Shown here piece by piece: positions 1-64,000 of a stretch of 64,000 bases of DNA (positions are counted from its first letter, which is position 1; the number at the start of each line of letters is the position of its first letter). The position numbers were made by a program, and so were the translations under genes. The notes beneath the pieces were generated by a model that was not told where the DNA came from, did no database searches, and worked only from the letters and a program-made list of their open reading frames with translations. Source of the DNA: Saccoglossus kowalevskii (taxonomy: Eukaryota; Hemichordata; Enteropneusta; Harrimaniidae); assembly GCF_000003605.2 (NCBI RefSeq), contig NW_003135357.1:25085-89084 (forward strand). Reading direction: 5' to 3'.

Positions 1-1424
1 CGGTTCTTTGGGTCATATTAATATCAGGGGGAAATTCTCTTCTCTTGGTTCTCCACACTTGTCAGGGGGGAATCTCGTCTCGTCTCTCTATCGCGTCCCC
101 TTGAGGTACGGGATCGGGAAAGTCACTTAAGCTTTACAGTCAAATAAGACACACACAACGAAATACGTTTCAGCTCTCGTCTTAGTCGGTCTATTGGAGC
201 ACTCTATAAGACACAGCGCCCTGGGGAAAAAAATCCCCAAGACTATCGCAAGGCTGACCCAAGACTCGCCCAAGACTGCTTCAAGGCTCGCCCCAAGGCT
301 CTCCAGGATTGCTCTAGACTGCGTCAACACTCGCCCCAAGTCTCTCCAGGACTGCGTCTTTCGAGGAGTACTTGCCAAGACCAACTCAAACTCTCTTTAT
401 TCATTTTCAAAACTCTAACCAATTACAATGCAGTAAAAAGACTCTAGGGCGTAACCTTCAATCATAAAGCCAATCACACTAAGTACTGAATACGTCATAT
501 CTTTTGATTAATCGTTCACTACATTAATAACTATGGATACCAACTGTCAGAATCGCGACGGTTATCTGGTAATTAGTTCCAAATCACTGAGCCAAGTTCC
601 GTCCAAAACTTCAAATAGGTCTAAACGATGACAGACATAACACAGCAATTCAGCTAATAATCAACTAATTAAGTCGGTTAACAGATACACAAAAACAAAT
701 TCATGACATTAAATTAAAATTCGTTGGACTACAAGTACAGACTGGGTTGACATAATTAGAGAAGACGGAGTGTAACGCTTATAACAACATGACTGGACGG
801 TGGGCGTTCTAAGCTGAATTGACAATTTCATGCATACCCCCCCCCCTCCCAACACAATTACATATGTGCACACATATGGCGTTTGGTGGATAACTCAGAT
901 AGTTTTGAGTTGTACTAGGAAATGTATTATGTCTCTTTCTACATCTTCATATTTCACCCACCATGATAATGAAATTGAAGAATATTCACCTGTCCTAAAA
1001 AAAAAGCGAAACAATACCGGCACAATGACAGAATGAGTTCATAGTTATTACTAGCACATTTAATGTTTCGTTAAAACATAATTTACAGTTAAAGGGTGGC
1101 GGTGCTTCCCATGCACATGCGCAAGACTCCAATAAAAAGATGGCGACTTTAATCGTTGAGAAAAATAACGTGTACAAAAGGAAACTATAGACCGTAAGGA
1201 AACAAAGTCTGTATTTAAGTGCGCAAACGCAACCAGGTTAAAATTCGCACACATTATTGCTAGGGGGTAAAGCTCACTGTGCTGTGGGCGTAAACATGCG
1301 TGGCGTGACTCCTTAACTACGAAAAAACACATAACTGTTAAAGGCATAATATGTTTACTGATAGACAGAGTATTGGCGTGTGTACTTCAATTAATGCAGA
1401 CTGAAGTCATTAACACGTGTATAT
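1..1424. other. Non-coding flank, 3' side of the receptor gene
   Basis: No supported gene. Positions about 231-370 hold a degenerate GC-rich repeat (units containing CGCCCCAAG and CTCCAGGA, spaced roughly 50 bp). The open frames across it follow from the repeat's lack of stops. The remainder is AT-rich. The part just below 1425 is presumably the 3' untranslated region of the minus-strand receptor gene, but I could not fix its end. Confidence 0.5.
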
Positions 1425-3042
1425 TTAGTCCTGCTCCTCGATATCCCTAAGTTCTTGCTGAATTAATGGAATGTGTACATCGTGTTCATGTTCCCCATGC
1501 GCACCATTTATGTTTGTCCATCTTCCCAATAAATACGTACACTTACAACAAAAATGTCTTAGTCGCTGTCCCAATCCCTCGTGACTTATTTTTTTATTAT
1601 CGTCATGCTCTTTTCTTGCTTTTTCTGGCATTGCTTTTATAAGTCGCTTCCAGAATTTATCAACGTTTTTGTGATTGCCGTCTTTTGGCCAAGATATGTA
1701 CACGACAGTTTTCAATATAGATCTCAAACTGGGTCGCATATTTTCCATGTGAGTGATGTCATCGAACATAATCGGAATCAGTTTCTGTTTCAACGCAACC
1801 ATTTCTTGGTGCGCAAAATGCAATTCGTACTCGCACCAAACACTTTCCGCAAATGCCGGTGAGAGAATCAGAAGAGTTCGCCGACTTTCTTCAATGCCTT
1901 GGATGATATTGTCGACAATAGCTGTAATTATGAAAGTGAGCCAGTCAGTAATGAGTACTTTGAATTAGGAATGGTCGATGCAATTTCACAAACTGTCAGT
2001 TTGAAAGATGTGCGTATCCTATATCGATAATTCTGGATGTGATTAAAAAAGAAGAGTTTTCAAGTAATCTGTCAAACATAACCTAGAGGTGGACCACGTG
2101 TCTAGCAATATGTTTTAAGTTATACTAACCATCCCCGACTATAAAGTCTCTGTGGTGATAACATAACTTGTAGTTATACTTCTTTTCCAGCGTTGGCAAC
2201 AATGTTCGATACACGAATACCTCCTCTGGTGAGTTTCCTTTCACGGACACGAATGCGTCATATTTCCGACCGTCTGTGGAAGAAAAAGAACATTCAGAAA
2301 ATAGACATATGAATGATGAGTATACATTTGCAAGTAGTCTAATACGGGTCGTATACCCACTCAGTATGCAAGATTGACATGATAACCAGGGCCGAGGTAT
2401 GTGTGTGATCTTAAGGTGCAAAACACTGCTTTCTAGCAGCGCAATGAACTGTTGTATAACAGGTGTGTCAGAGAAGTGTAACTTTCTGTGTAGAAAAAAA
2501 TACACTTCTGTTGAAAAGTATTTTCTAGATTTCGACGGCAGAGGGTGCGGTACTCAAGATGACTGTACTAAAGGTATATCATTTTTAATGATGAAAACAA
2601 AATTAATTATAAAACGTTTGGAAGTGTATCCAAACACTTGTTGAAAGAATATATACAGCCAAGAATATTTCTATATAATAACAGTCAATTTTGGGTTTTT
2701 ATTGGGGAATATGTGCAATTGGATGAGATACCCAAAATGTCATGAAAAGAACTTTTTTTACTTTCTTTCTCGTAGGTAAGTGCCAACCAGTGGACTAAGC
2801 TGGCAACTGGGCAAACATAATATTATTCAAAGCAATATTTCTAACTATCATAATTATCAAAAACACACTATCCAATAAAAAAAAATTACCGTCGTCCTCG
2901 TAAATTCGGAATCTATCAGCAACTAGGGTTTGAATTTCGAGTCTGTATTTGTAACCAACGTACGGACCGATTACACATAACAATGCAAAAACCAATACTA
3001 CTAGCGAAGTAATTATGCCAAGTACTGACAGAGAAATACCAC
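1425..3042 (-). other. Transmembrane helix and cytoplasmic TIR domain of the receptor
   Basis: Exon 2890-3042 encodes the membrane helix (LSVLGIITSLVVLVFALLCV) and a short juxtamembrane stretch. Exons 2130-2273 and 1425-1921 encode the TIR domain: box 1 YDAFVSV, box 2 LCYHHRDFIVGD, the alpha-C region SRRTLLILSPAFAESVWCEY, and box 3 KFW near residue 744. The pattern is that of Toll/IL-1R signalling TIRs, not NAD-cleaving SARM types. In the BB loop the proline common in vertebrate receptors is valine, as in RDWLVG-type Toll proteins. About 65 residues follow box 3, rich in lysine, histidine, cysteine and glutamate, with no domain I recognise. Confidence 0.9.
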
Positions 3043-6000
3043 CTGTATGAGAGAGATAAACAAAAATGATAAAATGAAGGCTACACATTACTTCAATAAA
3101 CAGGGCACTTGTTTACGTGTTGTGCGCGTGCGCATACCTAGTGTTTACGTTTTACGCGCGTGTGCGTGAGCAGGAACTGGTTGACAAGAACCGGTCGTTC
3201 ACACCCGAAGATAAGATAACGGCGTTGCGTTGTTAGCTGATGTTGTATTTAGGTATCTTATTGGTACAATTGTCACTACAGTCTGTGAGCTAGTGGTGAT
3301 AAGTGAGCGCCATCACACTTTCGCATGTTGGTTGGCATAAATGTAAACATTTGACGTCACAGTGCGACGACCTATAAATTTCGTGAATATTCTCGGTTGG
3401 ACCACAATCTCTCAATGAGGGACTGTGGTTGGACTTACGATTGGTTTTGGTCACGTTGACGGTGAATACACAGGTACCGACATTACCGTCTTCATCCACT
3501 GCCTCGTATATTACGTCATATTCTCCGGCTGAAAACCCATCACCGGGGCGATGATTCGCCGTGACGTTTACACGATCTGAATTGTCAATTACAGTCGGTT
3601 CTTTCCACGTTGCTGTGGTCTGACTGTTATGGGGTTTGAGGTGAAGGTCGATGTTAACTGGACAGCCTTCGAACACGGGTGTCTGTATATCTATAGAAAG
3701 AAAAGAAATAAACAAAAAATAAAAGAACTTTCATGTTTCTAAAATCCATGAACTTTCTATTTATACATTTGGATCCGCTAATACTGACAAAAATACATGT
3801 GCCATGTTACCTTGTTGACAAGTTGTTCCGTTCCATCCACTCAAACAAGAGCATCCGTTGTACCTGTCACAAGTGGCGCTGTGCACACAATTACATTCGT
3901 ATTGACAAGACAACCCCCATTTGTTAACACCACAACCTACAGAACATGACAATAATATCTTATAAAGCGCGAAGAACGTCGCTCCGCGCCCTGATCGAAT
4001 GGGACTCATAGCGACGCACGTAAAAATGTTTACATGAAATTCGAACACGCGCTGTGCGACGTTAACATTTGGCTATCAAAAAATGGTTATTATGTCTGTC
4101 CGAGGGATAAATGACCGTTAACTTACCGGTGACGACGAGTTTCCCAGTATTGTTGTATATTTTACCATCCATTCCGTGAATCTCACATTTATATATACCC
4201 GAATCTCTATCGATCACGGGATAAATCATGAGCGTCGATTGACTGTGGATATAAACGGATCAGCGTCATGGTATGGAATAGTATATGGTACATGATATAT
4301 ACGGTAGAGGGGCAAAAATGCTGTTCATTCACAGTGGTAAGTGAGTACGACGCGACGTATGCAACGCACACTCTAGCTGCCCTTACACAATAGGATTACT
4401 GGCATGCCAGGTTATACTTACGCATCCGGGTTCATCGTAATTCTTAATCTTGATCGCGCCGGTTCTGAGAGCCAGGATACGTCGTCTTCATCGAGTACCT
4501 GCCCATTACGATACCAGACAACATCGTAATGGTGATCGATCACTTCGATATTTTTGTGAACACAAAAGAAGTTCACAGTAACACCGTAAACGACTTCTTG
4601 AATCTGTGGTCTAACCTCTAAGGCAACTTTTTCTAATTAAGAAAGGATAGAAATAATTAATTACGTGAGAATTCCTGGATGTCGAAGAAAGAGGCGTTTG
4701 TGCCGTGTAGAAGCATGTGCTATTGCGCCCCACAGAAACCCGATAATGATCGATTGGAACTTAAAATGACGGTATATTATTCAATATAGAAGTCGCATTT
4801 AGGAGAACCAAAAACAAGAACATGAGGGTCTTTTTAGTGGGTTTCGTGTTTTGGATATTGAATGTCACTGTTGTCTTTCCTGATGTTTGTTTGTTATGTG
4901 CAAAGTGCAAGAGCGAGCATTTTTGCCGCCACAGCAGCCATATTTATGTTTGGTACTACATGACAGGGCTGTGCGACCATCTCTCTATTAAATGGCAGTT
5001 TAATGTGCTATCCTGGCGCGAACCAGGTCCGGTCAAACACAAGCACCTGCGTACCTAAACCAAGGTACCCTCAAAGTCGCATCCGTTAGTGATTGTTAGT
5101 TCTGACGTGTTCACTCTTGGCACGCTGGGACGTTTTCGAGACTACTTTATTTCATGTGTCAAAATACATACTTTTGTAATGGTATTGTATATCACCTCAT
5201 TGTATTGATATGTAATAGTAGTGCCGTTGGTGGAACTGAAAATGGCGGAAGAAGTCAAACGTGAGCTTTGTGGTTTCTTTGCTGCTTCGTGAGTTCCTGA
5301 GCCAACACATTACGACCACCGTAATTAACATATCAAGTCATGTCGCGTTACACTGCGTCTCTACCAGAAACGGTTTACCGGTAAACAGCTTTAGACTTCC
5401 ATGGTTTACGCCACCATGCGACAAGTGCGTGAGAGTACGTTGAAAGAGGACTGGTATTATAGATTACCCTACCTATGTCACAAGCGGGTCCAGTCCAGCC
5501 GAATTGGCATTTACATGCACCATTGAAACCATGGCAACTCGCATCATTTTGACAGATGCATTCATTTTCGCATTTAAATCCATATTTTCCTGTAGGGCAG
5601 CCTAAGTGAAGCGGGGAACAGACCAAGTTAGTAATTACCCATGCACACAACCTCAAAACTATGTAAAACTTGTGTGTTGACTAAAGACATGCAACACACA
5701 GATTTAGTAGTTATCTACATATTAAAATCTTGTGACTATGCGTAACAGTGCGATGACCGCCCTATGTTGCATAATTGTGGAAAAAATAGATTTCATTTTT
5801 ATTTTTCTCAAAAACAAGAAGCCGGTTAACACCCACTTCCATTCTTAGACTATCAACTTCCATTCTTTGTTATGTACAACATCGACCGGCGAACAGTGCG
5901 ACTGCGGATTATCATAGTCTTGAAATGTACTACAACAAATTGTAGAGACGATTAACTAGGGGCAGAAATAAAAGAAACTTGAAAGACAAAAAATGATTGC

Positions 6001-9000
6001 AACCCATTCTCTTCTACCTGCACGAATTAAGAAATGACTGGGTGTCATAGAGTCGTGATCGGTTCGTATCTGCAAAACTTGAAATATGGTGGTGTTTGCC
6101 ATCCTCTGTAAACTTACCCGCGGGCACCATTTGAAATCTTTTTCTCATCAAACTTTCATGACCATTATTTAGTTCACATGGCACATCCACTGCAATGTTC
6201 GCCATATTTGAAAATCTTGCAACAACAATAATGATGTCATCGGACTCCGGATTCGAAGCGTCAACCCAACTGCTGTCTATGAACGGACTGCCAGAGAGGG
6301 CGCTATTGTTCTACAAATGAAAAACAAGCCTGGTTATCTTGGCATAACAGAATAATTGAATATTCTATTGTTAGTATACCGATGAATGTATTATGTTATA
6401 GAAGATATAAATTCACAGCCTGTCAGTAGTATGCACTACGAGGACACCGCTATAATCATAAACAACATACCGGTGAAAATGCTTGGAAAGAAACGTCAAT
6501 TAAATCACATTCAATTTGAAATTCGTTGACGCCTCCGATATTAATGCTGCTTCCCGTGCGCGTTGAGAAGTAAATATCAAAATAACCTGGAAAAAGAAAT
6601 ATTGTGCATTAAATTCGCATCATCCCGAATGACCAATTTTTAGATACACGCATCATGTTCAGCCCGGCGAGCACGACAGTTCACGCAGATGGTCTCTGAA
6701 AGCATCATGATCAACTTGTCACGGCGTGTAACCGGAAAATTGTGTATCAAGGTTGATACACGGCGAGTGACAAATGTGGAACAGAACTCGATTACATATT
6801 TCGAAACAAATTTCAACCACTTCTATTATATTCATTCATTTGTTAATTTCTTGATATTGTACTTTTCTCAAAGGAAGAAAACTGACGCCAAACACAGTGA
6901 TTGTAACGCTCACTCAGTTTTTCAGAAATGCAATTTATAGTTTTGTTCCGTTAGTAGTTACTCACATTCTCCATTATAAGAATCCGCCATGAACAACTTG
7001 TCCAGATCGAACCTCGAAGAGACAAATGTCAACATATTATCACCTTTGCCGGAAAGTACGTCATAGAGAAAACCTGAACTCTGCAAAAAAATAAATAAAT
7101 AAATACATTGTCATTGAAATGTTGTTCTTCAGATCAGCTAACATCTTCCTAATAACGGATGCATTCTAATTTGATAAATTAACGAGTTATAAGAAGCAAT
7201 GAAGTTGTGATTCAGTTAATTCACATACATCAACGTATGAGTACGATGGATTTTGATTCCATCCTACGAGGAGTCAGAAGACTTTTGACGAGGCTCGCAA
7301 GAGGCAAATTTAGCTGTGTATTGACATGATGACGTAGTATCATGTTTGATATTACAAAAAGATACCACTTTATTCAGCCTGCTTTGGCCTTGAGTGACAA
7401 ACATTTTGATTATGTTTTTCAACACTGTATATGCGTCGAGAGACCTTCGCGAAAACAAATGGTATTGCGCAATTGTGAATCACGCACCAATAATTGAGAT
7501 GTTGCCTCATAATTAGAGCGCCCTCTTTCGAGTGATTTTCAAATATTTTGTTTTCATCACCCGAGCCGTTCAAATGAATATATATTACCCGTCTTGTTTC
7601 TCTAACAAACTAATAAAACTGCCGCATCACACCAGCATATTCCCATACGTTTATTCGCAGAAATCACAAAACATGCGTGATAAACTTACGTGTTTTCCAT
7701 TACCATCGGTGATTTGACACGATTCGTTATAATATGGCGGCCAATTCTCAACATCTAGTACGTGAATCGTCAGCGTGACATTATGATTACCATGGATACT
7801 CTGTAAACAAAATCATGTTTTTAGAACAGTGTATTGACATATCTCCGATGTCAATGACAAATTCCCATTTTGAAATGCCGCCTGTTACATCATAATGATT
7901 TGTAAGTAACAATCATATCGTGTTTTTTTCTGTAACAAAATTCATTTTCAATGTCCTATAGTTAAGTGTCCGTGGCAGCAATATCTCAGGTCATATCACC
8001 CACTGCCATTTACAACGGTTTATTAAAGGGCGGTAGTCGTCGCGCCACGCATGTGTGATATATATGGGTCATATATAAACAAAAATGTTTACTTTGGCTG
8101 TTGCGCAGATCAACGAGTCCAAACAAAGACGTTACCAAGCTTCAATTAGGCATTTTTAGGTGACTGGAAGTTATCGAAGTAATCACCGGCGGTAATTAGT
8201 ACAAGTCGCGACCAGTTCAAACCTCATACTTGTGATTTCCATTAGAAGAACGCATTGGATTGTGGGGAAATCAATGTTTATCAACACACATGTCGGCACA
8301 TGCGGCGGCGCGACGACTACCGCCCTTTAAGTTATTTCGCCTAATGTGACAAGGAACAGCGATATTTTAGGTCATATCGCCCATTGTTCTTAGAAGAAGA
8401 AAAAATAAAAAAAAACAAAAAAACAACAAGACGAGATGATTTATATAAAGAATAATTTATAATTATAATTATAATTTTTGCCTTTATTTGTCTTTAATTA
8501 TGACTGAAAGAAGCTGATTGAAATTACAAAGTATGTAGTATGTTTAACAGCTCATGTATGAACAATAACTTTAATAAATATGATTTTACTTGGTAAAAAT
8601 ACTGTATTTTTCCGCATAAAAACGAAAGAATTTTACAATATCGAAAACGGAAAGTCTTTGTCGCAGTGTTCAGCGAAATTTGAGTTTATATCACCCATTG
8701 TTAGTAGCAGAGATATCCCCTGTCGAATCGTCCATTCCATGCAATATCGTCCATATGTATTATCAATCTGCCAGGCAGAGTTCTATTTCTACGAGTATAT
8801 CTCTGCCATCTCACGATCTTATGCTTGTCGTTGATTGGTCGATGCGTCACAGTAGCACTACTTTCAAAGAAGCCCACCAAAACACTGTCATGCAGGTGTT
8901 TGATGATTTTCGAACACGACGAAAGCGTACGCGTTGTTTGTACATTCTGGCAGTTTTCAACTTAGTTATTTGTAGTTAATTTTTTTAGCTTTCCGTACAA

Positions 9001-11236
9001 ACGTAGTGGCAATAGGACGAGTAAGTTAGCTGTCAATGCCAATAAGTGTTTTTGTTTGTTTATATTTTTTCTCCTGGCGATCGACAGGGCTGTCATTATG
9101 GTGAACCGAGTAACACCTTAGTAACCGTTATTACGCGATGAAATTATTTTCTTTTGTAAATTAAAACTATTTTACAGTTTTCAATGCGTTTACAAAAAAA
9201 AATCAATATCAGATATCAATAACACATTTTAAAATTGTTTATCAGTAGAAATAAATCAATACGAGAGTCCTCTAATAGCAAACACACGCCAAGGATACGC
9301 GTAGTAAAAGTCTTGTTTCACCACAAAATGGCGGTGTGTGGTGGCAGAGATACTTTCGGTTGTCTTGCCGCAAAGAACTCTGGGAAGGAGAATGATGTAT
9401 TATATCGCCACAACTCACTTCTCTCATAATGTTTGTACTAGTGACCCAGTTAGTAAAAATCGCGTCAGTATTAACACGGGGCCGATACTTAATTTTTTTT
9501 ATATTGCGAACAGTGGTTAACCAATCAGAGTGTCTGTGCATCTGTCGTCAACTTATTAGAATTCGTGTAAATTGCGATCATATGGCATTATCAGAGTAAT
9601 CTGACAGAATCAGCGGGTGAAAAGAGTATGCATACCACGATGTCAAAAAATACAACAAACTTACTGAATGAATCAGTTTATTACGCTTTGCCTACCACGT
9701 GACAGCTTCAGGGAAATAGAAAGTAAACACGGACATTTGACTGAATGCAGTATTGTGACGCTGTCATTTTGTCTGAGGACACATATCTTTTGCCTTGTGT
9801 AGCTTTGTTATTACCCTCGTAAAAGGGTGCGGGGCAGCACAGCATAACCGCCACGTACCGTACAAGACAACTTGGTATAAATAGCTAGTAACAAAACGAA
9901 TTTCCGTTGCATTGTTTATTCGACACGTACCCTGCATACACCTATCGTCAGTACGTACATGGAATCGACACCATAGTCGAGAAATCTGCTTACGTAGACG
10001 ACTCCATCTTGGTTAACAGCAAACCGTTGGTTCTGAAAAGTGAGAGATTACTGATCATATACAGTAACAAAGTAAAATCACATCAGATTGATAGCAAGGA
10101 CTACCTGTCTTCAAGTGGATATTAATTACCAGGTCCCGGTGACGTGGAACCACACCTGCACATTGATAAGGTTCCGTCACCCTCACAAAAGAAGTCATGC
10201 GCGTGCGTATTAGTGCGATTTACTCACGCAACAGAATGTATGTACGGTAAGTATACGATAAGTATTCCTGTAGTATTTTTGGTCTTTTTTTAAATATTCA
10301 CAAAAAATACCTATCATCGCACTTCTATTCGACAATTTTAATGAGAGGACAATTCATTCATTTTTCGACTTACACTTACTGGGGGACAGCCAAAACAGTC
10401 CTGCAGGGTTGTGAACATTTAAGTTAAAGACAAAGAAAAAATACACAGGTGACATCAACTTGAAGATTGGAAATCGAGCGTAACCATGGTAAATAAATGA
10501 TTTGTTATTCTTAATTACGGCAACTTGTAATATGTGAGCATGAAAACTATAAATCTAAACTGAACTCTAAACTGAAAATGGCATACTAGGCTGGTATTTT
10601 GAGCGTCTCGCATGTGAAGCCAGCCCGCATGTCACGGCAAACAGCATGTTCGTAACACCGGGAATACTGGTTTCACTAGACTCGTTTCTTTGCATGTCTT
10701 CTAACTATGCGTTATGCGTAAAATTCGATTGGCTTTTTTTTTTATTAACAAGCTTTTTAAAGTAACGAATAACCGTAAGGACAATTATAGAAAACAAACA
10801 ATGTAGCACACCTTATTTCCGGTCAGTATTGTGACTCCATCTTGGGTCCTCCCTGCGCCAATGCCTATTGGTAAAACGATAATTTCTGTACCGATTCCAA
10901 CGTCCTTCGTGTTGATTAACGAATGAAATGAAAATAAAATGAAATGCCCATAACATTAGATCATAAATTCTCTTAAACCATTAGTCTCCAAAACTTATAG
11001 TGGCCATATCGATATATTTAAACGTTAAAAGCGGAGGCATTCAATGAATAAGAAAACAGGCGAAAAATTATATTATAAATTAACCAAATAAATAAAATGC
11101 AATACTACTATTAATAATTCCTGACAAAACTCACCTCGTTGACGGACACTATCAAATTTGAAAATGAATTCTCTCCACCACAATATAATACCCCCATAAA
11201 CAAAATGGCGATTCTAATCCAGGCTACGTCTGACAT
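1425..11236 (-). CDS. Cadherin-EGF-Ig-EGF-HYR-TM-TIR receptor, 15 exons, 819 aa
   Basis: Exons, 5' to 3' on the minus strand: 11135-11236, 10812-10904, 9931-10032, 7690-7800, 6966-7080, 6471-6586, 6118-6310, 5473-5601, 4422-4632, 4127-4242, 3811-3936, 3439-3690, 2890-3042, 2130-2273, 1425-1921. All junctions are GT-AG with matching phases, and the sum is 2460 nt. The chosen ATG at 11236 opens a signal peptide (core AWIRIAILFMGVLYC). Order: cadherin repeat about 22-122; unassigned region 123-277; EGF-like 278-320; Ig-like 321-429; EGF-like 430-471; HYR 472-553; transmembrane helix about 558-585; TIR about 608-752; basic and charged tail to 819. It is a type I membrane receptor whose TIR would recruit cytosolic adaptors. 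The ligand is unknown. TIR receptors with Ig, EGF or HYR parts occur in invertebrates; I know of none that also carries a cadherin repeat. Transcript evidence is lacking, and exons 2 and 3 are the least certain. Confidence 0.85.
3439..5601 (-). other. EGF-Ig-EGF-HYR block of the receptor
   Basis: Exon 5473-5601 encodes one EGF-like module (GCPTGKYGFKCENECIC, later CQFGWTGPAC). Exons 4422-4632 and 4127-4242 encode one Ig domain: cysteine in VNFFCVH, tryptophan in VVWYRNG, and DRDSGIYKCEIHG with the second cysteine. Exon 3811-3936 encodes a second EGF-like module (WGLSCQYECNC, CLSGWNGTTC). Exon 3439-3690 is a complete HYR domain with the diagnostic AVDEDGNVGTCVFTVNV end. The EGF modules resemble the laminin/Tie/MEGF type. 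Every module is bounded by phase-1 introns, a pattern typical of domains moved by exon shuffling. Confidence 0.88.
3962..4065. mobile_element. TTAA-family MITE, copy 1 (in receptor intron)
   Basis: A GC-rich stretch starting AAAGCGCG and ending GCGACG before TTAA. It shares the core GGGACTCATAGCGACG and the motif ACATGAAATTCGAACACGCG with copy 3 at 44533-44665. It fills over half of the 190-bp intron between the Ig and second EGF exons. The left flank is degenerate (TATAA in place of TTAA). Confidence 0.6.
6118..7080 (-). other. Unassigned extracellular region of the receptor (residues 137-277)
   Basis: Exons 6966-7080, 6471-6586 and 6118-6310 encode about 140 residues that I cannot place in a family. 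Visible features are the stretch YFDIYFSTRTGSS, several cysteines (for example GECYFD, QIECDLID, VPCELNN) and alternating hydrophobic strands such as DDIIIVVARFSN. The secondary-structure feel is beta-rich and it ends just before the first EGF module. It may be a degenerate second cadherin repeat or a lectin-like beta sandwich; neither is shown by the sequence. Confidence 0.55.
7690..11236 (-). other. Signal peptide and cadherin repeat segment of the receptor
   Basis: Four phase-0 exons encode this part. After the signal peptide, residues 29-45 read like a cadherin first strand (VSVNEDVGIGTEIIVLP). Residues 66-85 carry the F-V-N-DG-V-Y-V-S-R pattern and the LDYG that replaces the usual LDxE. 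Residues about 106-120 end in a cadherin-type strand (NVTLTIHVLDVENWPP) where DVENWPP takes the place of the calcium-binding DxNDNxP linker. The repeat spans about 95 residues, near the family norm. Calcium ligands are only partly kept, so rigid calcium-dependent adhesion is uncertain. Large introns separate these exons, and the 300-bp mobile element at 8027-8326 lies in one of them. Confidence 0.75.
8023..8330. mobile_element. TTAA-family MITE, copy 2, 300 bp with clear inverted ends
   Basis: The left end AGGGCGGTAGTCGTCGCGCC and the right end GGCGCGACGACTACCGCCCT are perfect inverted repeats. Both are flanked by TTAA (8023-8026 and 8327-8330), the target-site duplication expected of piggyBac-type insertion. 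No transposase frame is present, so it would depend on an autonomous element elsewhere. It lies in the receptor intron between exons 3 and 4. Confidence 0.85.
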
Positions 11237-11339
11237 GCCTTGTTTGGGAAACAAAATCGAACACTTCGAAACGCCCCAATATCTACCAATATTTAAGCTA
11301 GAATGGCAATATCAGACTCAAAACCAAGGGAAAGCGTAA

Positions 11340-14300
11340 CCTGCAAAGAAGATGTTAGCAAAACGAAGACTTTCTGAAGTAGTTTTTAGCGTGTCAATCA
11401 AACAATCGATGACGTCAGATGGCGATTAGTCATTCACCATGTGGTCATCATGCACAAATTCATAGATATTTTTTCCATTACTCATTAACTGTACAATATC
11501 TGACTCTAAATAGTGTCTAAATATGCAATAATTTATGCTCATAGAAATCTACAGTGGGCATTTTCTATATACATATGAATCACGTGGGGTTATTTCATAA
11601 TTTGTCCTGAATGGTACCACGCCAGTTATATAATGCATTTTAATATTTCACAATAACTATTAAGCAAGTTCCTCAATCACTGTTATGATGAATATCCCCA
11701 TCTATCCCAAAAAATATTACACATGAGCATTGACTACTTCCCATCTCTCCCATGCCTTTCACCTACCTAATACCAACAACGCTTACCTAGACGGATAATT
11801 TTGCTATAACATATTTTAAGGACTTAGAGGTCTGTTTCTATCGACATCAATCCTGCTGCCTTTATTTCTATTCCGATATGAAGAAGAGTTCTCGTCAAAA
11901 TGGATTAAAATCAACATCATTTTAATGTCAAGTTCACTGACTGAACTGACTAAATTGTATATTGTGAATTATATTATAATTATATATTCATCTGAACTAG
12001 ATTAGATAAAATCACTAAACAGTTTCTTGTTTTTGGTGTCAGACATTTGACTTTGCCTTAGCTTTTTACTGGACAGTATGTGAGTGTTATTGTAAACAAG
12101 ACTCAATAATTTGGCTTAACTAATGATCTCACCATTGTTACAGTAGTCGGCTGCAATTTATTCTCCAATATATTTGTTTAACACTTGGCACAATTTCCTG
12201 ACAATATGCCCTTAGCCATATTTTGTTTCTCACATTGATTTAATTTATTATGTATGCTACAGTATGTGTCAATTGTTCGTCCATGTTGTACCTGTTATTT
12301 TGCTAAATGATGGAAAATATATTTATTTCTACTTTCACTGGAAAATCTTGGAAATTACCTAGAGTACATTAAAACAACCAGAACTTTCAACTTTCAGTTA
12401 TTGTCGAGAATTCAAACTGTAAATAATGAAGTATAATCGTGACTTATTAGCTGAATTAAAATTCAGTCATCAAAATAAATTTCCAAACAAAGGGACATGT
12501 AGGCACTGCAGTGAATTTCCCAGAAGTCATGCATGAGCTCCGAGAATCATTTCGTCATCCACACCTTGTCGCGACCCATAGACTGGCGTTGAATGACAAT
12601 ATACTTAATCAATACACATTGTCCCACCCAACCTCACCCACTGATCCATGAATGGGTCCATGGCTGTTGCTATACGTATTATTATGAATCGTACGCCAGA
12701 GTACGTAGAGTGTATAGCTGCGTCAAATACTGGGCTTCGTGTAATGTGTTGATTGGCTATTTAATGCTATGACGTAGTTTCATAATTTTAAAGTTGATGC
12801 AACATTAAACATCTATTTTAAGCAAACCGTCCTAGTTTCCATGTACATCTCCTGGATTAATTATTAATACCACTGCGTTGGGGAGGCGGTATTTGTATTC
12901 TTGTATTGAGCACCAGTGATTGACGGGCCGAACAAACGGATTCTTACTGGCGGACAACCTAGAGCCATGGGAATTTTCTGGCTTCAGCTTTTCATGCCTA
13001 TGTGCCTTTGCAACTCACGTCAAGTTCTCTTAGGGAGTGCATACTGACTCATCGGATTGTATTTAGCCATAATATTACAAATAACGCTAAGAAGAGAATT
13101 TATCATTGCAATTGCTCAGAAAAAAACAAATATTGGTTTCAATATAGATGAGTCGTGCTTGAACACAGTGAACAGCATTCGCAGTCGCACACGTACTGGA
13201 AGGCTACCACCTCTTTCATGCCCAACCCTTACCCGATACCAACAACATCTCCCCATACAGATAATTGTTCCAGGTATTTTGAGGTTAATGAGATTTAGAA
13301 ACACAACATTGATACTAAAAAAAATGATTAGCATCAATTTTGATTTCAATTTCCTTTCCGTCTATAGATTATTGTAATCAGATATTCGAACATACTGTAA
13401 AGAGAAGAGTGTATGCGTGCTAAATAGATATTTAACTGGACGTAGCTCATCTATTTACCAGACAGTATGAGTGACTATATAGACAGTGCATTAGTATGGG
13501 CAGTTTTTTAAACAAATATTCATTACCTAGCAACAGCCCACATTCCCTCTATTTTCATAACATTAAATCATGGCATTATACCACGAGGACTGGCAAGGAG
13601 AGTTTCTAACACTGATCTTACCATGTTTTGTGTTAATGTCTGTCAATTGTTCTGTGATATTATTTTGTAATTTTGCTAAACAGATTATTACGAGAATGAC
13701 GAATGTCTTGGCTGTTTAAATTACCTGAAGTTCAATAAAACATCTAGAAACAAAATCAACATTTCCAACTTAGGTTCGAATTTACTTTTGTATTTTCAAG
13801 ATGTCTATAAATTTAATCAATTCTTATAAAGTTTATTTGCTGAATTAATGTTTAGGCATAAAAAACAAATTTACAAACAAAAGGTATTACAACGCGCTTC
13901 TTAGAAGTCATGCATGAGTTTCGAGAAACATTTTGTCATCCACACCTTGTCACTACCCATGAACTGCTGGTGAATTAAAACATACCTAATCAATGACTTT
14001 TGTTCCGCACAACCTCACCAAGGATTCAGCGAGACATTAGGTTAGTGGTTGTTAGTGATAAAAATTGTGAATGTTTTAGATTAAGCCCGACCACGAGTAC
14101 TCTCCGTGAATATTATTATAAAATATCGAGGCCACGGGCTGAACCATTTTATCACGTGGAAAATGTTATACCCCAGAAGACTTCGAGTAAGAGAGTTTTA
14201 TCGGACTATAAACCCACTGCCTTTACCATCCATGAATATATATTTTACCGGATCCTCAAACTTTTGGAAGTCCCAAGTGAGTCCTGTAACTATTTTACAA

Positions 14301-15806
14301 GGAATTCCTGATTAAAAAGGGGATAGTTCCCCTACTTTCAAATGGAATATGCGTTGTATGTGTTGCGCAATGCGTGAATGTAGCGAGACCTTTCGAGCGC
14401 TCTGGTCATTGATTTCATATAATTGGGAAACTGAAACTATGGCAGGCGGTACACAGGAGATCTGCATATGAATATTCATGATCTAAAGCGAACAATTATA
14501 GAATTAAGAACACTGCCTGGCATCATGTTCTAGACAGCTCAATAAATCTGTCCGCTGTGTGATCTCAGAGTTCGTATCGAACTATTCTGGTTTATTCTTA
14601 GCACAGTAACACTTGATCAGTGTTGCATGCTTTTTAGTGCATATGAATCTCCTGTTGTTTAATTGTTTGTATTGACCTGTTGACATGTTGTTACCGACAT
14701 TTAAGATAGTACCAGTGTGAAGTTGGTGGATGGTACTGGCCAATGTGGTGAGTGACTAATTATTGTATGACGTAGTTTTATAATCAAAGTACATCGTGAC
14801 TCTTCACATACTAAGCGTGCAATGCGGGAGTACGTCTGATGTTGGTTTGGCCATAATGCATAATGTCTGAACGATTGCCTAGAAGGAAGCTTGTGACAAT
14901 TCAGTGAACTAGAGAGATCTCTCACGACAACAACAAACTCCCCCCGCCTACGGAGGAATAAAAATCTACCTTATGCTCAGTAAATTTGCTATATTACCAA
15001 TAACGAAGTTTGGGAGATCCTGTGTTTGGTCACTGGGATATGGATAAGCTACTTGATTAGATTATTCAACAAGAGATTGAATATATTTTGTCTAAGAAAA
15101 AAAAAATTATAATCCGTCCTTGTTATTCGGAGACCCGCAAGGTCAGAAAAATACAGCAGTGTTCTAGCGATAACTTGATCTCGGACGGAATAACGCATAG
15201 ATTATTTAGATCAGTGCATATTACTACATTAAGATAAATCAGAACGGTATGGGAAAAAAATAAAATCTGGCATCAGTTTCTCCCCACCGAATATTGCTAA
15301 TGGAGGAGACGCCACCGTATCAATTTTCGAATATGATTTGATATACTGTTATCAATATTTACGATTTAGAATTCGTTTGACATCATATATATATAATAAT
15401 AGACATATTTAGTATTCAGCGAAGCGCGATTCTCACTCAAAACAATAGTACATTTTGCACCAATTTGCATCATTACATCGAATGTCAATATAATTTGCAT
15501 ATTTTGACACCCGGATGAAAGCAGAGTTGTGTCGTACTCGTTCTAGAGATGATTATCGATATCGTTTCAAGGTGCAACACAGTAAAGGAATTCCCGTACT
15601 TCAGTGCATGCGCCGCCAGCGATCGAACCATGTTTTTTTATTCTGCTGGGATTACACCCACTCAAAGCATACCAATTATCTGTGTATTTTTGTTCATGAT
15701 GGGCATATAATTATATTTTATTATAAGTGTATTTAATTCATATTTTATTACTATTATTGGGATTTATACACTACAGATATTTTACGTTTTTGTTTTATAT
15801 GACATG
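11340..15806. repeat. Gene-free interval with a diverged direct duplication
   Basis: No gene found. Segments near 11640-12650 and 13100-14030 are diverged copies in the same orientation: both contain a GATACCAACAAC / AATACCAACAAC stretch with an AGATAATTG / GGATAATTT motif downstream, GTCAATTGTTC, and AAGTCATGCATGAG followed by TCATCCACACCTTGTC. Shorter similarity continues at 12720-12800 and 14730-14800 (TATGACGTAGTTT). It looks like an old tandem duplication or two copies of one repeat. It also presumably holds the receptor promoter, near 11.3-11.6 kb; a possible 5' UTR acceptor lies at about 11340. Confidence 0.5.
15744..15749 (-). other. Polyadenylation signal AATAAA of the carboxypeptidase gene
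   Basis: AATAAA on the minus strand about 60 nt past the carboxypeptidase stop codon, with a second copy about 25 nt further on. The position fits a short 3' UTR. Confidence 0.5.
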
Positions 15807-18800
15807 TTACCGATCAATATTCCAACAGAATATGTAAAACCACCGACGGTACCCGGAACATATTGGGACAATCTTGTCCACATCTACCTGATCTGTCACG
15901 GGTTCCTCTGTTGTCTCATTATCCATTGGAAAAGAATGTAGAGTGAAGTTTATAACCATGGCAACACCATCAGGCTCCAAAGTTATCGTTTTAGTTTCCC
16001 GGATGAATGAAGCAGCTGAAGCATGGACGCGATACGTGCCAGGTTCAGGTAGAAGTCGCCAATATTCGCCCGTGGATGCTGAAAGAAAATTAATTATTAT
16101 AACAGTTTACTAATTTCAAAAGACGTACCCAGGCGCCCAATTAAACAGCGATCAGTGCCAAAAGACGTCACATTCGATGATGATGTCATTGTTTGTTTAC
16201 TCGAATACGGAAATTTCAGAAAATACGTTGTATATTCCTTCCGATGACGAATCGGATCAGCACCTTTTAGTACTCGGTCTCAGACCAGATCAACAGAATG
16301 TTAATACGAGTGGGACTAAACATCATGGATCAACAAGTTGGCTTATGTGGTATTGGATGATATATTTTCTTATAAATTCTGTAATTTCTGAGGCAGCGTG
16401 AACACACCGTTAATATGGCGATGTGTTAGCAACGATATGCTATATAATTATAACACCGCTGATACCCCTATAGTCATTTATTTAATGATGCAGCTACTAT
16501 ATATCTCCCTAGCTGACGTCAATCAAGGCGATATATCCACGCGTTGTATGCATACACTATACACTGTTAGTATGGCATAGACAATTTAATGTTAAATTAA
16601 CGAACAATCCAGATGCATTGATTGAACTCAAGGAAAATAACTGCATGCGTCAAAACTACCAAATTCAAAATATGTTTGCTTCTCCCAAGAAATACCAAAA
16701 GCGATACCGGCGATAAATGGTTTCAATAATTCAGTTTGATTTCAACGATCGTGAGTTGGTGATAATTCATTTTACAACGGCGTAACGAAATTCGTAAACG
16801 ATTTTATCAAAACGGCGACCGAGATTGCCACGACACTAGAACGTTTACATTCAATAAAACATACTTGACATGAAGAGTTATAAAACAGCGAGTCACGTCC
16901 AACAATAATTTAAAACTGCCAGTACTTGTACGAATGGCTAAATATAATCATTCACATTGTCATCGTCAAATTTTCAGACATAAAAAAAAAAGAATTTCGG
17001 ACATATTCAAACGTATCAATTTTATTGTGGAATATAAGCTGTAATCGTACTTTTATGACGTGTTGTATTCACTTTAATAATAATATGCAAGCATGCAAAA
17101 AAGTTAACACAAATTAAATTGTATATAACAAAAATGTCAACGTATTGTTTGTTATGCAATAGACACGTAATTACATGTTTTTCAGCTCTGAGTATCGTAT
17201 CTGGGACACACAGGCAATATTCATCAAACGTTAATTTGTGTCATATAATGCCACATCACAATGTTTAAAATCAGGGTAAGTTACTCACTTGAAGTAATGT
17301 CGTGATCAATCCCATCTACTTCAATTACAGCGTCATTTATTGGATTATTATTTTCATCCGTTATCACACCTTTAATACCTCGATGAACCTACAACATAGA
17401 AAATATGAATATACATTCAAAGACATCCAAATCATGTAAAACTGTTCGGATATTGTCTAGGCCTATTCATTATTTATTAAATTCTGATTGCAATCACCAT
17501 AAATCACTATATTCTCAGTTTTGTATGATTGCATCTCACCCACCTGTTCGATATATGCAAGCAGAGCCTCTCTGTTGTCATCCCATATACCCGGTAATGC
17601 CTCTTTTGCGGGAAACTTTATGCATCCAAGTTCCAGAGTGATTTCGAAGCAATTAGTGGCCAGGTAGTTGTAATCTTGCATCCCTGTCAAACACAATGAT
17701 GTGAAGCAATTATAACGTATTAAGAGATAATAATTACAGAGGTAAGCCACTCATACCATGTCCACGGTCACCACTACAATCATCATTATCATCTCCACCA
17801 ACAACAATGTCATCGCCACCACCACCACCACCACCACTACCACTCCTCCTTTTGTTAAACAATCGTGCGTACTGTGACAAGGTTGGAACTGGCATGAATT
17901 TGGAATGATGGTTCACGCATATGCGGTGTTATATTATAATTGCATTTTAACCTACATCGGAAAATATAAATCCTACCGGTCTATACAGAGATATGGTGCG
18001 AAACCATCAACCATAATTTGTATTTGTCAACCATGCTGCCAAACGTTCTTTTTGGATATTTATTACTACGCAGTATACCGATATCACCATTCATAATTTT
18101 ATTACGCGGAACTATCATGATACATGGAATAAATTCACATTCCTAGCTCCTCGGTGCCACAATCTGCAGTAAACCCAATATCGATTTTGGTAATATATTT
18201 CCATGCCAATATTATATTGATGTACCCACCGCCCCTAATACTGTACCAACTGGCGCCATTGGTAATGCCATCTACAAATACATCGCCTCCATATTCACAT
18301 GGTGTTTTCCTGGTGCTCATTTCCCCGTGATTTTTCGAATACGTCCTAGCCAGCTGGCGAAATAACTGGTCGTCAGGGGTAGCGGCATACTCGTTTATAT
18401 ACGTGTTGCGTGAGGCATCGTATGGATAGTTGGCAACCAGTTCGCCGTTATGCAGATTCGCCGAAAGTACAAATGGGTAATCGTCGAGCCAATGCATTAC
18501 AGCAAGAGTTTCATTTTCACGAAGCATCTGGAAAATAATATATATGCATCTTTGGATTAATCATGCATTCTAGCGATGTCGCCAAATTGAATGCGACAGT
18601 TCTAGTGTTATTTGGAAACTGTGACTACGTTATTTGTCAAGATAATGATAATTCGCACATAGTACGCTTTTTGTATTTCTAATAATTTCTAATTTGCAAA
18701 TAATGCGAGTTATCTCATCTCAAACGAAATTAATTCTTTGACGAGTGTAACTTAATTCATGCAAACCTAATGTATAAAGCCGATTGCTTTATACAAGAAA

Positions 18801-20490
18801 AATAAGTTGCTTTTGTTTTTGTGTTAATGTTTATAATTGTGCACATGCAATTGTCGAATACGTTTGGTTTACTATATCCTACCTCACTGTACATCGTTGA
18901 ATAACTTAAGTGATGATTTTGTCCATCATTTCGTAGTTTCTTATTGTAAAGTTTAGGAAAGAGGTCTGGGAAATTTCTATTGAGATCGACATCATTAGCG
19001 TTGTTTCTTCCCACATACATCCAGTGACGGTATCCCTGCAATGACAAGTGCACACATGCTAGCTGAATAGAACGGCATACGATCATTGTGACATTCAAGT
19101 TAAACACAGAAACCATACTCACATGCCTTTCCACGTAATCATACGCATATTCGAATCCATCTGGATTCATTGTGGGCATTATGTGTATTCGCGTCGTGTT
19201 CAGAATGTATTCGACTCTTGTGTTTCCATTCTTATATTCGTCACATAAATATTGAACTAGAGATGTTAGTATTGCTCTACCAGTGACCTCGTCTCCGTGC
19301 ATATTACCAATGTACTTGAACTCTGGCTCCACTGTAAGAAAATAGTAATGACCAATATTATAGGGTGACCTCGATAAGTGGAGAGAAATGCACAACATAA
19401 CAGAATACATACATTACGAAGCCAGTTATTTTGGGTGATTTTTCTTGCAGTGTGGCATTTCTTATATGTTATTATAGCTATGAATCGTAGTAACACTGTA
19501 TCAAATTTAATGTCGTCATATAATCAGTAAGTTAACACACTCAATTGCCTACAATGGTGTGCAGTATCACTACAACCCACATAATGGAGTTAATGCTGCT
19601 GCTTAACGCGTTTATGGAAGTACTGGGCGCTTCAGCAAAAACAATACAGTATAGTAAGGGACATTTTGGCACATACCGATACAGTGGATTTTAAATGGTT
19701 TGTTGATAAATTATTGCAATGTTATCTTACAATCAGTACATTTATTTTAAAATTCATGTTTGCTACGAGAAGATATGATACAAACACATTAAATGATTGT
19801 GTTCCCTTAACTCCGTACGAAACAATGTGGGATATAAAACATGTATACATATATGTACGTTTACTATGTTCAAATACAAACTATCAATGCCGAAACTGGA
19901 GATACTTCCAGGGTTATGTATATAACTGTACGACTGCACATAGGACATCGTTTTTCCCCGATACAAACAGTTTGCAATGTGCATTTGTGGCAGATCTTTA
20001 TGCAATCATGTTCATATTTTGTTGAAAATAGAAATACATGGGAATGGTTACGCATTGACGTTATGTTTTCAAGGGGTATACGTCAACATATGTATATCAC
20101 AGGTATGTCAGGCACGTAGAATATGTTTTAGTTTAAAACATTTTCATCATTTGTCCATGAATATCAAAATAAATACTACACGTATAACATATAAACAGTT
20201 TTAATCAGAAGGTAAATTTACGATTACTAGCAGAAAACAGTAGCTCAATTCTGAAACATTGTATACTCACACATCTCATGTTGACCTGGGTTGTCCGTCA
20301 TCTCTAGAACCCATAACTTACGCCCTTCAACGCTGTAGCCGATACTGTACAGTCTGGTGATGCTAGGACAGTCTGATGCTACTCTCTGGAGAACGTTAAC
20401 TAAATCATCGTAACGGTAGTGATCGATACAATATACAATATGTACGAGAGCAAGGATTGATACTGCATGTAATATTGCCCACTTCATCAT
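15807..20490 (-). CDS. Secreted M14B metallocarboxypeptidase (carboxypeptidase M/N/E type), 7 exons, 463 aa
   Basis: Exons: 20271-20490, 19123-19331, 18883-19035, 18230-18527, 17544-17683, 17289-17388, 15807-16078. Total 1392 nt with matching phases. The start ATG ATG AAG opens a signal peptide ([17 protein letters not shown]). Zinc ligands His85 and Glu88 (GNMHGDE) and His220 (LSANLHNG) are present, with the substrate-site NR pair in DLNRNFPD and catalytic Glu311 (ITLELG). A transthyretin-like domain follows ([16 protein letters not shown], later VNFTL-like INFTLHS). The family removes C-terminal arginine or lysine from peptides outside the cell or in the secretory route. Length matches carboxypeptidase M (about 440). 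The C-terminus ([13 protein letters not shown]) is too short and polar for a clear GPI signal, so it may be secreted. Orthology within CPM/CPN/CPD/CPE is unresolved. Confidence 0.93.
17814..17838. repeat. (CCA)n microsatellite in a carboxypeptidase intron
   Basis: A run of CCA/ACC triplets between exons 4 and 5 of the carboxypeptidase gene. It creates a spurious glycine-rich frame on the minus strand. Confidence 0.85.
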
Positions 20491-20624
20491 TATATATATG
20501 CAAATACCAGGTGATTATCTGAAAAGATAACAAGCATATTTTATATTATGAGTAAATATGTGTAATGCGTCATCATTGAATTTGAATGGCGCCACGATCT
20601 GAAATTTCAATGTAAATTACAATC

Positions 20625-20984
20625 TACTGTAAAACATGTTAAAAAAGCGACATGCAATTTTAGCGAATTTTGGTAAAATGACGTAATAGCGAAAAGTTGA
20701 TTCAGCGAATCTCTCTTGTCATTGTTGATTTCCCGTTTTCACAATACTTGTCTGTCGCGTGCCAAAACAAATTATCACCTCCATAAAACAAAGAAATGCT
20801 GTCAAGTGTAATTAGGAAGCCCCCCCGCCGGATTTTTATGTTCCGGATTACTGTATACAAATCCCCACGCCTTGGCCATTTTGAATTAATAATAAAATCA
20901 TTAGCGACATCTTGAATTAGCGAAACAGTTCTCTCGCTAAATTCGTTAAAAAGACATGCTTGGAAAAAGGCATATTTTACAGTA
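20625..20984. mobile_element. 360-bp non-autonomous element with TACTGTAAAA ends
   Basis: It begins TACTGTAAAACATG and ends CATATTTTACAGTA, inverted to each other. The interior is full of TTAGCGAA / TTCGCTAA words in both orientations. It lies about 135 bp upstream of the carboxypeptidase start codon, so it may overlap the promoter. The 104-codon minus frame at 20702-21016 is mostly inside it. Confidence 0.6.
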
Positions 20985-20985
20985 C

Positions 20986-23900
20986 ATACTAAGGCCATTA
21001 TGCAAAACATCGCCATTATCCCAGAAGTAAAGCATAAATATACGAAATGTCTAAGTCACGCTAACACACACACATATATATTTTATAAGTCAAAATGGTA
21101 GTGATGATATGGATATCTCATTAACAAACAAGGCTGACACATTAACGAAGATTTGTAGGCTGGAGTGTTGTGCAATGTGGTTATGGTGCGATATCAAATA
21201 ATAGGGTGCGCCAATCCAACTTCATCTGAACGTGATTTGACAGTTCACGTGGTCAGGTGTAGTTCAATGCCCTGTACGTTCGGTGACAGGAAACAAAAGT
21301 GAAAAGGGACTTCATGGGATTTAAATAGGATATAAGTTTATGTCAATTGATTAACATGCCTATGTAGAGCGCCTGCGACATGCGGACATAATAATAACAA
21401 TTCTTAGTTGGTATTTACATGGTTATTCCGAATTCGAAATCCCAGGAGTGTTACCAGCTCTTGATATGTATTTTCGACGATAAGCCGCTATTTATAAAAT
21501 TGTCACGTAAACTGCCTCTACGGATATACTAGCGGTATGAGACCAAAATGCGACAATCACCAGAGAGTATTACACAAATACAGACTGTATGAGGAACGCA
21601 ATTATGTGTATCGCGTCAGATTACAATTTAACACGAATCAACATTCATTAAAAACAAAAGTTTCGTAAACATTACAGCTCATGACATCACTCGTATCAGC
21701 CAGCTCTACGTACAAGTGATAAGGATGATAACCTTGCAACACACTGTATTTTATTAAGCGTAGATATCACAGACCAACAAATGAACTTTAACTGTAGGTC
21801 ACGAAAACAACATCCTATAGTAACTCTAACGTACACCGGATTTTATATAAAACTATTTTTAACACGTAGATACAATAATCTAGACTTCAATTTCCCTGGA
21901 AAGCGAGCAACTGTAAAAGTAGATGACTATTAGAAAGTAGCTATTTCTATACACGACACACCGCCAGGATTCGACTTAATTGAACATAATATAATTGTAA
22001 TTGTTCTAGGACAGTTTTCAACATGCGATCGTCTCTCTTCGCCAGCCATGTCTATTCACTTGACTGCGTGTATTCCCACAAACCGGTACTAGATTCTTCT
22101 CACTCTATCCAAATTGCCTCATATCATTGAATGCAGATGATTGATACATATAGTTAATATGACCATGTGATTCAGTGTAAATTCTAGTACATACCTCCAC
22201 TGGCTGTATAAGGTCTCACTTCAATCTGGCTGACCTTTGACCATGACATCAGTTACAATGGTTGTCCGTTTGTGCCGTAACTAAATATCTTGATTAAGTG
22301 TACATGTAGTTTCTATGGAAACAATTAGCATGTAGGCCAGCACTCTGGCTCGAGCCGTTATTATCATTCCCTTCGCCCATTAGTAGACATCTATCGAGCT
22401 TATAGAGACAAATGATGCGCGTAATTTCGATACTAAATAGGTGGTTTATATCATAAGTATATCGTTATACACTGGTAGTGCATGTAGATTTCGGGAGTTA
22501 CGTGAATGAAGTGTAAGAGATAGGAGAATACAGACCCTGAAATAAAAAGGATTTAAAGTGGAACCGTACATTTATTTTCAAACATTTATATTACACTCCA
22601 TAATCATACTATCGAGATCAATTTATTTTATAAAACATTGTGTAAAATGAAGTTTTCAAAACAATTAAACAATTGCTTCTTGAAAAAACAAAACAATAGC
22701 GCTGTTAGCGTGGCCATATTTGTTTTGTAACCGTCTAAGTGGACTATATACATATTTTGAAGTGGGCGTTGAATATTCAACAATAGCACTGTGACGCCCC
22801 TTTTAATTGTTCTGGATCAAGTAAAAATGGAAAAAAGTGGCCAACAGGTGCCAATTTCTGTTTTTACAAACTTAAACAACTATTCACTATTCAAAAATTA
22901 GCTTATTTTTTCTGTCGCATACACAAATGAATGCTTGTAGAATACTATTCTCACATTGGTTGGGCAATATCTAAGCGTAATTCTCATTTAAAAGTTGTCA
23001 AGGGAACATGTTTTGAACAGCAATGCAAGTCTTCTAAATAAATGTCAATCACAGGTTTATTCAAATCATTAATGAACTCTTAGTGACAATACATATTTCC
23101 ACAACAGGCAATGTTGTGCGTATGATGCTATCACGTAGGATCAATGCCTCAAATTAACGTATGTATGCAAAAGTAAACAATGGGTCATTCAACCTGCATT
23201 TCCCGTGATGCACTGACGCAGTCCAAAGGTATTCGTATCCGTATGCGATACATATATCAGGCTTTTATCTACAGTGAGAAATCAGACATCAGACTTATAC
23301 ACATCCATGCTGTTCGGGTCCCTATGTTTACGCTATTCGTTGAAGCATTCACTGTTTACCGGACGAGTTTAGTTTGGTGAAAGGGGAAAAATATTCCTGG
23401 GTATGATACTATGGACAGTACAGTTGTTCTATCTTCGACACAGAGACGGCAAACCCGATTTTCACTTAAAACAATAACATGAAAAGTTTTAAACACGTGG
23501 ACACATTTCAAACAAAGTATTTTGTTTTGGAATATGTTTTGACGTGTTGTACGAATTTGAAATTAGTCGATGTTGGGTCAGTAGAAATACCGTTACAGTT
23601 ACTGCGACCAGCAGGTAGGTACAAAAGACTGTTTACAATATGTTCACAACGGAAGATGATAGTGCCTCGTTATAGTCCTACAAACAGTCACAAGTATAAA
23701 TGGATGTTATTGGATCGGACGATTTACACCTTCGCCAACAATAAGCACTATCTTATTGAGCTAACGTACCTTCTTTTTCGACAACTGTCAATGTTCTCAC
23801 AATCTCCATCATCTTTATGATCATTCACACTTCAATTTAGTCCGGAAAAAACATTTATTAAAAAACTAAATACTAAAAACTTATACTAAATAACATATGG

Positions 23901-25096
23901 TGTGTTTTCCGTACCAATCCGATATGTACGCCGTTCTGCCAAACCGAATGATCACATGGTCATGACGTCCGTCTCCATAACGTCATACATACACAAACGG
24001 CAAAATCTTCGGCATATATTAAAGCTTGGAGTCCCAAGCGATGATAACAACACACGCTAAAACGCAAAGGCTCATGGGTAGACGCTTGTTTGTAAACAAT
24101 GCCACGCTATGGCTAAGTGACGCAGGCGCAGGTGACGACTCCCCCGCTTTAACGGTTACATGTATAGCAAAATACAAACAAATTATTAATTGTGATTCTG
24201 TATTGTGACGTCTGTCGACCAGTCTGTGTTGTTACACTACGTAAACTATCCATTATATCTTGATATCATCTATGGCGATATATTTTGACAAGAACACAGG
24301 ATCATCTATTTGTCCCGTATGTCGAAAATATATCTTTATACTTAATGACATATCGTTATCTCAATAACCCCGACCTCTCTCCAGCACAGTGTATTATCTG
24401 TGTCTTGTTTTAGATTGTCAAAAAAAAAATTGTTACATTATGATAACAAATTTCTGAAAATGTTATAAAACATTGCATGTGAATTTAATATTATTTTAAA
24501 AACTACAGTTTATTCACCTCATATCTATTGAACATTACATTTATAAATATTATAATTACTTACACAGTGATACATGCTGTCAAAATAAACGTACTTGTAC
24601 AATTATTTAATATCAAAATATGAACCTACATTATATTATTGTAAATATTTGTTATGACCAGTCAAGTAGCCAGTAATGATTTGTTATTTATATTATTGAA
24701 ATGCGCAATTGGAGCGATATTTCATTACTTGCTTACATAGCTTATCATATACGTATGTGAACTTTGAGGAATGCATAATTGTATCCTGAGGAATGGAGCA
24801 TATCCAAGCATAAATGTCAACTCGTCAGCCATGTGAGTTCACAAACGAAAGTCTCATGCGTTGTTGGCTTAAATCTGAGAAACGGACATGAACCGAGGTT
24901 TAACGGAGCACTAGTTGTTTTTTCTCAATAAATTACTTTCAGTCAGTCAAAGTAATTGGCCTATGTACATGCATTTGTGTTATTATTTAGTCTGAACAAA
25001 ACATGCCCAAAAATGAAATTGACTTTGTTTCCGATGCGGGACTGAAAAAGGCACACACATGAGTTGACTTGTTTTTTTTTGTGTTTTTTTTGATGC
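20986..25096. other. Gene-free interval between carboxypeptidase promoter side and LDHD 3' end
   Basis: AT-rich, with many stops in all frames. The only named item is the MITE at 24019-24152. A plus-strand open frame at 23479-23820 (113 codons, ATG start) has no domain I recognise and no splice context; I do not call it a gene. The part just below 25097 would be the LDHD 3' UTR. Confidence 0.45.
24019..24152. mobile_element. TTAA-family MITE, copy 4 (3' of LDHD)
   Basis: Flanked on both sides by TTAA. The right end is GGTGACGACTCCCCCGCTTT. The interior ACACACGCTAAAACGCAAAG and GGTAGACGCTTGTTTGTAAA are shared with copy 5 in the opposite orientation. The open frame through it is a by-product of the repeat. 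Confidence 0.75.
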
Positions 25097-28000
25097 TCAG
25101 AGAACTTTTCCAGGATTCATCAGATTTTTATGATCCAAAGCAAATTTAATTTGTTTCATTGCTGCAATTCCTGTTTCCCCAATTTCTTCCACTAAGAGCG
25201 CTTTCTTTCCTAGTCCAATTCCATGTTCACCAGTACAAGTTCCACCGAGTGATATCGCATGCCTAGACAATTAAAATATTAAAATCATAATCCATCCCGT
25301 TACAATATATAATGTACCACCGCTAATACCATGATCGTTCAACATATGGTATGTAATGCATAGAATACTAATTTGACATATACTATATGAACGCCACGAT
25401 AACCAGTCTTAAACAACTGAGGTCAACCAATCAACCATAACCATATCTGTTATCCATTGTGATCAATGTTTTACAGTATGTTTCTGTAATTGATTTCAAA
25501 TATGTAAGAAAGATTGTTTGTCAATTTCCAATCTTGTTTGTGCTTATTTGTGCGAAGTTCGAATGAGTAATTCATACTTGGGAAAAACAAATAATGAAGA
25601 AATGTACACAAGTACGGACCATTGTTTGTACAATAACTGTCAATATGTGAGAAATTTATACATTTTACAAATACATCTATTGATGCAGCACGTCGTTTCT
25701 TATTACATTACGTCACATGTGTGTATTATAAATGTGCTTCTTTTTTTTCGATAATCTTCTAGGCAATACATGTGAAAAAATATTACACTTTACCTTGCTA
25801 TTTTTGTGGCGACCTCCTTCGCTTTCCTGAATTCCTCTTCATCATTTGGATCGATAAGTAAGATGACATGGAAATTCCCATCACCAACATGACCACATAT
25901 AGGGCCTTGATAATAAATGATAAAAATATATTATGCAGGGCCAGGAAAAGGCATACATATTATTCCATAATAATAGGTGATTTTCCGTACAATTGCGAGA
26001 TCTCGCGAGATGCATGAAAGACGCGCGTCGGACGTCTGCCACAAAAAATCGAACGATTTGACTTTAAACTCGAATTTCTTTATTTCGTTGCTTACATCGA
26101 CTGGCCAATTTTCGAATACCCTCACTTAATCGAAATTGTCTATCATCAAATGTGGACAGCACATTATTAAGCATGGAAATATCTCCCAAAATACTTTCGC
26201 GTTTGTCAAATCCCACGCGATGTTTGACGCCACTATGACGCTTTGACCTTTGTTTGTCCTGTTTTTACGTTCGAATTCACGCATAACGCGTGATTCTCGC
26301 AGTGAACGGAAAATGGTCTATTGAGCTAGCTCATTAACTAACACCGCGTAGACATCTGTAAATTAGACTGATTAACCCTTTATAACGAATTACATTGCTA
26401 TAACAATAATAACCGACCCACATCGCCATATTGGAGAGGAGTCAATCATATGTAAAATAGTATGCGAGTCATAGACGAGCACACAATCGAGCTTAGAACA
26501 GTTTTAAAGTAATAACGCTTATTGTTAGCTTGTATTAAGCCCCAAAATCAGACTGGTGCGCCAACCGGTGCGCCTGCGTAAAACGACGATCATAAATAAA
26601 CGTTCAAAGTTGATACATATATACTTGCATGATTTCTCATCACCGAATATAACTTCAAACTTTTATGCATATTCAGGACCAAACACAAAAAAATAATGCT
26701 TAAAATTCATTACTTAAAAAACGTTGACATATTCAACTTATTAATATATACATTTCAGTATGAAACTGTAATCCATCAGCACTTATTTTGTTCTTAATAC
26801 GGCATTCCTACAACGCCCTCTAATGATGAAACGCTTCTGTGATGTCAAAATGACAGAAATAAGTGATGGCAATTTGGCTCAAATCGGCCACTGTTTTTGG
26901 TTACATAATTGTTCTTCCTATTTAATGTAGTAAATCTTACAAAAACCTAATCGTAATTAATGGATGAATGTATGTAAAACAATATCTACGATCGTGTGAC
27001 CTACGTCGAGCGTATTGCACCTTAACAAACGGTCACTTGGAACAAAGGAAAATAACGATTTTGAATGGAGATTACCTATTAATGAAGATTTCTCGATGTC
27101 TTCTCGCGTGGCATCAATTATTTCTGGTAACTTAGATATTGGCACGCATACATCTGTTGGCATACCCTACACAATTGTAAAGATAGACCATTGTTATAAC
27201 CTGTTGTAGTTATAGGTAGCGGATACAACTATCATAGTTATGGTCAATGTGTGAGTAACATCATAGCCTGACATACAAACAATTTATATGACTATGGTAG
27301 ATGTGAGAGACCAGATTGTACAATAAATTGTAATGATTGATCGAGAGAAATGACATCATAACATCACGTGATTTGCTTTCAATAGAATGAAATATGGCAA
27401 TCCATTGACATATGAGCGTGGTCGAGATAGTGACATGGCGGAATTTTATTTAAATTTAAATGTTTAATACATCCAGGATACAGTTGTTATACAAATAAAA
27501 AAACTGATGTCTATGTGGAAATACGCAAGACATGTATTCTTTTTTCAACAAGGCGTGTTTTCCGTACCTTAGAACCGGGTCTCAACGCAAGAGATGCAAA
27601 CCATGCATCGTGTCGTGCGGCCCATAATTTGTTCCTTGACTCTATATCCTTTGCCCATTTAAAATCTGACCCACCATTATCATACACAAGTTCACCTAAA
27701 AATAAAATAAAATTAAATTAAACACACATGCATGTACTATAGAGGTGAGACATATGAGTTTTAATTGATTGTACATGGTACCAGGAAACCGATAAATGAA
27801 TTATTGGGCCACCATTCCCCGTAAAAATCACATGAAAAGGAGACAGTACTGTTAATATAAATAATTGTTATGTGTTATGCAAATGTGAATAATGTTAGTA
27901 TGTCGTAATTCAATTTAACACGGAATGGTTTAATGTCAGTTAATTATTATGAATATCATATCTTTCTAATGTTTCATAGCATCGAAATTAGGAGGACAAC

Positions 28001-31000
28001 ATTAAAAACAATTCAGCAAAACTGCACACATGTGGGCAACCATATTGAATAGCATTGGTAAATATTTTTTTTTCTAAGGTTTCTCTGTTTGAGGGCGTGA
28101 TTACCTGGGTCAAAGGTGAGACTAACATGTGGTCTTTTCTTTACTACTTAGCGGCTATGTACCTGTGGGTTTATTCTGTGTGTATTTGTAATTTCTAATC
28201 TTGGTGTTTTTTTCAGTGATTTGACTAGGTGCAATCCAAATACAGTAGGTGTGACTTGTTTACCTGAGATTTGCAAGAGTTTGAGCAGGCCAACATGTAC
28301 GTTTTTTTTCATGTGGTTGATTACTGGCATGTTGATTTCCCATTTTTGAGCCATGTTTTCAACTTTTTTTATTATTTTCATATCTCCTCATATGTTAACA
28401 TTGTCGTCTACGGAGTGTCAATTAGTGGTCTGAACCCTATACGTATATAGTGCGACACACAGTAGTAATGGTGGAAATATGGAACAATTCCCCTTACCCA
28501 CATCCATGGCTTGTTCTTCGATCATTCTTTCGGTACCATGAAATTCCAAAAATAATGTTGGTGCTACGTTATAATTAAGTTCAGAGTATTTATTGCAAGC
28601 TTCCATCGTGAGACTGTCCATAAATTCTGCAACAAAAAACAAGAATGCCAAAATAAAACAGTACAGTTTCTATAATAAAATAAAACAAAATAATTATTAA
28701 CAAATTATTATTGATATTTTACCTATTCTTGCAATTGGTATCCCACACTGCATCACCTGTGTAACAGTCTCCACAGCAGCATGGACAGATTTAAACGAAC
28801 ACACAGCGGAAACCATCTGTCATTAAAACGAGTATATATACTACACGTTAGGTGGATTTCCAGCCCACGTGCTTGAAGCATTACCGTCGATTAAATATAC
28901 AAATGATATATGAACAGCTCATGTTGAATTCTATATTTCTATATTCTCACTTTTTAATGCCACGTCAGGACAATATCAAACTGACTTTCAATGGCATAGA
29001 TAATTGTGGATAATTTAATTTCACTTAATCTATTTAGGTAACTACCAGTATGAAATGATTGGTGGGTAGCCTCAATTATTATATCACATAATTAAAATAT
29101 CTTATATTAAGTGAAGTGAATGTTTCGCAGTTTTCTCTATACTAGCATTGATAACGTATTAAGACGTTTGTGGTTACGTGTGATACATTTCACGTGAATG
29201 ACGTGCATACATTCCGAGCGCAAATATAACAGAATTACAAAAACTGAGTTGATGTACTATAGTAGCAAGTAGCGTTAAAAGTCCCTCACTTCCTAGCTTT
29301 CATAACACTTCGTATAACACTTACGACACGACATTAAAAAACAAAACATATTGCAGTTGTTGATCTTTGGAAGTCATGTTTATCATGCTGTATAAAATGT
29401 CATTAATATCCTCGGGGGCGGAGCTACGTCACAAGACGTTCCACGTTGCTACGACGCGCACCACTGTACATGCATTTCTATGGGCTCTGTGCGCGCTGCT
29501 GTGGAACGCCGGTCGAGCCGGTGAAAATTCGAGAAAACAACACAAACTCAACTTTGAAGTAATCCTGAACAGCCAAATTTATATATGTTACACACGTAGG
29601 GCTAATCTTGTTACACTGTTCAGAGGAGTCTCAACAATCATCCCAAAGTACCGTTTTCAGCGAGTTTTTGGCCTTTGTTTTCACTGCCGCGGGTTGCCAG
29701 GCGGTGAAAATGCCCGGATGCCCGCCCCCGAGGATATATTGATATACTCACAGCTTCTGGTATTCCGTGGAGTCTGATTGTTGCCATGGTAATGATACCA
29801 AGAGTTCCTTCTGAGCCAACAAATAAATTTGTTAAATTATATCCAGCTGATGTTTTTCTGGAGGAAATGTGAAATGAAATCCTCATTAAGAATGACAACT
29901 TGGGACACATAGGAAACAGTTCATCCGTCTAAGTAAAAAATATGATTAATTCAATATAGAACAGATAGTCGGTAGTATGTTCATATTCCGTATGTTTTAC
30001 GTGTGAAATCAAACTTTATAACATCCAATATTACCTATACACAACACGCAACAATTGAAAGAGACAATTGATTGTCAAATTTTTACAGTCCAAAATGTTG
30101 AAGGAATGGCACGGTTCAAAATCGTGCTGGGGAAATAAACAACAATGACTGATATTACCTCCCCAACATGAATCTTTACCTTTTCATTTGTTACAGTGAC
30201 AATATAATACGATTGTCACGTGATATTGTCCATATTAGGGCATGTTCTGCAATATGGTCTTGTTAAACGTACGTTGTAACAGTAATCTAATTAATAACAC
30301 ACATTCTTGTTTTATTTTATTATATTTTGAGGCAATTAAACTAAATTGTCGACAGATTGATGTCATGTACATTAGCTTAAAATGTTGGTGGGCTAGTTGA
30401 ATCTCATATTTGCTCTGCGAATGGCAGAGGAGAGCTAGTAAGAACTATAAACGATTTTCGGTGAGTTATTATAATAAGTTCATCGTGCAACATTTGACAA
30501 ATGGAAATATAAAATACTGAGTCGCATTGTTTCATGTAACACAAATTATTAAACTGTATACATTGAGTCAAGTCTTTTCACCTCGTCCTTTTTCCTTCTC
30601 CGGCTGTGTTGATTATCGTGCCATCTGCCAACACAACTTGTAAGTTCATGACATTTTCTCTCATGGTACCATAGCGTACAGCATTAGTCCCGGATGCACT
30701 GGTAGCACACATTCCACATATACTAGCATCAGCACCGGGATCTACGGGGAAAAACAATGAAACATTCATGGCTACTGATGTGAGATGTTCTTAAACGCGA
30801 TTCCCTGACGCGTTGGGCAGTTAAATATGAAACGAGATGTAATGATTACGGAAGGAAAGTGAGTTTGCTTCCAATGAGTGCAAATATGGCTGCAGAGCAG
30901 TGAATGTGATAACACCGCAAGATACATATTAAAGCGGGGGAGTCGTCACCTGCGCATGCATCAGATGGCCATAGCGGTTCATTGTTTACAAACAAGCGTC

Positions 31001-34000
31001 TACCCATAAGCCTTTGTGTTTTAGCGTGTGTTGTTATCGTCACATGGGACTCAATTCCAGCGCGTGCGCAGGTGACGACCCTACCGCTTTAATATATCAG
31101 TGGACGAATCCGTCAGTGAAATAAAAAACAATGAAGTGATGTGTACTAGTCTGCTTAGAGAGCGGCTACATTGTTGCACTCATGGGCGTTTCAATGCATT
31201 TCTGCCTTTTGTGTAGATTGACGTCTGACGTCTGGTCATTTTAATTATTTGCATATCTGTCACTGAATATTTTACATATTTGATAATGAACAGTGTCTGG
31301 CAGTTCTCTTCTGAATTCTTAACATATATCCTCAATGATTCCTGGGTAATTTGAGATTAGGAAGAATGAAGCGAAGAATATTTAAATAATAAAAACGCAG
31401 TATTTGTGTTTGTCCCATGAACCGTCACCTCTTTTTTAATGCGACACGGTCGTTCGATATGGGCTCTATTCGATCTATACAATGTTCATTTACACAAACA
31501 TCGCAGCGCGACGAATGATCAGAAGTATTAAGAATTCGATTCCTCTTTACCTATAGGGAACCATAATCCTTGATCTCGAAGGTACTTATTTAGCATCTTT
31601 CGGGTAACACCGGGTTGGACTGTGACATCAAAATCGTCTCTGTTCAATTCAATAATTGCATCCATCTTGGTGACATTAATGCAGACGCTGCCCTGAATTC
31701 AACATGAATCAGGCAATGGAAAATTGTTAGTTAAACTTTCAATAAATCAATCGAATAAATATATATACAGATGTTTTTTTTCGTACCTTAAAAGTCATTC
31801 CAGGATTTGGTAAACAGGGAATATTTTACATTATAGAAATATGTTTCTAATGCATTTACGATTTTAATTTTAAATATAAAATTTAAATGCATTTTTACAC
31901 TACAAAAACTTATTTCAAATACATCTTTAAGCGAGGTAAAAGATAAAAAATACATTTATTAAGATGACCGCTATCAAGTTAGTACACTGTGAAAATTAAC
32001 AACAGCACAATAGAATATGTGCTATGTATATGATAAGATAATGTAAATAACACTTCTCTTACTTCGATTCCATTAACAGCGCCCTCTAAACCAGTGCCAG
32101 TACCGAATGGCACCATGGGAATATCATTTTCATAACATATCTTCATGACTTCACTCACTTCAGTTGTACTTCCAGGCCAGACAACAACATCAGGCAGAAT
32201 ACATCTGGAAATGATGATGCAAATATGAAAAAATAACGATTCAATGTAAATTACATTGAACTTTGGCGTTAGTTGATTATGATGGGTGCTGCAGCAACGC
32301 GGGTGGAATGAGCTTATTCCTATCGAAATACTCGATATCGTCCCTTGTCTTTCCAGGAGGTATCTCTCCCTGAATTGACAGTGTTATACTGTCTTCTGTT
32401 TGTTTTTTCGGAATTGTCAATTTGTTTGTCGGTATTTGATTACTTACGTTGAGTACTGACATTCAATTGTATAATTGATTGAATTTTGTTCAGTTTCTCA
32501 GCACAACATTTTTGAAATACTAAATCTTTTGTAACCCAACTTTTATGCATATATTCTAGTAACTTACAGGAAATTAATGTTCACTAGCATTTACATAGCT
32601 TTTTGTATAATGCTAAATTGTCGTTGTCCTTGACGCTGTAGAAGCATTTGCACATTTGGGCGGATCGTCGGTTATGACCGACAGGCGCTTGTAATATGTT
32701 TCCCAAAATCGCGTGCCTGCAATTACTCGGTGTATATACCGGGTCCGAATACGTGACTGGACGATGATGTATCTCTTGAACATAGTACTCACGTATGATA
32801 TGATTCATCTTTACCATGGTGTTCTCTGACTGATAATGATGTAGATACGTTGGAACTTCCCAATAATGAACGAAATGACTTTATAACCTCGCTTGGTACG
32901 TTTGACGTGTCCTAGAATAAGATAACATACATTGCAATGTATTCTGAAACTGAAATTATCCATTGTTTCGATATTTACATTAATTCACTAGACAAATAAA
33001 TAAAAACGACATACTGCATCCATGATGATATTACATGTTGTCTTTCTGATTATGTGTTCTCCATTGAAGGTAATTATTTTGCTGCATTTGCCTTTTTGCA
33101 GGTTCGCTATTTTCCATGTAAAATAATATAAGACTGATTAATATGACAACGATCAAAAAAAACGCACTAGCAAAATTAAATATTACCAGTTTTCCTAGGT
33201 AGGTATAAATAGCGCAATCAGGCAACACATATTTTTCGCGGATTGCTCATTATTCGAGATGTGCGACTAGACAGAATCACTATTAAACTGCTTGTCAGCC
33301 TGATTTAAATAAGCCACCCACGACTTTATATTTGAATGGGGGAAACGGATAAAGTAAATAATCTACATAAAGACGATTTATAATTATTTGCCCATTTAAG
33401 CTTTCCAGTGCGGACTTTTACGAGCTGTTAAAATTGCTAGTGAGAGTTTTATGAATTTCAGATTTCTGGAGTCAATATGAAGCTATAACGAGACTTACCT
33501 GTTTTGATACTCAAACCGAATACCTAACTGTCCAACCAACCAGAGCTTGTTTGTCAACTGTTCGACCGCTCAAATCATATGTTTATGTTTTTTTTTCTTC
33601 AAATTGATTTTGTTTCTAGTGGACCACCGACAATTAATTCTGGTACAATTAATGATATGATATTCACCGCAACAAGATAAACCTCGCATCCCATCATACC
33701 ATGAACTCACTTTTATTTTCATTACAACGTATTGCTATAGATACCATGATTGTATTTACCGATTGTATTAAATATAATACCAGAAAAACAAAGCTTTACA
33801 AAGTTACCGTCACCAGTAGGAGTGTTTCTGTTTCATTGTACATTTAAGCCTTCAGCCGCTACGGGTTATTAGAGATTTTAAAAACTGGAGAAGTCACCTC
33901 TATAAGCTTTTTATAAATTAGAGGCACATCACGTAAAGGATGTATGTGTACATGACCTTAGGTGCGTCCAAAGTTTACCAGATACTTTAGGGACGACGTC

Positions 34001-35247
34001 AAAAGATCGATGTCGGATAAAAAAATTATTTCCTTTAGTTTGGGGGTGGGGGGTTTTGACCTCAAAAAGTTTCCATCCAACAAAAACGATTTTACTTTTT
34101 AATGAAGTCAAAAAAATCTTGGAGTATTTGTAGTTTTTTTTCTTCTATCCAATCATGGACAGAAATAACCGAAAAGGGAAAAAAAACAGAAAAATGATTT
34201 GGTTTGAGTGTCAATCTGTGCGTCAAATGAGGTGCATTTGTAAAATCTTTTTACACCCACCCGACAACCAACTGCTATGCAATACTACTGTCCGATTATC
34301 AATTTGTATTTAATGGTGAATGTAGTCTGACGCCATGACCGATATTTATCAATTAAGTTTCAGTGGGGGGTAGGCGGGTTTGGAAAAAAACTAAAGGAAT
34401 TAAGTTTTTTATCCGACATCGATCTTTTGACGTCGTCCCTTATAAAACAAGAATTTGTAAAGTATTTATTGCCGTTGTTGTTGTTCAGCGGCATAGATTA
34501 ATACGTGTGGTTGCTTCGAGCTCTACACAGTAAATGATCGGTTGTCTTTTAGTTTCGTGGTACATCTTGCTCTCACTCATCTTATTCGTCGATATTTTTC
34601 GATATAAATTATATAATAAAATAAACATAAGCATATATATAATATAATATAAAACAAATATATATATATTATAATAACAATTGTCGATTATGGGCGCGAT
34701 ATCGCAATGTGGTATTTCGCCTGGCCTATGAGCGTGAGCCACCCTTGACAAGTAGGTTCAGTCATGTTCAGGTCTGAATGGTATAACAGCTTTGATTTCA
34801 GTCGTCATGACAGGCTTAATTAAACTCATATAGAGGCAATCGACTACCGACGACGCGATGGAGCCCAGGATGAAGCAAGCCCGTCGATGACCCCGGAATC
34901 GATGAAGCGCGAAAGAACCCCAGTGTTTTTAGTACGAGTCTGTGGGCTGTACAGCCTCAGAAAAGGTCAAGGTTAACTCTAATAACACTATACCGGAAGT
35001 GAGGTGATAAAAGAATAGCAGCTATAAGTGCCGATAGCGTAGATAAATGTGTGTATGTGTTTCGTTCCAATGATATAACGTACTATTCACTCACCACATG
35101 TAATCGACTATATGGAACACTGAAGCTAGACTTAGACAGCGGTGAAATCAACGACCGTGAAGACTTCAGAAAATGAAGACCTACTCTGAAAGGATAATTC
35201 ATGGCAGCAACTGTTTGGCGTAAAACCGGGCCACATACCCAAACCAT
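25097..35247 (-). CDS. LDHD: Mitochondrial FAD-linked D-lactate dehydrogenase, 12 exons, about 513 aa
   Basis: Exons: 35095-35247, 32793-32911, 32063-32204, 31551-31692, 30582-30741, 29752-29857, 28723-28816, 28498-28626, 27568-27695, 27076-27166, 25794-25905, 25097-25262. All phases match. It oxidises D-lactate to pyruvate, passing electrons to the respiratory chain. FAD-binding motifs: [60 protein letters not shown]-terminal FAD-oxidase domain: [33 protein letters not shown] and [11 protein letters not shown], ending NPGKVL. The first exon has an Arg/Ser/Phe-rich leader without acidic residues, as expected of a mitochondrial presequence. Two in-frame ATGs exist (35247 and 35202, the latter giving 498 aa). 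The human protein is about 507 aa. Introns carry three mobile elements (listed separately). Confidence 0.95.
29410..29733. mobile_element. 324-bp GC-rich MITE with CCTCGGGGGCGG ends
   Basis: The left end CCTCGGGGGCGG and right end CCGCCCCCGAGG are inverted repeats flanked by ATAT on both sides. The interior is much richer in G+C than the surroundings. It sits in an LDHD intron and its edge is 18 bp from the splice donor of exon 29752-29857. The 136-codon plus-strand frame 29367-29777 runs through it and is not a gene. Confidence 0.65.
30929..31092. mobile_element. TTAA-family MITE, copy 5 (in an LDHD intron)
   Basis: TTAA at 30929-30932 and 31089-31092. Left end AAGCGGGGGAGTCGTCACC, right end GGTGACGACCCTACCGCTTT. 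The inside matches copy 4 in reverse orientation. It lies in the LDHD intron between exons 30582-30741 and 31551-31692. Confidence 0.8.
33990..34439. mobile_element. 450-bp Harbinger-like MITE in LDHD intron 1
   Basis: It begins GGGACGACGTCAAAAG and ends CTTTTGACGTCGTCCC. The inverted repeats extend nearly perfectly for about 60 bp (through CCTTTAG). It is flanked by TTA on both sides (33987-33989, 34440-34442). GGG...CCC ends with a 3-bp TWA duplication are the signature of PIF/Harbinger insertion. There is no transposase frame. Confidence 0.8.
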
Positions 35248-35513
35248 AAAGTCATCACGCTTCCAGCTATTTATAATCAATGACCTCTATCAATTAGTGT
35301 CAACATTTACGATACTATCAACATGAGGGCGCATTGCAACAACAATATATTCTAGTACACTTCCGTGTGGGTTGCAAATATACTTACTTTTTCCTATTTT
35401 CGCTACTCTTGGAGGGGTCGACCATTTGTAATTATGAGGAGGTGGCTAACAGATTTGTTCAAAAAATGCAAGCTAAAAAGTAAAAAATGCGTGCAAAGTT
35501 TTTCAGGAACAAA

Positions 35514-36720
35514 CTGGTCCGTGGCTAATGTTTTCTGGAATCTAACATTTTGGTTTTTGACGTAATTTCAATACTAGTAGATGAATTAGCGGTAAGTGGT
35601 TATAATCTAAATCCAAATTTCAATTTCATTGAATCGCGAGCCCAACAACGCGCAAACTACAATGTTACCAGTCAATTCTGTTTTTGACACCCACTTTTCA
35701 ATATTCATATATTATGCTCGTTTCGTATATGACGTCATATTCGAGAGCTGAAACCACGCTAACTGATTCGTGGCCTTGCTTGAAATAAAGATCGCGAATA
35801 TATCAGTGTTCTTGTCAAACAGGGGGCTTCTCACGGCGAGATCAACTGTCGGTTGGCCGCTCAATATCCGAGCATAGTGGAATTTCTCAAAGAAGCGTGG
35901 GACGATTCTGTAATCATCGCTATATACACCCTCTAAAAATTTTGAAGTGGATTGCACTGTAAATGAGGTTGTCTGTGAACAGTTTTATGGCACTAAAACA
36001 TTGCACGATCCAACGCCAACTCCAAAATAATATCACTCAACACTTGTAAGCACTGATTTGTGCGATTTCGAAAAGGGGATAATAATGACAGCGAACAAAG
36101 TTTCAAAAAAATGGTGAGACTGGAATATATAGCCACGTGACGACCAAACGGTTACATGGTTCTGTATTCGTTACTTTTGATGTCCCTCGGGAAAAAAATG
36201 TGAATTGGGCGTCGCCTCCCGAACAATCAAGCTGAAATCTTTGAATTAGCAAAATTTTCTCCTCAAAATGCAGGAAATAGCGTTTCAGAGGGTCTAGATT
36301 TCAAAATGTTTCCGAGGAAGCATGCCCCGGACCCCTTAGTGAATTTCGCGTCGCCGCCTCTGATGAGAACTTAACTGACTGGAAACATTGTTGATTTCAC
36401 TTGCCTTCGACCTATCATTGCCATTGCTGGGTTCTGGCGACCGACTCGATATGCAAATGACCATTAATATATACCCTAGTCCGTCGATAAAATGATCAGT
36501 CTAAAATTGAAAATAGGATTTTGATTTTTGTAGTTCATTTCAAAATCCTATTGTTGAAAATTAAATGTCGCCGCCACAGGCATAACTTCGAAAATCACAG
36601 CTAAACTTTAAATTGCGATTGCTTACCGTTAATTCATCAATAGAAATTACGCCAAAAACCAAAATGTTAGATTCAAGAAAATATTAGAAACTCACTTGGC
36701 CGTCATTAGCCACGGACCAG
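35514..36720. mobile_element. 1.2-kb inverted-repeat element between LDHD and the gene array
   Basis: The left end CTGGTCCGTGGCTAATG is inverted at the right end, CATTAGCCACGGACCAG. The arms stay similar for about 90 bp (shared ATCTAACATTTTGGTTTTT and GATGAATTA-CGGTAAG) with one roughly 25-bp indel. Inside, 36240-36345 (CTCAAAATGCAGGAAAT, CAGAGGGTCTAGATTTC, GCATGCCCCGGACCCC) resembles a dispersed sequence I associate with marine invertebrate genomes, from memory only. An 81-codon minus frame at 35712-35957 lies inside and is not recognised. Confidence 0.6.
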
Positions 36721-37266
36721 GATTATGTAGTCTATCTGATTATTTGTGCCCAAGTGTAGCTATGATGGAAATTTAATTGTAAGTACTAGTACTACGGGTG
36801 TATACATGCACATATATGCTTCATACAATTCTGGCCTGTGTTTCATTGTACAGGTTTATTCATGATTAGATTGGTCGCTGGTTCTAAACAAACCTCTATG
36901 TGTTCTTCTCTATATCCGATTGTTTATTTCCTATATCCAAATAATTTGAGCTAGTGAACTTTGCCCGATATATTTATACATAAGTAACGATTGACCGTAG
37001 ACGTAAATTGCCTTGAGATCTCGTTGAGATCGAGAGAACGATGTGTACCTTTTGTACATCAAACAGTGTCCCATTCCCTTCCGTCCATTACGTTAGATGG
37101 TTCCCTGCTTTATGTAACTATCACATTTGCGACTTTGGTCTGTTTGTGTTAATTAACAGAATCTGAAAAAAAAAGAACTAAATATTTTCGAACATATATT
37201 GCAAAACAATAATTGTCCAATTCTAGATTACTGATCTCTGTCTCCATCAAATATGAGTCCGACTGT

Positions 37267-40200
37267 CTAATACACGTCACCGAGTTGCATCCTTCCACTT
37301 CGCCAAGTTGCAAGTTTGACCACATTTACATTTGACGCATGTGATTGCATTTCCAGTAGGAAGTGGCTGATTAGCGTGTAACTTATAGCTGGGTCGAAAT
37401 GAATATTGACCATTGTACGTTTAGCCCAGGGAGGAACCAATGCTCCGATGGTGACATAACGGTCGTTGTAGTCGGTCACCTGCAATGGGTCCGTATTCCA
37501 ATGCTTCATGCAGCTACGAATCTAGGGAAAAATGTATAGGTATTGCATTACATACATATTGATATTACAATTAAATGTCAAACAAACTAGGACTACGTTT
37601 GCAATTTTTGATTTTGGTAGTATTGTAATTTCCAAACTGCTCAATTTATCGATTTCTTTTGATAGTACAGTCATATATAATAATAAACGCAAATTTGAAA
37701 GAAACAAGACAGGTCGTTATGACGAAAGTTATGACATGGGCGATGCATGGTTCGCCCCTTTTTATATAAACGCAGTTGTATATAGCAGTAATTATATTAC
37801 AATTTCTGTAAAACGCGTATTAATGTTTTTTTTTTAATTTAAGAATTGATGATAAAAACATTAAAGTTAAACAGTATTTAAATATGCTCATCATTGCCTC
37901 TTTAATTTATCCGCGAATGCGCGGGGATGGATGAATTACAAACAGTGTTATAATGTTTGTAACAACTTTGGAGGCATATCTTAATTTTTGAAATACTTAA
38001 TAAATAAATCGGTTTAATCTTTACCTCACAACAGCAGAAACAATAGAAGCAAAAACAACATAACTTAGCACACTTGCTACAGGTATCCTTCGTTCCAATG
38101 ATTCTTGTAGTTACTTTGGATCCAATAGATGAATGGAAGTCTACACTTAGAAACCCTTCAATGGGCAGGGTTTTCAAATGCAGATTGTCACCACAAAACG
38201 TCTCAACCGAATATTTGTTGGAATACGACCTTGTTGATTTTGCTTTTTGCAATTTATAAAGACTCAAATCTGTCAAAGAAGAACTTTGTGATAATTATGC
38301 CAATTTTCTACAAAAATGCTTAATGTTGCCACACTCAAACTTATAAAAGCTGCAATTGAAATCAGTTTGCAAAGTGTAACTGTAACAAGCTAATGTTACA
38401 GTAGTAAATAAGGCGAATCGGACAGTCGTAAACAAGATAAATCATCACAGAAATTGAAAGAATTGAGAGATATCGCCGCCATGGTTATTGAATTGAAATT
38501 ATTGAATTACCTGCCGTTTCCCCTGCTGAAAGTAGCAGTAAACGTTGATTTGTGAGTAATGCTTTCCCTTTGCGCATAGTTGGACAGTCTGTGTCCGCTT
38601 CACCGCTCTCATCAAGAAACTCCACTGAAGTGTAGGGAATGAACTGTCCGTCCAACAGTGCCTGTTCACCTGTCATAACTAAATCTGTTGATTTAATTCA
38701 GGTGATATATCAGATTACAATATGTACTTCTTCTGAAATTTGTATTTGTAAAATATTTGTGCAGGTGATCGTGTGTCCATGCGATGTTGGAATGAGTACA
38801 ATTGCCTACACGTATGGACGAAGATACAAACTATGTGCTTAGATTTTTACGAAATATGCAATAACACTCACTATCTAGCATGGCATCGTAGCAGACATTT
38901 TCATGATGCGATCCATAACGTTGATACGCTATGTCGTACATTTTTCTGCCATTCTCAATCAGACACTCTTCCAGCATGTCGTGGCTTTTATGTTCTTTCA
39001 ACACCTTTTCCATGAGTGCTTTCGAAGTCAAATCGATCATATTTTCGTCGAATTCTGGCGGCAGAGTACCTTTTCCTGGTCGAGGTTGAGAAGATACTGC
39101 ATCGTGCCCGATCTGTATACATTGTGAGCATTTTATTGTCAGGATTTGAAAGTGTATATATTACACCATATCGCACATTTTGGGCTGGTGACATATGATG
39201 AAATATTATATATATATATCTCGTGCCCGATTACCGGGATACGTTTTGTTATCCTGCATTGCTTAACAAAAGTAGAGTTTAAAAAGTGGACGAATTCAAT
39301 ACAAATCTAATTTAGGTTTCCTAATAACACAGTTAGTAACCTTGATTTAATCAGCAACACGAACAACCTAACGATAAACAGACAATTTAAATGAAAGTTT
39401 GAAATCGGGAAATTCTAAATATTAAGCCAGGAGAAACAATGCCACTATATGCAGTGGAAATAACACCATACCCTATCAAAATCTAGACGTTTTGCGACGT
39501 TCATGACCTCACGCTAGCACGTATCAACCATGATAGATGAAAAGATGGACGAATTGTCGTGAACGACTAATAAATATTTCCCTTCTATTACACTGTGTGG
39601 ACGATAAAACCCACTGCAGACGGAGTCACAACTGGATTCGCCAGCGTAATTCACTATAGTGTACGTTTTTAAAAACATCCTCTCCCCAAAATTTTAATTT
39701 ACCTGTGGCAATCTAAACTCGGCGGTAGTCATTGGTGGAATCATTCTACCCATTGTAAACGCTTCAGTGACGTCATCCTGATTGTTGTAACGAGACTCTG
39801 GTGTTTCCGTCTGGTGTGCTAATACATTAGGTTGAGGTATATGAAAGCCCTACAAAAATAATAAAATATTAATGTTTTGGGGAATCTATACATCGCCACA
39901 GTTGGCATATATCGCCACAGTCGTCGTCACCCCACGGTCCTGTCACATTGCCACAGTCGTCACGCATCGCCAGCAGTTGCCTAGCGTCGATTCAGTCGTC
40001 ACTCAGCGCTGCAATTATCACCCAAAGCGCCTTAGAATTACGTGTAAAACAAACAATATATATATATACATATGCACATTGAACAAGACGCTCACAAAGT
40101 TTAGTATTTAACCACTTTTACCGCATAGCAATACAGCTGATGCTGGGTATTGACGATGCGTTGCACAAATAAAAAACAACAACAACAAAACAACAACAAC

Positions 40201-41057
40201 ACGGTTTGTGATTTTGTACGTGCAGGGCAAGTGAGATCGAAATTTTAGAGGTCGTAGTTGCATAATAGGGTTCACGACATTTTACTCTTCTTTCCGTGTC
40301 TTCTCGTCGACCCTAGCCGTTCTATCTGTGGGCCGTTTATATTCTTTTACGCTCTGCATGAGTAAAGATGAATAGAGTTAACATTACGAAGTGTTTCAGC
40401 ATGTCTGTAATTGTATAGTTCTTTACGCCCTGGTAGCGTTTATAAAATTAAATAAAAACAACAAGCGTTATATATAATACATAATGTAATTGCTTTGATA
40501 GACTAACAGTGTTGAAGTTGAAAGAACGACGTACACTGTTTGCAGAGACATTACTAATCTTAACGACAGAAGTCACTCGTTTGAAACGGTCACCTGTATG
40601 GGCCCATTTATTCAGGAAATAGGTCTATAACTACGTTGATGAGGTCTTGGCTGGATTTTGGAACGATGCGTGACTTGAAGTGTTTGAGGAACATTGTGTA
40701 CGTACTGGCGACTAAAAGGAAGCTATTATTTCTAGGTATCTTGCTCAGCAATGGGGAAACTCAATATTGCCTTAGTATAACATAGCATAAATTGATATAT
40801 ACGTAGAAAAACAATTTCTTGAAACAACTTAGTTGTGACATGCACTTTATCACAGCCTATTGTAACAAACGAAGACAAAGTAAAGACACATTTCCTATTG
40901 TCGATATGTTGCAACAAGTAGTAGTTTTCATGCAAACGACAACATACGATTGGTCAATACATACCTGGTTATCTTGTCCAACATTCTTTTTCGGAACAGG
41001 AGGTCCTTTCCTGCCGGCTATATGATGGTAATATCCCGACGCCCTAGTGTAATCCAT
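37267..41057 (-). CDS. Array gene 1: GRAM-like protein with cysteine cluster, 6 exons, 379 aa
   Basis: Exons: 40965-41057, 39703-39849, 38872-39112, 38511-38669, 38025-38269, 37267-37521. Total 1140 nt; ATG at 41057. Not a named family. The N-terminal third is polar and variable (RKGPPVPKKN; GFHIPQPNV). Next comes a helical stretch (ALMEKVLKEHKSHDMLEECL), then a GRAM/PH-like core: FIPYTSVEFLDESGE, KGKALLTNQRLLLLSAGET, IEGFLSVDFHSS, a cysteine cluster TCSKCAKLCCFCFYCFCCCE, and a final strand plus helix (TMVNIHFDPAISYTLISHFL). The LTxxRLLLLS strand and the last strand-helix recall WBP2-type GRAM domains; this is inference. There is no signal peptide, so it is probably cytosolic or peripheral on membranes, perhaps lipidated at the cysteines. 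First of four head-to-tail copies. Confidence 0.82.
39880..40010. repeat. Degenerate CGCCACAGTCGTC tandem repeat
   Basis: Words such as ATCGCCACAG, CAGTCGTC and CATTGCCACAGTCGTC recur irregularly in array gene 1's first intron, about 30 bp 5' of its exon 2. Confidence 0.5.
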
Positions 41058-43284
41058 GGTGTTCTCCAGACCCTTTTATTGGGTGTCACGGGTTTCCGCC
41101 TTGTACAAATTCTAAATCACGTAATGGTTTGCTGGAGGCAACTCAATATCACATTCCCTTCCAATAAATATCGCCCTCTGCCGACGAAAAGCTTCTATTA
41201 TTTCAGCGGGACATATTTATGTTATAGAGATGCTTCGTCACTTGAGGGCGAAGTCACGTTGAGCGTTGTAGGCTGCCATGCAAGGAAATGTTCACCTCTG
41301 TTTTGAATAACGTTAATGTTTTTGCAAGGGAAATGAGGTCGTTATACTAACGCATATACCATACCTGAACCGAATTACGATGTATGACCACGGCAAACGC
41401 CCAACAAGAATTGGCCAATTCAGGATAGCCGCAGTTTAATGGAATTTTCAGTGCAGTGTCTTGTTTCTGGTACACATGATTTGGAAAATGATATGTCATA
41501 TGCCATAATTTGTGTACTTATATATCGTATTCCAACTATTTACGGTTCGTTACAACACAGTAGAATGTTGAACCTGTTACAATTACAAAAGGCCTCATGT
41601 AGGTTGTCATGACAACATATAATCAATTCGGTTATTTTATCACCGTGACCGCAGTGTCTGTGATATTACTAAATATTTATTCCTGTTGAAAGTGAAAACG
41701 TTAATGGCCACTCAGTATTTTTTTTTCATATTTTTATTGTTATTTCTAGATTGAAAACGTTCACACCTGGACAGTATTACTGCCCTCTCGAGGCAAAGAT
41801 GTGTATATGGTCACTTGAGAGCAGAATATCCAAATAAATCCACCAGTACTTTTTTTTATTATTTCTTTTCCAAATTTGTTATGATCATTAATATATCCAT
41901 TGGACGCCATAATATTTTTTTAGAATTCAAGGTAAGAATGGGTCATTGAAACGTAATAGTAATGGCGACGACAAATCGGGAAGAAAACAATACAAATAGT
42001 TCTGATCCATTTTTGTACTTACAGCGCTCAAGTGGCTGAGGATTTGTAATTATTTCCTATATAGTGTCTAATTTATCTCACTTTTCAGCTTTGCTGTTAT
42101 ATATAACTATTCTCCCCGACTTAAGTTGGCAGACCAGTAGAAAGAGGTTACTGGACCTGGAACTGTTCCTTTAACTTGAATTACGCCACTATCATAACAG
42201 CGGAATCTTCTAAATACATTTGTATATCTGCTGTTTAAGCCGAGCGGCCACGTTAAAGTTGACCGGATTGGTAAGCTAGTTATGAAGACGGTTGGTTTAT
42301 GGAGACTGTTGTTGTTGTTTGTTGCATTCATATACACACTAATTACATTCATACCCTCGATGTTCCTATTTGCACAATACCCGTAACGTGCAAAAATAAT
42401 GAAGCGTTCATAGACTAGCCAGTGCGTAGTTAGTATAAGTAAATGTATTCTGTAGTTAATTCAATGTACAACATTTTATACAATTCATATGTAGCTGCGA
42501 GTATTTGTGTAATCCTATCAAGCGACCGACTAAATAGTTCAACAATTATATACATTACGTGAAAATGAAACGCAGTACTGAAGGTACATAAGATGTACAC
42601 GTGTAAATCAAATTATAGAAGTTTCAGCAAGCTAGGGACAAACTTTGTTCACGTTATTCTTATTTAGCACGAGAAACAAGAATGTAAACAGCAGCGTGTA
42701 ACGTACTAATATATAGTATACCCGAATTTCAATCTTACCAAGTTTTGTTGTGATACGCAATATTGTATTTAGAAAGATCCCTCATTTATAAAGTCAATGC
42801 CAATATAAAGTAATGTTGTATTCAAAAACAATTGTTACAATTCAAAATATGTGTTTTTGCAAACACGACTAATACAGCCAAATGTTGTCTCTAAATACAA
42901 CTGCTTTACCACTGAGTTTCTGTAATCAAACATGGTAAGTATACTGTGGACGAAAACAATTTATAATTGTCATTCATGTTTGTCTTATAAAAATGTTCCC
43001 ATAAAATATGAAATGTTCCCCCAACATTCATCACGGATTCTAATAAAGATGGCCAAAACACCGCAGTTGCTTTACAAGTCCACACGTCTAGGAGATAGTG
43101 ACCTTCGTAATATCAAGCCATCAGATTTCCCATGATTCTCTATGACCACGTGACACATTTTATCATGTTATATTAGCTTATAATTGTTAATATAATGCTC
43201 CGTTCGAAAAAAATCGATGAAATCGTTGATGTAAAACAAACAAAGTTAGTGGGTTAAGATTACATTTGATTTCCTAGAATTACG
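41058..43284. other. Spacer between array genes 1 and 2
   Basis: No supported gene. A minus frame at 42107-42352 begins with asparagine-rich sequence from a GTT repeat and is not conserved near the other copies. The gene 1 promoter should lie just above 41057. The rest is AT-rich. Confidence 0.4.
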
Positions 43285-46034
43285 TTAAGGGTGTCGAGCA
43301 TTGGCATTCCAACTCGCCAGTTTTACCACGTTTAGATTTGGTGCATATAGTTGCATTTCCGACAGAAATTGGGTAATGAATGAGAAACGCATCGTGGAAT
43401 CGAAGTTGATCTTGATCATGGTACGCTTTGCCCAGGGTGGGATCAGAGCTCCGATCATAACGTATCGATTGTTATGAACGTTCACTTCGAAAGGTTCGGC
43501 GTCCCATTTCTTCATGCAACTACGAATCTGTTAGGAAGTTAGGAAATAAACACTGAATTAAGACGTACTAATTGTATTAATAGTCACAAAAACTATTATA
43601 GTTTACTGGTCCGGGCAGCAAATGTCATAGGTCATCCGTCAAAAGATTATTTGTGATTAAAGAAAATACTATATGGATAGTCGTACATGTTGAAAGCGTA
43701 AGGTCATGTTTGATTTAAAAGCGGTGGCCATATAGTGTACAGTATTGTATACTAGTATTGGAAATACTGTATCCGATTGTCTCCCTGGATGCAAACAGTT
43801 TTAACATGCCCAGATGTGTGACCTTTGGGGTCATAATGCAGATGTTCTATCGACTACTTACTTCACAGCAGCAGAAACAGTAGAAACAGAAACAGCATAT
43901 CTTCGCCCATCTCGCACAGCAGCCTTTACTTCCGATTATCTCGGTTTTCGTGTTAGCACCACTGGACGCCTGTAGCTCTACGCTGAGAAATCCCTCGATG
44001 GGAAAAGTTGCGTACTGAAGATCATCACTGCATGACGTCTCCAGAGAATATCTGTTATGGTGTGATTTACTTTTCTGATTCGTATTATTTGGTGGCACTT
44101 TCTGTGAATTTTTCTCCACTTTGGAAAAGGAAACCTCTGTCGAGAAACATGCAAATAGTCAGAGTAACTCTCTTTTAAATAAGACTGTCTTGACAGACGC
44201 AATGTATCATGTTTAATTCACTCATATCCCGGGGTAATTTCCGCAATTAATAAGGTAGTGTAGTACTACATACCTGCAGTATCCTCGTTCGAGAGGAGCA
44301 ACAACCGGTGCGTAGTTAGATAGGCTCTCCCCTTACACATCGGAACTCTTGTTGGCACTGCCTTGCCGTTTTCATCCAGAAACTCGACGGATGTATAATA
44401 AATATATTGGCCATTTACTAACAGTGTCTCGTCTTTCATTAATAGATCTTGATATAAGTGTAAAGCAAACAATAGGTATTAGTTGCGTTCGCACAAGCTC
44501 CTCAGTACGGGGTAAGAGGTCTAACATGAAAATCAAAGGGCGGCAGTCGTCACGCCGCGTCCTGTTCGATAGGGGACTCATAGCGACGTATACAACGCGT
44601 GTAAAATACATTGTTTATTTACATGAAATTCGAACACGCGCTGCGCGACGACCACCGCGCTTTAACGTGAGCATATCCACATACACTTTTCTGGTGAAAA
44701 AATGGGCCGATGATGAGATTCTATTACCAGTTATTTTGTAATCCACACTCTCCGAATATACATTGTTATAGTTTTATAACCATAACAATAACGTATAAAG
44801 CATCCTAGTTACTGTACCAAGTAATCCTAGTTAAAACTTGAGGACTGACGATTTTTGTATATTCTTAACAACATTGGGTGTTCTTTAGCTCGTGTTAAAT
44901 GTGGCAATTGGGTATAGCCGATATGCAAACATATATTATTTGCTTAAATCTTAGTCCGTACTTGGCGTAAGTTTGAACACGACTATTACTAGTGACAAGA
45001 GGTCGATTATCTATGCATAGGATTACGCCTAGTTAAATTGTTACACGTGACGCTGCTGAACCTTGCAGTCACAGCGCCCTCACCGAATATTAGACACGAG
45101 CGACGAGGGCGCATGTAAGTCGATTTGCTTCTTTGAACAACTTGAATTAAAGATAATATGCACACAATAACTCCTTAAATATTTTGAATAGGTATTTTGA
45201 TCTGTAAAAATATGAAACCTGACGTGGTTTCTACATCAGTATTCCATGTATTCTTGAAATAACTATGGCGTTAAGAGAAGGACAAATAAAGAGGAACTCA
45301 CGATCCATTATTGCTTCATGGCTCAGGTGGTCGTGCTGAGATTTGTAGTCATGATAAGACAATGCGTAAGCTTCCCGGGCTGTTTGTTGAACACGTTCGT
45401 TTAACACTGATCTACTTTTGTGTCGCTTCATAATCTGTTTCAAGACCGCCTGTGAAACGGGGCTGATGACACCTTCGTTGAATTCAGGTGATATTGCATC
45501 CCGGGATGATTTAGGTTGCGTTGCTATGGTAGCACTTGTGAGCTGCAAAGTACGAACATATGAATTCAATCGGCAAATTTTCGAAGCGTGTTAGATGTAA
45601 GTATCTAAATATATCTCGGAATGTACAATTTGTTTTCCTCGTGACTCTTTGGCGCTATAATTAATGAATGATTTAATTATTCAATAACCTAAATAATGAA
45701 ATTTTAGAATGATTCATTCATTAGTAAGAATTTATTGAACTAGTCGACTAAAGGTCTTTTTGGTTGCTTAATTGATTGAATAGAATCGATATGCAGCACG
45801 GCAATATCACGGATAGACGACACCTTGCATCAATGAACACATTGTAAATACCTCTAGCTGATTTGACACTGGTGCTGTCGTTTTCTGTTTTGCTTTTAAC
45901 TTTGGATTGCCACGCACACCATCGCCAAGTTCATCATTCAGCTTTGCCGCTACAATGCCAAATTCTCCTTGGTGACCGGCACCACCTCTGTCCTGTCCAC
46001 ACGTTGATGCTCTAGCAAAAGGTATTTGAAATCC
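43285..46034 (-). CDS. Array gene 2: GRAM-like protein with cysteine cluster, 5 exons placed
   Basis: Exons: 45852-46034, 45302-45542, 44274-44447, 43862-44136, 43285-43527, with the same intron phases as gene 1. The third-last exon is 174 nt, as in genes 3 and 4; the 45302-45542 exon has exactly the 241 nt of gene 1's counterpart. Core motifs: QYIYYTSVEFLDENGK, KGRAYLTTHRLLLLSNEDT, IEGFLSVELQASSG, CARWAKICCFCFYCFCCCE, and TMIKINFDSTMRFSFITQFL. The N-terminal exon GFQIPFARAST parallels gene 1's GFHIPQPNV. The initiating exon is uncertain (two candidates upstream), so the listed span is 5'-incomplete. The intron after exon 45302-45542 carries a TTAA MITE. Function unknown, as for gene 1. Confidence 0.78.
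44533..44665. mobile_element. TTAA-family MITE, copy 3 (in an intron of array gene 2)
   Basis: Left end AAAGGGCGGCAGTCGTCACG and right end GCGCGACGACCACCGCGCTTT, followed by TTAA. The ends are imperfect inverted repeats and match copy 2. The interior (GGGACTCATAGCGACG, TTCGAACACGCGCTGCGCG) matches copy 1. The left target site has decayed to TCAA. Orientation is not meaningful. Confidence 0.75.
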
Positions 46035-46298
46035 CTGGGAAAATGACAATCATATCAGTGTTAGAACATCCAATTTTACATAAAAACGCTCAGTATAGAA
46101 CAGAGTGGGCGATGGAATACAAAGTAATAACCTTGGGACATCATACATACGAAAACAGTAACACGCCACTAAAACCTATTATCTCTAGGTTGTGGCATTT
46201 CTTCTTCAACAAAAAAACTCTTGCAGCTCTCTGCAAACCCGCGAAAAAGCAAAACAGTGATTATTACATATGTTTTTATAATCGTCAGCTGTATAACA

Positions 46299-46300
46299 AT

Positions 46301-46352
<52 letters not shown>
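46299..46352. repeat. (CAA)n microsatellite
   Basis: About 17 uninterrupted AAC/CAA triplets upstream of the second exon of array gene 2. They give spurious poly-Asn and poly-Cys frames. Confidence 0.95.
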
Positions 46353-47079
46353 CGCGTTTAGTTCACAACATGGCAGTGCATTAGACATCGTGCTCGATGA
46401 ACATTTAAGTTTAAAGAGCTGTATTCAGAAAGTGAGTTGGTATCTAATTATATGTAAAAAAAAAAGTATCAATACAAATATATAATTCGAGTTTATCTGT
46501 CAAAGTAAGCGGCGTCATATATATTGTTTGTTCTCACCTGGAACCAGAGTCCCCGGGACGAAAGGACCAGACGGAAGAACCTAAACGGGTGTGATAACAG
46601 CCCGGTCAATCCGTGACCAATCTCGGCAGTCACATAATGAGAGAATAGTCGATATTACGTATCACATAACACATCCTTTACTTCTTACAGCGTTCTGGGT
46701 TCTATCAATGTAACGCGAATACGTTTTCTTTGTCCCTTTTGACATATAACGATTAATGATAACAATCATTTCATATCATGGAGGCATTTAGCCAAGCAGT
46801 AAAAGACTTGGCGAAAAGCGTCACCAAATGTGAACCACGAATATTCAATATTACGTACCACGTGAAATTCTTTTACATTTTTGGCCGTTTTGATGCTCGC
46901 ATCGCATAGATACGGCGCCAGGGAGATATTTATTCTATCAGGGATTGACCATTAAAATTAAAATTTAGCAAAATTATTAAATGTATATTTACGAAAAAAA
47001 TGAGGCACATTTAATAAAATAAAAGCAATATCACCCTGAAAAAAAAATCCGAAGAACAAAGTAATTTAGATGTATTTAC

Positions 47080-47127
47080 CATCCCGCCACCCATGTTTTC
47101 AGTTGGTGAAGGCAATGTTTTCTTCAT
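47080..47127 (-). CDS. Candidate first exon of array gene 2
   Basis: ATG at 47127 reads MKKTLPSPTENMGGGM and stops at a GTAAAT donor in phase 0, which joins in frame to exon 45852-46034 and would give a 387-residue protein. A rival is an open stretch ending at a stronger GTGAGA donor at 46538, also phase 0 but without an ATG. Neither is proven. Confidence 0.25.
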
Positions 47128-48409
47128 AAAGTCAGCACATTGATTTATATTTATATTTATATCTACAACTTGTTCACCTGAAACCAGTAACTTCAACGTC
47201 TTCAAGTTATTAAAGTAGCCGGCATATCTATGCGTGGGAGGTAAAAGAAAGAGAGGGTATATTTCCGAGGGTTAACTCCGCCTAATTTCTTTACGTTTTT
47301 TGAAAGTATAATATTGAACTGTAAATAACCGCCCCAAAAAGTTGTTGTTTTAAATTTGACCCCGCCCTCGCCGCGCAAAATCCACAGGTTATTCTCGCAA
47401 ACTTTACAACGCGTGGTGCGGAAAAGATGCGCAAAGCCCCTCAGCCAAAATGAATTCTGGGGCATTATATATGTCATGCTTAAAATAAAAGCACAAAAGC
47501 GAGGACGTCCATGATAGTCAGGTCGACCAATACAAATATTTGGTGAAGCGTCCCGGGCTGCGTCGGGCAGGTCGCTGGAGCCCTGAATTTGCCAAGCTGG
47601 GAAGACTTAAAAGGCTAAAGGGTGTATTTTGTGATAATCATAAATGTAATATTCATTATTTTGACAACAGATACTATGGCTATGATTGGTCACGGATAGA
47701 CCCATCTCAGTGCACATCATTTATAGACGATTGGCTTCATGTTCGTGTAACCACGGTCACTAATCTCTTTTAGTAACCGTGGTATAACAGATAAAACCCG
47801 ATTATTTGCTATTTTCTAATTAGGAGAGACATCTACAGAAGGAGTAAACAGGCGCGTATTGATATTTATTTTACTGAAGTTCAAAACGCTCATAGGTAAA
47901 GCATGCGTTATGCGATACTGATCTTATTTGTTCTGGGTCATTACGCAGTGGCCGCGATTGGCTACTGAAACCGGTCCGTCTGTCCCTGGTCCTTCGCGGT
48001 TCCCCGTTTTAGTGAGCACCTGCGCAATTATCTAAGAGTGGTCGCCGACATGCACGGTCTTTATGAGCGGTTCTGAAATGCATCATGGTGTATCCTTCTA
48101 TGTTTACACGCCACCGAGTCAACACAATACACTGTCCAATACAATACAGACATCAGGTTATGGCGCCTATCGCGATCGGAATTCAGTATTAATACGTTCA
48201 GTAGAAACAAATAAAATAATCAACATTTGAATTGGAATGTTAAAATCCCTCACCGTGATGTCCATAACGACATTATTAGTCAGAATTTCGCATACACAAA
48301 ACCAGATTATCACACCTTGTACCGTATAGTAGTAGACTTACCATTTTTGAGTCTTGGCCTTCATTTCTGTACGGAAGTGAAGGCCTGTCCTGTACGTTCT
48401 CGTAGAATC

Positions 48410-50095
48410 CACGCTGGTTGTAAAACGAGGGATTGTGAACCATGCTTTTGTATGATGAATTTGTAACACGTTCAATGTTAGGCTAGTGCCGTCGTGTGAA
48501 TTGCTTGTTGTGGTAGAGGTGCACTAGGTGTGGTGTCTCGGGTCACTGGTGTATAAAAGTAAGTATGTTCCCAATTGTTATGTAAAGAAATGTACTCGAG
48601 CGCAGTTCAACAATATGTCTTAGTCCTTTCTCGTACAATTTTAATAAATACGTAATTTATTCTGCATGTTACAGTAAATTGGAATCTGCTAATGGGCCGG
48701 GAACGACCGACGGGTGTTGGTAATTGGAATTAACTAACTGCATCCACTTTGCTCACTGAATGTTAAAGCTGCAATAGCTTCGATTTCAAGCATTTAAAAA
48801 AAATATATAATCAAATAAAGATGACCTAATCTCACCGAAATATTGTTTTAGACACAATCGGTATGGGAAAAGAACCCTGCACATGGCTAATATCACGTGA
48901 AATGCGATGTGAAAACTAAGGGTTGAGTAAATAAGCTTATTTTTACTGCACGACACTCACAATTATGGGAAATAACACATAAAATCGTCTGTGGGAGGCC
49001 CTCAGAGAGAGAGAGAGACTTAGCTACTCAAGGTCGCGAAGTATTTGACATTTTGCCTAGGCCCCCCGGTAAAGTTGACATCTTGTACAGTAAAATTGGA
49101 TTTCAATAGATCGCGCCCTCTGGAGACCCGGACACAACCTCGCGGCGGCCATGACCCAAATTTTTAAATCATCGACATTCTATCCGGATGCGCCCGAAGT
49201 TGAAGTCAAAGTTCAGCGTTCTTATGATGTAGTTGTTACCTTGACGGCTTTACAACAGTATCCGGCAATACGCGAAACAATAGTCAACCGGTGTTATGAC
49301 GTTTTGAGAGGGCGATACCATTTCGAGTTCAAAAATGAAATCGCTTGAACATTGTAGCAGACTTTCGGCTTTTCACACGTCACTCGAGATCCCGCAGTGT
49401 GCGGAAAATCACCTATTCCACGTCTTCCGAGTGTAATCGGTCGCATAGTCACAACTGTTGGTCGATATTTTGTCGCCGTGAATTAAACATGTCTCATTGT
49501 TCGCGTTCAGCCGACCGACTCTTTAAAACTGCTGATCAACAAAGAACCGGCCGACTACAGACGGTCGTGTACTTTCACTTTAAAACTAGATTAAACACAT
49601 ACAATAACGAAACATATCTCACGGTACATCAGATAAGGTTGCCAAGGCGGTCTCGTGAACCCAAAAGTGAGCACCGATTGGACGTTGACCATCATGTCAA
49701 GACAATCGCTGACGAACCGCGAAAACATAATTTTCCGAAAATCGGCATTTCGCATATGCACACATGGCGTGCAACGTAAAACGAGGGGTTGTGAACCGTA
49801 CTTCGGCATGAATTCATAACACGTTCGATGGTGGGCTGGTTCTGTGGTGTGAATTGCTTGTTGTTATAGAGGTCGACTTGAAAGTGCGCTTGGTGTGGTG
49901 TTTCGGCTCACTTGTTATGTAAAGAAATGTATTTTTCTAGCGCAGTTGAACAGCATATGATGTTGTTCTTTGTCGTACTATTTCAATAAATACGTGATTT
50001 ATTATACGTGCTACAGTAATTTAAAATGGAACCTACTAATGGGCTGGGGAACGACCGACGGGTGTTGGTAATTACATTAACTAACGGAATCCATG
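48410..50095. repeat. Two direct copies of a roughly 330-bp repeat (48410-48750 and 49770-50095)
   Basis: Both copies run through AAAACGAGG-ATTGTGAACC, GTGAATTGCTTGTTGT, GTTATGTAAAGAAATGTA, AATAAATACGT and AACGACCGACGGGTGTTGGT, in the same order and orientation, with scattered differences. Each includes AATAAA, so they could be duplicated 3' ends of a plus-strand transcript or a dispersed repeat. Confidence 0.65.
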
Positions 50096-51166
50096 TCACA
50101 TTAGTGATTGTTAAAATAATTAACCTACAGCCACAGCTGTCACGAGTTATTGAAACAACAACCATGATAGACATTGTATACTAAAACTTTCTCGATTACA
50201 ATTAAATCTTGACACAACGCATACACGAACGAAACACATCTTAAATCTGGTAAGGTTGCCAAGGCGACTACGTCACCCAACAGGGACCACTGTTCGAAAG
50301 TTGGGAATTACGTCAAGACAATAGTTTCCTGGGATAAGTTTTCAGAACTCGAAAATATGGCATTTCTCATACGTGTGCATATCTGGATATGGGGTGCAAC
50401 GTAAACATGCACACCTGGTGGTCGCTTTGAGAAATAAAGACTGTTGAGAAATGTTGGAATTTGTATAATCGATAAATTGAGTGATTCACACTGCTGAAAC
50501 ACGGTTACTAAAAAAAGTATCCGTGGCGGAAAACAGCATTCACTGTTTGTAGTTTGCAGTTTTTTTTTCAGCAAACAATGTTATGTATGCTATTGGGTGA
50601 TGTGAAACTTGTTATAATAGATAAAATAAAATATTGCATACTTCAAATATAAGAGTTGTTATTTTGTAAGAGAGCGGGTGTGAGTGGTGTATGGTAGATG
50701 TATTTGTGCATGGTGGATGTCTGTTCGATGTGATAAAATAAATAACACATGGTTATTCGGGCAATATCACGATTTGTTGTCTGCCCTCGGCTGTTGGCCA
50801 TGACCATATCACGGTCATAACCACCATCCCTTGGACAGGCAATAACTCGCCATATTACCCCCATAAACATGTGTTATTATTTAATTAATGGTAATGTTAC
50901 TCGCATTTACAAACTACCCACCATAAATATTCTACAGAAATCGGCCGTACTATATTTTCACACACTCGTGCTAAAAAACAAACGTACTTGTATCATATAT
51001 TTCTAATAAGTAAATGAAAATCCCATTCTTTCATTGATAAAATGCGAAATAAATCATGGGAAAAGACAATTTGGTCACGTGTTTGCCAGTTCTAATCGCA
51101 TACGCATCAATGTATATACATGTAGGATTTACATTCTTATTATTTCCTTGATCTTCTTTTTGAGCT

Positions 51167-51200
51167 TCGCAACGCAACGCAACGCAACGGAACGCAACGC
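51167..51200. repeat. (CGCAA)n pentanucleotide repeat
   Basis: Six or so CGCAA units with one CGGAA variant. Confidence 0.85.
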
Positions 51201-52892
51201 TTCAGTTGCAATTTTCTATGTGATCGAATTACTAAAATACTAATAATAATATATCTTATCAAAAAAGCGCAATGCCACGAAATTGGGTGTAAAATGTTGC
51301 CGACTGACTCATGGCTACGCAATTGCGCCACCAACGGCAAACTTAGCCTAAATTCGGTAAATCGTACAGCCATCAATTCGTGCAATAGAATGTGTCACTA
51401 TTTAAGTTTACGCCCTGCTTGGTGATGGCCATCTTTGTGTATATACTACAAGCATATTACTCTTACGCAACTTCGAAAAACCGATCGTTACAAGCGACGG
51501 CATTGGCGTTTTGTTCACAAAGTGCCAACCAACTTAACGGACTCGGTGATATCTGGAAACTGCAGTTGCTGTAGAATGATTCATAAAATCTAATAAATGG
51601 CAGTGAATATATTATTAACTTTAATATATGTTGCAGACTCATGTACCAATAACATTAAGTGATACATAAACATTAATGACACGTGACCGATAATACATTA
51701 CAATGAATAATAATTACAATATATTAGAATAAATTAAAGTTCATGTTTGTCGATGGTCTAAATATGTAAAACAACATTGCATAATTGATAGTTGATCATG
51801 TAGTCCAAGTATACATTCTCTAGGTCGGCCACTATTTTAAAACTCAATCTGCCACCTTTCGCGAGTCTGTATTCCATTCAGATGAGCTGAATAATCATAT
51901 AACTAATCAACTACAGTGGGAAATCTTAGGGAGAGTTCTGGTTTTCAGAAAAAGAAATAATTATATTAAAAATACATTTTTGTGGACAGCGTTGTAATAA
52001 ATTGGCTACACACAATTAAATAAGATTGTCATAGGTATACTTAATGCTTTTTTATTGCCATGTGAAGTTCATCTGAATTACAGTTAAGCTTTCTTTCTAC
52101 TTTAGAACACTTTACGAATGACAATATGATTTGATAATAATGGCAACAAATCATTAATACATTTGAACTTTTATTATGTTAGTATGTGTACTCGCATGTA
52201 CACATCCATCATCGAATAGTATGTAATATATTATCCGATTGGAAAACACATATATGTGTGTTCTCTTGGCATGAGATATTTTTTTAAAACTACTAGTGAC
52301 AACACGTCACAGACGGAAATCCGATAAATTAAGATTTAAAATCTAACATGATAATCTAGAGACAAAAATTTATCTTTGGGTCCGTGATAAAAAATAAGCA
52401 ACGTTGCCAAAACGTAAATAACCACATTGTATTTGGTATAATTATGATAGTTCAAACACATATTATATTGTAGGATAACAAGTAAGGTCATTTTTCTTCA
52501 ACAGCAATGTACTGAAGTGAAACACGTACACATAAGCATTATCCAAATAATCCAACAATCAAAACACATTCTCGATTAAGGCCTTTAAATTTGCAAAGGG
52601 AAACAAAACAAAACGTGGATTAATAATGCTATAACCGCCGTATGATTACATAATGGAATGACGCAGCTACCAATCCAAGGTGGTTTCTTTTGAAATGGAG
52701 GCCACACTTCTGTCGGACAATTGAAACCAAATCAAAAAAGCTGACATATTATGAAAGACGATCACTATACTGTGATCATTGTCAAATTGATTACTGTGTA
52801 GATTACTGCGTAAATTACTGTGGATATTAAATGCCTGTCTTTCAAGAAGGTTATTACCAAGGACCACAGACTTTTGATATGTAAATTTTAGG

Positions 52893-55800
52893 TCAGTTTT
52901 TGTAAGTATCCCAACTACCCGGTTTTAATTTATTCAAGTTAGGTGCGTGTCTTTGCACTTCTGACAGAAAAGTGTTGACGAATGACAATCGCATAGTGGG
53001 GTCAAAATATAACGTCACCATGGTACGTTTACCCCAAGGGGGCATCAACGTTCCGATGGTAACATGTCTGTTGTTATGGCCCGATATCTCGTACGGTGTT
53101 GCATCCCAACTCTTCATACAGGAAAGAATCTAAGAATCAATAAATAAACAAAATATAATATAAAGAAACTGAAATGTTTAAGGAAAGGCAAGTTGCAGAC
53201 TCTATAGTAAATGGCGTTGTCACGTTTGTACGACATAATGTGCCTATCACAGCAAAACATATCCACTAGTTCACATTATGAGGGTATTAACGAATACAAT
53301 ATTGCAGTTAACTATGTATGAATGACTGCTAATCTACCAACCTCACAGCAACACAAGCAATGTAGGCAGGGACACAGTGTATCACAACATTCACTGCAAT
53401 CACCTTTACTGCCTTCGATAGTGGTCTTGGAAGTAACTCCCATCGACGAATGCAGTTCGACACTTTGGAAACCATCAATTGGGAGAGTGGTATAGTTCAG
53501 AACGTCACTGCAAAATGTCTCCAGAAAATACCTTTTAGGTTTTTTCTTAAGTTCTTCAGGCTTCGTGAGTATAGTACCTGTAACAAAGAGTAAGAGTGTT
53601 TTGCTATTAAATATTGATGTCTGTTAAATTATCAAACCAATTTGTGGAATGAGCATATATATTGAGTCGTTCTAAGCAAGTGCTAATTTAACACTAGCTT
53701 GGCGATTTCAATATCAACGAACGATTAATGAAGAAATGTTAAATTGAAAAAGATAGGTACATTATTCATATTATATCCACATGGCTTTTTGGATGAATGT
53801 TAATACATGTTATTATACATCTGTCGCCGTAACGCCATAAGTTACAGCGTGACGTAATTTTGCGGTATTGCACCGCGTATTTTCATCCTACCATATTAGG
53901 AAACGTGAATTCCAAATATGAAACGATTATGCGCGTAAGTGCCCTGCAATAATAAAAAGGAAACATGGCTGCACCCAGGGTTTAACCGGAACNNNNNNNN
54001 NNNNNNNNNNNNNNNNNNNNNNNNNNNNNNNNNNNNNNNNNNGTTTTGGATTTGGGCCTTGCTATGATGTATTCCTGGGAGGAAAAGATCTTTAATAATA
54101 AGGTTAATACGAGGATACTGCAATATATGCACGAAGACAGTACAGCGGGAGTATCGAACGATCCACAGCAGAGGGCGATGCGACGACGTACTGTCTGAAT
54201 AATAACCTCATAGTATCACCTGCAGTGTCTTCAGCCGACAACAATAGCAGTCTTCGCGTAGTAAGAAATGCTCTTCCTTTAGTCATATCATTTTTTCCTG
54301 GGATCTCATTCCCGTCCTCATCGTGAAATGTAACATGCGTGTAATAAATGTATTCATTATTCACTAAAACTCTCTCGTTTTCGATAAGCAGACCTGTGAG
54401 TAATAGAATACAAATACAATTAACGACGACAAACTGTAATGAGTGCTTTACCATCACGTTCACACACTCCTTCCTAATTACAATATTTATGTGAAGAGAA
54501 CCCTGAACAAAAACGTAATCGATAGTTTATTAATAAAAGTTTAAAATACTTGTATGTCATATACCGCTCATAAATACTTCTGTGAATACAATGTTAAGGA
54601 GTGTAGTAGAGGTTACCAGGAAGTAAAATTTACACAAAATATTTCGTAAATTTTCTTTTAACCTTATCAAAATATATATTTCATTAACGCTCATAATTTA
54701 CACTAATTAAAAATCGATGCATATGTTACGTTGGATGAAACTTGGTTATGTGACTGAATCAAATCCTTCATTGAAGATTCCAATGGTTACTGTGTATTTT
54801 GCTTAAATTTTTTGTATATTTTTTGTGTTTTCACCAAAATATGTACTACATTCTAAGAGCACTTTGTTGTTTTACTTTTATTATTTGCTTATCTTTGATT
54901 TTAACTTATATTGATCTTTTGGTTTATTAGGTACTGTTTACAATATTACTTTCTATGCGAAACTGGTCTGTAAGTTGGTAAGTTGCCAGAAGTACGTTGG
55001 TCGCTGGACTCGTTCACTGTGATGTTGGCTGGTTTGATGCGTTAGTAAGGTGTATTTCTAAAATGTCAGAAGACATTTGTTGGTTTGTTGTGATGGTTCG
55101 ATGCTTAGTAAGATGTACTGTGATTACAAACCAATATTCTGTCTATATCTCGTGACAATCGCATTCATACTCACTGTCGATAAGATCTTCGTAACTCAAG
55201 TTGTCATGCTGAGTTTGGTAATTGCGGAAAGCTCCTTTATACATCTCTCGTGCATTCTCTTTAACACACTCTTGTAACACCTTGTAACTTTTATGCTGCC
55301 TCATCACTGCTTGGATAACATTTTGTGACTTTGGATCTAGCATGCTGTCATCAAACTGGGATGGTATGGTAGCTAGAGCTCCTTTGGGTTGACTTGTAAC
55401 AGCCGCCGCTGACGATTTCACTTTCTGATTCAAAGAACAATGGTGATGAAAATAAATCGATGTAAGAAACTCAAATTGTTGATGCTGATGTGATAGGGTC
55501 ATCTCACCACACTAGTACACTAACCGAGGACGTATGCTAATGTGGATAATATGGAGTAGGAGGTCATTATTGAGAGGATAGAATGTAACTCGTTTTTTGT
55601 TTGTTGTACTTGTATATGAAGGTGGCACAGACACATAATGTGACATTTAGACATGAATATTGTAGACCTTGGTATGTTCTTCTTTCTTTACATCTCTGTC
55701 ATAATATTCTAGAAGATCTTTAGGTTCTTCAACTATTATATCTTCTTTTGACGTCAACATCGACGTGTGCACCTAAGACAGAAACATGAATAATTGAATT

Positions 55801-58800
55801 ATAACGCTCAATAATATGTGCTATTATGAACCATATACTTCTCCTTAAGACATTGCTTAGATTGCAGATATTTACATAGACCAGATATTTACCGGTGGCA
55901 TTATCTAGTTACTCAATCACTGCAATGAATAAAACGAGTTGATTTCATCAATCACTAAACTTACTGGGGGCTCCGTTTTCATGTGTGTATAGCTGGTTTG
56001 CTGAGCAGACATCATTCTAGGAGTTACTCCATCATAACCATGTAACATATCTGTGTCTGCGTAGTGGATCTCTCCCTGAATAATACAAGCAAAAATCATG
56101 CCAGTCAACATCGCTCCTTTTGCCGTTGTTCGGATTTACTTCATTAGATATCCAATCTTATTGTTTTCTTTTCCGCCATTATTTTTGTGATCTTGTATGA
56201 GAAAACCGATGAATGTAAATGAATGTAATTGTTCTGTGATGTCAAGGAATAATATAGTGCCCGTGATTTTCAAATTGTTATTGGCACATGATTCGACGAC
56301 CATATTACTGTAAAGCAAACCCGGAAGTAGTATATTCAACATACTTGGGGGGGGGCATTATTGTCGTAGCATCATTGGTAATTGTAGTACATTTAGTATT
56401 AAAACAAATAACATAGCATATTTTAAAATATTAGTTTTTGAAATATCGCTTTGAAATTTTATTGCACCACTGATACATTTTACCAATAATATGAATAAAA
56501 AATAAAGTTTTGAAAAACGTTCAACACCTTATTAATTTCATAAAAACAATCCAGAAATGCTTAACTTAAATCATGGGTTAGAACAATCGAGACGAGTTAA
56601 AGAATGAGGTGACACGTCTAGCTTGAAAAAGTAGCTATTTTACTGCCATAGTAGTATGCCAACAAATCCAACATCAATAAATACATCTCTGGTCAATCAC
56701 ATTACTGTAATTTTATTTGAATGAAATAACTGCGAAACAATGTTCAAATTAGTAAAGTAAATATTATAATTACACGAGTTATTAGACTGCATTGTTTGAG
56801 ACAATATTTTGCATTTCTCATTCACTTGAAATAAACCTAATTTTGATATATAAATACCAAGTTCAGAAATTTGTAATGGTATATACAAAGATGAGAAAAA
56901 AGTTGTCAAATACCTTTGTTTCGATTGCCCATTTCATAAATAAGAATGCACACCTGTTTTTCTTTAATCCCCCAACGCGTTGTCGGGCCTGGTTGACATT
57001 TTGCTCTTGTAATTCAAAGTTATGAAATTCTCACTCACATTTTGACAGTTGTTTGAACGCAAATTTTTGCCGTTTGGTGGGTTTTTAAATAGAGTGCAGA
57101 TCAAGAAAATCGATGGTTACCTATTGTTTGTTAAGTAGTTCATGATTCAATATTTACATATGAACTGTCAATTGTGACTTCAACGGTGACCATGGGTGAA
57201 AAATATGTATTTGTATATAAAAGTGTTTGCATAGAAGGATCAGCCGGCAAATAGTTAATACCAGAGAATGGAACCAGCAGAGGTTGGGTTCGAACTAACA
57301 CGCAACGTCACTGATATACACAGGGCGCCCTTAAGCTGCATCGCCTTGGTGACAGCTTTTAAAAATATACAAGTCAAACAATTTGTTGATTACTATGCAA
57401 ACATGCCGACCAGCCACAAGTATCAGTCTCTGTTATAAACGTCAGCGTCTAGACAATTTATGCTATAAATTTATAACGTAGGATAGGCACTGTTATACAA
57501 AGAAACGCACATAAGCCGAGGTTATGAATTTATAGCGTAGGTCAAGCATTGTTATAAATTGCGACGCATAGATGGCTAAGGATGCACATATACAAAGTAA
57601 TCCAAATTTTCTACAGAACCAGGGTAGCTGAAAATGTTTACTGTTTGATTTCATATAAGTCTCATTCATATAATTCTATATGAAAAGAAATAGGGTTGTG
57701 TTGTACAACAAATATCGACCATAAAATTAGTCCCTCAGATTAATTTATCGAAAAATGGCATAACATGATTTTTAAAAATCTTTAAAAACACTAACCACAC
57801 TGATTTGAAATTTGATTTGTGCACATAAAAGAGCTTTAATTTTTGTGAATTGATTCAGGATTGGTCATGCTTTCATCATTGATTTAAGAACACTTGGAAG
57901 TAGTCTCTTTTACACTATTTCGATATTCTCAGCATTGAAATGCTTATTAAGATTATCACATACGCATGTATACATTTAAAACACCACATTGCTTTTGGTA
58001 CAGTAATAATGTACTGAAAACATGAAATACAACGTTTTCTATAATTGAATTTAATTGTTTTTCTAGTTTCCCACAAACACGCATATAATCACTTCTGTGG
58101 GGTGGGCTATCGTACATCGGTAGCATCGTCGTGATCAACTTTGGATTATGCGAACTATCAATTTTGTGAAATTTAGTCAAGCTTTTGTGAAAAGTAACTG
58201 AGCTCGTTTTTAACACAACCATTACACCACATTTTGTCTGTGCAAACAAAAATATAGTTAATAAGTAATATGCACTTTGCACTCTACTAAATATATTAGT
58301 TGTTAAGCTAACTTTGCGAGTTTAGGATTATTGTGAGTAGACATAAAATTCGTAGAAGAATAAAAACGACCATTTTTGAAAACACCCTTCTTGTGTATTA
58401 CCTATTCGTTCTTATGTTGACTGACTGTTTTCAACAGACAGTTTTTAAAGACAGTGTCCCAAACATGATATATTCATGAATTTCCTCAACTTTATTTACA
58501 ACTTGTTCGTAAAACTATAATATTTGTGTAACCCAGTACGTCTTACTAACCCACTATTAGTGTCCCCATTTTATTGGTTTTATTATACCGAGGAAAGATT
58601 ATATTTTTCACGTACTGTGTGAAACTGAACATCGCTAGCGAAAAACGCGATTGAGTGAAACCAAATACTTACCGATACGTCTCTCATTTCAAGATAGCTT
58701 GAATCCAAGATGGGGGGTAGGTTTGCCTTATTTACGTCCCTTTTCAAGCCAGTATAATAGTTCGAGACTCCAACATTTTCACCGACATCCAGATCGAATG

Positions 58801-58813
58801 ATGAATTCTGCAT
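52893..58813 (-). CDS. Array gene 3: GRAM-like protein with cysteine cluster, 7 exons, 409 aa
   Basis: Exons: 58673-58813, 55965-56075, 55692-55772, 55175-55424, 54220-54393, 53342-53577, 52893-53129. Total 1230 nt with matching phases; ATG at 58813. The four 3' exons match genes 1 and 2 in order, phase and motif: EYIYYTHVTFHDEDG, KGRAFLTTRRLLLLSAEDT, IDGFQSVELHSSMG, CSECCDTLCPCLHCLCCCE, TMVTLYFDPTMRLSFVNTFL. The three 5' exons (acidic, Ser/Asp rich; MQNSSFDLDVGENVG) are unlike those of genes 1 and 2, and there is one extra exon. In exon 55692-55772 an alternative is reading past the GTAAAG donor into a nearby stop. The intron at 53578-54219 contains an insertion with a sequencing gap. Function unknown; a lipid- or membrane-binding adaptor role is a guess from the fold. 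Confidence 0.8.
53809..54206. mobile_element. Insertion in array gene 3 intron, containing the assembly gap
   Basis: Absent from the duplicate copy, where TAATACAT runs straight into AGTATCACC. It begins GTTATTAT and ends ATAATAAC (plus CCT), with CAT on both sides, so it looks like a transposon insertion made after the duplication. About 50 bases are unknown. Confidence 0.55.
53993..54042. other. Assembly gap of 50 N
   Basis: A round-number run of N, so the true length is probably not known. It lies in an intron and does not affect exons. Confidence 1.
57275..57360 (-). other. Possible tRNA-derived SINE fragment
   Basis: On the minus strand a B-box-like GTTCGAACCC (57286-57295) is followed by AACCTCTGCTGG, and about 45 nt before it lies GGCGATGCAGCTTAAGGG, which vaguely resembles an A box. 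I could not fold a convincing cloverleaf, so this is at best a decayed tRNA or SINE head. Confidence 0.25.
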
Positions 58814-61800
58814 TTTGTATAGATATATTGTGTCTTAGTTAGCTTCTGTTTGTGACCGACTCAGCAACGTTACAAGCAAATATATATTACTGCACACGGA
58901 AGTTATAAACTACGGATAAGGTGGCGTGTTAACGCGCTGCAATTGGTCAAATTTTGAAGTTAAAGCTTTCATTAATGTTCGCGTGACCACATATATACTT
59001 GAACTTTGACACGTTGATAGTGGTCGTTCGCAAAGATAAAGCTACACTTTCTGGTCGCCATTGTTAGTTCTGGTAGTTTATCACTTTATCGCCATTTTAC
59101 AGTTTCGTGGATATGTATCACTCATAATGACTCAGAGGTAGGAATTGATGTTTATATTCCGTAAATTTGTCTCTGTTTCTTGTTGGTAAAGAATTTTCGG
59201 ATATTTACCGAAACAGAGACAGCTGCTAGGTCGAAGTCATATATTTAAGAGAATGCGTTGCGCAGTAGCGAAATAAAGGCATTGTTTTACGGCCTTCGTG
59301 TCATCCATCTGGTTATAATAGTGTGTTGTCGCTAGAGGGCGCTATTTACAGGAAAGGGGTATTTCAAGTTATTTTTTAGAATTTTTGGGAATACACATTC
59401 ATACCGTGAACATTCAAAAAACCAAACGTGGTGTAATCGTAATCAGATTAAAAGCATTGTGTGCAAGTTGAAATGACAAATATAACAATAAGACAATAAG
59501 TATTTCGCAATTCGCAGATGCACAAATAAAGATGAGTAAAACATCAGTCAGCACCGGTGCAACTACACGTTTTACGTAATACGTACTTACACCCGTGCTG
59601 TTAACCCGTCTTCCTTCAACAGGATTTCACATTTTAAACCCCTTCAACGTCGGCGTAACTTGTTCACATTTGTTCCTCTCAAAGAGACACAAAAACAGAT
59701 ATGAACGCACGCCCACCTATTCATAGGAATTAGTAAACGAATTAAAACTTGTCAAGTTCGTTTTTTTGTTCTCATCTTTATCTTTATTTTATGTGATTGG
59801 AAACAATCGTTATGAATAGTAAACGTATACTTGGGACTTTGTACTCTTGCTCAACCAATTTCTACGTCTCGGGACGACTGTTACAAATCTTGGCCACATT
59901 TGCTTAGTTTTACTAGAATTAAGGACTTGTTTTTTACAAAGCTAACGGGTATGTTTCAGTTCTGAAGGAAAACGAGGCTTATTTTCATTTAAACAATAAG
60001 TAATTCCCCATGGAACAGTGCTAAAAAGACGGCCATATTTAAAAACAAAATTGGGTTCAAATTTTATAATTTTGTTGAAATCTTTGAGCCAGCTTCGTCT
60101 CATTGTCTCCTTAATGGCGGACGTGAATATAATATTTACTTTAATATATGTTGTGGACCCATTATCCAATAAAATTAAGTGATAAATAAATGTTGATGAC
60201 ACGTGGCAGATATTACATTACAAGGAATAATAATTAGTGTACAATAGAATAAATTAAAGTTAAAGTTGGTCGATGATCGAAATATGGCAAACAATGATGC
60301 TAATGACATGTTAACTTGCTTGACCTGTGAACTCCCTGTTGTTGATCATGTAGTCAGGCACGGGCATAACTAGCTACATTACCAGAATGAAGTATGCATT
60401 CTCCAGCACGGCCACTATTTTAAAACTAAATCTGTTGCCTTTAGCGAGTGTGTATTCCATTCAGATGCGTGAGGGCGCTCAGTTGAATAATTACACAACC
60501 AATCAACTACAGCGGCGAATGTAAGGGGAGAGTTCTGGTGGTCAGGAAAAGGAAGTAATTAATTAAAAGTGCATTTTCGTGGACAGTGTTGTAATAAATT
60601 GGCTACACACAATTAAAAAAGCTTGTCATTGGTATACTTAATGTTTTTTAATGCCATGTGAAAAACATCAGAATTACAGTTAAGAATGTAGTAGAGGTTT
60701 TTTTCTTTGAAAATATCATTTTTTTTTTCAAATTCTCTTATAAGAATATACAACCCATGCACTCAACTAAAAAAACAAAACAATTGTATCCATGGTTTAA
60801 GAGTGTAATACATTTTGAGTAAATCTGAAATACAGTGTGTTTTATGTTTTTTGTGATTTTTCACGCTTAAGTAAACATCGGTATTTGTGGTTAGTCTGGA
60901 GAGTTGATCTCGACTCCCAGCTGCTCCACGACAGTGATTTTTGGCATAGGTATTCTCTAATAGCTAATGAAATCTGGCAAAGATAGTTTGTCAACCACTT
61001 TTACTTCAAAAAATACGACACAACTCTTCCCTTTGTTAACTCTGACAAGGGTTATCATATTTCAAAACAACGTTGACGATTATTTTAAAAATTGTTATGA
61101 GGTTAAAATCTAGGTCACGCAACAGTAGATGAACTGGCAAATTGAATTCAAACCTTTTATAGTATCTCTAAGTACCGTGAAATCCATTTCTGTTGCCTTA
61201 TTTCGGCTTCTTCGAAGATAACACCTCTCTATTTGCACAGTGAACACGTGATTCATTTCATAATATTTGAGAAATAAGTTTTCTAAAAATACATAACTTG
61301 ATGGGATTCAAAGAATATGATACTTCAGAAATGTGCTATGTAATTGCAATAACCTTTACTACATCCTTAAGTTTCTAGTTTAGGACAAATGCCCGTATGA
61401 TTTGATAATAATGACAACAATTCCTTAATACATTTGAACTTTTATTATGTTAGTATGTGTACTCGCATGTACATACCCATCATCGAATAGTATGTAATAT
61501 ATTATCCGATTGGAAAACACATATATGTGTGTTCTCTTGGCATGAAACATTTGTTAAAAACTACTAGTCACTACACGTTACATTCGGAAATCCGATAAAC
61601 TGAGATTTGAAATCGGACATGATCATTCAGAGACAACTATTTATCTTTGGGTCCGTGAGAAAAAATAAGCAACGTTGTCAAAACGTAAATAACCACATTG
61701 TACCATACAGATATTATTTTGTAGGTAACAAGGGAAGTAATTTTTCTTCAACAGAAAGTCGGACACATATGCATTACCCAAATTATTATCCAACAATCAA

Positions 61801-62135
61801 ACCACATTTACGATTAAGGCCTTTAAAGTTGCAAAAGGAGACAAAACAAAACATGGATTAATAATGCTATAACTGTCAAATGGTTACATAATTGAATGAT
61901 GCAGCTACCACCAGTTTTTTTTTTTAAATGGAGACCACACTGAATTGAAATCAAATTAAAATGCTGATATAATATGAAAGTTTTTTGTTAAAGTTCGTGT
62001 CTAGACGATCCCTATACTGTGATCACCGTACAATTTATTGCTGTGTACATTACTGCGTGTACATTAAATGCACGTTTCTCCAGTAGGTTATTACCAAAGG
62101 TCAACACGACTAACTAATTTTTGCGAATGTTTAAG
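58814..62135. other. Spacer between array genes 3 and 4
   Basis: No gene. A perfect 12-bp stem with a 30-nt loop lies at 59168-59221 (TGTCTCTGTTTC / GAAACAGAGACA). From 60122 the right copy of the segmental duplication begins. The gene 3 promoter should lie between 58814 and about 59300, where a GC-containing TAGAGGGCGCTA word occurs at 59332. Confidence 0.4.
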
Positions 62136-63808
62136 TTAGTTTTTGTAAGTTTCCCAGCTACCCGGTTTTAATTTATTCAAGTTGGGTGCATGTCTTTGCA
62201 CTTCTGACAAGAAAGTGTTGACGAATGACAATCGCATAGTGGGGTCGAAATATAACGTCACCATGGTACGTTTACCCCAAGGGGGCATCAACGTTCCAAT
62301 GATAACATGTCTTTTGTTATGGCCAGATATCTCGTACGGTGTTGCATCCCAACTCTTCATACAGGAAAGAATCTAAGAATCAAAGAATAACAAAAATATA
62401 ATTTATATAAACTGAAATGTTTAAGGAAAGGAAAATTGCAGACTAGCTATAGTAAATAGCGTTGTCACGTTTAAACGACATAACGTGCCTATCACAGCAA
62501 AAATATATCCACAAATCTATAATATGAGGGTATTAACGAATACAATATTGAGGTTAACTATGTATGAGTGACTGCTAACTACCAACCTCACAGCAACACA
62601 AGCAATGTAGGCAGGGACACAGTGTATCACAACATTCACTGCAATCACCTTTACTGCCTTCGATAATGGTCTTGGAAGTAACTCCCATCGACGAATGCAG
62701 TTCGACACTTTGGAAACCAACAATTGGGAGAGAGGTATAATTCAGTACGTCACTGCAAAATGTCTCCAGAAAATACCTATTAGGTTTCTTTTTCAGTTCT
62801 TCAGGCTTTGTGAGTATAGTACCTGTAAGAAAAAGCAAGAATCTTTTGCTATTGAATTTTGATCTATGTTAAATTATCGAACCAGTTTGTGCAATGTGCA
62901 TATAATATATTGAGTTGTTCCCGGCACGACCAAATTGTACACAGACGACTGTATAATTTTGTTAATATCACGCATAGTACATCACAGACATATAACACAG
63001 ACTTTTTACAGGATAACACTAATCAAATAAAATGATTTCCCAACGTAGTATCCTTTTCCATCGACATCATCAAAAACAACATCAGAGTTTGTGGTACATA
63101 AGATGTAGTGATTGACACTAGAAAGATTGATGAAGAAATGTTGAATTGAAAAAAATAGGTACATATTCTGATTATATCAACATGATTGTTGGATGTATGT
63201 TAATACATAGTATCACCTGCAGTGTCTTCAGCCGACAACAATAGCAGTCTTTGCGTAGTAAGGAATGCTCTTCCTTTAGTCATATCATTTTTTCCTGGGA
63301 TCTCATTCCAGTCCTCATCGTGAAATGTAACATGCGTGTAATAAATATATTCGTTATTCACTAAAACTCTTTCGTTTTCGATAAGCAGACCTGTGAGTAA
63401 TAGAAAACACACTTAACTACGACTAACTGTAACATGTATGTGCAATCCAATTGTGCTTTACCCCCACGTTTACATACGCCTTTCAATTTGTGATATTTTC
63501 CAGACCGTAAGCCGATGTATAACCAATTACAATGTTTATGTAAAGAAAAACAGATAAAACACGTGAACACGTGAAAGAAATCGATAGTTTACTAATATAA
63601 GAATGAAATACTAGTATATCATTTACAGCTCATAGATATACTATGAATACAATGTTAATGATTGTAGTAGAGGTTACCAGGAAGTAAAATTTACACAAAC
63701 TATTTCATAGATTTTTTGAAACCTTATCAGTATATATTTTATGAAGCTTATAATTTATACTAATTAAAAATCGATGTTACGTAGGATGCAAACTTCGTCA
63801 TGTGACTG
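60122..63808. repeat. Segmental duplication, right copy
   Basis: Counterpart of 51597-54755. It is longer mainly because of about 700 bp at roughly 60685-61370 that has no match in the left copy. It carries the three 3' exons of array gene 4. Confidence 0.85.
62136..63390 (-). CDS. Array gene 4: GRAM-like protein with cysteine cluster, 3' exons only (cut by window edge)
   Basis: Exons in the window: 63217-63390 (174 nt), 62587-62822 (236 nt), 62136-62372 (237 nt, with stop). Lengths and phases are identical to gene 3. Predicted residues differ from gene 3 at few sites (for example DEDWNEIP for DEDGNEIP, TTQRLL for TTRRLL, HNKRHVII for HNNRHVTI). The cysteine cluster CSECCDTLCPCLHCLCCCE is unchanged. 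The next upstream exon would be expected about 0.8 kb above 63390, beyond the window. Intact reading frames and conserved splice sites argue against a pseudogene. Confidence 0.82.
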
Positions 63809-64000
63809 CTTGTCAGCATCCTTTACTCGATGTTTTTGCCATATAACCTCAAACCCTGCAAATAGAAGTGTACATGGAATCATGGGACGAAACGGTGTGC
63901 ATTGACGTGTGATAACTGTCATACAAGTGATTGACAGGTCATACTTGTTTAGAACTCTGGATGGACAATTGGAATCTACCAGGTGTGCTTGTGATTTACA
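63391..64000. other. Intron of array gene 4, running off the window
   Basis: Similar to the matching intron of gene 3 up to about 63808, then unrelated. No other feature seen. Confidence 0.5.

Follow-up and report, generated by a model that had tools for sequence, protein, structure and literature searches.

The locus raises the question of whether one gene of Saccoglossus kowalevskii encodes a membrane receptor that combines cadherin, EGF, Ig, HYR and TIR modules, and of how such a receptor might work. Toll-type receptors are mostly discussed as leucine-rich repeat (LRR) or Ig proteins. We describe here the gene model, the identities of its modules, its paralogs and a kinase-bearing sibling. 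The window gene is named after the window, the whole 64,000-nucleotide stretch of contig NW_003135357.1 that was analysed.

Gene model and exon structure

On the minus strand of the window, from a start ATG at 11236 to a stop codon ending at 1425, the spliced reading of a gene predicted from genomic DNA alone is open for 826 residues in 16 coding exons. All 15 introns are GT-AG and all junctions are in phase. The sequence-only reading had described 15 phase-matched exons; the phase match held, but we count 16 exons, one of them only 21 nt long (10400-10380). This microexon (exon 3) encodes DCFGCPP and is flanked by two phase-0 introns, so that its inclusion or skipping leaves the frame unchanged. 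The pyrimidine tract of the exon 2 acceptor is poor. Re-alignment of the protein to the DNA gave the same exons, which is an arithmetic check and not independent evidence. In order, the modules are signal peptide, cadherin-like domain, an orphan region (some 140 residues), EGF, Ig, EGF, HYR, membrane helix and TIR, distributed among the exons as follows:

11135..11236, minus strand: exon 1, start codon, signal peptide and first cadherin strand (LIVSVNE); spliced reading and hydropathy, start without independent support
10812..10904, minus strand: exon 2, cadherin-like domain (DVGIGTEIIV), phase 0-0; spliced reading and own-genome scan, acceptor pyrimidine-poor
10380..10400, minus strand: exon 3, 21-nt microexon, in frame, optional; splice consensus only
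9931..10032, minus strand: exon 4, cadherin-like core (RFAVNQDGVVYVSRFLDY), phase 0-0; Pfam, PDB profile, counterparts by eye in A, C and D
7690..7800, minus strand: exon 5, end of the cadherin-like domain and WPPYYNESC motif, phase 0-0; spliced reading, paralog comparison
6966..7080, minus strand: exon 6, orphan region part 1; spliced reading, no Pfam match, weak counterparts in A and D
6471..6586, minus strand: exon 7, orphan region part 2; spliced reading, weak counterparts in A and D
6118..6310, minus strand: exon 8, orphan region part 3, ending in phase 1; spliced reading, the A counterpart ends in phase 1 (by eye)
5473..5601, minus strand: exon 9, first EGF-like domain, eight cysteines, phase 1-1; spliced reading, cysteine count, paralogs
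4422..4632, minus strand: exon 10, first half of the Ig domain, phase 1-2; spliced reading, Pfam
4127..4242, minus strand: exon 11, second half of the Ig domain, phase 2-1; spliced reading, Pfam, paralogs
3811..3936, minus strand: exon 12, second EGF-like domain, eight cysteines, phase 1-1; spliced reading, cysteine count, PDB profile
3439..3690, minus strand: exon 13, HYR, phase 1-1; Pfam E 4.5e-14
2890..3042, minus strand: exon 14, transmembrane helix; hydropathy
2130..2273, minus strand: exon 15, TIR part 1; Pfam and PDB matches
1425..1921, minus strand: exon 16, TIR part 2, C-terminal tail and stop codon; Pfam TIR 8.8e-25 over residues 617-769, PDB matches

The module set claimed earlier for one gene model is borne out by this in-phase 826-residue reading and by the domain matches described below.

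Extracellular modules, membrane helix and TIR domain

A domain search had been proposed as a check. On the spliced protein, Pfam placed TIR (8.8e-25), HYR (4.5e-14) and I-set (1.2e-5) over the cut-off, and the EGF (EGF_Teneurin 0.014, JAG1-like_EGF2 1.7) and Cadherin models below it; leucine-rich repeats were absent from the matches to E 5. Each of the two EGF-like domains has eight cysteines, and the top PDB match of the EGF-Ig-EGF-HYR stretch is Tie2 (E 2e-10); the EGF assignment is better supported by these cysteine counts and the Tie2 match than by Pfam. Hydropathy marks a clear membrane helix at residues 569-587 (19-residue mean 3.09) and a modest signal peptide at residues 1-19 (1.62). 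The orphan region (exons 6-8) bears cysteines and has no Pfam match. Its identification as a second cadherin repeat was rejected (hhalign 0.1 against cadherin repeats), as was its assignment to a known domain, matches to the secretory lipase LIP1 (E 0.32-0.38) being taken as chance.

The TIR domain follows a single membrane helix, as in Toll-like receptors, and its closest PDB matches are TLR1, TLR6 and TLR2 (E down to 2.4e-23); the IL-1 receptor accessory protein is also among them. The BB-loop of Toll-like receptors carries a proline, and the corresponding position in the window gene is a valine (RDFIVGD). In a tree of 12 TIR domains, a 100/100 branch separates those of the window gene and of paralogs A, A2 and B from eight other TIRs of the genome; for the latter, LRRs were read at five of the six loci inspected. 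No contig carries both a TIR and a Death match among the matches listed, so MyD88 was not found this way, which does not exclude it.

Paralogs in the S. kowalevskii genome

In COX1 on contig C4830 of this genome, ATA stands at positions that normally code for isoleucine, AGA and AGG are absent and AAA occurs once, a codon usage that looks ambulacrarian-like and perhaps that of an acorn worm. The window gene is a predicted member of a small gene family, duplicated in part, whose shared block EGF-Ig-EGF-HYR-helix is followed by a TIR in the window gene, A and B and by a tyrosine kinase in C. At both A and B, one strand carries EGF, Ig, EGF, HYR and TIR in the same succession, and C does so for EGF, Ig, EGF, HYR and the helix; the module arrangement of the window gene, with its order recurring in A, B and C, is more than chance. 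Paralog B is open from the first EGF through the TIR, the only other open TIR copy; its upstream part falls in an assembly gap, so that its cadherin half is not visible. Two single-base length changes relative to B break the frame of A, and the divergence between the two is dN 0.036 and dS 0.175 (EGF1 and TIR exons). HYR and helix share one exon in A and B and occupy separate exons in the window gene and C. A first candidate for exon 4 of A, at gene-oriented 3954-4055, was replaced by one ending at 5358. Paralog E has a stop codon within EGF1. Paralog D was set aside as a working TIR receptor, since no second TIR exon was found in the stretch read.

A kinase-bearing sister gene and the origin of the family

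Sister gene C, on contig C1518 outside the window, has the EGF-Ig-EGF-HYR-helix exons followed by a tyrosine kinase (genome scan E 5.6e-15; Pfam 2.9e-38) whose reading frame is interrupted at an A homopolymer. C and the window gene have the same intron phases in EGF1, Ig, EGF2 and HYR, and also where the helix exon begins. The cadherin exons of C are not recognisable alone (no Pfam match; hhalign 0.2), and the 22 PDB sequences that match its kinase at E 1e-20 or better include no Tie kinase. C is the one kinase-bearing member seen.

The family ancestor may have been a C-like tyrosine-kinase receptor, the window gene having gained its TIR by exchange of the inner part, a tentative scenario to which we give somewhat less than an even chance. 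The block and intron phases common to the window gene and C are in line with it, as are the Tie2 match of the window gene's EGF and Ig modules and the choanoflagellate RTKB2, described in PMC3584944 as already having HYR and EGF modules on a kinase; however, the five-gene ectodomain tree, in which long branches meet, does not fix the direction, and with a single kinase member seen the exchange could have run the opposite way.

The cadherin-like domain

Pfam Cadherin (PF00028) matches the window gene at E 0.02-0.06 (0.059 on the full spliced protein), below the cut-off; the scores in bits are 14.2-15.7 (window gene), 19.5 (A) and 13.2 (D), with no match for C, against a curated cut-off of 28.8. 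A profile of the four paralogs searched against PDB gave cadherin-superfamily proteins as all of the best 60 of 120 matches (top E 2.5e-15). An own-genome scan gave three cadherin-domain matches outside the gene (E 0.004-0.04; the best with 31% identity over residues 29-129); the best of them, L058, has a Pfam Cadherin match of 1.1e-13, and the other two are cadherin repeats by eye. Aligned with the L058 repeats by hhalign, the profile reached a probability of 84, compared with no more than 5.1 across 100 column shuffles, 0.1 when reversed and at most 1.8 for the other modules of the window gene; the A, D and C profile built without the window gene reached 87. Single sequences gave 90 (window gene), 39 (A), 7.9 (D) and 0.2 (C). 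Profile search, shuffles and leave-out rule out chance similarity and bear out the cadherin assignment made earlier; the call, weak for a single sequence in Pfam, is firm by profile.

The sequence-only reading had further proposed that this repeat would link cell contact to Toll-type signalling. Such a receptor, whose cadherin repeat makes cell-cell contacts and couples them to the TIR, would agree with the presence of a cadherin-type domain by profile and with a reference title in PMC3584944 that calls the HYR module involved in cellular adhesion, but the proposal found no support and we regard it as unlikely. The domain is a single repeat without tandem copies. The usual cadherin calcium-site motifs are PE, LDRE, DxD and DxNDNAP; the window gene reads VNED, LDYG, GVC and DVENWPP at these positions, where VNED is kept and the other three depart. 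Since the repeat stands alone and has lost most of its calcium motifs, classical cadherin adhesion by the predicted product is unlikely. The cadherin exons also diverge widely among the paralogs, with 23-51% identity in six pairwise comparisons.

One gene or two

Exons 1-8 could instead form a short cadherin-like protein, adjacent to a separate EGF-Ig-EGF-HYR-TIR receptor (exons 9-16) and co-duplicated with it in the paralogs. The halves differ in intron phase, the cadherin exons being 0-0 and the EGF, Ig-pair and HYR modules 1-1; a gene pair copied together would give the same order in paralogs, and the window gene model was built on genomic DNA alone. However, the phase-1 end of exon 8, at a GTAAGT donor, is matched by a phase-1 start of exon 9, and the modelled exons 1-8 contain no stop, helix or second signal-like stretch. 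Paralog A, read by eye, repeats the succession of cadherin exons, an exon-8 counterpart that retains the phase-1 end and an EGF with a phase-1 start; because A keeps this order and junction, a split between 6118 and 5601 is less likely, and we consider two genes rather improbable. A pseudogene or assembly chimaera, suggested by the frame breaks in several paralogs, is very improbable, given that the window gene is unbroken over 826 codons in a stretch without N and that the same order recurs on other contigs.

Proposed receptor and comparison with known systems

We consider it probable that a single gene at this locus encodes a type I membrane receptor engaged in ligand-paired Toll-type signalling. 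Outside the cell it would present the cadherin-like domain with its degenerate calcium sites, the cysteine-bearing orphan region, a Tie-like EGF-Ig-EGF block and HYR, with one membrane helix and the TIR domain inside. The N-terminal modules would bind a microbial or self ligand, and the EGF-Ig-EGF-HYR part would act as a spacer and/or a second binding surface; ligand-driven pairing would bring two TIR domains together, and these would recruit a TIR adaptor and start the signal. The most likely role of the product is recognition, with its TIR passing on the signal; we infer its surface location, ligand binding, pairing, adaptor use and immune role.

The window gene shares with Toll-like receptors a TIR closest to those of TLR1, TLR6 and TLR2, but lacks their LRR ectodomain, and its TIR group stands apart from the eight other TIRs of the genome. 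IL-1 receptors, which carry Ig domains only, likewise have Ig outside and TIR inside; in contrast, the window gene has one Ig flanked by EGFs, plus HYR and the cadherin-like domain. The Ig-EGF stretch of Tie/Tek is the top PDB match of its ectodomain and sister C has a tyrosine kinase, whereas the window gene has a TIR in place of the kinase; to our knowledge, Tie lacks cadherin and HYR. Cad96Ca/Stitcher and RET, receptor tyrosine kinases with cadherin repeats, have a cadherin-type ectodomain on a kinase, as perhaps in C, and we know of no EGF-Ig-EGF-HYR block in either. The presence of cadherin in RET is mentioned in PMC8662651. Monosiga RTKB2 resembles the window gene in having HYR and EGF modules on a membrane receptor, but has a tyrosine kinase inside and a short consensus repeat and a Cys-rich region outside; the relevant text of PMC3584944 mentions no TIR, Ig or cadherin for it.

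EGF-TIR and Ig-TIR proteins are listed as categories in oyster and Aplysia (PMC4346834, PMC9334734) and, like the window gene, have EGF or Ig modules in place of leucine-rich repeats. The window gene falls in the EGF-TIR category, with two eight-cysteine, Tie2-like EGF-like domains and a TIR in one predicted protein. The words cadherin and HYR are absent from the main text of the Aplysia paper, and the passages of the oyster paper found with TIR and EGF terms contain no EGF, Ig, HYR and cadherin combination. The earlier statement that no receptor with this set had been described was not contradicted for the exact set: literature text searches did not find cadherin, EGF, Ig, HYR and TIR together, and the one paper with all five terms lists, in the matching text, the domains separately, its HYR matches being the genus Hyriopsis. 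The pairing of cadherin with TIR is not wholly new, as it is in print for two predicted proteins of Pocillopora damicornis, 14109 and 17966, to which PROSITE assigns LRRs, cadherin, EGF_CA, TSP3 and TIR (PMC9897584). These corals have, as the window gene, cadherin and EGF outside and TIR inside, but differ in their many LRRs, TSP3 and thrombospondin C-terminal domain, with no Ig or HYR named in that account.

We see an even chance that a single type of ectodomain, a cadherin-like module followed by EGF-Ig-EGF-HYR, is coupled in the same animal to two unrelated signalling devices, a TIR and a tyrosine kinase, that related ligands could give Toll-type or growth-factor-type signals, and that the family arose by inner-part exchange behind the shared exon boundary before the helix. 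If true, the outer part of the receptor would be movable between innate-immune and growth-factor signalling, and the siblings, window gene and C, raise the direct question of whether the same ligand may act on both.

Gene model and domain composition

The receptor gene of the window is predicted to comprise 16 exons on the minus strand, from an ATG at 11236 to a stop codon ending at 1425, and to encode 826 residues; all 15 introns are GT-AG and the phases agree throughout, the acceptor of exon 2 having a poor pyrimidine tract (protein-to-DNA realignment gave identical exons, an arithmetic check only). The sequence-only reading had described one chain of 15 exons: the chain stands, the count is 16, and the discrepancy may be due to a short exon which may be optional:

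10400-10380, minus strand, 21-nt exon with phase-0 introns on both sides

Intron 4 contains a perfect 24-nt inverted repeat with 260 nt between its arms (8023-8330), which looks like a small inverted-repeat transposon. Elsewhere in the window, a minus-strand exon (20245-20514) encodes a signal peptide and the beginning of a zinc carboxypeptidase (Pfam Peptidase_M14, 1.5e-9).

The Pfam matches over the cut-off were: TIR (E 8.8e-25, residues 617-769), HYR (E 4.5e-14) and an Ig I-set domain (E 1.2e-5); EGF and cadherin gave matches below the cut-off only. Each of the two EGF-like domains has eight cysteines, the membrane helix is clear (mean hydropathy 3.09) and the signal peptide modest (1.62). 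In the PDB, the EGF-Ig-EGF-HYR stretch most closely resembled the angiopoietin receptor Tie2 (E 2e-10, the alignment covering the Ig-to-EGF passage), and the TIR domain was most like those of TLR1, TLR6 and TLR2 (E down to 2.4e-23). The cadherin-like domain is followed by a region of its own:

Exons 6-8, minus strand, orphan region of about 140 residues

This region matched no Pfam family, and in a scan of its own genome all three matches were to itself.

Related loci in the same genome

The scan for paralogs (query, residues 285-826) scored 80 of 242 candidates and gave at least 87 matches; six loci besides the window gene were examined, including C, a kinase-bearing sibling on contig C1518. 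The other five are listed here, together with A2, a fragment that shares its contig with A:

A, contig C3066: cadherin exons 2, 4 and 5; orphan exons; EGF1, Ig, EGF2, HYR with helix, both TIR exons
A2, contig C3066: second TIR fragment
B, contig C1119: frame without interruption from EGF1 through the whole TIR; assembly gap upstream
D, contig C3692: cadherin exons through first TIR exon; putative joint of exons 4 and 5
E, contig C57: EGF with a stop, and half an Ig
F, contig C414: EGF near the contig end

A putative signal-like exon lies upstream of exon 2 of A. Both A and D have exons at the position of the orphan region that share a few residues with the window gene, and we infer that this region is family-specific. 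The second TIR exon of D was not found within the stretch of C3692 examined; one of its introns (gene-oriented about 4900-5970) contains reverse-transcriptase-like reading frames, read by eye. Over EGF1 and TIR, most differences between A and B fall at third positions (dN 0.036, dS 0.175); two single-base length differences from B break the frame of A in EGF2 and HYR. Single-base frame breaks or a stop were seen in C3066, the C1518 kinase exon and the C57 EGF; they are either assembly errors or signs of decaying copies.

The genome gave 23 TIR matches, 12 of which were placed in a tree (the D fragment was left out), where a branch with 100/100 support set the window gene, A, A2 and B to one side. 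Among the eight other TIRs, the frames of six loci were viewed: five showed LRRs (L029, L024, L026, L031, L019) and L018 did not; L018, L022 and L027 were labelled LRR-type by their contig neighbours. The analysis shows gene model, module identities and paralogs; the receptor is real and composed mostly as first claimed.

Two further observations concern the genome: HYR matches (at least 150 scored, of 226 candidates) include exon arrays on contigs C165, C1892 and C1189, which we take to be hyalin-like; and mitochondrial COX1 on C4830 (L061) lacks AGA/AGG and has a single AAA codon, its ATA codons presumably falling at isoleucine positions.

The N-terminal domain

Taken singly, the window gene matched Pfam Cadherin weakly (E 0.059 when the complete protein was searched, 0.028 and 0.02 with its N-terminal part), and cadherin-23 came first in a PDB phmmer search (E 0.0016 for all stretches jointly, 0.057 for the best). 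The cadherin-type assignment, drawn from sequence comparison, is nevertheless firm because five lines converge on it. The genome scan with exons 1-5 gave seven matches, four to the gene itself and three on contig C2180 (E 0.004-0.04), where L058 is a Pfam cadherin (1.1e-13) aligned to residues 29-129, and L059 and L060 contain cadherin repeats read by eye. Cadherin was the sole Pfam match of the N-terminal part in A (E 0.0013) and D (0.12); the shorter fragment of C had no Pfam match. The profile of four sequences (window gene, A, C, D) matched 120 PDB sequences at E up to 10, and all 60 of those listed were cadherin-superfamily chains (best: a many-repeat CELSR1 chain, 2.5e-15, and a protocadherin, 1.5e-8). 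Aligned by hhalign with the L058 repeats, this profile reached a probability of 84 (100 column shuffles, at most 5.1; reversed profile, 0.1; other modules of the window gene, at most 1.8), and 87 when the window gene was left out and the three paralogs kept. Singly, the values were 90 for the window gene, 39 for A, 7.9 for D and 0.2 for C, so the cadherin exons of C are not recognisable on their own. Profile search, shuffles and leave-out thus place the module on firmer ground than the original reading did.

The function proposed with it, a link of cell contact or adhesion to Toll-type signalling, needs correction. Cadherins bind calcium through the motifs PE, LDRE, DxD and DxNDNAP; the window gene has VNED, LDYG, GVC and DVENWPP in their place. 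Since most of the motifs are altered and the repeat is single, classical calcium-dependent adhesion is not expected.

Possible signalling

The N-terminal modules may bind ligand, with the remaining ectodomain serving as a stalk, and the TIR domains would then pair and recruit an adaptor. Identities in the six pairs among the window gene, A, C and D were 23-51% (cadherin exons), 30-56% (HYR), 40-60% (EGF2) and 62-83% (EGF1); cadherin exons and HYR are about equally variable, so the cadherin module is not singled out as binding site. The BB loop of TLRs has a proline; the window gene has valine at this position (RDFIVGD), and six of the eight other TIRs lack the proline, two keeping it (KNFIPGK). 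No MyD88 was identified among the genome's TIR and Death matches listed.

A sibling with a tyrosine kinase

The tyrosine-kinase scan of the genome gave at least 149 matches (142 of 521 candidates scored), one of them in C:

C1518:14294-13743, tyrosine kinase directly behind the HYR and helix of C, on the identical strand

The kinase (Pfam 2.9e-38, in a reading that passes a run of A where the frame breaks) shows by eye the G-loop, VAIK, HRDIAARN and DFG; its nearest other kinase in this genome shares 34% identity across most of the query, and no second kinase-bearing family member was seen among the kinase matches listed. From EGF1 to the start of the helix the phases of C (EGF1 1-1, Ig 1-2 and 2-1, EGF2 1-1, HYR 1-1, helix from 1) are those of the window gene, and the kinase exons follow. 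C has two putative cadherin-type exons, one of which carries a WPPYYN motif and lies about 6.4 kb upstream of EGF1; both are on one unbroken stretch with EGF1 because the assembly gap lies only beyond the kinase; the orphan region of C was not located.

As far as the accessible text of the papers goes, EGF-TIR and Ig-TIR, combinations also present in the window gene, serve as protein categories in papers on oyster and Aplysia (PMC4346834, PMC9334734); TIR occurs in 28 domain combinations in amphioxus, 20 being amphioxus-specific (PMC2575513, whose supplements may list cadherin or HYR among the partners); coral predictions join cadherin, EGF_CA and TIR as here, together with LRRs and TSP3 (PMC9897584); choanoflagellate RTKB2 carries HYR and EGF on a kinase, as C does (PMC3584944); and cadherin and HYR are absent from the main text of a ctenophore immune-gene paper (PMC11797021). 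The open-access literature found, subscription papers being mostly outside it, describes neither the exact module set nor a block common to TIR and kinase receptors. Because C has the modules and phases of the window gene from EGF1 to the helix and then continues into kinase exons, the EGF-Ig-EGF-HYR-helix block is common to a TIR receptor and a tyrosine kinase receptor, and the kinase-bearing sibling was unexpected.
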